A program made the translations under genes and the position numbers. From Rariglobus sp. (lineage in GTDB: Bacteria; Verrucomicrobiota; Verrucomicrobiia; Opitutales; Opitutaceae), in assembly GCA_029266495.1 (NCBI GenBank), contig JAQSWS010000030.1:56041-120040 (forward strand): 64,000 nucleotides of DNA. Reading direction: 5' to 3'. Shown one piece after another: positions 1-64,000 of this stretch. A model generated the notes under the pieces. The model saw nothing but the letters and a program-made list of their open reading frames with translations. It was not told where the DNA came from and did not search any database. How positions within the stretch are numbered: the stretch's first letter is position 1; each line of letters begins with the position of its first letter.

Positions 1-2
1 CG

Positions 3-674
3 CATGCCGACGACGCGAAGCTGGCCAATGTGGCGCGATGGACCTGGCGCGAGGGGGCGATCGGCGCCTCGTTGCCACCGGGAGCCACCCATGTGTTTTT
101 TGTGACCGATGGGCGTCAGAGCCCGGTCGATCAACTTGAGGCGCTTCAAAAGTGGATCACCGCCGTGCAGGCCGAGGTGGGTCGTGTGATCACGGTTGTG
201 GACTGCCAGCTGGCGGAAAAACACGCCGCACTCATCGCCTGGTATGAGGCGTGTATTCATTTTTCGGATGTCGTCTTGTTGAACAAGCGGGAGGGCGTGG
301 CCAACAAGTGGATGTCGGACTTTCAACTGCGCTTTAAGGAAGCGTGCTATCCCTGTCTGTTTGAGATCGTGAAGGGGGGGCGGGTGAAGAATCCGTTGAT
401 CGTGCTGGATCCGCAGGCACGCCGTATGTCGCACATTTTCGACGTTGACGAGTGGACCGGCATCGATCTCGAAGGCGTGGAGTTTGGCACCGAGGGCGAA
501 GACGAGCCCGAGGAGGAAGAGGCGCCGGGCAAAACGGCGGGTGGCAAAAAACCGGCTCATCCGAATCAGTCGCCGGATGACGATTGGTTGCCCGAGAAGG
601 AGCCTTATTTCGAGGTCCAGCCGAACGGCCGGCGTGCGAAGGAGATTCCGGACATCTCCAAGTATCTGGAATGA
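3..674 (+). CDS. Hypothetical protein, GTPase-like fragment (5' end off window)
   Basis: Frame is open to the window edge; contains VVLLNKREG (NKxD-like) and an acidic C-terminal tail. Confidence 0.55.
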   Translation, partial: HADDAKLANVARWTWREGAIGASLPPGATHVFFVTDGRQSPVDQLEALQKWITAVQAEVGRVITVVDCQLAEKHAALIAWYEACIHFSDVVLLNKREGVANKWMSDFQLRFKEACYPCLFEIVKGGRVKNPLIVLDPQARRMSHIFDVDEWTGIDLEGVEFGTEGEDEPEEEEAPGKTAGGKKPAHPNQSPDDDWLPEKEPYFEVQPNGRRAKEIPDISKYLE

Positions 675-687
675 TCTCCGATTTCAG

Positions 688-724
688 CAAAAAGGCCCGG
701 CTTTGCGCCGGGCCTTTTTATTTT
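688..724 (+). terminator. Intrinsic terminator
   Basis: aaaaaggcccggctttgcgccgggccttttta hairpin just after the stop at 674. Confidence 0.85.
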
Positions 725-741
725 TAGGAAAACGCGGAGGC

Positions 742-1386
742 TTACTTTGCTCCGGCTGCGGTGGCAGCGGCGACAAAGGCTTTGGCGCGGGCGGTGATGG
801 CGGCCCAGTTTTTTTCCTTGAGGGCCTTGGCTTCGACCAGCGAGCTGCCGGCGGCGGTGGCGAAGGCGCCGGCCCTGAGGAAGTCTCCGAGGTTTTCAGC
901 GGTCACTCCGCCGGTGGGCACGAGTTCGATCTGTGGGAGCGGAGCTTTGATCGACTTGATGTAATTGGGGCCGAAGAACTCGGCGGGGAACACCTTCGCC
1001 GCGTCGGCACCGGCTTCCCAGGCGGCGACGATTTCGGTCGGGGTGAAGGCGCCGCTGAAAATGGGCACGCTATAACGTTTGCAGAGAGTGATGACATCGG
1101 GGCGAAGCGCCGGAGTGACGATGAACTTGGCGCCGGCGAGGATGCCCATGCGCGCGGTCTCGGCGTCGAGCACGGTGCCGAGACCAAAGACGAAATCGGG
1201 CAGCTCGGCACTGACCTTTTCCAGCACGCGGATCGCTCCGGGGGTGGTCATGGTGAGCTCGATGGAGGTGAGACCGCCCTCGGCGAGGGCCTTGGCGCAA
1301 TCGAGCAGGCCGTCCGCAGATTCGGCGCGGATGAGGGCGATGACTTTCTCGGCTTTGAACTTCGAGAGAATGGCGTCTTTTTTCAT
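742..1386 (-). CDS. eda: KDPG/KHG aldolase (2-dehydro-3-deoxy-phosphogluconate aldolase)
   Basis: VIALIRAE, GLTSIELTMTTPGA, GLGTVLDAE, FIVTPALRPDV, KVFPAEFFGP, LVPTGGV motifs; likely start MKKDAILSK. Confidence 0.9.
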   Translation of the reverse strand: MKKDAILSKFKAEKVIALIRAESADGLLDCAKALAEGGLTSIELTMTTPGAIRVLEKVSAELPDFVFGLGTVLDAETARMGILAGAKFIVTPALRPDVITLCKRYSVPIFSGAFTPTEIVAAWEAGADAAKVFPAEFFGPNYIKSIKAPLPQIELVPTGGVTAENLGDFLRAGAFATAAGSSLVEAKALKEKNWAAITARAKAFVAAATAAGAK

Positions 1387-1662
1387 GGGAAAGAATCGCC
1401 ACGTTACGTCGCCCGTTTTCGGGCGGCGAGTGTGAAAGGGGACGGCGGCTAGCACGCGAGCGACCGTGCTAGCACAATCCCGCCGGTTGCAGACGAACTC
1501 AGGGACCCGGCCGAAAATAGATCGTCAATTCTGCCTGGTCTTGAAGCGCGATCCGGCGTCGCCGCCTTCGGTCATTTACCCTTGGAAAACACCCTCGTCG
1601 GCTCCTTGGCTGGCGCTCCAACCCCGGCGCATCTCTGGCGATTTATTTTTTGTCCGAATCCC

Positions 1663-2667
1663 TCAGGCGTCGCTCCAGTCGAAGAGGATTCCCATGGTGC
1701 GGAGGCGGTCCTCGGTCGCGAGGGTATAGGCCTCGGTGCAGGCTTCGGGGCGGAAGTGATGCGTGTTGAGACCGGCGAGAGAGAAGCGTCCGCCTCTCAC
1801 GAATTCGAAGAAATGAGCGGCGGATGCCGGGTTGTTCCATTCCGGGGTGTTGTGCATGTCATGCGCGCCGACGAGCTTCAGTCCGCGGGTGATGACATCG
1901 CCGGTGAGCGTCTGGCTGCCGGGCGAGCCGGTGTCGCCGAGGAGCACGACGGTGCCGTAGTCGGCGACAAGGGCGAAGGCGGACCTGAGCACCGCGGCAT
2001 TCCCGGTCGTGTCGATCACGATGCGAGGGCGGGCGCCGTTGAGAAGCGCCTGGATGGGGCCGGCCGCTTGATCGGCGGAAGCGGTCAGGGGAACGGCCCC
2101 GGCGGAGGCGGCCATCTTCAAGCGGGCTTCGGCGAGGTCGAGGACGATGACTTTGCCGGCCCCGCACGCGAGAGTCCAGCGGACGGTCATCTGACCGATC
2201 GGTCCGGCGCCGATGACGACGATCGAGTCGCCAAGGGTGATGTCGGCGGCGCGCACACCGTGGCCGGCGATCTTGGCGAGGGGGAACCAGACGGCTGCGT
2301 CGGGGCTGACGCCATCGGGCACGAGATGGCATTCGTCGGCTTTGACGACGGCATGCGAGCGGTGTCCGGCGCGGTGGGCGACCCGGTCGCCTGCCTTGAG
2401 CCCCACGACGCCATCGCCGGTGGCGATCACGGTTCCGGCCGCGCAGTAGCCCGGGTAGAAAGGATATTTAACCCAGTGGTCCCAGTGAGTGCCGGGATCG
2501 AATTTCCGGTTGTAGCAAATGGTCTCGGTGCCGGTGCTGAGGAGCGAGCGGGTCGTCTCGACGAGCACTTCGCCGGGAGCGGGGGCGGCGGGGACGAAGG
2601 ATTCGACGACCACGGTTTTACCGGAGGGAAACATGAGCCGCCGACCGGCGGCAGGGGAGAAGTTCAT
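1663..2667 (-). CDS. Zinc-type alcohol dehydrogenase (MDR superfamily)
   Basis: MDR fold: GDRVAHRAGH, VVIGAGPIGQMTVRWTLACGAGKVIVLD, GTVVLLGDTG. Confidence 0.85.
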   Translation of the reverse strand: MNFSPAAGRRLMFPSGKTVVVESFVPAAPAPGEVLVETTRSLLSTGTETICYNRKFDPGTHWDHWVKYPFYPGYCAAGTVIATGDGVVGLKAGDRVAHRAGHRSHAVVKADECHLVPDGVSPDAAVWFPLAKIAGHGVRAADITLGDSIVVIGAGPIGQMTVRWTLACGAGKVIVLDLAEARLKMAASAGAVPLTASADQAAGPIQALLNGARPRIVIDTTGNAAVLRSAFALVADYGTVVLLGDTGSPGSQTLTGDVITRGLKLVGAHDMHNTPEWNNPASAAHFFEFVRGGRFSLAGLNTHHFRPEACTEAYTLATEDRLRTMGILFDWSDA

Positions 2668-2757
2668 GGCTCCGAGGCGACGCCGGAGAGAGGATTAACG
2701 CGAGTGGAGGAATCGGCGTTTGTTTGTGTTTTTCGGCTTTCTGGATTGAGAACAGGC

Positions 2758-3594
2758 ATGCGTGGGAAATCTTCATGGTTGGAATTGCGGCAAAAACTGG
2801 CTGGCGGCGCAGTGCTGCGGCAGGTGGCGGGATTTTCGCAGCCGATTGTGGTGGGGCGTGACTGCCAGTTCCACGATCACGCAACGATTGAGCTGGTGTT
2901 TCATCCGACGGGGCGCGGGGTGACCACGATGCAGGGCGGGGGCGAAGTGGCGTTTGGCGAGGGGGACGTGGTGTTATACGCGCCGTCGGTCAGGCATGAC
3001 CAGCGGACGGCGGAAAACGGGGTGGATTGCTGCGTGCAGATCGAACCGCTCCCGGACGTGTCGCTGAAGGGGTGTTTGCATGTCGGACGGATCGACGACC
3101 CGGTGTTGCGGAGTGAGCTTGAGTTTCTCGCAACGCGCTCGCCGGGGCGGTCGGCAACGGGCGATGCGCTGCTCAACTTGCGAACGACGGCGGTGCTGCT
3201 GCAGCTGCTCGAGCTTGCGTTCGTGCGCGGGCCGGCCGTCGCGAGTCCGGCCGAGCGCCATGTGGGCGCGGCGGAACTGTATGTGCAGAACCACTACGCG
3301 TGTATCGAATCGGTGGAGGAGATCGCCGCGGCGGTGGGGGTGGGACCGGATCACTTGCGGCATGCATTCCGGCGCCGGCGCGGACGGAGTCTGGTTGGCT
3401 ATCTGGGCGAGGTCCGCCTGGAGCGGGCACGGACGCTGCTCACGCACGCCGAGCTGCCGATCAAGGAGATCGCGACGTTATGCGGCTATCGCGACGAATA
3501 CTATTTTTCGGCGGTGTTCAAAAAGAGGGCGGGCCTGGCGCCGGGTCGCTATCGCGACCAGACGCGCGCGGGGCGTGCTCCGGCGGGCGGATAG
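2758..3594 (+). CDS. AraC family transcriptional regulator
   Basis: Cupin-like N-terminus plus C-terminal HTH (LGEVRLERARTLLTHAELPIKEIATLCGYRDEYYFSAVFKKRAGLAPGRYR); start MRGKSSWLEL inside the longer ORF. Confidence 0.88.
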   Translation: MRGKSSWLELRQKLAGGAVLRQVAGFSQPIVVGRDCQFHDHATIELVFHPTGRGVTTMQGGGEVAFGEGDVVLYAPSVRHDQRTAENGVDCCVQIEPLPDVSLKGCLHVGRIDDPVLRSELEFLATRSPGRSATGDALLNLRTTAVLLQLLELAFVRGPAVASPAERHVGAAELYVQNHYACIESVEEIAAAVGVGPDHLRHAFRRRRGRSLVGYLGEVRLERARTLLTHAELPIKEIATLCGYRDEYYFSAVFKKRAGLAPGRYRDQTRAGRAPAGG

Positions 3595-3608
3595 GCTTTA
3601 TTTTCGGT

Positions 3609-4568
3609 TCAGGCGAAGAAGCGGCGCAATGCGGCCTGCAACTCGAGATCTTCGCGGGACTGGCCGGGGTAGCCGTCATAGTGGCCGGCGGTGAGCGGGA
3701 AGAGTTCCTTCGGGCCGCCGAGGGCGTGGTAGACGGAATATTGCCCGGCGGGCGGGACCGCTGGATCGAACGCGGCGGCGGCAACGATCACGGGGATCGT
3801 CGTGTGGCGCGCGGCGATGGCGGCATCGAAATACGAGAGCACGTTGCGGATTTCCGGCTGACGTTGCGCGAGCAGGCGAACTGATTCGCCGCTGCCATCA
3901 CAGGGGAGTTGAAGGCGCAGCGGGTGATTGCCAAAGCTCGGGACGCATAGAAAGGCAGAGCGGATGCGCCGGTCCCAAGGCAGGGCCAGCGCGCCGATTC
4001 CGCCTCCAAAGCTGCCACCGAGGTAATCGAGCCGCGGACGGGACCCGGGCACGGCTTCGTGAAGCACGGAAGCCGCGCGCCAGAGGTCCATCACGCAGTG
4101 CCGGTGGACGTAGGTTTCGCGGCGGCCGATGCCATGAAGCACATGGTCCATGCCTTGCGCGGGAATGCCGGCGTGGAGGCTTCGCGTGGGCAGGCCGGTG
4201 CAGACGGGTTGAATCGTCGCGGCGTCGCCGACGGGCGGGGCCAGATCGGGGGCGTCGCGACCGCCGTAGCCGTGTCCAATCAACAAGCCACGGCGAAGGG
4301 GCTGGCGGCGGGGTTTGGTGAGCCAGCCCCCGATGCGGTTGCCCAGCATGCCGGCGAATTCGATATCGAAGACCTCCTGCTCGGCATTGCCTGGATGGGC
4401 GGAAGGTTTGAGCGACCAGTCGAGAGGGGCGCACATCGCCTCGTCGAAGGTCCCGCGCCAGAAGTCGGCAAAGTCGGAGGGCTCCTCGATGACCGGGCGG
4501 AGCTGGCGAAGTTGTTCGGGTGAATAGCCCCCGGTGGGATCGAAGGGGCAGGAGTGCGGGAGTGTCAT
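3609..4568 (-). CDS. Acetylxylan esterase / cephalosporin-C deacetylase family
   Basis: GHGYGGRD, YLGGSFGGGIGALALPWDRRI, GHYDGYPGQ; likely start MTLPHSCPFD because the upstream Met lies in a terminator hairpin. Confidence 0.85.
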   Translation of the reverse strand: MTLPHSCPFDPTGGYSPEQLRQLRPVIEEPSDFADFWRGTFDEAMCAPLDWSLKPSAHPGNAEQEVFDIEFAGMLGNRIGGWLTKPRRQPLRRGLLIGHGYGGRDAPDLAPPVGDAATIQPVCTGLPTRSLHAGIPAQGMDHVLHGIGRRETYVHRHCVMDLWRAASVLHEAVPGSRPRLDYLGGSFGGGIGALALPWDRRIRSAFLCVPSFGNHPLRLQLPCDGSGESVRLLAQRQPEIRNVLSYFDAAIAARHTTIPVIVAAAAFDPAVPPAGQYSVYHALGGPKELFPLTAGHYDGYPGQSREDLELQAALRRFFA

Positions 4569-4592
4569 GCGGGAGCGTGCGGCAAGGAGCAT

Positions 4593-4630
4593 GAAAAAAC
4601 CGTTGTCCAAAAAATGAACAACGGTTTTTA
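4593..4630 (-). terminator. Intrinsic terminator downstream of tRNA-Leu
   Basis: aaaaaaccgttgt-ccaaaaaatga-acaacggttttt inverted repeat. Confidence 0.75.
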
Positions 4631-4635
4631 GAAAA

Positions 4636-4720
4636 TGGTGCCCGAGGACGGACTCGAACCGTCATGCTGTTAGGCACAGGCTTCTGAGACCTGCGTGTCT
4701 ACCAATTCCACCACCCGGGC
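4636..4720 (-). tRNA. tRNA-Leu (anticodon CAG), CCA encoded
   Basis: Reverse complement GCCCGGGTGGTGGAATTGGTAGACACGCAGGTCTCAGAAGCCTG...GGTTCGAGTCCGTCCTCGGGCACCA; long variable arm, loop CTCAGAA. Confidence 0.95.
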
Positions 4721-4824
4721 AGGGAAGGGAGGGAAACCACACGGACCGCGGACACCCTAGGCAAACACAAAATGCGATGTCTTTGCGGGGCACGCCTGCG
4801 ACCGGGTCACGGAAGGCAGGCGGG

Positions 4825-5100
4825 CTACTTGCCCATCGACGCCAAGTCGTCGCGCGCACTTTGCATTTCGGCGATGATCTTGTGGGCGTGATCGAGCAGG
4901 TGCTGACCGGGGGCGGTTAAGGTGACCCGGCGGCCCAACCGGTCGAACAGGCGGCACTCCAAGTCTTGCTCAAGTGCTTTGATGGCATGGCTGATGGCCG
5001 ATTGGGTGAGACTGAGTTCGCGAGCCGCGAGGGTGAAACTGCCGACTCGTGCAAGTGTGGTAAAGGCGAGCAGCTTGCGGCTGTCGAGAATGGTCGTCAT
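4825..5100 (-). CDS. Stand-alone LysR-type wHTH regulator (no effector domain)
   Basis: LLAFTTLARVGSFTLAARELSLTQSAISHAIKALEQDLECRLFDRLGRRVTLTAPGQHLLDHA then stop; no LysR substrate-binding domain downstream. Confidence 0.8.
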   Translation of the reverse strand: MTTILDSRKLLAFTTLARVGSFTLAARELSLTQSAISHAIKALEQDLECRLFDRLGRRVTLTAPGQHLLDHAHKIIAEMQSARDDLASMGK

Positions 5101-5232
5101 GGGAGATGTGGGCGGCCGAAGGAATTTTGCTAATAGCACGTTCCAAGCCATTCGGGGCGTTAAATGGCGTCATTGTAAAAAACCCCTCGCGGGAGCCGGG
5201 GTTCAGTGTAACCGTGCCGACTTCTTTTTCCC

Positions 5233-8200
5233 GTGGCCCGTCCCGACGACACCTCTCAGCCTGCCTTCCGCATCGATTTTCCACCCGATCTACCTATCAG
5301 TGCCCGAGCGGCGGAGATCGTGGACCTGATTGCGGCCCAGCAGGTTATTATTCTGGCAGGCGAAACCGGGTCCGGCAAAACCACGCAAATCCCAAAGATG
5401 TGCCTCGCCGCCGGTCGCGGTCGCCAGGGGGTCATTGCCTGCACCCAGCCGCGTCGTGTCGCTGCGTTATCTGTTTCGAAGCGCGTGGCTGAAGAGCTCA
5501 ACGTGGACTGGGGTGGCCCTGTCGGTTGCAAAATCCGTTTCGACGATCGCACTTCGCGCCAGACGGTCATCAAGTTCATGACCGATGGCATGCTGCTCGC
5601 CGAGGTGCAGAGCGATCCGATGCTCCGCGCCTACGACACGGTCATCCTGGACGAGGCCCACGAGCGTTCGCTCAACATCGACTTTCTGCTCGGGCACCTG
5701 CGCACGCTTCGCCACAAGCGTCCGGAGCTTAAAATCATCGTCACTTCGGCGACGATCGACACCGAGGCGTTTTCCAGGGCTTTCGACGACGCACCCATTG
5801 TCCAGGTGTCCGGACGCACCTATCCGGTCGAAGTCATCTATGCTCCCCTCGACGAGTTCGGCAGCGATGCCGCCGAGGGCGACGAACGTTCCGCGAAGGC
5901 CGAGGCGCTTCACTACATCGACGGCGCGGTCGAGGCGGTGGAGCGCATTGTTCGCGAAAGCGACTCGGGCGACGTGCTTGTCTTTATGCCGGCCGAGCGT
6001 GACATCCGCGAAACCACGGAGCTGCTCGAGGGCCGGCGTCTGCCAAACACTGAAATCGTTCCGCTCTTCGGCCGGCTCTCCAACTCCGAACAACAACGCG
6101 TCTTCGCCACGTCGCAGCGCCGCAAGCTGATCCTTGCGACCAACATTGCCGAGACGTCCCTGACCATCCCGGGCATCCGTTATGTGGTGGACACCGGTCT
6201 TGCCCGGATCAGCCGTTACTCGCCGCAGGCGCGCACGCGCCGCCTGCCCATCGAGGCGGTGGCGCAGTCCAGCGCCGACCAGCGCAAGGGCCGCGCCGGC
6301 CGCGTGTCCGACGGCGTGTGCATCCGCCTGTATTCAGAAAAAGATTACAACGAACGGCCGCGTTTCACCCAGCCCGAGATCCAGCGCGCCAACCTGGCGG
6401 ACGTGATTCTGCGGATGAAGGCCTTCGGTCTCGGCGACATCGAGCGCTTCCCCTTCATCAACATGCCGGCGGCCAAGTCCATCCGCGCGGGTTACGCGTT
6501 GCTGGAGGAGATCGGCGCGCTCGATTCCAACGCGAACGAGGCCGCGCGCCAGCTCACGCCCTTGGGGCGCGAACTCGCCCGCCTGCCTGTCGATCCGACG
6601 GTGGGACGCATGATTTTGCAGGCACGCGCCGAGAAAGCGGTGCGCGAAGTCCTCGTGATTGCCTCGGGCCTGAGCATTCAGGATCCGCGTGAGCGTCCGA
6701 TGGAGGCTCGCGAAAAAGCCGATGCGGCGCACCGCAGGTTTAATCATCCCGACTCCGATTTTCTTGCGTTGCTCAATATCTGGGACGCGTTTCACGACGA
6801 ATTCGACCGTCTTTCGCAGGCGAAACTGCGCCGCTTCTGCAAAGATCATTTTCTCAGCTACACGCGCATGCGCGAGTGGCGCGATGTGCATTCGCAGCTG
6901 CTCGACGTGCTGGAGCAACGGAAGGATTTTCAATTCACATCGGTGTTCGACGGCCTGCCGCCGGACAAGATCAACGACGACAGGACCGCATTTGCCACGC
7001 CGGCCTACCGGGCCATCCACCGCAGCATTCTCGCCGGTCTGCTGGGTAATATTGCGATGCGGGACGACGAGAACGGCGGCTACAAGGCCACCCATGACCG
7101 TCGCGTGACGTTGTTTCCCGGTTCGGTTTTGTTCACGCGGGACGAGCCGAAAAAACATCCCCAGGGAGGGCGGGCTGCACCCAGGAAGGAAGGAAAGGCG
7201 CCGAGGTGGATCATGTCGGCGGAGATCATGGAAACGTCCCGCCTTTTCGCACGGACCTCGGCGCGACTCGATCCGCTGTGGGCGCTGGATATTGGGGCGC
7301 ACGTCGTGAAGGTCGCGCATAGCGAGCCGTTTTGGAACCAGGACGCGGGTCGTGTGATGGTGAAACAGCGCACGCGCCTTTATGGGCTCGAACTGGAGTC
7401 ACGGGCCGTGAGCTACGGCAAGATCGACCCGGTGCATGCGACGGAGATTTTTATTCGTGAGGCGCTGGTCAACGATACGGTTACCTGGCCGCTGGATTTT
7501 ATCGCGCACAACCGCGGGGTTCGCGAAGAAATCGAAAACCTCCTCACGCGCACGCGGGATCGCGGTTACCTGAACCTCGACGAAGGCATTTACCGGTTTT
7601 ACGCGGCGCGGTTGTTGCCGGAATCTGCTGCCGCGCTGGAAGGGTTCCAGGGCATTTCCTCCGTCGCCGAACTCGTTGCCTTCGTGCGCGAGCGGCAGGG
7701 CGACGAGCCGCGCTTCCTCATGATGGAACCCGACGACTTGCGGGATCCCGAAGAGTTGCAGGCCGACACCGAGGCGTATCCCGAGGCGTTGCCGTTGCAG
7801 CAGACCGCGCTGCCACTCGCCTATGCCTACAAACCCGGGCAGGCAGACGACGGAGTGACCCTCGATGTGCCAGTGGGGACCGCCGCCGCCCTAACGCCGG
7901 CCGCGCTCGACTGGGCCGTGCCTGGTCACCTCGCGGCCAAGGTCGAACACTACCTGCGTGCGCTGCCGAAGGAATTGCGCCGCGATTTTGTGCCGCTGGG
8001 CGATGCCGCACGCCAGCTCGCCAAGGCCGCCTCCCAGCATTCGCGTCTCACTGGGCAACGCGAGACGTTGCCCGAGGCGCTCGCGACGTTGATCGGCGAA
8101 CGGTTGAAGTTGAAACTCGATGCGAGCGTGTTCGCCGAGGATCGACCGCTGCCCGACCACCTGCGCGTGCGGGTGAGGGTGCTTGATGATGAAGGCCGTG

Positions 8201-9252
8201 AGATTTGTGCGAGCCGCGAGTTGCCGGAGATCGCAACCGCCCTTGCCGCGCATCATCGCGAGGCGAGCGTGAGCGTGTCGCGCGACGATCCGGACGCCTG
8301 GCGGCGGGCGCGTGCGAAACACGAGATGAACGAGCAGACCGAATGGAAATTCGGCGACGTTCCCGGACGCGTGCACGTGTGCGATCTGGCGGGCGTGGCG
8401 GTGCACGCGTTTCCCGGCTTAAAAAATGGTCCGGGCGGCGGAGTGTTGCTGCGATTGTTTAAAACGCCCGAGGAAGCCGCGGCCTCGAGCGGCCCTGCTT
8501 TGGAACGGCTGATGGAGTGGCAACTGGCACATCCGCTGGCGTGCCTGCACAAGGATTTGAAGCAACTGCGCGAACTCGGCGCGCTTCTGGCGACGATCGG
8601 CACGACAGAGACGTTGCGTGAGGATGCGTATGTTTCCGTGAGCCGCTGGTTGCTCTCGGCGGCGCGCGTGAAGCAGCTGGGCTCCGCGGCGTTTGCGGAC
8701 GCCGTTGCCCGGGCAAAGACCGATCTGCAGGGACTTGTGCCGCGTCTGGTGGATCTGTTGCGCGAGATTCTCACGTTGCGGCAGGCCTTGCTGGTGCATC
8801 CGCAACCCTACCGCGGGCAGGGGCCGGACCTCGAGGCGCTCGTGCCCAAGGATTTTTTGCGCGTGACGCCGTATGCGCAGCTCGCGCATTTTCCCCGTTA
8901 TCTCAAGGCGATGAAAATGCGCGCGGAGCGCTGGAAGCAGAACCAGATCAAGGATGCCGAACGCGCGAAACAGCTCGCCGCCTTCACCGGTGTGCCGGAA
9001 CTGCGCTGGCAGGTGGAGGAGTTGCGCGTGAGTTTGTTCGCCCAGGAGCTCGGCACGGCCGAACCGGTGTCGGTGCAAAAGCTGGAGCGGGCGCTGGCGG
9101 AATTGAAACAAGGGAGAAAACCGCACCCGTCCGGACCCGCGGAGGAAGCCGTGCCCAAGCCGCGCGAGGCGACCCCGCTACCGGTGACGACCACCAAGCC
9201 AAAGGCGCCGCTCAAGAGCTTTGGCTCGCTGGATGCGTTGTTCAGGAAATAG
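5233..9252 (+). CDS. hrpA: ATP-dependent RNA helicase HrpA
   Basis: 1339 aa DEAH helicase: GETGSGKTTQIPKMCL, DEAHERSLNIDFLLG, SATID, QRKGRAGRV, plus long C-terminal domain. Confidence 0.95.
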   Translation: MARPDDTSQPAFRIDFPPDLPISARAAEIVDLIAAQQVIILAGETGSGKTTQIPKMCLAAGRGRQGVIACTQPRRVAALSVSKRVAEELNVDWGGPVGCKIRFDDRTSRQTVIKFMTDGMLLAEVQSDPMLRAYDTVILDEAHERSLNIDFLLGHLRTLRHKRPELKIIVTSATIDTEAFSRAFDDAPIVQVSGRTYPVEVIYAPLDEFGSDAAEGDERSAKAEALHYIDGAVEAVERIVRESDSGDVLVFMPAERDIRETTELLEGRRLPNTEIVPLFGRLSNSEQQRVFATSQRRKLILATNIAETSLTIPGIRYVVDTGLARISRYSPQARTRRLPIEAVAQSSADQRKGRAGRVSDGVCIRLYSEKDYNERPRFTQPEIQRANLADVILRMKAFGLGDIERFPFINMPAAKSIRAGYALLEEIGALDSNANEAARQLTPLGRELARLPVDPTVGRMILQARAEKAVREVLVIASGLSIQDPRERPMEAREKADAAHRRFNHPDSDFLALLNIWDAFHDEFDRLSQAKLRRFCKDHFLSYTRMREWRDVHSQLLDVLEQRKDFQFTSVFDGLPPDKINDDRTAFATPAYRAIHRSILAGLLGNIAMRDDENGGYKATHDRRVTLFPGSVLFTRDEPKKHPQGGRAAPRKEGKAPRWIMSAEIMETSRLFARTSARLDPLWALDIGAHVVKVAHSEPFWNQDAGRVMVKQRTRLYGLELESRAVSYGKIDPVHATEIFIREALVNDTVTWPLDFIAHNRGVREEIENLLTRTRDRGYLNLDEGIYRFYAARLLPESAAALEGFQGISSVAELVAFVRERQGDEPRFLMMEPDDLRDPEELQADTEAYPEALPLQQTALPLAYAYKPGQADDGVTLDVPVGTAAALTPAALDWAVPGHLAAKVEHYLRALPKELRRDFVPLGDAARQLAKAASQHSRLTGQRETLPEALATLIGERLKLKLDASVFAEDRPLPDHLRVRVRVLDDEGREICASRELPEIATALAAHHREASVSVSRDDPDAWRRARAKHEMNEQTEWKFGDVPGRVHVCDLAGVAVHAFPGLKNGPGGGVLLRLFKTPEEAAASSGPALERLMEWQLAHPLACLHKDLKQLRELGALLATIGTTETLREDAYVSVSRWLLSAARVKQLGSAAFADAVARAKTDLQGLVPRLVDLLREILTLRQALLVHPQPYRGQGPDLEALVPKDFLRVTPYAQLAHFPRYLKAMKMRAERWKQNQIKDAERAKQLAAFTGVPELRWQVEELRVSLFAQELGTAEPVSVQKLERALAELKQGRKPHPSGPAEEAVPKPREATPLPVTTTKPKAPLKSFGSLDALFRK

Positions 9253-9340
9253 GCGGCGCGTGATAAAAAATTTATAAACCTGCGCCGGTTCCGGCCAAAA
9301 GCGGTCATTTCCCCTTGGCGGACCGGCCGGGGATGGCTGA

Positions 9341-9826
9341 ATGGATGCAACGATGAATGTAGAGTCCGCCCTCTCGGAAATCCGTTTCGGTTTCAAACGC
9401 ATGGCCTCACTCTATGGAGAGCCGGTTTTTGATGAATGGGTGCTGGTCGCCCTTGCTGACAGCACCGGCGCCATCCAGGGCTACGAAGGACCCCGTGCCT
9501 CGGAGTTTCTCGCTTCATTCACCCAGGATATCGCGACTTTGCGGGCCGAACTCGCCGAAGAGGACCTCGATGTCGGTGGCTTCACCTTTGGCGCGGCCAC
9601 CCACGGGCACACCTATGATGCGGCCATGCGCGTCGGTCCGGCGGCGTATTTGCTCGGCAACCACACGAAGCGTTCGATGGAGGAAATCCGTGCGCGTCCC
9701 CTGTGGTTGAAGGCTCAGGTGGCCTGGTTCGGACTGAGCGAACGATTCCGCGCCGATCCGTTGATCCTCCCCGTCCCCGCCCACCGGACTCAACCGGCCC
9801 AGCCGGTGACGACAAACGCTGCGTAG
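9341..9826 (+). CDS. Hypothetical protein
   Basis: 161 aa ORF with coherent composition; convergently overlaps the next gene by 37 bp. Confidence 0.7.
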   Translation: MDATMNVESALSEIRFGFKRMASLYGEPVFDEWVLVALADSTGAIQGYEGPRASEFLASFTQDIATLRAELAEEDLDVGGFTFGAATHGHTYDAAMRVGPAAYLLGNHTKRSMEEIRARPLWLKAQVAWFGLSERFRADPLILPVPAHRTQPAQPVTTNAA

Positions 9827-10815
9827 GCCGCGACGAGCGCACCGCCCAGCCAGCGAGGCAGGCCGCCGGCGAACAGCAGGCAAAGGACGTGCAGTCCCGC
9901 GCCGGCCATGAGCAGCATCAAGCCCCAGTTGGCATGGGGCGGCATGGGCAGGGGTTTGAGCAGTGCAAAGAGTCCGATGCCAAGGGGAATGCAGATGTGG
10001 CCATCCCCGACCTGCGACGCGTAGACCACCTCGGGGCGTTTTCGCGCGGCGTAGAAAAAGGCGAGCAAGGCATTGGGCAGGACCATGAGCCAGCCGGTCA
10101 GCCAGCCGAGGTTGGCGGCGCTGAAAAAACCGGACTGCTGGCGGGTCAACCACGTCACCAATTCGTCGATACTGGTGAAGAGCACGATGCCACCCGCCAG
10201 GACAAGCAGAAGGTCCAGCCAAAAGCCCGCGCCGAGGGAAAGCCGTTGCCGCGTGTTGTGCTTGAGCACGTCGTAGACCTGGAATGTCTGCCAGAATACG
10301 AAGAGTCCCGTAAGCACGAGTCCGTCGGAGAAGTCCAGGACGCCGTCCTCCGCCAGCGCCCACGTTGTGCCGGAGAAGAACACGACGGCGAAGAGGGTGA
10401 GCACGAGTGAAAGGCGGTTGAGCCGTTGGGGCAGTCCGGCGTCCGCACCCACTTTCGCACGGCTGCCGCGGCGGGGGCGTTTTGCGGATTCGGCGGAGGG
10501 CACGACGGCCAGACCCCAGAGGAGCGCGGGCAGACCGAGCAGCAGCGTGAGATTGGTGACGTTGTTGACGACCGCGTTGGTCATCACTTCCTGCGCGGGC
10601 GTGTTGCCGCGGGCGACGATGAAGACGAAGAGGAGGTTGCCCAGGCCCGAGCACAGCGGCATCACGAGCGTGCCCAGGGCGGTGCCTTCGAATCCACGGT
10701 CCATGATCGCCTCCAGCCTCCAGAGCATGAACAGCGATGAAGCGAGAAACAGCACTGCGTAGGTGATGGGATCGTCCAGGCCCAGCGAGGACAACCAACC
10801 GGGAATCGGATTCAT
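9790..10815 (-). CDS. Multi-TM protein, sodium/calcium exchanger-like
   Basis: Multiple TM segments with internally similar halves, NNVTNLTLLLGLPALLWG and GLGNLLFVFIVARGNTPAQE motifs. Confidence 0.65.
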   Translation of the reverse strand: MNPIPGWLSSLGLDDPITYAVLFLASSLFMLWRLEAIMDRGFEGTALGTLVMPLCSGLGNLLFVFIVARGNTPAQEVMTNAVVNNVTNLTLLLGLPALLWGLAVVPSAESAKRPRRGSRAKVGADAGLPQRLNRLSLVLTLFAVVFFSGTTWALAEDGVLDFSDGLVLTGLFVFWQTFQVYDVLKHNTRQRLSLGAGFWLDLLLVLAGGIVLFTSIDELVTWLTRQQSGFFSAANLGWLTGWLMVLPNALLAFFYAARKRPEVVYASQVGDGHICIPLGIGLFALLKPLPMPPHANWGLMLLMAGAGLHVLCLLFAGGLPRWLGGALVAAYAAFVVTGWAG

Positions 10816-11597
10816 AGGCGAACGCCGAGATGGAAACCGTCGTGTTTCCGGGTGAGGCGCACGGTCGCACCGAAAGCCTGCGACAAGGTGCGCGACGTGA
10901 GAATGGTGTTCACCGGCCCGGCGGCCACGACCTTGCCCGCCGCCAGCACCAGCGCGTGGCTGAAGCCGGGCGTGATCTCCTCGACGTGGTGCGTCACGAG
11001 CACGAGCGCAGGGCCGCGCGGTGCCCGGGCGAGCCCGCTGATAAAATCGAGAAACCGTGCACGGGCGACCGGGTCGAGGCCCGCACAAGGCTCGTCAAGG
11101 ATGAGCAGCCGCGGCTTTGCCATGAGGGCGCGGGCGATGAGCACGCGCTGACGTTCGCCTTGCGAGAGTTGTCCCCACAGGCGAGCGGGCAGCTTGCCGG
11201 CACCCACCTGACGCAGCAGCCGCAGGGCGGCGGAACGGTCGGCGGGGAGCGGTTTTACCCAGAGGTCGAGTTGGGCGTATTTGCCGCTGATGACGGTTTC
11301 AAGGGCGGGTTCGCCGGGTGGGACGCTCGCTTGAAGCGCGCTGGTCACGATGCCGATTTGCAGGCGCAGGTCGCGCCAGTCGCTCCGGCCGTAGTGTTCG
11401 CCGAGCAATTCGATCTCGCCTCCGCTGGGGGTGAGGTAGCCGGTGAGCGCCTTGAGGAGCGAGGTCTTGCCGCAGCCGTTGGGGCCGAGGATCACCCAAT
11501 GTTCACCGCGTTCCACGCGCCAGGTCAGGTTGTGAAGCAACGTGGTGGCGTCACGTTGGATTACGAGATTCTGGATATGGAGGAGCGGCGCAGCCAT
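10812..11597 (-). CDS. ABC transporter ATP-binding protein (ModF/YlmA-like)
   Basis: Walker A GPNGCGKTSL, signature LSQGERQRVLIARAL, Walker B LLILDEPCAGLDP; ATGA overlap with 9790-10815. Confidence 0.9.
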   Translation of the reverse strand: MAAPLLHIQNLVIQRDATTLLHNLTWRVERGEHWVILGPNGCGKTSLLKALTGYLTPSGGEIELLGEHYGRSDWRDLRLQIGIVTSALQASVPPGEPALETVISGKYAQLDLWVKPLPADRSAALRLLRQVGAGKLPARLWGQLSQGERQRVLIARALMAKPRLLILDEPCAGLDPVARARFLDFISGLARAPRGPALVLVTHHVEEITPGFSHALVLAAGKVVAAGPVNTILTSRTLSQAFGATVRLTRKHDGFHLGVRL

Positions 11598-11732
11598 GGA
11601 AGAGGCGTCAGCGTGGCAGGTGGCCCAAGGCCGTCAAATAGAGGCGTGCTGATGCAAAGATCGGGAAACAACGGCCTTTCCTTTTGCGTCAGAGAACTGG
11701 TCCGGAAAAAGCTGAACAAACGGGTTACCTCT

Positions 11733-13217
11733 ATGCGTAAAATCATTTTTTTGATGGTGGCGGCGGCTTCGGTGTCCGCCGCCTGGGCGCGTTCTTTTTC
11801 TGTCGTCGTCTATAACGTCGAGAACCTCTTCGACGCCGATGGCATGGCGGTTTACGATGATTATCAGGCATCAAAATACACCGCGGCCCATCTTGCAGTG
11901 AAGCTCACCGGTATCTCCAAGGTGCTGGCCAAAGTGGACAAGGGTGCGGGACCCGACGTCATTTTTTTCAACGAGATCGAGGCCGACCAGACGCCCGCGT
12001 CGACGGTGACGGACGCCGGCAAGTGGCTGGAAAAATACGCAGGCAAACGGTTCAACGAACTGTTGGCGGAGTCACCGATGACCGCGGAGCTCACCGGGGT
12101 TCCGTCTGAGATATGGCTGCAGAAGGCGCTCTGGGACGAAGGTCTGCGGGGTTACAACGTGGTGAGCGGCGACGACCGCTCGGGATCGATCGCCGTCAAG
12201 TGCGTCCTCTTCTCGCGGTTTCCCGTGAAGAAAACGCGTCTGCATCCCATCCAGAACGCACGTCCGATCGTCGAGGCGGAACTCGATGTGAACGGGCAGC
12301 CGCTGTATGTGTTCAACAACCATTGGAAGTCGGGTGCGGGAGACGTGAAGACCGAGGCCGATCGCCGGGCCAACGCCCGCACGTTGCGCGTCCGCCTCGA
12401 TCAGATTCTGGCGGCCGACCCCAACGCCGACATCATCATCGGTGGTGATCTCAATTCCCAATACAACCAGAAGGTGCGTTATCGCGACATGGGGGAGACG
12501 GGGATCAACGACATCCTGGGGTCGCAAGGCAACGAACTCGCCATTCGTGGCAAGGAGCGCGATCTCTACAATCTGTGGTTCGAGCTGCCATCGGATGCGC
12601 GTGGCAGCGACGTCTTCAAAGGCGAATGGGGCACGCTCGTGCACCTGATCCTCTCGCGAGGCCTCTACGACATGCGCGGGGTGCAATATGAGGACGGTAG
12701 TTTTGCGGTGATGAAAATCACCGGGTTCAACGCCGATTCCGTGGGTCTTCCCAATCGTTGGAAGCCTTACCCGGCGCCCGGCTCCGGGTTTTCGGATCAT
12801 TTCCCGCTCTACGCCCGCTTCCGCACGGTCGATGACAACCGCACCGACCGCTGGATGCCGCTGACCAAGCCGACGACGGACGACAGCAGCAGCACGCTCA
12901 AAATCGATTACGCCCCGGTCGACCTCTTCAAGCACGCGCTCAAGCCCTCCGAGCTGCCCAAGGGTGCCGACATGCGCGACGGCAGTTATAACGGGAAAAT
13001 TTTTTATATCTCCGCCAAGGGCTACACCAACGACAAGGGCCACGTGAAGGTGAAGATCGGCGATCTCGAATATGACGTGTTCAGCCATCAAAAGGAGATT
13101 CGTGACCTGCTCCGCAACGATGCCAAGGAGGGCAAGACCCTGCATTTCTACGGCGAACTCGGCACCTTTAAAGGGAATTGGCAGTTCGTCGTGCAGGGCA
13201 AAGAGTGGGTGAAGTGA
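11733..13217 (+). CDS. Secreted endonuclease/exonuclease/phosphatase family protein
   Basis: Signal peptide MRKIIFLMVAAASVSAAWA, then VVYNVENLFD, NNHWKS, IIIGGDLN, GFSDHFPLYA. Confidence 0.85.
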   Translation: MRKIIFLMVAAASVSAAWARSFSVVVYNVENLFDADGMAVYDDYQASKYTAAHLAVKLTGISKVLAKVDKGAGPDVIFFNEIEADQTPASTVTDAGKWLEKYAGKRFNELLAESPMTAELTGVPSEIWLQKALWDEGLRGYNVVSGDDRSGSIAVKCVLFSRFPVKKTRLHPIQNARPIVEAELDVNGQPLYVFNNHWKSGAGDVKTEADRRANARTLRVRLDQILAADPNADIIIGGDLNSQYNQKVRYRDMGETGINDILGSQGNELAIRGKERDLYNLWFELPSDARGSDVFKGEWGTLVHLILSRGLYDMRGVQYEDGSFAVMKITGFNADSVGLPNRWKPYPAPGSGFSDHFPLYARFRTVDDNRTDRWMPLTKPTTDDSSSTLKIDYAPVDLFKHALKPSELPKGADMRDGSYNGKIFYISAKGYTNDKGHVKVKIGDLEYDVFSHQKEIRDLLRNDAKEGKTLHFYGELGTFKGNWQFVVQGKEWVK

Positions 13218-13606
13218 ACCGCACTCTCACCGTCTATACCTACGCCAACTGCGACACCTGCCGCCGCGCCGTGAAATGGCTCCGTGCGCAGAAGATCGCC
13301 TTCGAAGAAAAACCGATTCGCGAGACCCCGCCGACTCCCGCCGAGTTGCGCACGATGCTCACCCGTCTGGGTGGTGCGGGCGCGCTGCGCAAACTGTTCA
13401 ACACGTCGGGGGGCGATTATCGCGCACTGAAGCTCGGCGAAAAGCTTCCTGCGATGAGTGAAGCCGGGGCGATCGCGTTGCTTGCGGGCAATGGCAATCT
13501 GGTGAAACGCCCGTTTGCGCTTGGCTCCGCCGCTACGGCGCAGGCCGTGGGTCTGGTGGGCTTCGACGAGGCCGCGTGGGCGGAGGCGCTGGCAACGGGG
13601 CGATGA
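13214..13606 (+). CDS. ArsC/Spx family protein
   Basis: YTYANCDTCRRAVKWLRAQKI, VKRPFALG; GTGA overlap with upstream gene. Confidence 0.85.
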   Translation: MNRTLTVYTYANCDTCRRAVKWLRAQKIAFEEKPIRETPPTPAELRTMLTRLGGAGALRKLFNTSGGDYRALKLGEKLPAMSEAGAIALLAGNGNLVKRPFALGSAATAQAVGLVGFDEAAWAEALATGR

Positions 13607-13684
13607 AAAGCTGACAATTATCGTGAATTATGCGGGGGATTTCGCCGGCGACGGCGTGTATCCTTATGAATTTACATCCAATCC

Positions 13685-14431
13685 ATGAACTTGAAGCTAC
13701 CCCTCCTCGTATTCGTTACTTTTTTTGCTGTCGCCTCGGTTAGCGCCGAGGCCGGCAACAATTCACCGACGCCACAACGCCGGGTAATGCGCGACCCTTC
13801 CGCTCAACCGGAGGTCGCCCGTTACAGCCTCAACTTTCCCGGTGGCACGCCACGGGAGCTCTCCGCGGCCGTGGCCCAGGCTTCGGGCAAGCCCTGCAAT
13901 CTCATCGTGGCGCCCAAGTTTGAAAACATGAAGTTGCCGGCGATCCGGCTGGAAAACGTCACGACGTCGGAGTTGTTCACGGCTTTGCGGGAGAGCAGCC
14001 ACGTGACGGAGTGGGGTTCGCAGGGACAAACCGTCAATACGATCAGGTATAACTTTATTACAATGAGCAGCCCGGTGACGGACGAGTCCATCTGGTTTCT
14101 TTTTACCGGGGGCTTGATGCCTGACAGCAAGCAAGAGCAGCCCGTCGTGTGCCGTGTATACAGCCTGGCCATGTATCTGAACGACTACTCGGTGGACGAT
14201 GTCACCACGGCGCTGACCACCGCCTGGAACTTGCAGGGCGCGGAGCCGCCGAAGCTCGCATTCCACAAGGAGACCAGCCTGTTGATCGTGGTGGGCGACC
14301 CGGTCCAGCAGGATTCGGTCAACCAGGTGCTCTCCTCGCTGTCCTTGAATTTGGGTGGCACAGGGTCGAACCAACGCGTGCGGAAGGTTTTGGAACCAGA
14401 TGGGACGCCCAAGGTGCCTGCATCGAAGTGA
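13685..14431 (+). CDS. Secreted protein with secretin/TonB short N-terminal (STN)-like region
   Basis: Signal peptide, LNFPGGTPRELSAAVAQASGKPCNLIV, and a LLIVVGDPVQQDSVNQVLSSL secretin-N-like motif. Confidence 0.6.
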   Translation: MNLKLPLLVFVTFFAVASVSAEAGNNSPTPQRRVMRDPSAQPEVARYSLNFPGGTPRELSAAVAQASGKPCNLIVAPKFENMKLPAIRLENVTTSELFTALRESSHVTEWGSQGQTVNTIRYNFITMSSPVTDESIWFLFTGGLMPDSKQEQPVVCRVYSLAMYLNDYSVDDVTTALTTAWNLQGAEPPKLAFHKETSLLIVVGDPVQQDSVNQVLSSLSLNLGGTGSNQRVRKVLEPDGTPKVPASK

Positions 14432-14449
14432 AGCGGTTGAACCGCCCGT

Positions 14450-15085
14450 ATGACGAGAGGGGCGAACATTGCGGTCGTGAAGACACCTTCGCTGGCGCGC
14501 ATCATGGACGCGCCCGGTGAAACGGAGTTGGCTGCGCCGGACATTGGTGTGCTCACGACTCGCATGCGGCGGGGAGAGGAGGCGGCATGGCGGCTGTTTT
14601 ATCAGCGTTACCATGACCGGTTGCTGCGTTATTTGCTCGTCGTGACCCGTGCGGAGATGGTGGCGAAGGAGGTCTTGCAACAGACGCTCCTGCGGGTGGT
14701 GCGGCATGTGCGGACCTTTGAGGACGAAGCGGTGTTTTGGAGCTGGCTGACGGTCCTGGCCCGCAGCGCGGTGGCGGATCATGGGCGGAAGCACCGACGG
14801 TATTTCGCATTTTTGGAACGTTTTTTTCGGCACTCAGCGGTCGAAGAGCGCGAGTTCGGCGACGCGGATGCACGTTTGCTGGAGCTTCTCGAAGAAGGGC
14901 TGCAAGCGCTTCCCCCGGATGAACGTTGGCTGGTGGAGCAAAAATATCTGGCGAACCGGGGTGTGCGCGAGATGGCGGTATCGATGCAAGTCACCGAGAA
15001 AGCCGTTGAAGGGAAGCTCGGGCGTGTGCGCCGGAAACTGAGGGCCGCGGTGCTGGAGAAACTAAATCATGAAAAAGACGCCTGA
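14450..15085 (+). CDS. ECF-like RNA polymerase sigma factor
   Basis: LTTRMRRGEEAAWRLFYQRYHDRLLRYLLVVTR, region 4 LPPDERWLVEQKYLANRGVREMAVSMQVTEKAVEGKLGRVRRKLR. Confidence 0.85.
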   Translation: MTRGANIAVVKTPSLARIMDAPGETELAAPDIGVLTTRMRRGEEAAWRLFYQRYHDRLLRYLLVVTRAEMVAKEVLQQTLLRVVRHVRTFEDEAVFWSWLTVLARSAVADHGRKHRRYFAFLERFFRHSAVEEREFGDADARLLELLEEGLQALPPDERWLVEQKYLANRGVREMAVSMQVTEKAVEGKLGRVRRKLRAAVLEKLNHEKDA

Positions 15086-15590
15086 ACGCGAAACCCTGCT
15101 GGATGTGCTGGCCGTGGATGATGGTGCCGATGACCGCGAGGCGCTGCTGCAACTCACTTTGCGGCACGTCCGCCATCGGCGCGCACGTCGGCGCGCGACG
15201 GGCGGGGCACTGGTCGCCGGCATGGCGTGGGCAATGGTGTGGTCGGGGTGGCATTGGCGCCGGGAAGAGCCGCGTGTGGCCATCGAGCAGCCTGCAATCG
15301 TGCACCCCGGCCCCCGGCTTGAGATCGTGACCACCCAGCCGCTGTCGAAAAACCAACTGGTGAAAACCGAACCCGGGCGCATCTCCGTTGTGAGATCAGT
15401 CGCGGGCGGCGCGACCATCGTGGAAACGGCTCGCGCACTTCGCTCCTGGACGGAGATCGACGATCGTCAATTGCTCGCGATGGTCGACGACCAGGCGGTT
15501 TTGGTGCGCCGGGAGCCCGGGCATGCGGAACTGGTTTTTATCAACCCGGCGGACCGGATGAGATTCGGGCTTCCCCAACAGGTGCGGTGA
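15069..15590 (+). CDS. Single-TM protein, possible anti-sigma partner
   Basis: Overlaps sigma gene by 17 bp; about 45 aa cytoplasmic N-terminus, one TM, periplasmic C-terminus. Confidence 0.65.
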   Translation: MKKTPERETLLDVLAVDDGADDREALLQLTLRHVRHRRARRRATGGALVAGMAWAMVWSGWHWRREEPRVAIEQPAIVHPGPRLEIVTTQPLSKNQLVKTEPGRISVVRSVAGGATIVETARALRSWTEIDDRQLLAMVDDQAVLVRREPGHAELVFINPADRMRFGLPQQVR

Positions 15591-15654
15591 GTGCGCTGCG
15601 GAACCTAATCGCGCCCGTTGACTCGGATGTGGTTCTTCATGCAGTGTCCTTCGC

Positions 15655-15918
15655 GTGAGTGCTCCCATTCCTACACCGATGCAACAAACCCTCCGCTGGC
15701 TCGCCACGCATGCGAACTTCCCGGCGGCGCGTCTGCCTGCGCGTGCGGAAACCCTGCTGTTGATCGCCACCGCCGCCGAACAGGAGGAGATCGCCCTCCG
15801 TCGTCCCCCGCGTTTTCTGATCGAGCGTAATGACAAGGCCGGTGACGCCTCCCTCAAGGCCTACACCATGAATCGTTCGCTGGCTCATTACGTTTGCAAC
15901 AACGCCCAGAAGACCTGA
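15655..15918 (+). CDS. Hypothetical small protein
   Basis: 87 aa ORF, start codon uncertain. Confidence 0.5.
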   Translation: MSAPIPTPMQQTLRWLATHANFPAARLPARAETLLLIATAAEQEEIALRRPPRFLIERNDKAGDASLKAYTMNRSLAHYVCNNAQKT

Positions 15919-15992
15919 TCGGGCCTACGGAAATCCTTGGGGTTCTGCCCAAATGGGCTTGCCGAGTAGGGTATACACCCTAGCTTTCGGTC

Positions 15993-16997
15993 ATGGCCCG
16001 TGCGTATTTTTATCTGGTCGCAGCAAGCTGGCTGCTGACGACGACGTCGGCGTTCGCCTTCATTGAGCGGCGGGTCGAGCGTCGGTTTGAGGTTCCCGTG
16101 GATGCTGTTTTGAGCGTGGACTCATTCAGCGGCATGGTGCGGATCACCGAGGAGGCGAATTCCGAGGTCATCGAAGTGGTGGTGCTTCAGCGAGCCGAGG
16201 TGGAGACCGAGTCGCAGATGGACGCACGGCTGGCGTTGCTCACGCTCGACATGAGCCAGAAAAACGGCGCGGTCTCCTTGGTTGCACGTTATCGGAAGCC
16301 GGTCGTCTGGTCGTGGACGAGCTGGCCGCCTGTGAATCTCTCCTACGAAATAAAAGTGCCGCGACGTTGCGACGTGCAGGTGACGACCCGCGAAGGCAGC
16401 ATCGTGATTGGTTCGCTTGAAGGCCGTGTGGTGCTCGCGAACGAATCCGGAAACATCTTTACGGGCGAAATTGACGGCTCGCTTACGGTGCACAGCAACA
16501 CGGGTGAACTGGGCATCACCGCGGTGACGGGTTCGGTCACGGCGTCCACGGCGACGGGCAGCATCACGGTGGGCCGGGCCGGCGGACCCGCGAGGCTGTC
16601 CAGCCAAGGTGGCTACATGGAACTTCAGCGGGCGCGGGGCGAGGTGGTGATCCGCGGGAGCGGTTCCGACGCGAAAGTCGGGTTCGCCCCGCCGGTCAGA
16701 CACCCCGCCGATATCGAGCTTTCGGGCGGAGAGCTGATCCTGGTCGTGGAAAGCACCAGCGTGTGCACGCTCGATTTGCGCACCTCGGTGTTTGGCAAGG
16801 TGGGTTTGCGCGGCGAACTTCCCCGCACGCTGCTCGCGGGGGGCGAGGGTCAGTCGAACATGGAGGCGATGGTCAATGGCGGAGGCCCGCGCATCACGGC
16901 GCGCGCCAAAGGCGGCAACATCATGGTGCGTGGGGTGGAGCCTTTGCCGGTCGTGCTGGCGGACGAGAATGGTTCCGAAAACGCGGGCACGCGTTAG
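15993..16997 (+). CDS. Secreted DUF4097-like (adhesin-like beta-repeat) protein
   Basis: Signal peptide; VTTREGSIVIGSLEGRVVLANESGNIFTGEIDGSLTVHSNTGELGI repeats. Confidence 0.75.
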   Translation: MARAYFYLVAASWLLTTTSAFAFIERRVERRFEVPVDAVLSVDSFSGMVRITEEANSEVIEVVVLQRAEVETESQMDARLALLTLDMSQKNGAVSLVARYRKPVVWSWTSWPPVNLSYEIKVPRRCDVQVTTREGSIVIGSLEGRVVLANESGNIFTGEIDGSLTVHSNTGELGITAVTGSVTASTATGSITVGRAGGPARLSSQGGYMELQRARGEVVIRGSGSDAKVGFAPPVRHPADIELSGGELILVVESTSVCTLDLRTSVFGKVGLRGELPRTLLAGGEGQSNMEAMVNGGGPRITARAKGGNIMVRGVEPLPVVLADENGSENAGTR

Positions 16998-17092
16998 GCA
17001 ACGGGGTGGTGGTTTTCGCTGCGCTTCGTCGTGCGTGATGATTCTTCGCTTCGCGCCGGTTGACCGGTGTGCTTGCATGCGGACCTTTTCCC

Positions 17093-18610
17093 ATGCCTGC
17101 CGACTCCTACGAGCGCCTCGTCGCGAAACTCAAGCGCGCCCACTACCTGGGCACCGTTGCCGGCCTGCTGGGCTGGGACGAACAGGTCAACCTGCCGCCG
17201 GACAGCGCCGACCAGCGCGCCGAGCAACTCGCGCTCCTCGCGGAACTCCAACACGCCGCCGCGGCCGACCCGGAAATCGGCAGACTTTTGATCGAACTGG
17301 AAAACCCGGTTTGTCACTTATTAAGTGACAAACTGTCCGGGCCTGCCGACAGGGAAGTCGTGGTGCGCGAGGCGAGGCGGGATTATGACCGGGTGGTGAA
17401 GCTGCCGGCGGAGTTTGTTTCCGAGAAGGCACGGCTTTCCAGTGCGGCTTATCATGCCTGGGCGGATGCGAAGGCGAAATCGGATTTTACGGCGTTTGCG
17501 CCGTTTCTGGAAAAACACCTGTCACTCGCCCGGCAGGAGGCCGCGTATCTCGGCTGGGGCGACCGCGCTTACGATTACGCGATCGACAAGCACGACCCGG
17601 GCATGACTGCGGCGAAGCTCACGGAGCTGTTCACCGAATTGAAGGCCGGTCTCGTGCCGCTTGTGCGCGCGATCGCCTCGTCCCCGGTGCGGGCCAAGGA
17701 GGGAATTTTCAAGGGGTTTCCGGTGGAGGCGCAGCGCGAGTTTTTGCGCGAAGTCACCGGACGCCTGGGCTTCAATTATCGCCGCGGACGCATCGATGTT
17801 TCCCTCCACCCGTTCTGCGAAGGGGCGGGTGCGGATATCCGGATGACCACGCGCTTCGACGCCGACAATCCGCTCGATTCGCTTTTTTCGTCGATCCACG
17901 AAGCCGGGCATGGCCTCTACGAACAAGGTTTGCCGCTGGCTGCGCAGGGAACGCCGCTGGGGCAAAACGCCGGCATGGGCGTGCACGAATCACAGAGCCG
18001 TCTTTGGGAAAACCAAGTGTCGCGCAACCGTGCCTTCTGGCGGTTTTTTGAACCCCGCTTCCGCGAAAAATTTCCTTCGCAACTCGCGGGCGTCGCGTCG
18101 GACGATCTCTATCTCGCGGTCAACGAAGTTGCGCCCACGTTGATTCGCGTCGATTCCGACGAGGTGCATTACAACCTGCACATCCTGCTGCGCTTCGAGC
18201 TGGAGCGGCGGCTCTTTGCGGGCGAACTCGCGGTGCGTGACCTCCCGGCGGCATGGAACGCGTTGTCGGAGGAACTGCTCGGGCTCGTTCCGCCGGCCGA
18301 TAAACAGGGTGTGCTTCAGGACGTGCATTGGTCGGGCGGGGCGTTCGGCTACTTCCCGAGCTACTGTCTGGGCAACATGATCGCGGCGCAGCTGTGGTTC
18401 ACGGTGCTCAAGGTCCAGCCCGATTTGGAAACCGATTTTGAAAAGGGCGATTTTTCGCGTCTGCTGGGTTGGCTGCGAACGAACATCCATGAACAGGGCC
18501 GGCGTTATGAGACGCTGGAACTGGTGCGTCGCGTGACGGGCGAGGAGCTTACGCCGAAGTATTTGCTGAGATATTTGCAGGAGCGATATGCGCCGTTGTA
18601 TTTGAAGTGA
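17093..18610 (+). CDS. M32 family carboxypeptidase
   Basis: SIHEAGHGLYEQGL (HExxH-type), GVHESQSRLWENQVSR, TLIRVDSDEVHYNLHILLRFELE. Confidence 0.93.
   Translation: MPADSYERLVAKLKRAHYLGTVAGLLGWDEQVNLPPDSADQRAEQLALLAELQHAAAADPEIGRLLIELENPVCHLLSDKLSGPADREVVVREARRDYDRVVKLPAEFVSEKARLSSAAYHAWADAKAKSDFTAFAPFLEKHLSLARQEAAYLGWGDRAYDYAIDKHDPGMTAAKLTELFTELKAGLVPLVRAIASSPVRAKEGIFKGFPVEAQREFLREVTGRLGFNYRRGRIDVSLHPFCEGAGADIRMTTRFDADNPLDSLFSSIHEAGHGLYEQGLPLAAQGTPLGQNAGMGVHESQSRLWENQVSRNRAFWRFFEPRFREKFPSQLAGVASDDLYLAVNEVAPTLIRVDSDEVHYNLHILLRFELERRLFAGELAVRDLPAAWNALSEELLGLVPPADKQGVLQDVHWSGGAFGYFPSYCLGNMIAAQLWFTVLKVQPDLETDFEKGDFSRLLGWLRTNIHEQGRRYETLELVRRVTGEELTPKYLLRYLQERYAPLYLK
17309..17333. repeat. 25-bp palindrome copy 1, inside the M32 carboxypeptidase ORF
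   Basis: gtttgtcactta-t-taagtgacaaac. Confidence 0.85.
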
Positions 18611-18611
18611 T

Positions 18612-18690
18612 GGCCACAAAAAGCACAGAAGGCGCAAACGAAGACACCGGCATTGCAAAGGCCCGTGTGCGTTTTGTGCTCTATGCGGCC
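18612..18690. repeat. Imperfect inverted repeat (ggccacaaaaagcacagaa ... tttgtgctctatgcggcc)
   Basis: Arms visible in the sequence, immediately upstream of TatD. Confidence 0.6.
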
Positions 18691-18704
18691 CGGTTTTTTT
18701 CCTG

Positions 18705-19502
18705 ATGACTCTGATCGACACCCACACCCACTTGGATGGTTTTGCACGGCGCGACGAACTGGCTGGCGCGCTCGCGCGGGCCCGCGAGGCCGGTGTCACG
18801 GAGATGATCTCCATCGGCACGGAGAGCGACGACTGGGCGCTCATTCGCGGCCTGGCGGCGGAGCATGCGGGCAGGGTGCATTATTCGGCCGGGCTGCATC
18901 CGTGTTGCGTGCGCGGGAATTGGGCGGACGAAGTGGCGCAGATCGAGGCATTTTGGAGCGAGGGAAAAAAGCCCGTTGCGCTGGGGGAATGCGGACTGGA
19001 CCGGTTTCATCTGCCGAAGGATGACAGGGAGAAGGCGGAGCAGATATTCGCCTGGCAGAAGGAGGCGTTTGCGGAGCAATTGAAAATTGCGAAGCGTCTG
19101 GGGTGCCCCGTGATCGTGCACTCGCGCGGGGCGTTTGCCGAGTCGGTGGCCATGATTGATGCGAGCAACGTCGACTGGGCCCGCGTGGTGTTTCACTGCT
19201 TCAGCGAAGGACCGGTGGAGATGGGCGAACTGCTGAAACGCGGCGCCTTCGGGTCGTTTACCGGCGTGCTCACTTATAAAAACGCGGAGAATGTCCGCGA
19301 GGCGGCGAAGGTGCAGGGGCTTGCCCGGCTGATGCTGGAGACGGATGCGCCGTATCTCACGCCGGTGCCGCATCGGGGAAAACCAAACGAACCGGCGTTT
19401 ATGCGCCACACCGCGGACTATGCGGCGGCGATGTTGGGGGTGAGCGTGGAGGAACTGGCGGAGGCGACCACCAGGACCGCGCGGGCATTTTTCGGAATTT
19501 AA
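18705..19502 (+). CDS. TatD family DNase/hydrolase
   Basis: LIDTHTHLDGF, GECGLDRF, PVIVHSRGAF, VFHCFSEG, LETDAPYLTP. Confidence 0.93.
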   Translation: MTLIDTHTHLDGFARRDELAGALARAREAGVTEMISIGTESDDWALIRGLAAEHAGRVHYSAGLHPCCVRGNWADEVAQIEAFWSEGKKPVALGECGLDRFHLPKDDREKAEQIFAWQKEAFAEQLKIAKRLGCPVIVHSRGAFAESVAMIDASNVDWARVVFHCFSEGPVEMGELLKRGAFGSFTGVLTYKNAENVREAAKVQGLARLMLETDAPYLTPVPHRGKPNEPAFMRHTADYAAAMLGVSVEELAEATTRTARAFFGI

Positions 19503-19601
19503 CGCAAAGGCGCAAAGACGGGAGGATCACCAAATCCGGCATTTGGAGCCTAAAAAAGGCGCCGAGTCTTTACGACCTTGGCGCCTTGGCGTCTTTGCGT
19601 T
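19501..19601. repeat. Inverted repeat element (aacgcaaaggcgcaaagacg ... cgccttggcgtctttgcgtt)
   Basis: About 20-nt imperfect arms flanking a small internal hairpin ccaaat-ccggc-atttgg. Confidence 0.65.
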
Positions 19602-19616
19602 GATGGATCGAACCGC

Positions 19617-19913
19617 TCAGGCCTCGTCGAATTTGCGGGTGAAGAGCTGTTCCAATTCGACGAGCATTTGCGGGGCGTCTTCGCCGGTGGCGAGGAACTT
19701 GACCTTCGAGCCTTTGCCAGCGGCGAGCATCATCAGGCCCATGATGGACTTGCCGTTCACCTGCTCCTCGTCCTTTTCGACGAAGACGTCGGCTTTGAAC
19801 TTGTTGGTGATGCGCACAATCATCGCGGCGGGGCGCGCGTGGATGCCCATTTTATTTTGAACCACCAGCTCTTTGACGTGCTGGCCGGCCGCGGTCGTGT
19901 CGTTCTTTTCCAT
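19617..19913 (-). CDS. HPr family phosphocarrier protein
   Basis: KMGIHARPAAMIVRI (His site), GKSIMGLMMLAAGKGS (Ser site). Confidence 0.93.
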   Translation of the reverse strand: MEKNDTTAAGQHVKELVVQNKMGIHARPAAMIVRITNKFKADVFVEKDEEQVNGKSIMGLMMLAAGKGSKVKFLATGEDAPQMLVELEQLFTRKFDEA

Positions 19914-19991
19914 TTCGATTGGGCCTAGCAAACACCGTGCGCCGGCCATGGCTTGCAACCCAAAAACCGGGGGCACAGCGTTTGCGGCACC

Positions 19992-20738
19992 ATGCCCAAG
20001 ACCGCGATCATCGTTCCCTGCCGGCTCGAATCAACCCGCTTTCCTCGCAAATTGTTGCACGTCATCAAGGGACGCCCGCTGCTGCTGTGGGTTGCCGAAC
20101 GAATCCGGTCGGAAGCACCGGAGATTCCCCTTTTTTTTGCGGTCGATGACGAGTTGCTGGCCGCGCCGCTGCGCGCAGCGGGTTTTGAGGCAATTGTTAC
20201 TGGTGTGCATCACCAGAGCGGCACGGACCGGATTGCCGAGGCGAACCGCACGGTGAAAGCCGATCAGGTGATCAATGTGCAGGCGGACGAACCGTTGGTC
20301 ACGCGCGCGCAGATCCTCACGCTGGCGGACTTGATCGCCGGTCCGGCGGCGATGGCGACGCTGGGCACGCCGTTTACGACGGCGGCGGATTTCAACAATC
20401 CGAATCAGGTAAAGGTGGTGTTCGCGGCCGGCGGGGGGCGGGCGCTGTATTTTTCGCGCGCCCCGATTCCTTACGCCCGGGACCGCGCGGGTCAGGTTGA
20501 TGACGCCTGGGTGAGGGCGAACCCGTGTTTCAAGCATCTCGGGCTTTACGCCTACAAGGCGGAGTTGATCGAGAAGTTCGCGAAGCTTCCGCTCGGACGA
20601 TATGAGCAGCTCGAAAAGCTGGAGCAGCTCCGCGTGATCGAGAACGGTTACGACATCCTGTGCGGAGTGACCAACGATCCGACCATCGGCGTGGATACCC
20701 CGGAGGATGCCGTCAAGTTTGCGCAGTGGCTGGGCTGA
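19992..20738 (+). CDS. kdsB: 3-deoxy-manno-octulosonate cytidylyltransferase
   Basis: [56 protein letters not shown]. Confidence 0.93.
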
Positions 20739-20792
20739 GCCGGGGACCGCCGGGCGGTTTGCAGCTTTTCAATCGGGCGGGGCGGTATAGAC

Positions 20793-23054
20793 GTGTGGAA
20801 CCCCTCCGTGATGCATACCCGGTTCCTTTGTGGCGTTTCGGTTCAGCATTCGGCCCGTTTTTTGCGCGCCGTGCTGGTTCTTGGCGCTGGTGTTTATCCG
20901 GCGGTGGTGGCGGCCGCCACGGAATCGTCGCACGCGGTGACGAACGGGGCGTGGGCTTGGACGGGGGTGGCGGGGCTGCTGGTGGTGGCGGGGTTGATCG
21001 CGGCGTGGTGTCGGGAGCGGCGTGAACGCCGCCGGTCCGAGGCGCGCCTGAGTTCGGCCAGCGACCGGTTGCGGGCCTTGTTTGATGAATCGCCCCTGAG
21101 CATTTGCGTGTTTGATCCGAACGACCGGGAGATCCCTTTTCGCATTGTCGAGTGCAACCAATACGCCTGTGACCTGCACGGGTGGACGCGGGAGGAATTG
21201 ATCGGGCGCGGCATGGAGGTGCTCACACCGTTGAAGTTGACCTACGAGGGGGCACAGAAATTTCTCGAACGGCTGCGGACGGGGCCCTGCCGCGGGGAGA
21301 ATCCGCACTGGCGGAAGGACGGATCCGTATTTTATATTGAATACGTCGCGCGGCTGGTGGTGATCGACGGACGCGAATACATGATCGGCGTGGATCGCGA
21401 TCTGTCGACGGAGCGGGCCCGCCGGGACAGCGAGGAGGCGCTGCGTCACACGGCGGAGTTGAACCAGCTGGTGCTCCGGGCGTCCAACGACGGCATCTGG
21501 GACTGGCGGATAAAGGAGAACCGCATCACGTTCAGCGAACGTTGCCGCGAGATGCTGGGTTACACGGTGGAGGAGTTGTCCGACGACGTGGCGCAATGGC
21601 ATGCGCTTATTCATCCGGAGGACGCCCTGGCGCGGGTGGAGTTGCTACGCCGGCATTGGGAGGAGGATGCTCCTTACGTCTTTCAATTCAGGTGCCGGCA
21701 CAAAGACGGCACCTGGCGGTGGATTGTCAGCCGCGGCATCACGCTCTTCGACGAGGAGCACCGGCCGGTTCGCATGGTGGGATCCCGCATCGACATCACG
21801 GCGATGAAACGCATGGACGCCGAGTTGTTGCAGAGCCGCAAGCTTCGGGCGGTGGGGGAAATGGTGGGTGGCATTGCGCACGAGTTTAACAACCTGCTCA
21901 CGCCGATGCTGCTGCATGCGGAGCTGCTGGCCCACGGGCACGAGCACGACCTGCCGCTGAAATCCCATCTCGGGCCGATCCGTGTCGGCCTCGATCGCGC
22001 CCGCGAACTCACCCAGCGCATCCTCACTTTTGGGCGCCGCTCGGTGGATGCCTGCACATTTCTCGATCTGGAGATGGTGGTGCGCGACAATCTCGACTTT
22101 CTCGCAAGGACGATCGACCGGCGCATTCAGATCACGTTGCATCCAGCCCTCAATCCGGAGGTGGTATGGGCCAACCGTTCCGATCTCAACCAACTGGTCG
22201 TCAATCTCGTCCTCAACGCCCGTGACACCCTGCTCGAAAAGGCCGGCGGGACGCCGCCCGCCGGCTGGGTGCCGCGGATCGAGATTTCCCTGGAGTCGTT
22301 CACGCGTGCATCCGGCGCGCGTGACGAGCCCGATCCACACACGCCGCGGCGCTGGCACCGGCTGACGGTGAGGGACAACGGCCTGGGTATCAGCGAGGAG
22401 GTGAGGGAGCGTGTGTTCGAACCGTTCTTCACCACGAAGACCGTGGGCCAGGGGACGGGTCTTGGACTGGCCACGGCGTGGCATGTGAGCACGGCGCTGG
22501 GTGGCTGGATCGAAATCGAGTCGAGGGAGGGGGAGGGTTCGGCGTTTCACGTTTTCATGCCCGCCTCGGAGAAGGCGGCGGACCTGCCCGTGCCGGCCGC
22601 GCCGCCGGAGATGACGGCGGTCGTGCCGCCGCCGCCAGCACCTGCACGGGAGCAGCCGCCGCGTTTGCGGGTGTTGCTTGTCGAAGACAGCGAGATTGTC
22701 GCTTTTGCAACCCAGCGCATGATTGAGTCGTTCGGCCATGAGGTCCACTGCGCGACCGACGGGCAGGCGGCGTGGACGGAGCTGGCCAGCCGGCCGGGAT
22801 ACCACGACATGGTTTTCACGGACCTCAATCTTCCGGGCGTTTCGGGGGTGGAACTGGTGCGACGGTTGCGTGAGGCCCGTTTTGGCGGACGGGTGGTGGT
22901 CTACAGCGGTTATTTTTCGAGCGAGCACGAAGCGGCACTCACGTTGCTCTCGGTGGACGCCCTCCTCCAGAAGCCCTTTACGCGCGCACAGCTGGGTGTC
23001 CTGCTGGAGGGTGCGAAAAAAGATGAGGGCGGCGGCAGGCTGGCGGCTACTTGA
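20793..23054 (+). CDS. PAS-domain hybrid sensor histidine kinase with C-terminal receiver
   Basis: Two PAS/PAC regions, H-box GGIAHEFNNLLTPM, ATPase VRDNGLGISEEV, receiver LRVLLVEDSEIVAFATQRMI...DMVFTDLNLPGVSG. Confidence 0.92.
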   Translation: MWNPSVMHTRFLCGVSVQHSARFLRAVLVLGAGVYPAVVAAATESSHAVTNGAWAWTGVAGLLVVAGLIAAWCRERRERRRSEARLSSASDRLRALFDESPLSICVFDPNDREIPFRIVECNQYACDLHGWTREELIGRGMEVLTPLKLTYEGAQKFLERLRTGPCRGENPHWRKDGSVFYIEYVARLVVIDGREYMIGVDRDLSTERARRDSEEALRHTAELNQLVLRASNDGIWDWRIKENRITFSERCREMLGYTVEELSDDVAQWHALIHPEDALARVELLRRHWEEDAPYVFQFRCRHKDGTWRWIVSRGITLFDEEHRPVRMVGSRIDITAMKRMDAELLQSRKLRAVGEMVGGIAHEFNNLLTPMLLHAELLAHGHEHDLPLKSHLGPIRVGLDRARELTQRILTFGRRSVDACTFLDLEMVVRDNLDFLARTIDRRIQITLHPALNPEVVWANRSDLNQLVVNLVLNARDTLLEKAGGTPPAGWVPRIEISLESFTRASGARDEPDPHTPRRWHRLTVRDNGLGISEEVRERVFEPFFTTKTVGQGTGLGLATAWHVSTALGGWIEIESREGEGSAFHVFMPASEKAADLPVPAAPPEMTAVVPPPPAPAREQPPRLRVLLVEDSEIVAFATQRMIESFGHEVHCATDGQAAWTELASRPGYHDMVFTDLNLPGVSGVELVRRLREARFGGRVVVYSGYFSSEHEAALTLLSVDALLQKPFTRAQLGVLLEGAKKDEGGGRLAAT

Positions 23055-23640
23055 CGCGAGTCACATCGATACCGGTGATCCACATCACTTCGCAGGCGCC
23101 GCCGCGGGTGTCGGTGCGGCTGAGAGAGGAACGCCAGCGGTAGCCTTTGGGGCCGTTCACCTCGACCAGATGACCCTTGAGGGTGACGATATCGTGGCGT
23201 CTTACGGCGAGGAGCCGGCGCCGGATTTCGGATGTCGACGGGAGGCAGTGGGTGTTGGCGGAGTGGGCGGAGATGAGATCCGCATCGAGCGGAGGTTCCT
23301 CCGACCACGAATATTCATACCAACGTCCGGACTGGCTGATATTAAGATCGTTGATTACGGTGGAGGCCGACATGGGGCCCCAGCCCAGTGCAAGGTCGAG
23401 AGGCGCCAGTTTCGAGCCCGCGTCGTAGCGGTAGCGTTTGCGGGAGAGCACGACGGCCTTGATCTCGTAGCTGGCCAGCGGAGTGACGGTGTAGTCGCCG
23501 TGTTCAAAGGGCGCGGGCAGAGCGGTGCTGACCTGAAGGGGCTCGTGCGCGGCGGGCAGTCCGCGCCAGGTGGCGGCGGGCTCGTGCCACCAGAACCAGC
23601 CGCCTGCGACGAGGAGGAGGAGCACGAGGAGCTTTTTCAT
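23047..23640 (-). CDS. Hypothetical membrane-anchored protein
   Basis: N-terminal TM MKKLLVLLLLVAGGWFWW; 197 aa coherent ORF. Confidence 0.7.
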   Translation of the reverse strand: MKKLLVLLLLVAGGWFWWHEPAATWRGLPAAHEPLQVSTALPAPFEHGDYTVTPLASYEIKAVVLSRKRYRYDAGSKLAPLDLALGWGPMSASTVINDLNISQSGRWYEYSWSEEPPLDADLISAHSANTHCLPSTSEIRRRLLAVRRHDIVTLKGHLVEVNGPKGYRWRSSLSRTDTRGGACEVMWITGIDVTRVK

Positions 23641-23658
23641 TTTTGCCCCAGCAGTGCT

Positions 23659-24645
23659 TCAGGGACTGGCAGGAGGCAAGGCCACGGTGACAAGAAGGGG
23701 GAAGTGATCCGAGCCGATATCGGGTCCGATGTGGTGATCCCTTACGAAGAGAGAGCGGGTGGCGAGGCAGTGATCGAGGGGGATACGCAGCCACTTCGGA
23801 GCGACTGGCCACGTCGGGTTTAAACCTTTTCCGGTGTCGTGGAGGGCTCCGTCTTTGAGAAGGCGTCGAAATGCCGGCGACCATGGCGTGCAATTGAGAT
23901 CGCCAATCACCAAGGCAGGCGTGGATGAAGCGGTGGACCAGAGGGCGATGGCGGCGAGTTGCTGGTCGCGCAGGAGGAGGCCTTCAGCGCTTCCCGGAGG
24001 GAGTGGATGCGTGGCGAGCAGCCGGATGGACTGTCCGGCCCGGGTGAAGGTCGCGCTGATTGACGGAACTTCCGCGGGGCCGAGATAGACGGTCTTGATG
24101 TCGGTGAGGGGGAGGCGGCTGAAGAGAGCGATACCGAAGTTGTCGGACCGCGGCACCCGGCGGGCATGGGGATGGGTAAGCGCAAGCGGAGCGAGCGCGG
24201 TCAGCCACTCGTCGTTTACTTCGAGCAGTGCGATCACGTCGGGTTGCTCGTGTTCGACGAGGGCGATGAGGGCGGCGTGATCTCGGTTGGACGTGAGCAC
24301 GTTGGCGAGGAGCAGTTTGATCCCGGGTGCGCCGGCGCTGGCGGGGGCGGTGGTGCGCGGGGCGAAGCGGGGCGCGAGCACGGTGGCGTTGAGGAGGGCG
24401 AAGACGGCGAATACCGCGGCGAGACGAAAGCGCCGGGCCAAGGCGTGGACAGCGACGCAGGCGAGCAGGCCGGCGGCGTAGTGCGGCCGGAAATGCGTGG
24501 TGATTTCGAGCAGCCAGTGAGTTTCGCCGACAAAGGCGGCAAGCGTGAGGAGGCAGAGACCGAAGCTGGCGGCCAGTCCCACCCAGAGCGCGGCGTCGGC
24601 GACACCGCGAAGCGACCAGGGCGGGCGGCGGTTGGGGGCGGGCAT
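23659..24645 (-). CDS. Membrane endonuclease/exonuclease/phosphatase family protein
   Basis: N-terminal TM segments then KLLLANVL, VIALLEVNDEWL, VIGDLNCTPWSPAF, GSDHFPLLV. Confidence 0.85.
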   Translation of the reverse strand: MPAPNRRPPWSLRGVADAALWVGLAASFGLCLLTLAAFVGETHWLLEITTHFRPHYAAGLLACVAVHALARRFRLAAVFAVFALLNATVLAPRFAPRTTAPASAGAPGIKLLLANVLTSNRDHAALIALVEHEQPDVIALLEVNDEWLTALAPLALTHPHARRVPRSDNFGIALFSRLPLTDIKTVYLGPAEVPSISATFTRAGQSIRLLATHPLPPGSAEGLLLRDQQLAAIALWSTASSTPALVIGDLNCTPWSPAFRRLLKDGALHDTGKGLNPTWPVAPKWLRIPLDHCLATRSLFVRDHHIGPDIGSDHFPLLVTVALPPASP

Positions 24646-24649
24646 CTAA

Positions 24650-24678
24650 AAAAAGCCACTCGCAGGAGTGGCTTTTAA
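24650..24678. terminator. Intrinsic terminator (bidirectional-looking)
   Basis: aaaaaagccactc-gcag-gagtggctttt. Confidence 0.8.
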
Positions 24679-24703
24679 GGGAGGAAGTCCGGCAGGGCGC
24701 GGC

Positions 24704-25740
24704 TCAGATTTTGCCAGCTTTGCGTTTCTCGACGAGCTTGTAGAAGTCGAGGAAGAGCGGGTCCGCGTCGTTCGGGCCGGGGGCGGCCTCGGGGTGGTAT
24801 TGGACGGAGAAGATCGGGAGATCCTTGTGGCGGAGGCCCTCGACGGTGTTGTCGTTGAGGTTGATCTCGGTGACGATGGCGCCGGCTTTTTCGAGGGACT
24901 TGGGATCGGTCGCGAAGCCGTGGTTTTGGGCGGTGATGGAGACCTTGCCGGTTTCGAGGTTCTTCACGGGCTGGTTGCCGCCGCGGTGTCCGAACTTGAG
25001 CTTGAAGGTCTCGCCGCCGAGCGCATGGGTGAGCATCTGGTGGCCGAGGCAAATGCCGAAGATCGGGAAATGCGGGATGAGGCCGGTGACGGTCTTATGA
25101 ATGTAGGGGAGGGCGGCGGGATCGCCGGGGCCGTTGGAGAGGAAAACGCCGTCCGGGGCGTGTTCTTTGATCTGTTCGGCGGTCGCGGTGGCGGGGAACA
25201 CCTGCACGTCGAAGCCGTGATTGATGAGCTTGCGGAAAATGGAGTGCTTGGCGCCGAAGTCGAACGCGGCGACGCGGAAGCGTTTCGCAGGCGTGTGGGG
25301 GAGGCCGAAGGTGGTGCCGGCGGGGACGTAGACGGTGTTGTGATTGGCCAGGTCTTCGCCGCTCCAGATATAGGGTGCCTTGCAGGTGGTGTCCTTGACG
25401 TAGTCGCTGCCGGCCATGTCGTGCCAGGCCTTGGCCTTGGCGACGGCTTCGGCGTCGGTGAGCGGGAGCGTGGAGAGGCAGCACTTCAACGCGCCATCGA
25501 CGCGGAGTTTTTTGGTGAGGGCGCGGGTATCGACTTCGCTGATACCGGGAATGCCGTATTTGCGGAGGTAGGCGTCGAGGGAGGACTGGCTGCGCCAGTT
25601 GCTGACGATGGGAGACAGTTCGCGCACGACAAGACCGCTGGCCTTGGGCGTGGTGGCTTCGGTGTCCTCATCCCAAAGGCGCGGCCGCGAAACACGGAAC
25701 CATCTTCGAGGGCAAGAACTGCGGGCTTGAACGTGGACAT
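24704..25740 (-). pseudogene. carA: Carbamoyl-phosphate synthase small subunit, internal deletion plus frameshift
   Basis: N-terminal 24 codons (MSTFKPAVLALEDGSVFRGRAFG) in one frame, DEDTEATTPKASGLVVRELSPI... to the end in another; middle segment missing at about 25670. Confidence 0.85.
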
Positions 25741-25852
25741 TAAAGAAGAACGAAAAGGCGTCGGGTCACGCCTGCCAAGGGGTTTTTGAGAAAACGTGAA
25801 GAAGGGGTTTGGGATGCTCGTAAGACGTTCATGAAAAAAGGAAACGGAATAA

Positions 25853-25873
25853 TTGTTACTTATTAAGTGACAA
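25853..25873. repeat. 21-bp palindrome copy 2 (one mismatch)
   Basis: ttgttacttattaagtgacaa. Confidence 0.8.
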
Positions 25874-25972
25874 ATTGGCTGGGTGGGAGGTGTCGAGGTG
25901 GGGTGTGGCGAGGGGAAAGGGCGGGGCGATTTGACAGAGGGATCGAAGGTTTTACCGTTCGCGGACCTTTCC

Positions 25973-27184
25973 ATGCCCTACATTGAAGACCGTTCCACCT
26001 GGTTCGAGGGCCAGGGACTTTGGCAGCACGTTCCTGAAAGCGATTGGAAGGACTGGGCGTGGCAGCTCAAAAATCGTCTGACGAAGGTCGAAGACCTTGA
26101 GCGTTATATGACGCTTACGCCGGACGAGCGGGCAGGTGTGCTGTTTGCGGGCCACAAGCTGGCGATGGCGATCACGCCTTATTTTTTTAATCTCATTGAT
26201 CGCAACGACCCCAACTGTCCGATTCGCCTGCAAATGATCCCGCGGGCGGGCGAGGGACAGCTCCACGCCGAGGAGATGCTCGATTCGCTGGGTGAGGACG
26301 AACACTCGCCCGTGCCGGGTTTGGTTCACCGTTATCCGGACCGGGTGCTGTTTTTAGTGACGGACCGGTGTGCCTCGTATTGCCGCTATTGCACGCGCAG
26401 CCGCCTGGTTTCGAATGCGCAGGACTACAACTTTCATCCCGAATACGAGCAGGGGCTGCGTTACATCGAGTCGCATCCGGAAATCCGCGACGTTTTGCTC
26501 TCGGGTGGCGACCCGCTGCTGCTCTCCGATCGCAAGCTTGATCATCTCCTCGGTCGCTTGCGGGCGATCAAGCATTTGGAATTTATCCGCATTGGCTCGC
26601 GCATCCCGGTGTTTTTGCCGCAACGGATCACACCGGAGCTATGCGAGATCTTGAAAAAGCACGGCCCCATCTGGATGAGCATCCATGTGAATCATCCCAA
26701 GGAGGCGACCGCGGAGCTGAGGGACGCCTGCGAACGACTGTCGTTTGCGGGTGTGCCGCTGGGCAACCAAAGCGTTTTGCTCAAAGGCGTGAACGACGAT
26801 GCCGACGTCATGAAGGCGCTCGTGCATCGTCTGCTCAGAATGCGCGTGCGGCCTTATTACCTCTACCAGATGGACCTCATCACGGGCGGTGCGCACTTCA
26901 AAGTCGATGTGCGCAAGGGTCTTGAAATCATCCAGGCATTGCGCGGGCACACGACCGGGTATGCCGTTCCGCAATATGTGATCGACGCTCCCGGCGGCGG
27001 TGGAAAAGTGCCGATCAATCCACACTACGTCGAACAGATCACCGACGACGAGGTGGTGTTTAAAAACTACGAGGGACGCACGTTCCGCTACCCCCTCAAG
27101 GCCACGCCTGTGGACGGAGGCGGCGATGATGCGGAGGCTGAAAAGGAAAAACCCGTGAAGCTCCACGAGGAGCTGCACGGGTAG
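25973..27184 (+). CDS. kamA: KamA family radical SAM protein (lysine 2,3-aminomutase-like)
   Basis: DRCASYCRYCTRSRLV, DVLLSGGDPLLLSD, PYYLYQMDLITGGAHFK, VIDAPGGGGKVPI. Confidence 0.92.
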   Translation: MPYIEDRSTWFEGQGLWQHVPESDWKDWAWQLKNRLTKVEDLERYMTLTPDERAGVLFAGHKLAMAITPYFFNLIDRNDPNCPIRLQMIPRAGEGQLHAEEMLDSLGEDEHSPVPGLVHRYPDRVLFLVTDRCASYCRYCTRSRLVSNAQDYNFHPEYEQGLRYIESHPEIRDVLLSGGDPLLLSDRKLDHLLGRLRAIKHLEFIRIGSRIPVFLPQRITPELCEILKKHGPIWMSIHVNHPKEATAELRDACERLSFAGVPLGNQSVLLKGVNDDADVMKALVHRLLRMRVRPYYLYQMDLITGGAHFKVDVRKGLEIIQALRGHTTGYAVPQYVIDAPGGGGKVPINPHYVEQITDDEVVFKNYEGRTFRYPLKATPVDGGGDDAEAEKEKPVKLHEELHG

Positions 27185-27224
27185 ATCGGACCGGACGGCG
27201 CGGCGGTCCGTCCCAATCCAGGCG

Positions 27225-27959
27225 TTAACGCAGCGAGAATGTCGCCGTGACCGTGGTCGTGATGGTTTTCTCCAGCGACGAGGTGTCGTTGTTGCCCTCC
27301 CAACTCGTTGCGCTGGAATAGAGTGGGTTGATCTGCACGACACCCATGCGGGCATTGCGCAATTCCTTGAGTGCACGACCGCCTTGCGTGGCGATCTGCC
27401 CGGCACGGGTGCGGGCGTCTTTGGCCGCCTCGCCCATCATCTCAATCTTGGCCTCGCCGGCCTTGGTGTAGATGAACTCGATGCTTTCGGAGGCGAGGGT
27501 GACGCCGTGTTCCAGCAGGCGGGCGGCATCCCGGGCGAGGTCCGGCAGCGCCTCGGGCCGATCGGAGCGCACCTCGATGTTTTGCCGGATGCTGTAACCG
27601 CTTGAGCGACTGATCTCGCCCTCGGGTGTTTTGATGCGTTCGAAGAGCTCGGCGACCTGCACGGGGCGGATGACGTAATTCTGCTGACCGGCGGCACGTA
27701 GAAACAGCTCAACCTGGGCCAGGTCAGCTTTGGAACGGGCGTGCGCTTCCGGCAGGGTGGCGGCGGACGAAGAAAAACCGGCGCGCCACAGGCCCAAGTC
27801 GGAACGCACGTCCTTGCGAGCCGAGCCGGTGACGTTGATGACCTGATCCTCGCTGATGCGGGTCCAGGCGTTGGTGAAGGTGACGGAGGCAAAACAAAGG
27901 CCGGCGGCGAGGGCCAGACCTGCGAGCAAACCGAAGAGATGAGGGCGTGAAGTGGTCAT
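27225..27959 (-). CDS. SIMPL (DUF541) domain secreted protein
   Basis: N-terminal TM; VINVTGSARKDVRSDLG... SIMPL pattern, C-terminal VTATFSL. Confidence 0.85.
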   Translation of the reverse strand: MTTSRPHLFGLLAGLALAAGLCFASVTFTNAWTRISEDQVINVTGSARKDVRSDLGLWRAGFSSSAATLPEAHARSKADLAQVELFLRAAGQQNYVIRPVQVAELFERIKTPEGEISRSSGYSIRQNIEVRSDRPEALPDLARDAARLLEHGVTLASESIEFIYTKAGEAKIEMMGEAAKDARTRAGQIATQGGRALKELRNARMGVVQINPLYSSATSWEGNNDTSSLEKTITTTVTATFSLR

Positions 27960-28167
27960 GAAAAAGCGTGCGAAACCACACAGGACCGATGCACCCGAAT
28001 GTCAGTGAGAAGTAACTCACAATTTTCTATCCGTTTCGCTCCAGCGGGTTACGGTGAGTTTAAATTCTTCTTATTTTCCGCATCCTTTTTTTGAGCGTTT
28101 TGCCGGCGGCTGCGTCTATCCCCATGTAGTCAGTTTTGTAGTTCTTAAGGTTTGCTTGGTGTTAGGT

Positions 28168-28205
28168 CACAAAAGCCGCTTCTTACGAGGCGGCTTTTGT
28201 GTTTT
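28168..28205 (+). terminator. Strong hairpin, terminator-like, with no upstream CDS on this strand
   Basis: cacaaaagccgc-ttcttacga-gcggcttttgtg, 12-bp arms, followed by tttt. Confidence 0.7.
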
Positions 28206-28314
28206 CCCGTCCCGGGATTTTTCTTCGAAGTCACCCCTCGGGTGATCAGCGAGTTGGATAATTTTGGCCGGGGAGCGTGAAAACATTTATGAACCGCGGC
28301 GTCTCAGAAGGGGT

Positions 28315-28812
28315 ATGAAAAAGACATTGCTGGCGTTTCTGGTCGTTGCCTTGGCGGCGATTCCCGCCCGGGCGCAACTTTTCCGTCCTTCCGTTGTGCA
28401 GGGCGCGGTCCTCGGCGGAGTGGTCGGGGCCGTGATTGGTCACAATGATGACCGGCACGGCGCCGAAGGGGCCGCCATTGGTGCGGTGGCTGGCGCGTTG
28501 CTGGGAGCGGCCCTGGACCGGCACGATTCGCGTCCGGTGATCGCCGCGCCGGCTCCGGTGGTTTACGCGCCCCCGGCCGTGTATTGCCCGCCGCCGCCCG
28601 CCCGGGTGGTTTACGTGCAAACCACGCCGGTTTACGTGGCGCCGGCATGTCCGCCGCCATCCCGGGTGGTCTATTACGGGTATCGGCCCGCGCCGGTCGT
28701 GGTGTATCAGAGTGGCGGATACTGCAGGCCCGTCTACCGGGAGCCGGTGGTCTACGTCCATGGCGGATGGGGACACTCCGGGCGCGGTCACGGGCACGGG
28801 CGCTGGCGTTGA
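28315..28812 (+). CDS. Secreted glycine-zipper protein
   Basis: Signal peptide, GAVLGGVVGAVIGHNDDRHGAEGAAIGAVAGALLGAALD, Pro/Tyr/Val-rich tail. Confidence 0.8.
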   Translation: MKKTLLAFLVVALAAIPARAQLFRPSVVQGAVLGGVVGAVIGHNDDRHGAEGAAIGAVAGALLGAALDRHDSRPVIAAPAPVVYAPPAVYCPPPPARVVYVQTTPVYVAPACPPPSRVVYYGYRPAPVVVYQSGGYCRPVYREPVVYVHGGWGHSGRGHGHGRWR

Positions 28813-28848
28813 GCGGGCGGGCACCCGGGCTGTGAGTCGGGGGCGCGC

Positions 28849-29538
28849 GTGAATCAACAGGCCGGCGCTCCCCGAGCTCACGCCCAGGGCCATGGGGCGC
28901 GGCTTTTTTGTCGCCTGAAGATGGGCGGCTGTTTGTGTGACGACATGATTTCGTTGCACGAAGGCCGGGGTTCCCGGGTAAAAAAGGCACCTGTCCAGGT
29001 GCTTGTGCTCGGCCTGACGGTGGCCGGCTGCACGCCGCGAATCTGGCGCCGGCTGGCCGTCAAGGAGACGATGTGGCTCGCCCGGTTGCACGACTCGATC
29101 CAGGTCGCGTTCGACTGGTTCGATTATCAAACGCACACCTTCACCCTGGAGGATTTGCGGCTGGGCAACCCGGCGAAACGCGATGGCGTGCTGGTGGAGG
29201 ATGATCGCGACCTGACGCTGGCCGACCTCGAGCTGGCGAAGCGGGGCGGGATCATCTACGACTATCATTTTGGCGAAGGCTGGCGGGTGGACATTCGTGT
29301 CGAGAAGGTGATGCCACCGGTGAAGGGGGAGATTTATCCGCGCTGCCTGGAGGGTGAACGGGCGGGTCCGCCGGAGGACTGCGGCGGGGTCGAGGCCTAC
29401 CATGACATGCTGGCGTGCATTCAAGAACCGAATACGGACTTGGGGCGGGAATGGGTGGACTGGCTCGGCCCGCAGCATGACGTGGAGCGATGCGATCTGG
29501 AGGCGATCAACCGGGCGCTCCGGAAGTTTGGCAAATGA
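28849..29538 (+). CDS. Plasmid pRiA4b ORF-3 family protein
   Basis: RIWRRLAVKETMWLARLHDSIQVAFDWFDYQTHTF, YDYHFGEGWRVDIRVEK, CLEGERAGPPEDCGGVEAY; start uncertain. Confidence 0.85.
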   Translation: MNQQAGAPRAHAQGHGARLFCRLKMGGCLCDDMISLHEGRGSRVKKAPVQVLVLGLTVAGCTPRIWRRLAVKETMWLARLHDSIQVAFDWFDYQTHTFTLEDLRLGNPAKRDGVLVEDDRDLTLADLELAKRGGIIYDYHFGEGWRVDIRVEKVMPPVKGEIYPRCLEGERAGPPEDCGGVEAYHDMLACIQEPNTDLGREWVDWLGPQHDVERCDLEAINRALRKFGK

Positions 29539-30485
29539 GCGCGCGGGCACGGAAAGGGACCGGCCGGCGCGGAAAGCTCAAGGCGGTCCTGTGGTTCAAT
29601 ACGATCCTGCTGGCGGTGCTGGGCGGGTGGTTCGTGATGCAACCGCCGCCGCGGCGCGCGGAAGTGACGAAGCTCGTCGAAAATTATTTCGAGAAGAACA
29701 AGCGGATCGAGCTGCTCGATGTGGCGCTGGATATTTACCGGCTTTATTATGGCGCGGACTTTGTCGGGGCGGTTGCGCCGGGGGACCGGGCGCACGTCTA
29801 CGGGGGAGCTCCCGAGATGGCGGGATTTCCGCACGCGATCCGGGTCTTGAAAAACACGGGTTATGTCGCCGGGTATTGCGAGGTGCTGGAGAATCCGGCG
29901 TGGGTTGCGTATCGGGTGGGTGACGTGGAGAAGCTGGAGCCGCCCGCGCCGCGGCCGGAGGGCTTTGAGACGGACCTGCGGACGGCGGCGCGGGTGTCCC
30001 CGGCGGCATATTCAAACAGTGGATACGACCGGGGGCACCTGGCGCCGAATTACGCGATCGCGACGCGTTATGGCGAAGCGGCGCAGCGGGAGACGTTTCT
30101 CATGTCGAACATCGCGCCGCAGCGGCATGCGCTCAATGCGGGTGTGTGGAAGGAGATGGAGATGAGGATCGCCACGAGTTATCCGGGACGTTTTGGCGAA
30201 GTGTGGGTGCTGGCGGGGCCGGTGTTCGGGGCGCGCCCGGCGAAGTTGCCCGGCGGCACGGCGGTGCCGGAGGCGTTTTTTATGATCGTGATCGACGAGA
30301 GCGACGGGCGGGTGCGTTCGCAGGCGTTTCTTTTTCCGCAGGAGACGCCGGGTGGAGCCGGACTGGAGAAATTTGTGGTCTCCATCGACGAGGTGGAGCG
30401 GCGCACGGGATTGAATTTTTTGCCGGAATTGGAGGACGCGGCGGAGGCGGCATTGGAGGCAAAGCGGGTGAGTGGCGTCTGGTAG
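29535..30485 (+). CDS. DNA/RNA non-specific endonuclease (NUC1 family), TM-anchored
   Basis: YDRGHLAPNYA active-site motif, SNIAPQ, WVLAGPVF; N-terminal TM; ATGA overlap with upstream gene. Confidence 0.9.
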   Translation: MSARARKGTGRRGKLKAVLWFNTILLAVLGGWFVMQPPPRRAEVTKLVENYFEKNKRIELLDVALDIYRLYYGADFVGAVAPGDRAHVYGGAPEMAGFPHAIRVLKNTGYVAGYCEVLENPAWVAYRVGDVEKLEPPAPRPEGFETDLRTAARVSPAAYSNSGYDRGHLAPNYAIATRYGEAAQRETFLMSNIAPQRHALNAGVWKEMEMRIATSYPGRFGEVWVLAGPVFGARPAKLPGGTAVPEAFFMIVIDESDGRVRSQAFLFPQETPGGAGLEKFVVSIDEVERRTGLNFLPELEDAAEAALEAKRVSGVW

Positions 30486-30648
30486 CGGACTTGCGGTGAC
30501 CGGGAGGGGCTGCGAGGGCGCAGTCGCCCTGCAATTAACCGGCGGATTGACGTTTTCCAATGAGTCGCTTTCATGGCGGCGTTCTTTGGCAGGTCCGTGG
30601 TCAGCCGGGAGGTATTGGACGGCAATCGTCCGGCACCTCCATCTGACC

Positions 30649-30849
30649 ATGAACACGACGAAAAACACGGTTCCGTTAAACGTTCCCGGTTCGTTTGCTC
30701 CCTCGGGTTTCTTTTCGAAGCTCAAGGCCCGGGCAGCCAAGCCGGTTCAGTCCGCTTATCGGAAGCCACATGAAGCCGCGACGCCGGCCCAGACTGCGCG
30801 CCTCTGCGAGGTGCTCGGCCGCGGGATGGCGTCGAACCTGCGGTTCTAA
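30649..30849 (+). CDS. Hypothetical 66-aa protein
   Basis: Small ORF followed by a strong terminator at 30879-30917. Confidence 0.5.
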   Translation: MNTTKNTVPLNVPGSFAPSGFFSKLKARAAKPVQSAYRKPHEAATPAQTARLCEVLGRGMASNLRF

Positions 30850-30878
30850 GGGGAGCCGTAGTTAAACCAGTAAACAAC

Positions 30879-30917
30879 GCCGCCCGGGAGCTTACGCTTC
30901 CGGGCGGTTCTTTTTTG
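30879..30917 (+). terminator. Intrinsic terminator
   Basis: cgccgcccgggagc-ttacgc-ttccgggcggttctttttt. Confidence 0.85.
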
Positions 30918-30932
30918 GGGGGACGAGATCGA

Positions 30933-31940
30933 TCAGAAGCTGACGCTCAGGGTCAGGCCGAGGCCGGCGTTGGTGGTCTTGTAGCCGTAGTCGACGGGGG
31001 AGTCGCCTTGGGGGTTGCGCCAGTCGTAGCTGGTGAAGGCGCGGGCGGTGGCCCAAGGAGTGAAGTTGTAGCTAACGCTGACTCCGACCGAGCCGACGAG
31101 ATCTTCGCGGTTAACATCGAAAAAACCGGCTTCCTGGTAATGCAGGTAATCGGAATAGGTGAGGCGGGCGTAGGGGCCGAACACCCAGCGGTCACGCAGG
31201 TAGTAATAGCCGGCATCGATGGAGTAATCGACCTTGTCGTTACGGTCTTCCCGGTAATCGAGGAGGCCACCGGGCGTGTCGGAATCGGTGATTACGTAGC
31301 TGATGCCGCCGCCGAAGCTGAGGATGTGATCGCGACCCAGGCTGACGAGCTTGCGCACGGAGACGGAGGGGGTGACGGACTTGTAGGTGAGGTTGTAGCT
31401 GGGCGGACCTTCGAGGCTGTAAACCGCGGTGGCGGTGAGCCCGGCGGTGAATTCCCAGTTGTTGCCGCAGCGGACACGCAGGGCGAGCGGGATGCTGTAG
31501 GCGTCGAAGTCGAGATCTTCACGGGTTTCGTCGCCGGTGCCCAAGGCGTGGTTGTAATGTTGATACACGAGGCTGGCGGTGGGGGTGATCAAGGCCTCGC
31601 CGACCGTGAAGCTGTTGAAATCCGCACGCGTCAGGAGCGTCTGGGCGACGATGACGGATTCGACCTCGTCGGACGGCTGGAGAAAGACGTTGGACGTGTA
31701 ATAGGCCTGCACGTCGTAGGCGAACGTGAGTTTGAATGGCAGCTTGCGGGTTTCGGCGATGCGCTGGGTGCCGCCGTCGAGGTCGCCTTTTTCATCCTTG
31801 GTGGTGGCGGACGGGGCGGTGGGAGCGGGAGGGGGCGTGCCCTGTTGGACGCGGTCGATGATGACTTCGCTGGAGGACTGGGCGAGGAGTGTGCCGGCTG
31901 AAGTGGTGCCGAGCAAGGTGAGGAGAAGAATGCGTTTCAT
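30933..31940 (-). CDS. Putative outer-membrane beta-barrel protein
   Basis: Signal peptide; alternating amphipathic strands; terminal aromatic SVSF. Confidence 0.75.
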   Translation of the reverse strand: MKRILLLTLLGTTSAGTLLAQSSSEVIIDRVQQGTPPPAPTAPSATTKDEKGDLDGGTQRIAETRKLPFKLTFAYDVQAYYTSNVFLQPSDEVESVIVAQTLLTRADFNSFTVGEALITPTASLVYQHYNHALGTGDETREDLDFDAYSIPLALRVRCGNNWEFTAGLTATAVYSLEGPPSYNLTYKSVTPSVSVRKLVSLGRDHILSFGGGISYVITDSDTPGGLLDYREDRNDKVDYSIDAGYYYLRDRWVFGPYARLTYSDYLHYQEAGFFDVNREDLVGSVGVSVSYNFTPWATARAFTSYDWRNPQGDSPVDYGYKTTNAGLGLTLSVSF

Positions 31941-31979
31941 GTGAGAGCTGAAGCGGAAAGGTCGGTGGGAAGGTTCTTG

Positions 31980-33722
31980 TTAGCGCGGAGGCGGGGGGCT
32001 GCCCAGGACGCCGATCTTCACGTGGCCGCCGGTGGCGTCGGCGTTTGTCCCGCGCACGCTGTCGCCGAAGTTGGCATTGGTGAGAACGGTCGTGTCGTAT
32101 TTCACGTTCGAAATGAAGTTCACGTAACCGACCTTGCTGGAGCCGAAGTTGGCCTTGCCCAGGGTGGAGTTGAGATCGACGTTGGTGCCCGCCTGAAACG
32201 TGATGTTGGTGAGGTTGATGGTGGCCGCTTCGATCAGGATGCTGCCCACGCCGCTGCCAAAGCGGGTGTTGTTAAGATCGATCAGATCGCTGGCGTGGAG
32301 GGAGACGAAGCCGGTGCGGTAGCTTTCGTTGTCGTAACCCGCCACAAAGGTGTCGTGCTCATAACCCGTGTTATCGATGATGAGCTTACGGGTTGCGCCC
32401 ACGTGCAGGCTGCTGCCTTCGGTGTGGAAGGCGATGTTGTAGACGGTGACTCCGCTGCTGTCGCCAATGCCGGGGAAGAAGAAGTTGGATCCGATCAGCG
32501 GATCGATGTTTTCGCGGATCTTGGGGAAATCGGTTTCGTTCAGGAGCTCCGCGGGTGGCGCATCGAGGAAATAATAGGCGTTAATGAGGGTGCGCAGGCC
32601 CACGGTGTCCGCGCCGAGGGCGGTGACATTGTTGTCTCCGAGGATGCCCAGATCCACGAGCAATGCGCGTTCCCCTTCATTCAAGCTGGCGTAAAGATCG
32701 ATCGACTTGACGAGATCCCGGGCGAATTTGCCGTCCTTGAGTTTTCCCTCGAGGGAAGGCGCATCCGGGAAGCCCACCTCGATGATTTCCGCAAAGGCGG
32801 CTTGTTGCGTTTCGTTGAGGGTCGCAACGAAGTCGGCAAAGGAATTGAAGCCCGGGAGGAGCTCCTCTTCGGTCATGGTTTCCGTCACGACTTCGGTAAT
32901 GGTTTCCGTGTCGAGGTCCTCGTTCGTCGTGGAGGGGATTGCGAGGAGCGCGAGCACGCGGTCCACCAAGGCCTGGAGTTCAGGCGAGAGGGTGATGCCG
33001 AGGCTTCTGGCGGCATCGAGGGCGTTCTGGAGTGCGGTCGGATCGAGTTCGATGCCGGCCTCGAGTGCGGTGGCGATCGCGGCGATGGTGGTTTCGGTCC
33101 AGTTTTGGGCGATGGCCTGATCGGCGGGCGGAAGCTCGCTGATGTTATTCACGCTCTGGGTGTCGCCGTTGGTCTTGGTGATCGAGAGCTGGCCGGGCGT
33201 GAGGACCGCGGTGCTGCCGTCGGTGAAGTTGATGGAGATCGAGCCGTGGGCGACCACGATGGTCTGAATGCCGGCGGGATTCATGCCGACGGTGAACGTG
33301 GTGCCGCGGGCGCCGGCGAGGCCTCGTGCGGTGCGAATGCTGTAGTCGTAGGTGACGCCTTCGGGTTTTTGCAGATCGGAGACGACGGCGCCCTGCTTGA
33401 GGTCGAGGACGGCCTGATGGGTGACGTTGGTCTCGGATGTGCGATTTTCGGAGATGCTTTCGAGGAGCAGCGTGGTGTTGGGCGTGACGATGGATTTGAC
33501 GCCGGGCATCGGGGTGAGGACGACGCGTCCGTCGGCACCGGTGACGATGCGGGTGCCGATGATCACGGTCTCGCCTTTGACGATGGGCCGCAGGGCGGCT
33601 TCATCGGGACGTTGCAGCGAGGCTTCTCCGCTTACGAAAATAACACGCACCGTTTGTGCGGGAAGGACCAGAGTCATCATGAGCGCCAGTCCGAAGGTCG
33701 CGAACAAGGTAGAAAGTCTCAT
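31980..33722 (-). CDS. FecR-domain secreted protein
   Basis: Signal peptide; TGADGRVVLTPMPGVKSIVTPNTTLLLESI, ARGLAGARGTTFTVGMNPAG, TPGQLSI. Confidence 0.85.
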   Translation of the reverse strand: MRLSTLFATFGLALMMTLVLPAQTVRVIFVSGEASLQRPDEAALRPIVKGETVIIGTRIVTGADGRVVLTPMPGVKSIVTPNTTLLLESISENRTSETNVTHQAVLDLKQGAVVSDLQKPEGVTYDYSIRTARGLAGARGTTFTVGMNPAGIQTIVVAHGSISINFTDGSTAVLTPGQLSITKTNGDTQSVNNISELPPADQAIAQNWTETTIAAIATALEAGIELDPTALQNALDAARSLGITLSPELQALVDRVLALLAIPSTTNEDLDTETITEVVTETMTEEELLPGFNSFADFVATLNETQQAAFAEIIEVGFPDAPSLEGKLKDGKFARDLVKSIDLYASLNEGERALLVDLGILGDNNVTALGADTVGLRTLINAYYFLDAPPAELLNETDFPKIRENIDPLIGSNFFFPGIGDSSGVTVYNIAFHTEGSSLHVGATRKLIIDNTGYEHDTFVAGYDNESYRTGFVSLHASDLIDLNNTRFGSGVGSILIEAATINLTNITFQAGTNVDLNSTLGKANFGSSKVGYVNFISNVKYDTTVLTNANFGDSVRGTNADATGGHVKIGVLGSPPPPR

Positions 33723-33782
33723 AAGAAATATGAGGCATTGAATCTTCTAATTTGGGGCTTAATACAAGGGGTTTTCCATTAG

Positions 33783-36038
33783 GTGAAATTCCCGACCCCC
33801 GCTTTCCTGCAGAAAATACCGCCCACATGGAGAGCCCGGATCGGGGTGACGCTGGTGGTGGGGACGGCTCTGGGGTTGCTGGTGGAATGGGTGCCGCTGA
33901 AGCAGGTGGAGTGGCTGACGGAACGGTATCGGCTGCGTGCCAGGGAACGGTGGGCCCTGTTGCCGACGACGGGAGACGTGCTGGTGCTGGCGATCGATGA
34001 AAAGGCGCTTGCGGTTCACAAGCAGTGGCCGTTTGCCCGCTCGGTCCACGGGCAATTGATGGAATGGTTGGGGCGGCACGAAAAGGTGAGGCCGGCGGTG
34101 ATGAGCTGGGACTTTGTATTCGGGGAGGAGACTTTCGATCCCAAGCTCGACCTCATGTTCGCGGCCCCGCTGGCGTCGACCGGTTATCCGATCGTGATGG
34201 GCGCGTTTGGCGATCCGGCTGCGCGCGGGCTGTTCTCCCAGGGCAAACCCGCTCCGCGCCTGGGCAAGACGCGTCCGCTGGACGTTCCTCCCGACGTCGT
34301 CCGGTCGCTGCCGGACGTATATGGACTCCAGATACCGATTGTTCCTTTGCTGGACGTGACGCGGTTTGCGTTGCTTGACGCACAGTCGGACGATGACGGA
34401 GTGATCCGGCGCCTGCCGATGGTCATACGTGTGGGTGACAAGCTGTTCCCGAGTCTGGTGCTCGGCACGCTCATGGCGTATTGGAGTGAAGAGGACGTGG
34501 TGGTGCGTCCCGGCGACGCGGTTGTGCTGGCCCCGGGCACCCCGCGCGAGCGCAGCATTCCCATCGATGCCGACGGCTATTACCATCTGAATTATCGTTA
34601 CGAACTGCGCGAGGCCGGCGTGACGGAAGGGATCGAGGCGATCTCGTATCAGGACATCTATGAGTCGCTGGCTTCCTGGGCGCCGTTCGAAGGTGATGTG
34701 GTGCCGTTGCCGGTGGCGGGCCGGATTCTCGTCGTGGGCCAGACCGCGACGGGATTGAGCGATATTGGTCCGAGTCCTTTGCGCAGCCAGAGCGGCAAGG
34801 TGCTGGCGCACATCAACGCCATTGAGAACATTCTGCGGGGCGATTATCTGGTGCACTGGCCGGTGTGGCCGGGGGTGTGCGTGGTGCTGGCGTTCGGGTT
34901 GTGGTCGGCCTGGCTGCTTGATCGTAAACGCGTGTGGTATTTTGCATCGATTGCCCTGTTCATGATTCTTTGCGTGGCGGCGGCCTGGCTGGCCTTGGTG
35001 GCTAAAAACATCATGATGCCGATGGCGGCCCCGCTGGTGGCGTTTACGTTGCAACAGACGGCGGTTGCGATGCTCAAAATCCGGGAGGAGCAGGCCCAGC
35101 GGGATCGTATCCGGCGGATGTTTGGCTCGTATGTGTCGCCGGAACTGGTGCGGCGCATGGTGGATGCGCGGGCCGAACCGCAGCTTGGCGGACACGAGGA
35201 CGAGATCACGGCCTTCTTCAGCGACATCCAGGGGTTTTCGGCGTTTTCGGAAATTTTGCCCGCCGCGGATCTCGTGCAGCTGCTCAACGAATATCTCGGC
35301 TCAATGACCGACATTCTGCAGGAGAGCGGCGGTGCGCTGGATAAATACATCGGTGACGCGGTTGTCGCGATGTTCGGCGGCCTGGTGCCATTGCCCGATC
35401 ATGCGCGGCGGGCGTGCGAGTCGGCCGCAAAAATGCAGCTGCGCCAGGGGGAGTTGCGCGAGAAATGGAAGGCCCAGGGAGACCGCTGGCCGGGGCTTGT
35501 CCATGCCATGCGCACGCGCATCGGCCTCAACTCAGGCCGGGTCGTGGTGGGCAACATGGGTTCGCACCACCGGTTTAATTATACGATGATGGGCGACGCG
35601 GTGAACCTCGCCGCGCGTTGCGAAAGCGGCGCGAAGACCTTCGGCGCCTACACGGTGGCGACCGGGACAACGGTATCGGCGGCGAAGGCGGCGGGATGCG
35701 AATGCGTGTTTCGCGCGCTTGATCGCATCGTGGTGAAGGGGCGTCGCGAGGCCGTGGAGATTTTCGAAATCGTGGGGCTTTCGCCCGCACACCTGCCGGA
35801 GGGCGCGGCGCGTTGCCTTGAATTGTTTGCGGAGGGGCGGGCTCATTATTTGAAACAGGAGTGGGACGCGGCGATCCGGTGCTTTGAGGCGGCGGCTCCG
35901 CTCGAGCCCTTGCAGCCGGAGCGCGACGAAGGCGTTGAGTCGAATCCCTCGCTCATCATGGGGGCTCGCTGCCGGATGTTGGGCGAGCATCCGCCGGGCG
36001 CCGGCTGGGACGGGGTTTTCAGGATGACCACCAAATGA
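33783..36038 (+). CDS. CHASE2-domain adenylate/guanylate cyclase
   Basis: N-terminal CHASE2-like sensor, TM helices, then class III cyclase (EITAFFSDIQGFSAFSE, DKYIGDAVVAMFGG, RIGLNSGRVVVGNMGS, YTMMGDAVNLAARCE); GTG start. Confidence 0.92.
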   Translation: MKFPTPAFLQKIPPTWRARIGVTLVVGTALGLLVEWVPLKQVEWLTERYRLRARERWALLPTTGDVLVLAIDEKALAVHKQWPFARSVHGQLMEWLGRHEKVRPAVMSWDFVFGEETFDPKLDLMFAAPLASTGYPIVMGAFGDPAARGLFSQGKPAPRLGKTRPLDVPPDVVRSLPDVYGLQIPIVPLLDVTRFALLDAQSDDDGVIRRLPMVIRVGDKLFPSLVLGTLMAYWSEEDVVVRPGDAVVLAPGTPRERSIPIDADGYYHLNYRYELREAGVTEGIEAISYQDIYESLASWAPFEGDVVPLPVAGRILVVGQTATGLSDIGPSPLRSQSGKVLAHINAIENILRGDYLVHWPVWPGVCVVLAFGLWSAWLLDRKRVWYFASIALFMILCVAAAWLALVAKNIMMPMAAPLVAFTLQQTAVAMLKIREEQAQRDRIRRMFGSYVSPELVRRMVDARAEPQLGGHEDEITAFFSDIQGFSAFSEILPAADLVQLLNEYLGSMTDILQESGGALDKYIGDAVVAMFGGLVPLPDHARRACESAAKMQLRQGELREKWKAQGDRWPGLVHAMRTRIGLNSGRVVVGNMGSHHRFNYTMMGDAVNLAARCESGAKTFGAYTVATGTTVSAAKAAGCECVFRALDRIVVKGRREAVEIFEIVGLSPAHLPEGAARCLELFAEGRAHYLKQEWDAAIRCFEAAAPLEPLQPERDEGVESNPSLIMGARCRMLGEHPPGAGWDGVFRMTTK

Positions 36039-36781
36039 AATTCTTGCGATGGAGTGCTCTGACGCCGGTCGTTTTGCTGGCACTTGTTTTGATGGCGAGA
36101 CCGGCGGCGGGCGTGGAGCTGGGTCATGTCGAGGGCCGGGTATTGGCGCGCGTCGAGAGCGGCGCAAAACCGGAGCGCGTGCAATCCGGGCACCCGTTGT
36201 CACCGGGGGTTGCGTTGGTCACGGGCGATGCCTCGCGTTTTGAGATAGTCATGCTGGACGGCGGTTGCTGGAGGGTGGGGCGCCGTGCGCTGTTTGTTTT
36301 CACCGACCGCGGCGCGCGCCTTCTCGCGGGGACGGCTTTGGTGCGCGTGCCCCCGGAAACCGTGTGGCGGGTGGAGAGCCTGCGGAGCCAGATCGCGCTG
36401 CCTGCCGGAACATGGATGGTGCATGCGGTGGACAATCGCGGGCTGAAGGTCGTGTGCCTGGATTCCGCGGAGGATGTGCACGGGCTTGGTGAAGGCGCGA
36501 CTCCGCTGGAAACACCGGTGGCGCTGCGGCTGCGCCCGGGGGAGCTGGCATTTCTGCAGCCGGGCGGACGCAGTTTCAGTCCGGTCGTCACGGTTTTCCT
36601 GGAGGAACTGCTGGCGACGAGCCGGCTGGTGAACGGCTTTCCCGAGGAGTTTCCGGGGATGCGCAGGCTGTTGAACCAGGCGGTTGCTCAACGTGAGCGC
36701 CTCAAAACGTTGTCCAATGCCGTGGTGGTGGGAGCGCCGGACGCGGGTGGTTTTCAGATCGCGGTGCCGGCGCAAAAATAA
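36035..36781 (+). CDS. FecR-like secreted protein
   Basis: Signal peptide; [45 protein letters not shown] overlap with cyclase. Confidence 0.75.
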
Positions 36782-36801
36782 CCGATCGTTGTTCCCTCGA
36801 T

Positions 36802-38127
36802 ATGCTGCCGATCCTTAAGATCAGTGATAACCGTCGTTTCCTCGTCACCGCCGGGGGCGCGCCCTTCTTTTACCTTGGTGACACGGCCTGGGAGTTGTTT
36901 CACCGGCTCGATCGCGAAGAGGCGGCGTGGTATCTGGAGAACCGCGCGGCCAAGGGCTTTAACGTCATCCAGGCCGTGGCGCTGGCCGAACTGGACGGAT
37001 TGAACACGCCGAATGCCTATGGTGCGTTGCCGTTGCACGATTTCGATCCGGCGCGGCCCAACGAGGCGTATTTTGAGCACGTGGACTGGGTGATCGCGAA
37101 GGCGGAGTCGCTGGGCATGCATGTGGCGCTGCTGCCCACGTGGGGCGACAAGTGGAACAAGCGCTGGGGCGTGGGGCCCGAGGTGTTCACGCCCGAAAAT
37201 GCGGAGGTGTTTGGCGAATGGCTGGGGCGTCGCTATCGCCAGAGTGCGATTATCTGGGTGCTGGGCGGAGATCGTGCGCCGGATAATGAGACGCACTTTG
37301 CAATTATCCGTGCCATGGGCGCGGGACTGCGGCGCGGCGATGGTGGAGCGCACCTGATCACCTTCCACCCTTGGGGCGGGACGGGATCGGCGGAGTGGTT
37401 TCACGGAGAGAGGTTCATCGATTTCAACATGCGGCAGAACGGGCACGAGCCGACGCATGCCCGCTATGCGAAGACGCGGGTCGATTATGACCGCACGCCA
37501 GTCGTGCCGGTCATCGATTCGGAGCCGCTTTATGAGGATCATCCGCTCTCTTTCGCCGCGGCCGACCATGGATATTCGATCGCGGCGGACGTGCGGCGGA
37601 CATTTTATTGGGACGTGTTCGCGGGTGCCTTCGGGCATGCCTACGGGCATCATTCGGTGTGGCAGTTTTTCGCCGACGGGCGGGCGCCGGTCAACGGACC
37701 GATCATGTCGTGGCGGGAGGCGCTTGAGCAGCCGGGCGCGGGCCAGATGATTCATGGTCGCCGGCTCATCGAGTCTCGTCCGATGCTCACGCGCGTGCCT
37801 GATGACGATCTGCTTGTGCCGGCAAATCCGCCGGCGATGGTGCCGGGTGCCGGACGGTATCGTTTCGCGGGGACGCGAGATGCGGAGGGCCGTTACGCGA
37901 TGATTTATGCGCCGGCGGGACGGGCCTTTTCAGCCCGGATGAACCGGCTTGCGGGACCGCGGGTGAAGGCGTGGTGGTTTGATCCGCGCACGGGTGTGTC
38001 GGCAGCGGCGGGCGAATTCGCGAACGAGGGCGAGGTTGCGTTCATGCCACCGACTCCGGGCGAGGATCTCGATTGGGTGCTCGTCCTTGACCAGGTTTCG
38101 CAGGGTTACGGCGCGCCGGGAAAATAG
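36802..38127 (+). CDS. DUF4038 / GH140-type glycosidase
   Basis: [57 protein letters not shown]-terminal collagen-binding-like domain. Confidence 0.88.
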
Positions 38128-38230
38128 ACCGGTGAAAAGGTTCGGGGCACGCAACGGGGCATTCGCCTGACGCTGCCCCGGCCTTCGTCTTTCGATGACG
38201 CGGAAGGCTCCTGGCGTGACGTTCAGAAAC

Positions 38231-39550
38231 TCAAGAAACCCGGTCCAATTCAAGCCGCCGGCGAACGAACCGGCGGCGGCGTTCTTCGGTGAAGTCCGCC
38301 GCGTAAACCCGGGTGGAGAGATCGATCAATCCCTGGCGGAGGCGCCCGGGAGACATGCCAGCGGGCTGGAAGGCCACGTCGAACAGTGTGCAACGTTCCC
38401 ATGCGCCCGGATGGAGAAGCCGGCCGGCGCGGGCGAGCCGGTCATAGAGCGGCGTGCCTGGGAATGGTGTGAGCACGGTGAGTTGAATTTCGTAGAGCTC
38501 GCTGCGTCGGATAAATTCCCAGATGCGATCAAAGGAGTCCGGGGTGTGTGCATCGAGGCCGAGGACGAAGCAGCCGTTGACGGTGATGCCGTGGTCCTGG
38601 ATGCGGCGGATGTCCTCGGCGTAGCTGGAAACCTGGCGTGCCTTCCAGTTGCCTTTGAGTTCGATGCCTTCGACTGCGTCGCCCGGATCCTCCAGCCCGA
38701 TGAGAATCTGGGCGCAGCCAGCGCGGGCCATTTTTTGAAGCAATGGTTTGTCCTTCGCGACGGAGATATCGGTTTCGGTAAACCAACGGATGCGCTCCGG
38801 AACCAGTGCATCCATGAGTGCGTGCCCATGCCGCCGGTCGACGAAGGTGTTGTCATCGGCAAACTCGATGAAGGGATGGGGCCAGATTTTGCGGATGCGG
38901 TGCAGTTCGGCCAGGACCTTGGGAACGGGTTTGGTGCGATGACCGGGTTGGAGCCGGATGGAGGCGGCGCAAAATTCGCAATTCCACGGACAGCCGCGCG
39001 TGGTCTGAAGGGTGATGCGATTGTAGCGCGAGGGGTCGAGCAGGTCGAACCGCGGCATGGGTGCGTCGGCCAGATCAAACGGCTTGTCGGCCTGGTAGCG
39101 GGATTGCAGACGGCCTTGCTCGACGTCGGAGAGGAGTCGTGGCCAGCACGGCTCCGCTTCGCCCACGACAATGGCGTCGGCGTGTTGCGCGGCTTCATCG
39201 GGGCACAGTGCGACGTGCAGCCCGCCGAGGACGACCTGGGTGCCCGCCGTGCGATAGCGGGCGGCGAGGCGATAGGCGTCTTTGATCATCGCGGTGAAAC
39301 TGGAAATCGCCACGAGGTCGAACGGCCCGGGGAGGCGGGCGGAGATGTCCGGCGCATCCACGTCGGGGATTTCCAAATACGTGATCTCGTGGTGATCGGG
39401 CGTGAGCCCGGCGAGCGTGAGCAGACCGAGGGAGGGGAGGGACGCGATGACTTTGCTGCGTTCGACGAAGCCGGGCAGGTTGAGCCCGATGCGCATGAGT
39501 TCCTGATCGACGACCCGAACACCGCTAAGGGCGATGAATCCGATTTTCAT
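38231..39550 (-). CDS. B12-binding domain radical SAM protein
   Basis: TTRGCPWNCEFCAAS radical SAM motif, N-terminal cobalamin-binding-like domain (VVLGGLHVALCPDEA). Confidence 0.9.
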   Translation of the reverse strand: MKIGFIALSGVRVVDQELMRIGLNLPGFVERSKVIASLPSLGLLTLAGLTPDHHEITYLEIPDVDAPDISARLPGPFDLVAISSFTAMIKDAYRLAARYRTAGTQVVLGGLHVALCPDEAAQHADAIVVGEAEPCWPRLLSDVEQGRLQSRYQADKPFDLADAPMPRFDLLDPSRYNRITLQTTRGCPWNCEFCAASIRLQPGHRTKPVPKVLAELHRIRKIWPHPFIEFADDNTFVDRRHGHALMDALVPERIRWFTETDISVAKDKPLLQKMARAGCAQILIGLEDPGDAVEGIELKGNWKARQVSSYAEDIRRIQDHGITVNGCFVLGLDAHTPDSFDRIWEFIRRSELYEIQLTVLTPFPGTPLYDRLARAGRLLHPGAWERCTLFDVAFQPAGMSPGRLRQGLIDLSTRVYAADFTEERRRRFVRRRLELDRVS

Positions 39551-39588
39551 GGGAATGCGGAAACATCCGCGAAGGAAGGACCGGGCGG

Positions 39589-39963
39589 CTAGCCGAGGTG
39601 AATCAAGAGCGCCACAATACCGAGCAGGGTGGCGCCGGCGGGGATGAAAAACAGGTGGCGGAAATACGGGCGCCACGCGGTGAGAAAGCAGTTGGCTGGC
39701 ATGGTGACCATGGCGACCGCGAGCAGGGGCGAGGCGAAGGAGGTCCAGGGCGTTTGGAGGGGACCGACGCTGAGGGCGTAGAGGATGTTAATCAGCCCGA
39801 TGCCAAAGAAGGCGATGTGGCCAAGCCGGACCAGGCGGCGGGGAAGGGCATCGTAGCCGCCCAGCCAGCCGGGTTTATGGAAGCGGAGGCCGATCAACGC
39901 ACCGGAGGCGGCTCCGCCGAGAAAGCCCCACCAGCCGACCAGAAGGTTAAAGTGCGAGTCCAT
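39589..39963 (-). CDS. Hypothetical membrane protein
   Basis: Several hydrophobic segments, 124 aa. Confidence 0.65.
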   Translation of the reverse strand: MDSHFNLLVGWWGFLGGAASGALIGLRFHKPGWLGGYDALPRRLVRLGHIAFFGIGLINILYALSVGPLQTPWTSFASPLLAVAMVTMPANCFLTAWRPYFRHLFFIPAGATLLGIVALLIHLG

Positions 39964-40369
39964 CGGCGGTGGAGCGGAGTTGTTCGAGGGCGTCGGTAAA
40001 GGCCCTGCGCTTGGTGGCGGGGAGGGAGGCTTCGACCGCTTGAAGCGAGGCCTGATAGGCGGTAACGGCTCGTTGCCAGCGGGTCCGCCCCTTTGGACTG
40101 AGCGTGACGACGTGCTGGCGAAGATCGGCGGGGTTGGGCACGGAGCGGATGAAGTCCTCGGCCTTCAGCCGGCGGATGAGTCCGGTGACATTGGAGGGAT
40201 CCACCAGCAGTTGTGCGGCAAGCGCCGAGGCCGGCAGTCCGTCGGGCGCGGCGGCGAGGAGATTGAGGACGTTGAACTGGGCGGAGGTCAGGCCGAACGG
40301 CTGGAACACCCGCTGGGCGGCTTTTTCAAGAACACGCGCCGTGCGCACCACATCGAGAACGGGAGACAT
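39947..40369 (-). CDS. MarR family transcriptional regulator
   Basis: LTSAQFNVLNLLAAAPDGLPASALAAQLLVDPSNVTGLIRRLKAEDFIRSVPNPADLRQHVVTLSPKG. Confidence 0.88.
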   Translation of the reverse strand: MSPVLDVVRTARVLEKAAQRVFQPFGLTSAQFNVLNLLAAAPDGLPASALAAQLLVDPSNVTGLIRRLKAEDFIRSVPNPADLRQHVVTLSPKGRTRWQRAVTAYQASLQAVEASLPATKRRAFTDALEQLRSTADGLAL

Positions 40370-40393
40370 GAATGAAGGGAATGCGTCAGATAG

Positions 40394-40425
40394 TTGATAC
40401 GTCAAGTATTCATTTGATATATCAA
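40394..40425. promoter_or_regulatory. Candidate operator upstream of MarR gene
   Basis: ttgatacgtcaa and ttgatatatcaa with start points 20 bp apart. Confidence 0.5.
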
Positions 40426-40477
40426 GTAAATCTGTCGGACACGAAAAAGCCCCGGCGGGGCGGCCGGGGCTTGGAGA

Positions 40478-40552
40478 GTGGACGCGGCATTCTGCCGCGT
40501 TCCGGAGGAGGGATTCGAGCCAACGCGGCAGGATGCCGCGTCTACTCTACCG
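40478..40552. repeat. Nested inverted repeat (acgcggcattctgccgcgt ... acgcggcaggatgccgcgt)
   Basis: Two hairpin units that are also inverted repeats of each other. Confidence 0.7.
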
Positions 40553-40557
40553 GTGAC

Positions 40558-41787
40558 TTATTTCTTCAGCGCGGTGGCGATGCGGGCGAGGGCCGTCTCG
40601 ACGTTTGCACGGGAGTTGAAGGCACTGATGCGCACGTGGCCTTCGCCACACTTGCCGAAGCCGGCGCCGGGGGTGCAGACGACCTGGGCCTCGTTGAGGA
40701 GCTTGTCGAAGAACGCCCAGGAATCGGTGCCGGTGTTGACCCAGATGTAGGGCGCGTTGTCGCCGCCGATGCAGGTGAAGCCGAGCTTTTGCACGGCGTC
40801 GCGGATGAGCGCGGCGTTGGCCAGATAGAAGTCGGTCATCGCCTTCACCTCGGCCTTGCCCTCGGGCGTGTAGATGGCGGCGGCGGCTTTTTGCACGGGG
40901 TAGGAGACGCCGTTGAACTTGGTCGTGTGGCGGCGATTCCAGAGGGCGTGGACGGACTGGGCGTTGCCGGCGGCGTCGTAGGCGACGAGCTTCTTCGGCA
41001 CCACGGTGTAGGCGCAGCGCGTGCCGGTGAAGCCGGCGGTCTTGGAGAAGCTGCGGAATTCGATCGCGACCTCATCGGCGCCGGGGATCTCGTAGATGGA
41101 GTGCGGGATCTTCGGATCGCGGATGTAGGCCTCGTAGGCGCTGTCGAAGAGGATGAGGGCCTTGTTGGCCTTCGCGTAGGCGACCCAGGCGACGAGTTGT
41201 TCGCGGGTGGCGACGGCACCGGTCGGATTGTTGGGGAAGCAAAGGTAGATCAGGTCCGTGGCAACCGACGGGATGGCGGGCACGTAGCCGTTGGCGGGCG
41301 TGGAATCGAGGTAGGTGATGCCGGCGTAACGTCCGTCGAGGTTGGCGCCGGTGCGGCCGGCCATGACGTTGGTGTCGACGTAGACCGGATACACGGGATC
41401 GGGGATCGCGAGCTTCAGGCCCTCGGTGGCGAAGATTTCCTGGATGTTGCCGCAATCGCACTTGGAGCCGTCGGAAACGAAGATCTCATCGGCGGCGACG
41501 GGGCAGTCGCGGGCGGCATAGTCGTGGGCGGCGATGGCTTCGCGAAGGAAGGCGTAACCCTGCTCGGGACCGTAGCCCTTGAACGTGGCGCGGACCGCCA
41601 TCTCGTCGACGCCGGCATGGAAGGCCTTGAGCACCGACGGGGAGAGCGGCTCGGTGACATCGCCGATGCCGAGACGGATGACGGGCTTGTCGGGATTCGC
41701 AGTGGTGTAGGCCGTCACGCGCTTGGCGATATCGGAGAACAGGTAGGAAGCCTTCAGCTTCAGGTAGTTTTCGTTGATACGGATCAT
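40558..41787 (-). CDS. dapL: LL-diaminopimelate aminotransferase
   Basis: [72 protein letters not shown]. Confidence 0.95.
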
Positions 41788-41892
41788 GGTAAGGGTTGTT
41801 TGAAAATGCGTCCCGACGGGCGAAAAACTTGAATAAGCGCGGCGGTGGAGCTTAGTTCAAGCCTCGCGTTTCCCCGCGCGCCCCTCCGTTAC

Positions 41893-42738
41893 ATGCAAAC
41901 CATTACGTCCGTTTCCGAGATGCAGGCGCTGTCCGAGCGCCTGCGCATGCAAGGCCAGCGCATCGGCCTGGTGCCCACCATGGGTGCGTTGCATGAGGGG
42001 CATTTGAGCCTCGTTAAAATCGCATCGGATATCGCGGATGTCATCGTGGTGTCGATTTTTGTGAATCCAACGCAGTTCGGGCCAAGCGAGGATTTCACCA
42101 AGTATCCGCGTCCGCTGGAGGCTGACCTGGCGGCCTGCGAGGCGGCGGGGGTTGACTACGTGTTCGCGCCGGAACCGGGGGAGATTTACCCGAAAGGCTA
42201 CTCAACCTTCGTGGTCGAGGAATACATCGCCAAGCCGCTGGAAGGCGCCTCGCGTCCGTCGCATTTCCGCGGCGTGACCACGGTGGTGGCGAAATTGTTC
42301 AATATCGTGCGCCCGCATTTTTCGGTTTTCGGCCAAAAGGACGCGCAACAGGTGGCGGTGATTCACAAGATGGTCGCCGATCTCAATTTTGCGGTGGAGA
42401 TCATCATCGCGCCGACGTTGCGGGAAGCGGACGGCCTCGCGATGAGTTCGCGCAACCGATATCTCACCAACACGCAACGCGTCGAGGCGCTGGTCATCAG
42501 CCGGGCGTTGCGCAAGGCCACCGAGATGGTCGCGGGCGGTGAACGTCGCGTGGACCGCCTGATCGCCGAGGCGACCCACCTCATCGGCCAGCACCGGCGT
42601 GTGCGGGTCATTTATGTATCCATCGTCGACCGCCTCACCATGGAAGCCGTCAAGGGCGAGATCACTCCCGGCAAATCGCTGATGGCGATCGCCGCCTGGG
42701 TCGACGAAGTGCGTTTGATCGACAACGAAATCCTGTGA
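41893..42738 (+). CDS. panC: Pantoate--beta-alanine ligase
   Basis: GLVPTMGALHEGHLSLV, SIFVNPTQFGPSEDFTKYPR, RPSHFRGVTTVVAKLFNIV, FGQKDAQQ. Confidence 0.96.
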   Translation: MQTITSVSEMQALSERLRMQGQRIGLVPTMGALHEGHLSLVKIASDIADVIVVSIFVNPTQFGPSEDFTKYPRPLEADLAACEAAGVDYVFAPEPGEIYPKGYSTFVVEEYIAKPLEGASRPSHFRGVTTVVAKLFNIVRPHFSVFGQKDAQQVAVIHKMVADLNFAVEIIIAPTLREADGLAMSSRNRYLTNTQRVEALVISRALRKATEMVAGGERRVDRLIAEATHLIGQHRRVRVIYVSIVDRLTMEAVKGEITPGKSLMAIAAWVDEVRLIDNEIL

Positions 42739-44339
42739 GCCCCGGACCCTCTTACGACGTCCTGGTCATCGGCAGTGGTATCGCCGGGTTGAGCTTCGCG
42801 CTGAAGGTCGCCCGCCTCGGGCACTCGGTCGCGATTCTCACCAAGAAGAACCAGGCCGAGTCCAACACCAACTATGCGCAGGGCGGCATCGCCGTCGTGA
42901 CCGCGGAGACCGATGATTTCAGCAAGCACGTGAAGGACACCCTCGTGGCCGGCGACGGCCTCTGCGACGAGAAGGTGGTGCGCGAGATCGTGCGCGACGG
43001 TCCCGCCCGCGTGCGGGAACTGGTCGACATGGGCCTGGAGTTTTCCCGGGACAAGGAGGGAGGCTACGATCTCGGGCGCGAGGGCGGCCACACCGAGCGC
43101 CGCGTGCTCCACGTGAAGGACGTTACCGGCAAGGCCATCGAGAGCGCGCTGATCAAGGCGTTGTCGAAAGAACCGCGCATCGCGATGTTCGAACACACCT
43201 TCGCGATCGACGTCGTCACCCGCCGCAAGGTCGCCGGCCCCGGTTCGCGCGGCGCCGACCGCGTGGTGGGCGTCTATGCGCTCGATGTGCGCGATGGCCG
43301 CGTGCTCACGTTTCAGGCGCCGGTCGTGATGTTGTCCACCGGCGGGGCGGGGCAGGCCTACCTGTATTCAACCAATCCCGACATCGCGACCGGTGACGGC
43401 ATCGCGATGGCCTACCGTGCGGGCGTCGAGGTGCGCAACATGGAGTTCATCCAGTTTCACCCGACCGCGCTATATTCGATCACGGGCAAACGGTTTCTCA
43501 TCAGCGAGGCGGTGCGCGGCGAAGGCGCCATCCTGCGCAACGCCGCGGGCGAGGCCTTCATGAAGGATTATCACCCGATGGCCGATCTCGCCCCGCGCGA
43601 CATCGTGGCGCGCGCGATCGATGCCGAGATGAAAAAGAGCGGCGCGCCCCACGTGTGGCTCGATATCACGCACCGCAACGATGCGTTCCTGCGCACCCGC
43701 TTCCCGCAAATTTACAAGACCTGCAAGGATCTCGGGATTAACATCGCGAAGGACATGATCCCGGTCGTGCCCGCCGCGCACTACACCTGCGGCGGCGTCG
43801 CCACGACGCTCTCCGCCGAGACCACGCTCGCGGGACTCTACGCCTGCGGCGAGGTGGCTTGCACCGGATTGCACGGGGCGAACCGGCTCGCGTCCAATTC
43901 ACTGCTGGAGGCCGTGGTGATGGCGCACCGCGGCGCGGCTTCGGTTGATCGTTATTTGAAGAAGACGGGACGTCTCCCGGTTCCGAAGATCCCGGGATGG
44001 GTGGATCCGGGTGGCGGTGACATCGACGAACGCGTGGTGGTGGCGCATAACTGGGACGAGTTGCGCCGCACGATGTGGGATTACGTGAGCATCATGCGCA
44101 CGACGCGCCGCCTCGAGCGCGCCCGCACGCGCATCGCCACGCTCACCCGGGAGATTCACGAGTATTACTGGAATTTTGCGGTCGATTCCCGGCTCCTGGA
44201 GTTGCGCAACCTCACCCAGGTTGCCGAGCTGATCGTTGCCTGCGCCCTTCAACGCAAGGAAAGCCGGGGCCTCCACGCGATCACCGACTACCCCAAGACC
44301 AAGAAAGTCGCTCGCGACTCCCGCATTCGGAAAACCTGA
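42735..44339 (+). CDS. nadB: L-aspartate oxidase
   Basis: VLVIGSGIAGLSFALKVA, ESNTNYAQGGIAVV, MEFIQFHPTAL, HYTCGGVATT; GTGA overlap with panC. Confidence 0.95.
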   Translation: MSPGPSYDVLVIGSGIAGLSFALKVARLGHSVAILTKKNQAESNTNYAQGGIAVVTAETDDFSKHVKDTLVAGDGLCDEKVVREIVRDGPARVRELVDMGLEFSRDKEGGYDLGREGGHTERRVLHVKDVTGKAIESALIKALSKEPRIAMFEHTFAIDVVTRRKVAGPGSRGADRVVGVYALDVRDGRVLTFQAPVVMLSTGGAGQAYLYSTNPDIATGDGIAMAYRAGVEVRNMEFIQFHPTALYSITGKRFLISEAVRGEGAILRNAAGEAFMKDYHPMADLAPRDIVARAIDAEMKKSGAPHVWLDITHRNDAFLRTRFPQIYKTCKDLGINIAKDMIPVVPAAHYTCGGVATTLSAETTLAGLYACGEVACTGLHGANRLASNSLLEAVVMAHRGAASVDRYLKKTGRLPVPKIPGWVDPGGGDIDERVVVAHNWDELRRTMWDYVSIMRTTRRLERARTRIATLTREIHEYYWNFAVDSRLLELRNLTQVAELIVACALQRKESRGLHAITDYPKTKKVARDSRIRKT

Positions 44340-44380
44340 TTTGGCGGTAACTATCCCATTTCAGGTCATGAGCTAAGACT

Positions 44381-44407
44381 AATTTGTCACTTAATAAGTG
44401 ACAAATT
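44381..44407. repeat. 27-bp palindrome copy 3 (perfect arms)
   Basis: aatttgtcactta-a-taagtgacaaatt. Confidence 0.85.
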
Positions 44408-44479
44408 GGGTTTGAGGCAAGTGGCTGGATTTGGGTGATTTTGGTGGAAATCTACCAGAATCTACCATTTCTAGGACCC

Positions 44480-45244
44480 ATGTCATCCCCTAATGACCCT
44501 GTGTCCCGTGTGCTGGAGCTGTCTCATCAGCTCGGCCGTGAAGAGCGCAAGCTCGCCATCCTCGGCGAGGGCAACACTTCGGCCCGCCTCTCCGACGACA
44601 CGTTTGTCGTCAAAGCATCCGGCTCCAACCTCGCCACGTTGTCCGCCGCCGGCACCGCCGAGTGCCGCTTCGACAAACTGGTCCCCTTGCTCTCCGTCGA
44701 ATCCATGACCGACGCGGCGGTCGATGAGGCGCTCTTCGCCGCCCGCGTTTCGGCCGACTCGAAAAAACCCTCCGTCGAGGCGATCTTCCACGCCTACCTG
44801 CTCACTCTGCCTGGCGTGAACTTTGTCGGACACACACATCCAATCACGGTTAACCAGATACTCTGCTCCACTCATGGGCGCTCGTTCGCCACCCACCGCC
44901 TCTTCCCCGATGAAATCGTCTGCTGCGGCGTGGAGAGCGTGTTCGTTCCCTACACCGATCCGGGCCTGAAACTTTCGCAGGCGATCAAGACGGCCGTGGA
45001 GGACTACATCACCCGCCTGTCCCGTGCGCCTCGTATCATCCTCCTCGAAAACCACGGCCTGATCGCGCTCGGTGCCACGCCCGAAGCCATCCTTGCCGGC
45101 ACCTTGATGGCCGCCAAGGCCGCCGAGATCTACATGGGCGCCGCCGCCATCAGCGCCGTCCCCCGTTTCCTGAAACCTGAACAAGTCGAGCGCATCGCCG
45201 GCCGCCCCGACGAACACTACCGGCAGAAGGCGCTCGGACTCTGA
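44480..45244 (+). CDS. Class II aldolase/adducin family protein
   Basis: LGEGNTSARLSDDTFVVKASG, VGHTHPITVNQIL, LLENHGLIALG. Confidence 0.9.
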   Translation: MSSPNDPVSRVLELSHQLGREERKLAILGEGNTSARLSDDTFVVKASGSNLATLSAAGTAECRFDKLVPLLSVESMTDAAVDEALFAARVSADSKKPSVEAIFHAYLLTLPGVNFVGHTHPITVNQILCSTHGRSFATHRLFPDEIVCCGVESVFVPYTDPGLKLSQAIKTAVEDYITRLSRAPRIILLENHGLIALGATPEAILAGTLMAAKAAEIYMGAAAISAVPRFLKPEQVERIAGRPDEHYRQKALGL

Positions 45245-45411
45245 GCCCGAGCGCAGTCCAGAGCTAAGAGTCCAGAGTCTAGAGCCAGAACCGCTCCTAA
45301 CTCCGATTCTTACTCTCAGCTCTCAACTCTCAGCTACCGACTTCCGCCGCTCTCAGCTTCCGCCCTCCGATTCCGCCTACTTTCCGATCCTACTCGCTAC
45401 CCGCTACTTCA

Positions 45412-47453
45412 ATGAACTACACCCACGTCAACTTCCTCTGGGATGATGCCAAAGCCGCGTCCCTCGATCCCGTCGGCCGCCTCGTTTACCGCTCCAACCT
45501 CCTCGGCAGCGACCAACGCATCACCAACACCGGCGGCGGCAACACCTCCTCCAAGCTGAAGGAAAACGACCCGCTCACCGGCGAATCCACCGAAGTCCTC
45601 TGGGTCAAAGGCTCCGGCGGCGACCTCCGCACCTCCAACCGCGACAACTTCTCCTCCCTCTACCAGGACAAGCTCATCGGCCTCCAGCAGGTCTATGCCG
45701 CCAAGGCCAACAAAGGCATCAAGTCCGAGGCCGAGGACGCGATGGTGAACATGTATTTCCACACCACGTTCAACCTCAACCCCCGCGCCTCCTCGATCGA
45801 CACGCCGCTGCACTCCTTCCTGCCCGGCAAGCACGTCGATCACATGCACCCCAACGCGATCATCGCCATCGCCGCCTCGAAGAACTGCGAAAAACTCACC
45901 CAGGAAATCTTCGGCGGCGACATGGCCTACGTCCCCTGGATGCGCCCCGGCTTCGAGCTCGGCCTCGCCATGCAGGAAGTCGCCCGCAAGCAACCCGCCG
46001 TCAAAGCCATCATGATGGGCCAGCACGGCTTCATCTCCTGGGATGACAACGAGAAGGTCTGCTACACCCGCACCCTCGACCTCATCGAAAAAGCCGCCGC
46101 CTACATCGAGGCGAAATACGCCGCCAAAGGTGGCGACGCCACGGCCTTCGGCGGACCCAAATACGCCGCCCTCGCCCCCGAAGCCCGCGCCACCGCCTTC
46201 GCCGCCATCCTCCCCTGGCTCCGCGGCCAGGTCTCCCAGCAGAAACGCTTCATCGGCACCGTGCAGGACGACGAGAAGATCCTCCGCTTCGTCAACTCCA
46301 AGGACGCCGCCCGCCTCGCCGAACTCGGCACCAGCTGCCCCGACCACTTCCTCCGCACCAAGATCAAGCCCCTCTACATCGACTGGAATCCCCAGTCCGA
46401 AGACGCCGCCACGCTCAAGAAGAAGCTCGCCGCCGGCCTCGACCAATACCGCAAGGACTACGCCGCCTACTACGCCGCCTGCAAACGCGCCAACTCGCCC
46501 GCCATCCGCGACGCCAACCCCACCGTCGTCCTCATCCCCGGCCTCGGCATGATCGCCTGGGGCAAGGACAAGTCCGAATCCCGCGTCACCGCCGAGTTCT
46601 ACAACTGCGCCGTCGAAGTCATGCGCGGCGCCGAGGCGATCGACACCTACATCTCCCTCCCGCAACAAGAAGCGTTCGACATCGAATACTGGCTCCTCGA
46701 AGAGGCGAAACTCCAGCGCATGCCCGCCGAGAAAGAACTCGCCCGCCAGTCGATCGTCGTGATCGGCGCCGGCTCCGGCATCGGCAAGGAAACCGCCCAC
46801 CGGCCGCCAACATCACCGACCGCGCCAGCATCCGCGCCATGTTGGACAAAGTCGCGCTCGCCTACGGCGGCTTCGACAGCATCTGCGTGACCGCCGGCAT
46901 CTTCGTGCCCTCCGACACGTCCGGCCACATCCCCGACGACAAGTGGGCGCTCACCTTCAACATCAACGTCACCGGCAGCTACCTCGTGGCCGACGAAGCG
47001 TTCAAGACCTGGAAAGAACAAGGCCTCCGCGGCAACTTGGTCCTCACCACCTCCGCCAACGCCGCCGTGGCGAAGAAAGGCTCGCTCGCCTACGACACGT
47101 CGAAAGCCGCCGCGAACCACCTCGTCCGCGAACTCGCGATGGAGCTCAGCCCGCTCGTCCGCGTCAACGGCGTCGCCCCCGCGACGGTTGTGCAAGGCTC
47201 CGCCATGTTCCCCCGCGACCGCGTGATCGGCTCGCTGGCGAAATACGCGATCCCTTACACGGACGACGAAGCGACCGACAGCCTCGTGACGAAGCTGGCC
47301 CAGTTCTACGCCGACCGCACATTGACCAAGAGCCCGATCACCCCGGCCGACCAAGCCGAGGCCTACTTCCTCCTCGTGACGAAGCGCCTCAGCAAAACCA
47401 CGGGCCAGATCGTGACCGTCGACGGCGGCCTGCACGAAGCGTTCTTGCGCTAA
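45412..47453 (+). pseudogene. Bifunctional rhamnulose-1-phosphate aldolase / short-chain dehydrogenase, internal deletion plus frameshift
   Basis: Aldolase and SDR start (VVIGAGSGIGKETAH) in frame 1, then ANITDRASIRAMLDKVALAYGGFDSICVTAG to the end in another frame; NAD-binding middle missing at about 46800. Confidence 0.85.
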
Positions 47454-47460
47454 GCCGTAG

Positions 47461-47510
47461 GGCCTGACTTCGCGTCAGGCCTCACGCGGGCGTCGTCCGA
47501 CGACGCCCGC
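47461..47510. repeat. Two adjacent palindromes
   Basis: ggcctgacttcgcgtcaggcc; gcgggcgtcgtc-c-gacgacgcccgc. Confidence 0.7.
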
Positions 47511-47541
47511 CGTTCACTTTCCTGCGCTGTTTACGACCCAG

Positions 47542-47604
47542 CGCAGGCCAATACAGGTTAAGGAAAAAGAGCCGCGCATCCGAAAGGGTGCGCGGCTTTT
47601 TCGT
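47542..47604 (+). repeat. Direct repeat, left copy, containing an intrinsic terminator
   Basis: cgcaggccaatacaggttaaggaaaaagagccgcgcatccgaaagggtgcgcggctttttcgt; matches 50455-50515. Confidence 0.9.
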
Positions 47605-47701
47605 GCATACCCCGATCATGGCGTAGAAGGGTAAGGTAAATAATGGATAGGGCCGTTTTTTAAACTGCTATCCTCAATCGATTGGCAGAAGATCGAATCT
47701 C

Positions 47702-50401
47702 ATGATGAGCAAATCCCTTCGGCGCTGGGGTGTGGTTTTATTCTACACATTAGTAGCGGTGATTGCGGCTCCAAGCTGCGCTCAAGCATGGCACTTGTTG
47801 GCCAACACGCTTTTGAAAACCGAGTGGCCGCTAGTTCTCCTTCTGCGCTACATGTTAGGGCTGGCGGTGCTCACCACTGTTATCGTCAAGCTTGCTCCCC
47901 GTTCGGGGCATTTTCGTCATCAGCGTTGGCTTAGATTCCCTCCGCTATCTCTGAGCGTGCCGCTTGGTGGGCTAATCGCGTGGATACTGGCAGAACTTTG
48001 CCGGGGTATGCCTTCCGGATTGGCTGACGTTTGGTATGCGCTCGCATTTGGCTGCGCAGCATTATCGGCATTAGGATTATTTTGGCTGATTTTCGAAATC
48101 TGCTTCGGTTCACGATCCTGTAGTCACAACCATAATGACGCATGTGAAAGCGACGAAGGTGTATTGGCCCTACCAAAGCCTTCTCCGGAACCGAACAAGA
48201 TTAATGTGAAGCGCGTTTTGGCTTGGGCGAGGGACGAGTCACCAATTTCACAGCAATCCGAAGATTGGCTCGATGTGAGCCATCGGGCGCGTCGTGTGGT
48301 AGATGCACTCCTCACCCGACGGATTGGCAGTCGCAGTTCACGTCGTTCTCAAACCGTAGTCATTCAAGGCTGGTTTGGGAGTGGCAAATCAAGCTTGGTG
48401 AGAATGGTAAGCGAAGAGGCTAAACGTCGCGATGCCACGCGATTGGTATTTGTTGAAATGAACTGCTGGGGGTTCGATTCCGGAACACAAGTTATCGAGC
48501 ACGTGCTGACCCGGTGCGTTGACGCGCTTCACGAACACATTGACTGCACCGCATTACGCTCTGCGCCGTCGGACTATGCACGAGCGGTGTCATCCAACTC
48601 TTCGGGATGGGCCGGCGCCCTTGTTCAAGGATTGTTTAGCGCTACAACGCCCGCCGAGCAGATAGAACGTTTCGCCCCACTATTGAATGCGGTGAATCTA
48701 CAGTTGGTGGCAGTGATAGAGGATACGGATCGCAATACTGAGGGTCTAGCGAGTGGCCAAATTGAGGCTATGCTTCACCACTTTCGTAGTGTGGATCGTA
48801 TGTCGTTCATTTTGACAGCGGGAGAAAAGAGCCTGATCGAATTTCCTAAAATCGCCGAACACATCGAGTTTTTGCCGCCTTTGCGTAAGGAAATGTCGCT
48901 CCCGTTGATCGATGCATTGAGAACACATTTTCTAGCTGCGACCGATTGGGTGGACCCCGTGCGCAACCTTGATCCAGTGGGAAACGTAGAGAGGAATCGG
49001 CCGGCCGCACTTTGGGCCGAGGCCGAATCAACCACCTACGGATGGCGTATATTTGGTATCGTTCATCCGGCATGGGTAGACGGGATCGCAATGCTCATTA
49101 CCACGCCTCGCGCGCTGAAAGCGATTATCCGATCCTATACCGTGGCTTGGGACGTTCTAAAAGGTGAGGTGGACATTGATGAATTACTAATGGTCGTAAC
49201 ACTACGACATGCTGCACCTGGAGTTTTTTCATTCGTGGGGCGGCATCTGAATCAGTTGCGATCGCTAGCGCGGAGCGCAACGCGTGACGAAGCGCTTCAT
49301 GCACGTGTGGTCGCTGATCTGAAAGATGAATGGCGCGCGATATGTGAGAAAGGGGAGTTTCCTGCTGATGCAGCCTTGGGCCTTGTGGCGGAACTCCTTC
49401 CTGCATTCGCCACTGCAATGGGACATAAGTATTTTACTCACGGCAACCGGGTTCAAAGCCTGCGTAATGAAGAAGGCCCGGATTATTGGGAACGGCTGAC
49501 AGCGGAGCGACTCGATGGGAAAAGCATAATGGACCAATCTGTGATGGCTGCGTTAGTCGCCTCCGGAAAATCAAGTAAGGATGCGAATGCTTTGGGAGAT
49601 TGGATGTGTAGTGAGCCGAAGGTCGCGGAGCTCGTCGCGTTTTTCACGAAAAAATCCTCTCTATTCAAGGGATGTGAACTACAGATTCTTTCAGGATTCC
49701 TAGGTGTTATGCGTGCTCGTCACGGCAACCAAGCGACGCGCGAGTTACCGGCATTCCAGTCTCTTGGATGGGGGCGAACATCTCGTTTTCAGGTCGAGGC
49801 TGAAAAGCTTCATCTTTGGTTAGAAGCCGAGATTCGTGCGTGTTTTCCAAAACACTTAAGGCTGGCATGCGATCTTTATGGAGATCACGCGCACGAGTCT
49901 AGTGCTGCTCCGCGCTTTCGGTCTCTCTTGCTAGAACTCACTCAATTGTTTTTTGAGAAATGCTCAGGGAGCATGCTTGCGGATGCGTTAGATCCTGTTT
50001 CCCCATGGACGCTCAACAACTTGTTTTTTGCATACGGAGCGAATGAATCGGAACAAATGCTCACTCGAGGAGAAGACTGGAAATTTCTGATGCCTGTATT
50101 GCTCGATGGCATGCGCACTAATCCGAATGTGCTAGTGCCAACCGCTGTGTTCACCTTTTTCCAAATAGGCGCGGGAGTGAGCATGGGTCAGCTCGATTTC
50201 CGAGACGATGTGGTGCAGGACTTTTTGGGTGAAAAAAAGGGAGAGTTCTATGCTATAATTGCCGGCTTCAATCCGCACGTCGTTCAATTTGAGTCGCGTT
50301 ATCAAGTGGGGCTTGAGCGCGCTGTCGTATGTGCAGAGGCACGTGTTCGCACTGCACGCACCAAGTCGATCGACGAGAAACCGGATCGGGCCATTGGTTA
50401 A
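47702..50401 (+). CDS. KAP-like P-loop NTPase with N-terminal TM helices
   Basis: About 4 N-terminal TM helices, Walker A GWFGSGKSSLV, Walker B-like LVAVIEDTDRN. Confidence 0.75.
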   Translation: MMSKSLRRWGVVLFYTLVAVIAAPSCAQAWHLLANTLLKTEWPLVLLLRYMLGLAVLTTVIVKLAPRSGHFRHQRWLRFPPLSLSVPLGGLIAWILAELCRGMPSGLADVWYALAFGCAALSALGLFWLIFEICFGSRSCSHNHNDACESDEGVLALPKPSPEPNKINVKRVLAWARDESPISQQSEDWLDVSHRARRVVDALLTRRIGSRSSRRSQTVVIQGWFGSGKSSLVRMVSEEAKRRDATRLVFVEMNCWGFDSGTQVIEHVLTRCVDALHEHIDCTALRSAPSDYARAVSSNSSGWAGALVQGLFSATTPAEQIERFAPLLNAVNLQLVAVIEDTDRNTEGLASGQIEAMLHHFRSVDRMSFILTAGEKSLIEFPKIAEHIEFLPPLRKEMSLPLIDALRTHFLAATDWVDPVRNLDPVGNVERNRPAALWAEAESTTYGWRIFGIVHPAWVDGIAMLITTPRALKAIIRSYTVAWDVLKGEVDIDELLMVVTLRHAAPGVFSFVGRHLNQLRSLARSATRDEALHARVVADLKDEWRAICEKGEFPADAALGLVAELLPAFATAMGHKYFTHGNRVQSLRNEEGPDYWERLTAERLDGKSIMDQSVMAALVASGKSSKDANALGDWMCSEPKVAELVAFFTKKSSLFKGCELQILSGFLGVMRARHGNQATRELPAFQSLGWGRTSRFQVEAEKLHLWLEAEIRACFPKHLRLACDLYGDHAHESSAAPRFRSLLLELTQLFFEKCSGSMLADALDPVSPWTLNNLFFAYGANESEQMLTRGEDWKFLMPVLLDGMRTNPNVLVPTAVFTFFQIGAGVSMGQLDFRDDVVQDFLGEKKGEFYAIIAGFNPHVVQFESRYQVGLERAVVCAEARVRTARTKSIDEKPDRAIG

Positions 50402-50454
50402 TCAGAAAATTGTTAGGTGCTAGGACGGTGCTCGCTCGATTCTGAGCGACCTAT

Positions 50455-50515
50455 CGCAGGCCAATACAGGTTAAGGAAAAAGCCGCGCATCCGAAAGGGT
50501 GCGCGGCTTTTTCGT
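50455..50515 (+). repeat. Direct repeat, right copy, containing an intrinsic terminator
   Basis: Same 61-bp sequence as 47542-47604 with a 2-nt indel. Confidence 0.9.
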
Positions 50516-50567
50516 CGCTGAGGGACCAGACCGACTCGAGATCAGACTGTTGTTGTCGCTATGGACC

Positions 50568-51260
50568 TCACTTAGATCGGCTCTTTCGCAAGCCATGTGG
50601 AAGCTTTGAAACCTCACTAACCAGACAGATTTCCCGGTAGTATGGGCGTGGCATAGATCCCGTCATGCGTTGGCCAAAAAATTTCTTGGTAAATGGGAAT
50701 TTTTTCGGCTTCTCAAATCTACAACACACTTGAGGCCACTCCCAGTAATCATCGGTCTCCCACCGAATGCAGACAATGTCTCGATAGTTAATCCAGTAAA
50801 TGTATTCAACTAAGACCGCGTCTTCGTCGTTGTCGTCTGAAAAATACCAAGAGTCTCCGACTTTCTTAATGTATTTGGCGAAGTTGCAGCCGGCGGTAAA
50901 TTCAAGGTGTTCCTTTTGAATTGAGGTTAAAACCACGAGTGAATGAGGCGCCTCCTCCTTGCTGTGATTTTCCTGGGTATGAGGCAGTCTGCGATCAGCA
51001 TCGCGGACTAGATACTCGCCGTATGAACCCCAATTTGGTTCCCATTCCGCCCGCATTTCCATCTCGGCTTTCAGCTTAGCTGCGTGAGCGAACTCTTCAG
51101 CAATCTCTCGGCGTGTGCATTTTTTGTTTAGCTGTTTGATGACCAGCCAAATCCCGCACCACAGTGCGGGAAGAAGGAAAAGGATGAGGGCTAGGACGCC
51201 TTGGTTTTCGTTCGTCCAGCGAAAAAGCTGATCAAGATTAACTGCGGCGAGATCGCGCAC
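50568..51260 (-). CDS. Hypothetical single-TM protein
   Basis: VLALILFLLPALWCGIWLVI TM, charged linker, Trp/Tyr-rich C-terminal domain; no family recognised. Confidence 0.65.
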   Translation of the reverse strand: MRDLAAVNLDQLFRWTNENQGVLALILFLLPALWCGIWLVIKQLNKKCTRREIAEEFAHAAKLKAEMEMRAEWEPNWGSYGEYLVRDADRRLPHTQENHSKEEAPHSLVVLTSIQKEHLEFTAGCNFAKYIKKVGDSWYFSDDNDEDAVLVEYIYWINYRDIVCIRWETDDYWEWPQVCCRFEKPKKFPFTKKFFGQRMTGSMPRPYYREICLVSEVSKLPHGLRKSRSK

Positions 51261-51483
51261 AATTGCTCATGCGGTCGCGCTGACATCCCTTCAATCACAA
51301 TTCCGCTCTGCTGAACCAAGGACGCATTGAAAGGTTGCATCGATTTCTCGGCAGGCCCCTTTCCCGTTGGCTTCCTGGCTATGATTTCGGCCGAGCCCGA
51401 GGTTTGGCTCGATGAAAATCGTGTGGCGGTGTCCGTTGCGGGCGGGTTGGTTCGTTGATCAGGGAAAGAGCGCTTCCATTTCC

Positions 51484-51648
51484 ATGAACGAATTTATGCC
51501 GGCTAAAACCAACACGCGTTACCGCTGGGTGATTGTTGCCGCTGGCGGACTGCTCGGCTGCGTGGCCATCGGGTCCCTGTTTTCGTTGCCGGAGGAAGCG
51601 CCGAAGGGGGAGCGCCGAAGGGGTCATGTTTTACCGTTTACCTTTTGA
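51484..51648 (+). pseudogene. MFS transporter N-terminal remnant
   Basis: NTRYRWVIVAAGGLLGCVAIGSLFSLP resembles the MFS first helix, then unrelated sequence and stop. Confidence 0.5.
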
Positions 51649-51687
51649 GTCGTCCCACTCGTCCGTTTCCCCATCTGTTGAACAACC

Positions 51688-52191
51688 ATGTCATGCCTCG
51701 GCGTCCATTTGGCCCTCACAGATGAAGAAGTTGATAAGCTTGAGTCGCTCCCCAGCGATGCCGAGCGGCTTGAATACATTCAAGAGGATCTTGAGGAACG
51801 ATATTTCTCTGAACACAGAGAATTCCTGGCCCAGTCCGACAAGGCTTGGGACGCCATTCACCGAGCTCTTGGCAACGGCGACTTGAGCTACACCTCGGGC
51901 CCCGATCCTCTCCGTTTCACCATTCTCGGTGGCACTCCGCTCTACTATGGAGGTGACTACATCATCTCACTGAAATTACCCCTCGCAGTGGGTGCGGTCG
52001 CCCAAGCCCTCCAATCGCTCACTCACGAGGATTTTCGGAAATGCTACGATGCAATGGACGCTGGCAAGTATGGCTTCCCTAAAAGCGATGAAGACTTCGA
52101 ATATACATGGCGCTGGCTCACTGAAATCCGTGATTTTTATCAGCGCGCCGCAGAAGCCGAACGCTGCGTCATCTTCACCGCCGACCAGTAA
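51688..52191 (+). CDS. DUF1877 (YfbM-like) family protein
   Basis: MSCLGVHLALTDEEVDKL, DGxWxWL-type C-terminal pattern (CYDAMDAGKYGFPKSDEDFEYTWRWL). Confidence 0.8.
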   Translation: MSCLGVHLALTDEEVDKLESLPSDAERLEYIQEDLEERYFSEHREFLAQSDKAWDAIHRALGNGDLSYTSGPDPLRFTILGGTPLYYGGDYIISLKLPLAVGAVAQALQSLTHEDFRKCYDAMDAGKYGFPKSDEDFEYTWRWLTEIRDFYQRAAEAERCVIFTADQ

Positions 52192-52240
52192 CAGGGAATC
52201 GTGCCCTCGAGCCGATGTAAGTGGTCGAGCCGGTATTGTG

Positions 52241-52280
52241 GGTCGAGCCAATGGGGTCGGGCCGTTACTTGCTACTTTTG
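52241..52280 (+). repeat. Dispersed intergenic repeat, copy A (with partial copies at 52207 and 52223)
   Basis: ggtcgagccaatggggtcgggccgttacttgctacttttg. Confidence 0.75.
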
Positions 52281-52632
52281 ACGAGCCAGCGATGTCAGAG
52301 GCAGGCGCGACGAGGCAACGGAGTCGGTCCGAACGTTTCGGATCCGTTCGTTGTCTGGTGTGTGGGAAAGAAGCCAGACCATCGCTGGCGCTCTACAAGT
52401 GAAACGAGAAAGGTCGCTGAGCCGGCGTTGACCTCGACGGCACGGGCCGCTGGCCCGCCTCCGCCTCGGTCGCCTTGGCCGAGCACGGTTTCTCCGCCAC
52501 AGCCTCGGTTTGAATTAATCAACGAACCTCAATGACAGGCATTCGGGTTTGACCCTTTCGGATCGGGGGGCGGTCGTCTCTATCTCGACAACCAACCCTT
52601 GGCCGCCCGCATCGACGGCCGCTTTCCCGACC

Positions 52633-53364
52633 ATGAAAATCCTCCGCGCACTGTTTGCCATCCCGGCCATCATTCTCCCGCTCCTCCTGCCCGCGCTCCG
52701 GGCGACGCCCGACGCGGCGCTGCCCGTGTTCAAGACCGGGGCGACCATCCTGTTTGTCGGCGATTCGATCACTGACGGCGGCCGCGCCAGAAAAGGCTCC
52801 GATTACAACCACACCATGGGTCAGGGCTACGCGTTCATTCTCGCCGCCCAGCTCGGAAACCGGCTCGCCGAGCGCAACCTCACTTTCATCAACCGGGGCA
52901 TCAGCGGCAACCGCGTCCCCGAATTCCAATCGCGCTGGCAGACCGACGTCCTCGACCTCAAACCCGACGTCCTGAGCATCCTCGTCGGCATCAACGACAC
53001 CACCCGCGCCAACATGGTCACCACGCCGGAGGAATTCGAACGCGGCTATGACCAGCTCCTCGCCGACACGCTGAAAGCATTGCCCGGCGTGCGCATCATC
53101 CTCTGCGAACCCTTCGTCCTTCCCGCCGGCAAATTCAAGGCCGTCTTCCCCGCCGTCCGCGCCGAAGTGCAAAAACGCCAGGACGCCGTCGCCCGCCTCG
53201 CCGCCAAATATAAACTCCCGCTGGTCCGCTTCCAACAGACCTACGACGATGCCTGCAAACGCGCCCCGGCCGAGCACTGGTGCTGGGACGGCATCCATCC
53301 CCACTACGCCGGCCACGCTCTCATGGCCGACGCCTGGCTCCAGACCGTCGCCGCCCTCCGCTGA
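52633..53364 (+). CDS. SGNH/GDSL hydrolase, secreted
   Basis: ILFVGDSITDGG, NRGISGNRV, LVGINDT, WDGIHPHYAGHALMADAW. Confidence 0.9.
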   Translation: MKILRALFAIPAIILPLLLPALRATPDAALPVFKTGATILFVGDSITDGGRARKGSDYNHTMGQGYAFILAAQLGNRLAERNLTFINRGISGNRVPEFQSRWQTDVLDLKPDVLSILVGINDTTRANMVTTPEEFERGYDQLLADTLKALPGVRIILCEPFVLPAGKFKAVFPAVRAEVQKRQDAVARLAAKYKLPLVRFQQTYDDACKRAPAEHWCWDGIHPHYAGHALMADAWLQTVAALR

Positions 53365-53390
53365 TCCGACCATCTGGCCCATCAGCTCAG

Positions 53391-53443
53391 TCGAGCCGAT
53401 GGGGCCGTTACTTGCTACTTTTGGCGGACTTGCCCGGTGGCAG
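53391..53443 (+). repeat. Dispersed intergenic repeat, copy B
   Basis: tcgagccgatggggccgttacttgctacttttggcggacttgcccggtggcag. Confidence 0.75.
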
Positions 53444-53638
53444 AAAGCCGCACCGCTATCGGCATGGTAAATTGCCGAGATATCCGGGCCCTCATCTTCT
53501 CGTGAGCGACTCTTCGGCCAAGGTCGTCATGTTACTCGGCGGCGGGAAGGATCGGCGGGGAGCGTCTGATCACGGCGAATACGGTCGCCCGTTACCGCGC
53601 GCCGGTTGTCGTGAGGGAGCCGCCCGCCGGCGCCTAGG

Positions 53639-53800
53639 CTACTTCTTGCGGGCGCCCAGGTTGACGCCGAAGCGTTCGAGGAGCATGAGCGCGCCCGCGG
53701 CGAGCGCGAGCGTGCCGAGAAGCCACGAGGGGGCGTCGAGGTTGAACAAGATGTTCAGACCGAGGAGGAGGAGATAAACGGCGAGAGCGATGTTGGCCAT
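53639..53800 (-). CDS. 53-aa hydrophobic small protein
   Basis: MANIALAVYLLLLGLNILFNLDAPSWLLGTLALAAGALMLLERFGVNLGARKK, read directly; below the ORF track length cutoff. Confidence 0.7.
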   Translation of the reverse strand: MANIALAVYLLLLGLNILFNLDAPSWLLGTLALAAGALMLLERFGVNLGARKK

Positions 53801-53844
53801 GAGCGGAAGAAGTAAAGATGCGGATGCAGAGGCGGGCGGGGCGA

Positions 53845-54171
53845 TTACTCCACCGTGGCGATCTCTTTCGAGGGTGAATTGAGCTGGACCGAGGCGATTC
53901 CAATCTCCGCGGCCGCCGCGGAGGAATACATCTGACTCGTTCCGATGATGAGCCCGTTCTGGGCCTTCAGCACAAAATAGGGTTCATCTGAGATGGATGC
54001 CTTGAGTTCGAAATTTTTTGCGTCAGGTCCGTTGACTTGAACCGACGCGATACCGTCGAGGGCGGACTGCTTTTGTTCGTAAACCTGGCTGGTGAGAATC
54101 ACCTGGTTGTTCTCCGCCTTCAGGTTGAACATGAATTTGGCGTTGGTGGTCGGGCTGATTTGGTAGGACAT
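53845..54171 (-). CDS. DUF1508 (YegP-like) protein, two repeats
   Basis: KFMFNLKAENNQVILTSQVYEQKQSALDGIASVQ and YFVLKAQNGLIIGTSQMYSSAAAAEIGIASVQ. Confidence 0.9.
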   Translation of the reverse strand: MSYQISPTTNAKFMFNLKAENNQVILTSQVYEQKQSALDGIASVQVNGPDAKNFELKASISDEPYFVLKAQNGLIIGTSQMYSSAAAAEIGIASVQLNSPSKEIATVE

Positions 54172-54302
54172 GATTTTGTGTGGATGTGAACGAACGTGAG
54201 GCTGCGGATCATAGGGCGGTCAGCCGCGGGGGGCCATGGGGTGTAACCCGCTCCGCCGCTTTTCCCGCTGGCGACGTGGTGAAGGTGCGCGAGTGGCCGA
54301 GG

Positions 54303-54461
54303 TCAGGCTTTTCTGCCTCGCAGGAGGGAGACGATGAAGAGGACGAGGAAGACAAGGAACAGGACTTTGGCGATCGTAGTGGCGGTGCCGGCGATGCCGC
54401 CGAAACCGAGCACCCCGGCAATGATCGCGATGAGGAGGAAAACAATGGCGTAGCTGAGCAT
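54303..54461 (-). CDS. DUF1328 small membrane protein
   Basis: [52 protein letters not shown]. Confidence 0.9.
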
Positions 54462-54472
54462 GGAGGGGCGGG

Positions 54473-54679
54473 TCAGGCGTTTTTGGAGCCGCGGAACAAT
54501 CCGCCTGCGCCGATGAGGGCGGCCACCGCGCCGCCGATGAGCATCCACAGGGTCTTGTCGGTGGGCGATCCGGTGAAAAGGCGGGAGAACTCGGAGCCGA
54601 TCGATTCGGACGCTTGGAAGCCGTAAATAAGGAGGATGATTCCTCCGACAAGAAGGGTGAGTGAGACGAGTCTGTTCAT
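54473..54679 (-). CDS. DUF3185-like small membrane protein
   Basis: [62 protein letters not shown]. Confidence 0.85.
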
Positions 54680-54764
54680 GATTTTTTGTGGTGGGAAATG
54701 AAAGACGCGACCGCCTGGTGGCGGCCGTGTCTTTCGCCGGCTGCTTTTTCGGGAGGTGTCCGGT

Positions 54765-55505
54765 TCAGTTTTTGACAACCATGTCGTTGACGACCGAGTT
54801 CACGCCGCGCACGTCTTGCGCAAGTTTGGTGACGAGGGATTTCTCGGCAGGGTTGGCGGCTTCGCCGGTGATGCTGACCACGCCGTCCACGGTGGTGACC
54901 TTCGTTTTGACGGCGCTGGTGGCCTTGTGGGTGAGGAGCGCGTATTTGAGCTGGCTGGTGATGGAGGCGTCGTCGATTTTTTCGCTCATGGTGGAGCCGG
55001 CGGCGGGGGTCTGGACGACGATTTCGTTCTCAATGGATTTCACGCCGTCGATATCCTTGGCGTAGGCGGCGGTGAGCGCCTTTTGTGCATCGTTGTCCGC
55101 GGTGCCGGTGAGGGTGACGACACCCTCCTTGACGGCGACCTTCGTAGAGTGCGCGCTGACGTTGGCCTTCACGAGGAGACGGCTGCGGACCTTGAGGGCG
55201 ATCCAGGAATCGGAGCGCTCGGCATGGTTCGATTTGACGACAATGTTGTTGGTCACGCCGACCACGCCGGGGAGGTTTTCAACGGTATCGGCGGCAAGGA
55301 CGCGGTCGTCCTTGTCTTCGACCGTGCCGGAAAGGGTGACGATGCCGTCGCTGGCCTTCACCTTCACGTGGTCAGCGAGAACGGTGCGGTAGTTGTAGGA
55401 GGCCTCGGCGGCGGTTTCGATCTTGCGGTCGGTCTCCGGGGAGGCGAACAGCGCGGCGGGCGCGGTGACGAGGGCAAGCAAGGCGGGTAATTGATGTAGT
55501 TTCAT
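54765..55505 (-). CDS. Secreted protein with three BON domains
   Basis: Three repeats of VKASDGIVTLSGTVED / VKEGVVTLTGTADN / VDGVVSITGEAAN. Confidence 0.92.
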   Translation of the reverse strand: MKLHQLPALLALVTAPAALFASPETDRKIETAAEASYNYRTVLADHVKVKASDGIVTLSGTVEDKDDRVLAADTVENLPGVVGVTNNIVVKSNHAERSDSWIALKVRSRLLVKANVSAHSTKVAVKEGVVTLTGTADNDAQKALTAAYAKDIDGVKSIENEIVVQTPAAGSTMSEKIDDASITSQLKYALLTHKATSAVKTKVTTVDGVVSITGEAANPAEKSLVTKLAQDVRGVNSVVNDMVVKN

Positions 55506-55671
55506 GGGTTGAATCGGGAGCTTACGCTTGTATTCAAAGATTTGATATACGGATTAACCCTACTTGATGCTGATCCGGATGCGGTCGGTGGAGACGCGAC
55601 GTCAGGATCGCAGGTGTTGCGCGCCCGCTTCGATGGCCGCCGTTCCTTGACGGAGCTCGCGACGGCGCCGT

Positions 55672-56373
55672 TCAGACGATGGTGAGATGCACGCGGCTCT
55701 CGATCACGCCCGTGGCCATCGCGTAGCGGGTGAGGCCGGCGGTGTTCCGGATGTCGAGCTTGTCCATCAAATGCTGCCGGTGCTTCTCGACGGTCTTGAT
55801 GCTGATGCCGAGGGCGGCGGCGATCTGCTTGTTGGCGGCGCCCTCGGCCACGAGTTGCAGGACCTCGGCTTCGCGCGAGGTGAGGCGGGTGGCATCGGCC
55901 TTGAGCATGCCGTTGCGATCACGGGGTCCGCCGGCGGTGTTCGCCATGCGTTTTGCGATGGACGGACTAAAAAACGAGCGTCCCTTGGCGACTTCCTTGA
56001 TCGCCTTCGCGAGGATGGCGGCGGAGGTCTGCTTCTCGAGGAAGCCGGCCACGCCGGCCGCGCTCATTCGCTCAATGTAGGCGTCGTCGCTATGGGCGGA
56101 GAGAATGAGCACCTTCGCCTTCGGATTTGCGACGAGGATCTGGCGCGTCGCCTCCAAGCCGTTGAGAACGGGCATGGCGATATCCATGACGATGACGTCG
56201 GGTTTCAGCTTGAGCGCCATCTCAACGGCTTCGCGTCCGTTGTGGGCTTCGCCGACGAGGACGAAGTTCGGATCGGCGGCCAGCAGGGCGCACAGGCCTT
56301 GGCGGACGACGACATGGTCTTCCGCGAGCAGAATGGAGATGGGGCGGGTGGCGTTCATAAAGTCATCGTTCAC
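55672..56373 (-). CDS. NarL/FixJ-type response regulator
   Basis: ISILLAEDHVVVRQG, DVIVMDIAMP, LuxR HTH LTSREAEVLQLVAEGAANKQIAAALGISIKTVEKHRQHLMDKL. Confidence 0.93.
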   Translation of the reverse strand: MNDDFMNATRPISILLAEDHVVVRQGLCALLAADPNFVLVGEAHNGREAVEMALKLKPDVIVMDIAMPVLNGLEATRQILVANPKAKVLILSAHSDDAYIERMSAAGVAGFLEKQTSAAILAKAIKEVAKGRSFFSPSIAKRMANTAGGPRDRNGMLKADATRLTSREAEVLQLVAEGAANKQIAAALGISIKTVEKHRQHLMDKLDIRNTAGLTRYAMATGVIESRVHLTIV

Positions 56374-57517
56374 CCGCTTGGAAAGGTATCTGGGCGTTTA
56401 CGGTGGTGCCGGTTCCGGGAACGGAATCCACGGTGAGCACGCCGTCGATCATCTCGATGCGTTCGCGCATGCCGATCAGTCCGAGCCGCTTTGGTGCACG
56501 GGATTTGAGCACGGCTTGGACGGGAAAGGATTTGCCGTTGTCGGCGATCTCCATGCGCACCGCGCCCGGGAGTTCACGGATCACGATCTCGACGCACGTG
56601 GCGCGGGCGTGGCGAACGACATTGGTCAACGCCTCCTGGGCGACGCGGAACAGCACGGTGCGCCGGGCGTTGTCCAGCTTCTCGACGCCGGCGAAGGCGG
56701 TGAGGCGGATTTTGAGTTTTTTGCGGGCGGTCACGATCTTGCTGTGCGCGAGGAGGGCGGGGATGAGTCCGAGGTCGTCCAACACCGCCGGCCGTAGTTC
56801 ACGCGCGAAGCGATGCACCGCGTTTACCGATTGCTCCACCAGTCGCTGGGTGCGGGCGATTTTTGACCGGATGTCGCGCTTGCCGGCGGACGCTCCCTTG
56901 CCGAGCGCGGCAAGCTGCACGTTGATGCCGACGAGGGTTTGCACGACCTCGTCATGCAGCTCGCGGCTGATCTGCTTCCGCTCCTCCTCCTGGGCGGAGA
57001 TGATCTGGCGCGTGAGCTGGCGCAGTTTTCCCTGCATGGTCTGCGACTCGACGAGGAGGGCCGCATACTGCGACTTGGCTTTGCGAATAGTGGCCTCGCC
57101 GGCCTCGCGCCGCGCAATCTCACGCAGGAGTCGCCGATTGGATCTGGCCAGTTCCGCAGCGTGCAGGCGCAGCGTGTCGTTGCGTTGGCGGAGCAGCCGG
57201 TTGGATTCACGCGTGGCGCGCTGGGCGGCTTCGAGGGGGATCAGTGCTTGCGTGAAAAAGAAGCCGGAGCGCGCGCGCGAATCGTCGAGTTTGCCTGTGA
57301 AATCGAAGGATGAGGCGAGTGCCTCGGTCGCCTTTTCATGCATCAGCGCGATGTCCAAGGCGACCAATCCGTCGCTCAACGCGGCGCGGCCCACGCCTTG
57401 GGCGCGGTCGCCGTTGGCTGGTTTTTTCTGCGCGAGGTGCGCGCGAAGTTCCTTTAAGTAAAGGACCGGCAAATCGGTGCTTGGAGCGGGTTGAGGAGGA
57501 GTGGTGAGGGACATCAA
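56363..57517 (-). CDS. Sensor histidine kinase (HisKA_3 type)
   Basis: EERKQISRELHDEVVQTLVGINVQ, VAQEALTNVVRHARAT, GLIGMRERIEMIDG. Confidence 0.92.
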   Translation of the reverse strand: MMSLTTPPQPAPSTDLPVLYLKELRAHLAQKKPANGDRAQGVGRAALSDGLVALDIALMHEKATEALASSFDFTGKLDDSRARSGFFFTQALIPLEAAQRATRESNRLLRQRNDTLRLHAAELARSNRRLLREIARREAGEATIRKAKSQYAALLVESQTMQGKLRQLTRQIISAQEEERKQISRELHDEVVQTLVGINVQLAALGKGASAGKRDIRSKIARTQRLVEQSVNAVHRFARELRPAVLDDLGLIPALLAHSKIVTARKKLKIRLTAFAGVEKLDNARRTVLFRVAQEALTNVVRHARATCVEIVIRELPGAVRMEIADNGKSFPVQAVLKSRAPKRLGLIGMRERIEMIDGVLTVDSVPGTGTTVNAQIPFQAGER

Positions 57518-57670
57518 TTGCCGGAGAGCGGCCGGGGACGGCTTTTCGAGGCGAAGCCACTAAACACCCGCCGCGCTCAAATAGCGATGGGGTGTTACCC
57601 GATGGCGCGAAATTGCCTTGGGGGAACTGTAGTTTGTGGGTTTTCCAGCCACAGGCGCATCGGGCAATGG

Positions 57671-57752
57671 GGTCGGTCCGATGGGGTCTGGCCGCTACTT
57701 GCTACTTTGGCTGCATGCCGTGAGTCCATGAGCGGTGAATCGCTCGGTGGCA
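57671..57752 (+). repeat. Dispersed intergenic repeat, copy C
   Basis: ggtcggtccgatggggtctggccgctacttgctactttgg ... ggtggcag. Confidence 0.7.
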
Positions 57753-57859
57753 GGAGGTTTTCGGGCAGCTACTTGCCCTTGATGTCCTGCGCAAGACCCT
57801 GCCTAGTCACCAAGGCACGTCCGTGATGGGCCGGTTTTCCGACTTAAAGAACCAACAAA

Positions 57860-58959
57860 ATGAAAAGCTACCTCGCACTTCTGTTTTTGGGCGTCTCATC
57901 CGCCGCAGGGCTCTCGGGCGAAACACCGGAAAATATTTCGGCGAACCTTGAAACGATACTGACCGGTTCTCCGGTTCCATCGCTGGCCGCCGCCGCGGTC
58001 GTTGACGGGAAAATTGTTTCCGTGGGCGCATGGGGAATTCGCAAGACGGGTGATCCGACCCCGGTTTCTCTCGAGGACCGTTACCATATCGGCTCGTGCA
58101 CCAAGTCCATGACGGCCACGTTGGGCGCTCTTCTCATCAGGGAGGGCAAGCTGACGTGGGAGACGACCGTCGCGGATGTCTTCACCGACCTGGCCATTCA
58201 CAAGGATTATCAGAAAGTGACCTTCCGGCAGCTCGTCACTCACACGGGAGGAACCCGGGCGACATCGAGCGTGGCTTGTGGGCCCAGCTCTGGCTGAGAA
58301 AGGGAACGGAGCGAGAGCAGCGGCGGCAACTTGTGGAAGGCATCTTGACGAAGGCTCCCGCCTACGCTCCCGGCTCCCGGCAAGTTTACTCCAACGCGGG
58401 CTTTTCGATCGCTGGAGCCATGTTGGAAACGATCATGGACCAGCCCTACGAACAGCTTTTGACCGAGCGGCTGTTCAAGCCGCTGGGCATGAAAAGCGCG
58501 GGTTTCCGGTCTCCGGCCACAAACGGCAAAGTGGACCAGCCGTATGGGCACACCAAAAAATTATTCATGGTTCTGCCGGTCGATCCGGAACCGACGGGCG
58601 ACAATCCGCCGGCGATCGCCCCGGCCGGGGCGGTGCATTGTTCCATCACCGATTTTGCCAGGTATGCGGCTTTTCATCTTGGTGAAGGAAGCAGTCCGAT
58701 TTTTTCGCAAGACGGGCTGGACATCCTGCATGAGCGTGAAGGCAGTTTCGAATTTGCGAAGGGCTGGAAAGTCGTGGACCGAAAATGGGCGGAGGGAAAA
58801 GCGTTCATGCACACGGGCTCAAACACCTTGTTCTACGCCGTGATCTGGATCGCCCCCGGACGAAAATTCGCAGCAGTCGCGCTGTGTAATTACGGAGGGC
58901 CGGAAGGCTTCGAGGAGTGTGATGAGGCGATCGCTTTTCTCATCAAGAAACATCTATGA
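57860..58959 (+). pseudogene. Serine hydrolase (beta-lactamase/PBP-like), single-nt frameshift
   Basis: SCTKSMTA and LVTHTGG in frame 1; NPGDIERGLWAQLWLRKG...YSNAGFSIAG...HTGSN to the end in another frame; switch at about 58250. Confidence 0.85.
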
Positions 58960-58970
58960 GTCCGCCCGAT

Positions 58971-58990
58971 GGTCGAGCCGATGGACGGGA
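58971..58990 (+). repeat. Dispersed intergenic repeat, copy D (partial)
   Basis: ggtcgagccgatggacggga. Confidence 0.5.
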
Positions 58991-59050
58991 ATGAGAGCAG
59001 CGTCGCCAACTCGAGGAAGGCTGGTGTCAAAACGCCCGCATCGGGCTTCC

Positions 59051-60190
59051 TCAGCGGCCAGTTTCCCGCGGCGCGCTACTTTGGCCTAGGTAACCGTAAA
59101 TCGCCCGGCCGAGATCCGTGCCGAACGCGCGCGCGGTGTTCGCATTGACCTCGATCCCTTCGGCATTCGCATACGGAAGTTCAACCGTGGTGGATACGCG
59201 AATGCCGGGCACCGTGCACAACCAGTGGGAAAAGCACCGCCCTTTTTGATAGCTGCTCGCGACGTTCCAACTCGTTCCATACGGCAGATTGTTGGACGCA
59301 TGAAAGGGGAGCGGGCCTTGTTTCGTTTTTTCCAGGATACCCGAAAGCGTTTGTTGCTCCGTCCACTTTTCCTCGGAGGGCTGGCCGACAAAATAAATGC
59401 ACTCGTTGATGACTCCGGAAATCCAAGGGCAATGCAGATCAATCCCCACGGACAGGAGGCCGTTTGACCATCTGGAAATTTTGGACCTGAGCGCCAGCGT
59501 TTCCGGATAAATGCCGTGGTCGTCGTAGTCGCGGTTGTGATCCCTTGGCCTGCGATTTTTCCCTTGGTCGCCCTCTTCCACGCCGTCTTTGTCCATGAAG
59601 GGAATGGCGAGCAGCTCGACGTGGGCCCGCATCCAGGCCGCGCCGGGTTCATCGCCGAGCATGTAGTCGATCAGCCCTTCGAGCGCGAAGCTTTGGAGTG
59701 TTTCGCAGCAATGGTGACGGGCGGTGATCAGGACCCGGTGTTGAGGCACCGCATCAAGACACCCGCACGTGAGCGTTTCGACCGGCCTGCCTTTCCGTGA
59801 GGTGCAAAGGATCCCGCTGCGAAGATGTGGGTTGTTCGCGTGGCCTGACAGGAAACGCGTCCATTCCGCCATCGTGTAGGGAATCGTCATGCAGAACGAA
59901 ACCGCCTCGGTGTTGTTGGGGAATGTGTAGGAAAACCGGTGTCCCGGTCCTGTGCCCAGCCAGCTCCACGTGAGGCCACCGTCCGTGCTCACCGCAGGCC
60001 CGCGCGCGCCGATCACCGGATCCTGGGTGAACTCGAAATGAACGGTTCGATCGCTGGCCCCCGAGACGCGGAAGTGCCAATAAAACCAAGCGCCCTCGGT
60101 ATCACGAAGGTCCGGGCGCAATCGGACCGTGTCGCCGTCGATCTGCTCAACGGCAATGTTTCCGCCAGGGAAATCACAGGTGATAGTCAT
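59051..60190 (-). CDS. M14 family zinc carboxypeptidase, cytosolic-CCP-like
   Basis: N-terminal beta domain (WFYWHFRVSG), ITARHHCCET, PFMDKDGVEEGDQGKNRRPRDHNRDY. Confidence 0.85.
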   Translation of the reverse strand: MTITCDFPGGNIAVEQIDGDTVRLRPDLRDTEGAWFYWHFRVSGASDRTVHFEFTQDPVIGARGPAVSTDGGLTWSWLGTGPGHRFSYTFPNNTEAVSFCMTIPYTMAEWTRFLSGHANNPHLRSGILCTSRKGRPVETLTCGCLDAVPQHRVLITARHHCCETLQSFALEGLIDYMLGDEPGAAWMRAHVELLAIPFMDKDGVEEGDQGKNRRPRDHNRDYDDHGIYPETLALRSKISRWSNGLLSVGIDLHCPWISGVINECIYFVGQPSEEKWTEQQTLSGILEKTKQGPLPFHASNNLPYGTSWNVASSYQKGRCFSHWLCTVPGIRVSTTVELPYANAEGIEVNANTARAFGTDLGRAIYGYLGQSSAPRETGR

Positions 60191-60225
60191 GGGGTGGGGG
60201 AACTAAAGTGATCTGTGATGTGGGG

Positions 60226-60254
60226 GCGAGCCAATGGGTTCGGGTCCGCTCCTT
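60226..60254 (+). repeat. Dispersed intergenic repeat, copy E (degenerate)
   Basis: gcgagccaatgggttcgggtccgctccttg. Confidence 0.5.
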
Positions 60255-60319
60255 GAAATACTCGATGTAGTCGGATCTTCGATGGCGTTGGCGCGAATTA
60301 TCGACTGAGTTCAGCGACC

Positions 60320-61063
60320 ATGAAATCGATCACAGCGATTCTCCCCGCGTTAGCTCTCCTTTTGGCCCAAGCCGTCGCCGCCGACACGAGCGTGCCCATT
60401 CGTCACTCGGTGCGATTCAGTGCGGGCCCAGGGGACGGCACTATCAGTTATCGGCCATTGGATGATGAGATGCCGTTCTTCGGACGGATTACTGAAAAGC
60501 AGATAGACCTGTGGGCGCATATTCAGATGCCGAAACCGCAAAATATGTCGGACGCTGACTGGGGGAAAATGAAGGAGGAAGCGCGTGAGAAAAAGAAGGC
60601 GCTGATTCCCTCCGGCGAGTATGAACTCGCCAAGCAGACCGGTGAATACGTCGGATGGTTCGGCATCGCTCGCGCCAGCAGTTTTGACGAGAAAACGGGT
60701 GGAACGCGCCTCGTGGTGGAGCACAAATATTTTGACCGTCTCACGGATCTACGTCTCCAGATCGTGTCGATCCATGGCGCGGGTGATTTCCAAGCCGTGC
60801 TTCCGGGCAAAGTGAGTGCGCCGGAGATCCCGCGCTTGAGCTTGATCTGTGTTTACGGACTCGTGACGCGCGGTCCCGATGGGCGAACTCAGCTGAAGAC
60901 GGACTACGTTCGCGTGTGGGACTGGGGTCTTTTTTCTTTCATGGATTACGGCTTGGACAAGAGCAGTCCCGAGCGGGTGAAGCTACGGAAGGTGACAGGC
61001 CCGCTCGTTTACAGTCCTGCGGTTGATACAAAGTTCTACGAAGATCGTTTGGGTAAGCGCTGA
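60320..61063 (+). CDS. Hypothetical secreted protein
   Basis: Signal peptide MKSITAILPALALLLAQAVAA; 247 aa. Confidence 0.7.
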   Translation: MKSITAILPALALLLAQAVAADTSVPIRHSVRFSAGPGDGTISYRPLDDEMPFFGRITEKQIDLWAHIQMPKPQNMSDADWGKMKEEAREKKKALIPSGEYELAKQTGEYVGWFGIARASSFDEKTGGTRLVVEHKYFDRLTDLRLQIVSIHGAGDFQAVLPGKVSAPEIPRLSLICVYGLVTRGPDGRTQLKTDYVRVWDWGLFSFMDYGLDKSSPERVKLRKVTGPLVYSPAVDTKFYEDRLGKR

Positions 61064-61128
61064 ACCGTGAGGCGGAGGCCCGCCTCCCATGGCGCGGGCG
61101 GTGGCTGGAGAATGCGGCAGGGTGAGGG

Positions 61129-61180
61129 CGTCGAGCCAAAGGGACAGGCTGCTAGATTCACTGGTTTCGCGAAATCGTCT
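61129..61180 (+). repeat. Dispersed intergenic repeat, copy F (variant)
   Basis: cgtcgagccaaagggacaggctgctagattc. Confidence 0.55.
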
Positions 61181-61214
61181 CGCGACCTGCCGAGGCCACG
61201 CTTGATCCTCGCTC

Positions 61215-62417
61215 GTGCTCCGCTCCTTTCACCCACACCGCTTTCTCGTCTGTCTCGCGTTGGGGTTGCTTGGGGTCTCCCTCTGCGCCGCTCCCGAGGC
61301 GGTTCGACTCGGCGTCCTTCAGGCGGCTCCCGATCGCGCCCGTGAACTCAAGCTCGCCGGCATCTCGCAGGCCGTGCTCTCCGTTTCGTGGGATCGGTTC
61401 GAGCCCTCCGCCGGCGTGCCCGACCAAGCCTACATCCGTCAGCTCCGTGCCGACGTGAAGGCGTTTCACGATGCCGGCCTGCAACTCGTGCTGGATCTCG
61501 GCATTCAATATCCGCCCGCCTGGTTGCTCGTGCTCCCCGATGCCCGCTACAAAAACCAATACGCCGACGCCTTCGTCGATCACGCACCCGGCATGAATGT
61601 CGCCAACGCCGTGTTCAACGACGTCGTCCGCGAACACCAGGCCGCCTATATCGCCTCTCTGTTCAGCGAACTCGGCACCGACTGGGCGGGCGTGCGTCTC
61701 GGCGGCGGCTGGTATGGAGAACTCAACTACCCGCCGGCTAAATTCAGGGACCGCACGAACTGCTACTGGGCCTTCGACGCTCTCGCCCAAGGCGAAAGGC
61801 CCGGTCTCCCTGCCGGTATCACGCCGTGTCCCGTGCCCGGATGGAAACCCGGCGAGCCCTCCGCCGGCCAGGACTCCGCTCGCCGCTTCATCGACTGGTA
61901 TCTCGCCAGCCTTCAAAACTACCACGACTGGCAGATCAGCACCGCCCGCCGTCACTACGCCGGGCCGCTGATGATGTTGTATCCCTCGTGGGGCATCCGA
62001 CCCGGTCAGCTCGAGGCCGCCATTGCCGGCGGACTCTCCGGCAACACTGCGCCGGAAAAGAACGGCGAGATTCAACGTGGCTTCGACTTCTCCCGCTTTA
62101 TCGGTGGCCTCCGCGATCCGCACGTCCGGGTTCACTGCACGTGGATCGATTCCAACCCGGAATGGAGTGACGAAAGCAGTCCCGATGAGGCCCGCTGGAG
62201 TCCGGTGCACTATCTTTCCAATCTCGCGCGTCGCCACGTTCCCCCGTTGGCTGTTTCAGCCGAAAACACCGGAGGCGGCGGTCCGCCCGCGCTCAGCCTT
62301 TCCGCAAAACGGGTTCGGGACTTGAATATTCAGATCATGTTTTGGGCCTTCGCCCCCGACCTCTTCGACGGAAAGCCGCCTGATCTCAAAGACCTCGCTC
62401 CCGCATTCTCCCCATAA
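61215..62417 (+). CDS. Secreted beta-galactosidase-like glycoside hydrolase
   Basis: TIM-barrel-like: VSWDRFEPSAGV, AGLQLVLDLGIQYPPAWLL, GVRLGGGWYGELNYP; GTG start. Confidence 0.7.
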   Translation: MLRSFHPHRFLVCLALGLLGVSLCAAPEAVRLGVLQAAPDRARELKLAGISQAVLSVSWDRFEPSAGVPDQAYIRQLRADVKAFHDAGLQLVLDLGIQYPPAWLLVLPDARYKNQYADAFVDHAPGMNVANAVFNDVVREHQAAYIASLFSELGTDWAGVRLGGGWYGELNYPPAKFRDRTNCYWAFDALAQGERPGLPAGITPCPVPGWKPGEPSAGQDSARRFIDWYLASLQNYHDWQISTARRHYAGPLMMLYPSWGIRPGQLEAAIAGGLSGNTAPEKNGEIQRGFDFSRFIGGLRDPHVRVHCTWIDSNPEWSDESSPDEARWSPVHYLSNLARRHVPPLAVSAENTGGGGPPALSLSAKRVRDLNIQIMFWAFAPDLFDGKPPDLKDLAPAFSP

Positions 62418-62439
62418 ACCCGCACCTTTCGCACGAAGC

Positions 62440-63177
62440 ATGAAAACCGCACTGCTTATTCTGTTTCTGGTATTTGGCACCACGGCGTTCGCGGAGGAGA
62501 CTTCCGCCCTTTCGGTGAAGTCGCTGTCGTTTCAGGGCAACCGCCGTGTCGTGCAGGTGTGGCTGACGACGTTCCGTGCGGACCGGTATGCGTTGCGGGT
62601 CATCGACAACACCGCCCCCGGCCAGCCCTACCGCTACGCCGATCTGGCGCTGGCCATGCGCGGTGAAGGATGCGTGGCGGGATGCAATGGCGGGTTTTTT
62701 GAGCGGAGCCCTTTTGTGCCGTCCGGTTACCTGATCAGCGACGGGCGGGCATCGGGCGTGTTCAAGCCGGGGAGCTGGATGAAGGGCCTGCTGGTGGTGA
62801 GACAGGGAGTCCTTTCACTTGAAGCCATCGAGGGATTCAAACCGGGCGATGCGGAGGTCACGCAACTGCTTCAATCCGGCCCGTGGCTGGTGCGTGCCGG
62901 AGCGGCCGAGAAGGATAACAACAACACGTTGCAGGCACCGCGCACGTTTGTGGGCACCGATGGCAGCGGCGTATGGTTTATCGGCGTGACCGACGACTGC
63001 ACGCTGCAGGAGCTTTCGGATTTTCTCGTGAGCGGGAAAATCCGCGACGAGGTGAAGATTCGCGAGGCGTTGAATCTCGATGGTGGCCCTTCGACCGGCC
63101 TCTGGGTGAAAGACGACCGTTTCTACCAACGCGAAAAGTGGACCGTCCAAAACTACCTCGGCGTGGTCGCGCGCTGA
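62440..63177 (+). CDS. Phosphodiester glycosidase (NAGPA) family protein
   Basis: GCVAGCNGGFF, PSGYLISDG, PRTFVGTDGSGVWFIGV, ALNLDGGPSTGLW. Confidence 0.88.
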   Translation: MKTALLILFLVFGTTAFAEETSALSVKSLSFQGNRRVVQVWLTTFRADRYALRVIDNTAPGQPYRYADLALAMRGEGCVAGCNGGFFERSPFVPSGYLISDGRASGVFKPGSWMKGLLVVRQGVLSLEAIEGFKPGDAEVTQLLQSGPWLVRAGAAEKDNNNTLQAPRTFVGTDGSGVWFIGVTDDCTLQELSDFLVSGKIRDEVKIREALNLDGGPSTGLWVKDDRFYQREKWTVQNYLGVVAR

Positions 63178-63178
63178 A

Positions 63179-63216
63179 GGTCGAGCCGATGGGTAGGGCC
63201 GCTAGATGCTAGATTC
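63179..63216 (+). repeat. Dispersed intergenic repeat, copy G (variant)
   Basis: ggtcgagccgatgggtagggccgctagatgctagattc, begins inside or adjacent to the upstream stop codon. Confidence 0.6.
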
Positions 63217-63244
63217 GCTATTCGCGAATCGTGAAGCTGCCTGA

Positions 63245-63919
63245 TCAGCCTTGGGCTTCCTCGGCGGCCAGCTTTCTACGGCGCGTTAATTCGGCTTCGG
63301 ACCGGGTCTCGGGATCACGTGATCGTGGCGGGAGCGGGCCGGCCGGGCGGTAGGTGTTGAGCAAGACACCGGTGGATGTGCTGCGCGACTCCACCAAAGT
63401 GAGGCCGCGCGGCGGGAGGCCTTTTTCGAACAGCCGCTGGCCCGTGCCGAGCACCACCGGATAGATCCAGACGCGAAATTCGTCCACCAAGTCTGCGGCG
63501 ATCAGCGTCTGAAGCAGGTTGCCGCTGCCCCAAATGTGCAACTCGGGTCCGTCGGATGCCTTCAGCCGGCGGACCGCGTCAACGGCATCGCCACCGATGC
63601 GGTGCGAGTTCACCCAGTCGAGCTGATCGAGGGTGTGCGTGACGACGTATTTTGCGGCTTTGTTGAACGCCTTGGCGATGGGATTGTCCGCGGCGGCATA
63701 CGGCCAATACGCCGCAAAGATCTCATAGGTCCGGCGCCCGAGGAGCAGGTCGAACTCACCGGCCATGATTTCGCGCAAGGCCTCGCCGCCGGTCTTGTCG
63801 GAGAAGAGCATGATCCAGCCGCCATGCGTGAAGCCGCCTCGTGGGTCCTCGTGCGGCCCGCCGGGCGCCTGCATGATCCCATCGAGCGTGACGTGGGTGA
63901 TGGTGATGATCTTTCTCAT
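63245..63919 (-). CDS. Dihydrofolate reductase/RibD C-terminal family protein
   Basis: HVTLDGIMQAPGG, LLLGRRTYEIFAAYWP, ELHIWGSGNLLQTLI, VVLGTGQRLF. Confidence 0.9.
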   Translation of the reverse strand: MRKIITITHVTLDGIMQAPGGPHEDPRGGFTHGGWIMLFSDKTGGEALREIMAGEFDLLLGRRTYEIFAAYWPYAAADNPIAKAFNKAAKYVVTHTLDQLDWVNSHRIGGDAVDAVRRLKASDGPELHIWGSGNLLQTLIAADLVDEFRVWIYPVVLGTGQRLFEKGLPPRGLTLVESRSTSTGVLLNTYRPAGPLPPRSRDPETRSEAELTRRRKLAAEEAQG

Positions 63920-64000
63920 GGTTTGGTTCTCCGAATTAGGGTGTAAGGAGCCGTAGCGGGTTGTTCAGCTTCGTGGGTTCCTCACCCAAACGACGAATGA

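Follow-up and report, generated by a model that had tools for sequence, protein, structure and literature searches.

A gene for an 899-aa KAP-like P-loop NTPase lies between two terminator copies in the window, by which we mean the whole 64,000-nucleotide stretch of Opitutaceae DNA analysed here. On balance, we favour the reading that this gene is cargo acquired behind a native terminator, with the lineage's own terminator having been copied. The two copies, designated LEFT and RIGHT, and the features around them are arranged as follows.

45412..47453, + strand: bifunctional rhamnulose aldolase/short-chain dehydrogenase gene (Pfam Aldolase_II and adh_short)
47521..47547, + strand: hairpin CCTGCGCTG/CAGCGCAGG, immediately 5' of the LEFT terminator (fold and alignment)
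47534..47604, + strand: LEFT repeat copy, 71 nt, which looks like the native terminator of the aldolase/dehydrogenase transcript (fold, alignments and flank comparison)
47702..50401, + strand: gene for the KAP P-loop NTPase, 899 aa, PifA-like (Pfam, PADLOC, hhalign and hydropathy)
50447..50515, + strand: RIGHT repeat copy, 69 nt, putative second terminator between convergent genes (folds on both strands)
50568..51260, - strand: 230-aa ORF with one predicted TM helix, convergent with the KAP gene and within the AT-rich tract
51688..52191, + strand: DUF1877 gene (Pfam E 2.1e-31), placed in the AT-rich tract by its GC

The two terminator copies

The original prediction had described two repeats around a single 899-aa gene, differing from each other by a 2-nt indel and followed leftwards by a weaker similarity, and all of these elements were indeed present. 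LEFT (47534-47604) and RIGHT (50447-50515) share two exact blocks, of 26 nt (CGCAGGCCAATACAGGTTAAGGAAAA) and 35 nt (AGCCGCGC...TTTTTCGT), which flank the indel; the likeness reaches further left through CGACC-A, and the ORF at 47702-50401 lies inside. Apart from the 2-nt indel, two substitutions distinguish the copies. Since no 27-mers other than those of LEFT and RIGHT recur anywhere in the 64-kb window, chance is excluded as the source of the likeness. Recurrence of the same terminator at many places in the genome had been named as one observation that would count against the prediction, and a whole-genome search yielded just two full-length copies, with all other matches being stem-like fragments. 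This copy number rules out a dispersed repeat or MITE. An integron gene cassette was likewise ruled out, as neither attC core motif (RYYYAAC or GTTRRRY) occurs in LEFT or RIGHT on either strand, and so was a known RNA family, as no Rfam family reached its gathering score (best 28.8 bits versus 55, a generic terminator-like match). A single exact match to the leader of the repeat came from genome_contigs, where it lies on a contig of an Opitutaceae MAG; the viral contigs gave none.

On folding, a strong intrinsic-terminator hairpin is formed at the end of each copy. RIGHT begins 46 nt past the KAP stop codon and folds strongly on both strands, suggesting that it can serve as a bidirectional terminator between convergent genes. 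LEFT would thus end the aldolase/dehydrogenase transcript and RIGHT the KAP transcript, and since RIGHT folds on both strands, it probably also ends the convergent 230-aa gene on the other strand. The hairpin CCTGCGCTG/CAGCGCAGG upstream of LEFT is kept in the relative G117 and partly in other relatives, as judged by alignment, and its 5' arm is absent at RIGHT. An additional 11-bp hairpin lies 5' of the LEFT hairpins, at 47486-47510, with several hairpins stacked past the dehydrogenase stop codon.

The KAP protein, its homologs and the AT-rich tract

The 899-aa protein matched Pfam KAP_NTPase with 35.9 bits against a curated cut-off of 20 (E 6.4e-9), and it carries a Walker A motif (GWFGSGKSS) and an acidic Walker B motif with the following Arg (VIEDTDR), of which G226, G228, K229, D341 and R344 are invariant in a three-row alignment. 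Four hydropathy peaks within residues 9-131 predict about four N-terminal TM helices. The best PADLOC model was PifA (E 7.4e-16), and the three-row family profile aligned with F-plasmid PifA over 308 columns in hhalign (probability 94, E 1.3e-7), in an alignment that extends past the P-loop and includes the TPR(x)K segment. Pairwise BLASTP between the two proteins was marginal (E 0.018), so the likeness to PifA is visible only with profiles. A PDB sequence search returned nothing significant, and the AlphaFold model built from the three-row alignment had a mean pLDDT of 46.6 and was set aside rather than taken into a fold search. In the literature, PifA is described as acting by abortive infection against few phages (PMC8594841). 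With PifA, which the E. coli F plasmid encodes and which acts in phage T7 exclusion, the KAP protein shares both the KAP P-loop domain and a region further downstream. By hydropathy, PifA lacks any TM peak, whereas the KAP protein and its homologs have N-terminal ones. From these comparisons, the gene product is probably a defence protein of the PifA kind, anchored in the membrane and driven by ATP.

Homologs of this protein are rare, being found in 8 of 390 genomes of the phylum sample (E <= 1e-3) and 7 of 385 of the class sample (E <= 1e-8), with the source genome included in both counts. In five homologs the homology runs well past the P-loop, and three of these five adjoin restriction, AbiEii-like or candidate defence genes, namely a C5 methylase, an Eco29kI-type endonuclease and Vsr in G630, an AbiEii-like gene in G351, and a PADLOC HEC-02 pair in G281. 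None of the five is flanked by direct repeats comparable to LEFT and RIGHT, with 13-14-nt shared words present in two. The homolog of G355 (L094 900-3627) consists of two overlapping ORFs, as if frameshifted. As for close relatives, the plasmids gave one partial match of 148 aa, and the phages and genome_contigs gave none. Around the window's own KAP gene no defence gene was recognised, and a defence role for the protein is plausible on the sequence comparisons. The family thus appears as a rare and patchy group of membrane-anchored, PifA-like proteins in the phylum, whose members are candidates for phage exclusion.

We also examined base composition and codon usage. The KAP gene has a GC content of 52% and a GC3 of 0.51, against a mean GC3 of 0.73 for the other ORFs used, and by these low values it is marked as foreign, in keeping with the original prediction of an AT-richer unit. 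The AT-rich tract itself is real, but it does not stop at the repeat: GC stays at ~0.48-0.56 past RIGHT to ~52.2 kb, so that foreign DNA continues for ~1.7 kb beyond RIGHT. Since the low GC runs through the 230-aa ORF and the DUF1877 gene, the tract is larger than the repeat-bounded unit. The 230-aa ORF matched no Pfam or NCBIfam family. No recombinase match was obtained among the tested ORFs of the tract, and no phage-type integrase (PF00589) on the contig that holds the window (C142); integrase-family genes are located on other contigs of the source genome.

The locus in related genomes

The upstream gene, a single 730-aa ORF in G041 and G164, is represented here by two ORFs (45412-46890 and 46839-47453). 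The window lacks ~148 bp at 46802-46803 that are present in all of the relatives compared, and the gene is thereby broken in two; the loss may reflect either a genuine mutation or a fault in the assembly.

Among the 13 genomes of the genus sample, which includes the source genome, the element or its terminator hairpin was found as a single copy in four of the 12 others. G117 and G041 each have one copy behind the aldolase/dehydrogenase gene, at 95% and 85% identity to LEFT, respectively, and G201 has the terminator only, after the same gene. The 79% copy of G200 lies on a contig piece where this gene was not seen. G150 and G134 showed no copy of it; in both, the aldolase/dehydrogenase gene is directly followed by an ORF that we read as rhamnulokinase from its translation. 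The KAP gene was absent beside the single copies of G117 and G041; in G200 and G201 other genes come directly past the terminator, as judged from the DNA there without a KAP protein search, and elsewhere in the family sample the KAP gene was absent, apart from distant matches. The cargo past the terminator thus differs by relative, with ParDE-type modules in G117 and G201, a ParE-like toxin in G200, and blaI and blaR1-like genes in G041. The genes to the right of the AT-rich tract match elsewhere in most relatives, with a DUF1508 match ~10 kb downstream of the terminator in G041. Because of this differing cargo and these displaced right-flank matches, the position behind the terminator is a variable slot.

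An empty site in relatives had been expected from the original prediction. Single copies without the KAP gene do occur, but the right flanks differ, and the exact junction (the left flank, one repeat and the sequence from 50516) was found in no relative searched. G097, in which the match resumes at window position 52417, was rejected as an empty site, because that stretch is a dispersed repeat with many matches. The segments 52240-52280, 53402-53426 and 52358-52420 of the window match many places in the source and related genomes, and are apparently dispersed repeat families.

Comparison of the flanks suggests which copy is the native one. The upstream flank of LEFT, including the hairpin, matches G117 and G041 to a degree that none of 5000 shuffles equalled, and its downstream flank is weakly like those of G117 (p 0.024) and G201 (p 0.015), among 15 pairs compared. 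The flanks of RIGHT resemble nothing tested. LEFT therefore looks like the native terminator. In addition, the loop CCGAAAGGG and the tail TTTTTCGT are common to RIGHT and LEFT and lacking in G117 and G041, so that RIGHT goes back to the source lineage's own terminator.

Origin of the arrangement

Most likely, three genes of the AT-rich tract, those for the KAP, 230-aa and DUF1877 proteins, were acquired horizontally as cargo. They would have settled directly behind the terminator that closes the aldolase/dehydrogenase transcript, in the slot whose gene content varies from relative to relative. RIGHT would have been copied from the lineage's terminator and would now end the KAP transcript. As its source, a recombination or copying event that accompanied or followed the insertion is favoured over a dedicated recombinase, and the copy may have been retained because it insulates the KAP gene. 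Duplication of the terminator is supported by the relatives, in which one copy follows the aldolase/dehydrogenase gene. What counts against this explanation is the weakness of the LEFT downstream-flank similarity (p 0.015-0.024 among 15 pairs), together with the lack of a recognised defence gene beside the KAP gene and the profile-only likeness to PifA. The earlier proposal of an insertion at, or duplication of, the rhamnulose aldolase terminator therefore stands as far as the single terminators and the foreign GC and GC3 are concerned, and falls short at the precise empty site. The further idea of a repeat-bounded mobile unit was not borne out, in view of the contig free of integrase, the foreign DNA beyond RIGHT and the distant homologs without comparable repeats.

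Indeed, we consider it unlikely that LEFT and RIGHT are the attL and attR of a small element whose integrase targets the terminator, the recombinase having since disappeared or working in trans from elsewhere in the genome. One foreign gene bounded by direct repeats that restore the terminator, together with the integrase-family genes on other contigs, would suit such an element, but the contig itself carries no integrase, the foreign tract runs past RIGHT, such repeats do not accompany the homologous genes elsewhere, and the exact empty junction was missing from the relatives searched. Furthermore, LEFT is seemingly native on both sides, and its apparent retention of native sequence 3' counts against a simple attL/attR pair; a duplicated terminator would thus fit better than a hybrid pair, with the downstream-flank evidence being thin. 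Import of the KAP gene and terminator as one block from a close relative, in which the gene would already have stood ahead of a terminator copy, by recombination at the common sequence, is also improbable. RIGHT is of the source lineage's own type and 69 bp of homology could anchor the recombination, but none of the relatives searched showed such an arrangement, and the KAP gene is absent from the rest of the family sample except for distant matches. There is a slim chance that the genus terminator serves as an attachment site for small, single-gene accessory or defence elements mobilised in trans, and that the KAP unit is one such element, still excisable by way of its terminator repeats. An assembly artefact, with contigs misjoined at a short repeat, is highly improbable: the genome comprises 172 contigs and a repeat of such length can mislead short-read assembly, but the two substitutions and the 2-nt indel imply that both copies exist, and LEFT has its expected upstream flank.

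The duplicated terminator we favour would make this locus a clear, if modest and well-defined, case of cargo gained right behind a conserved terminator that was itself duplicated. In principle, the KAP gene could be removed by recombination between LEFT and RIGHT, with a single terminator remaining; were the repeats to mediate such excision, a defence unit of one gene could be cleanly lost. The sequences searched gave no sign of movement of the unit, which is in line with ordinary gene acquisition and a duplicated terminator. Our literature search on elements integrating at terminators provided nothing usable.

As in integrative elements with attL/attR repeats, a foreign gene is surrounded by direct repeats overlapping the 3' end of a host transcription unit; unlike in such elements, the contig carries no phage-type integrase, foreign DNA lies outside the repeats, and no exact empty site was found. 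The locus likewise resembles an accessory-gene hot spot behind a conserved operon, since the relatives carry differing accessory genes behind the aldolase/dehydrogenase gene and its terminator, but a second terminator copy bounding one cargo gene sets the source genome apart as the only such case among the 13 searched.
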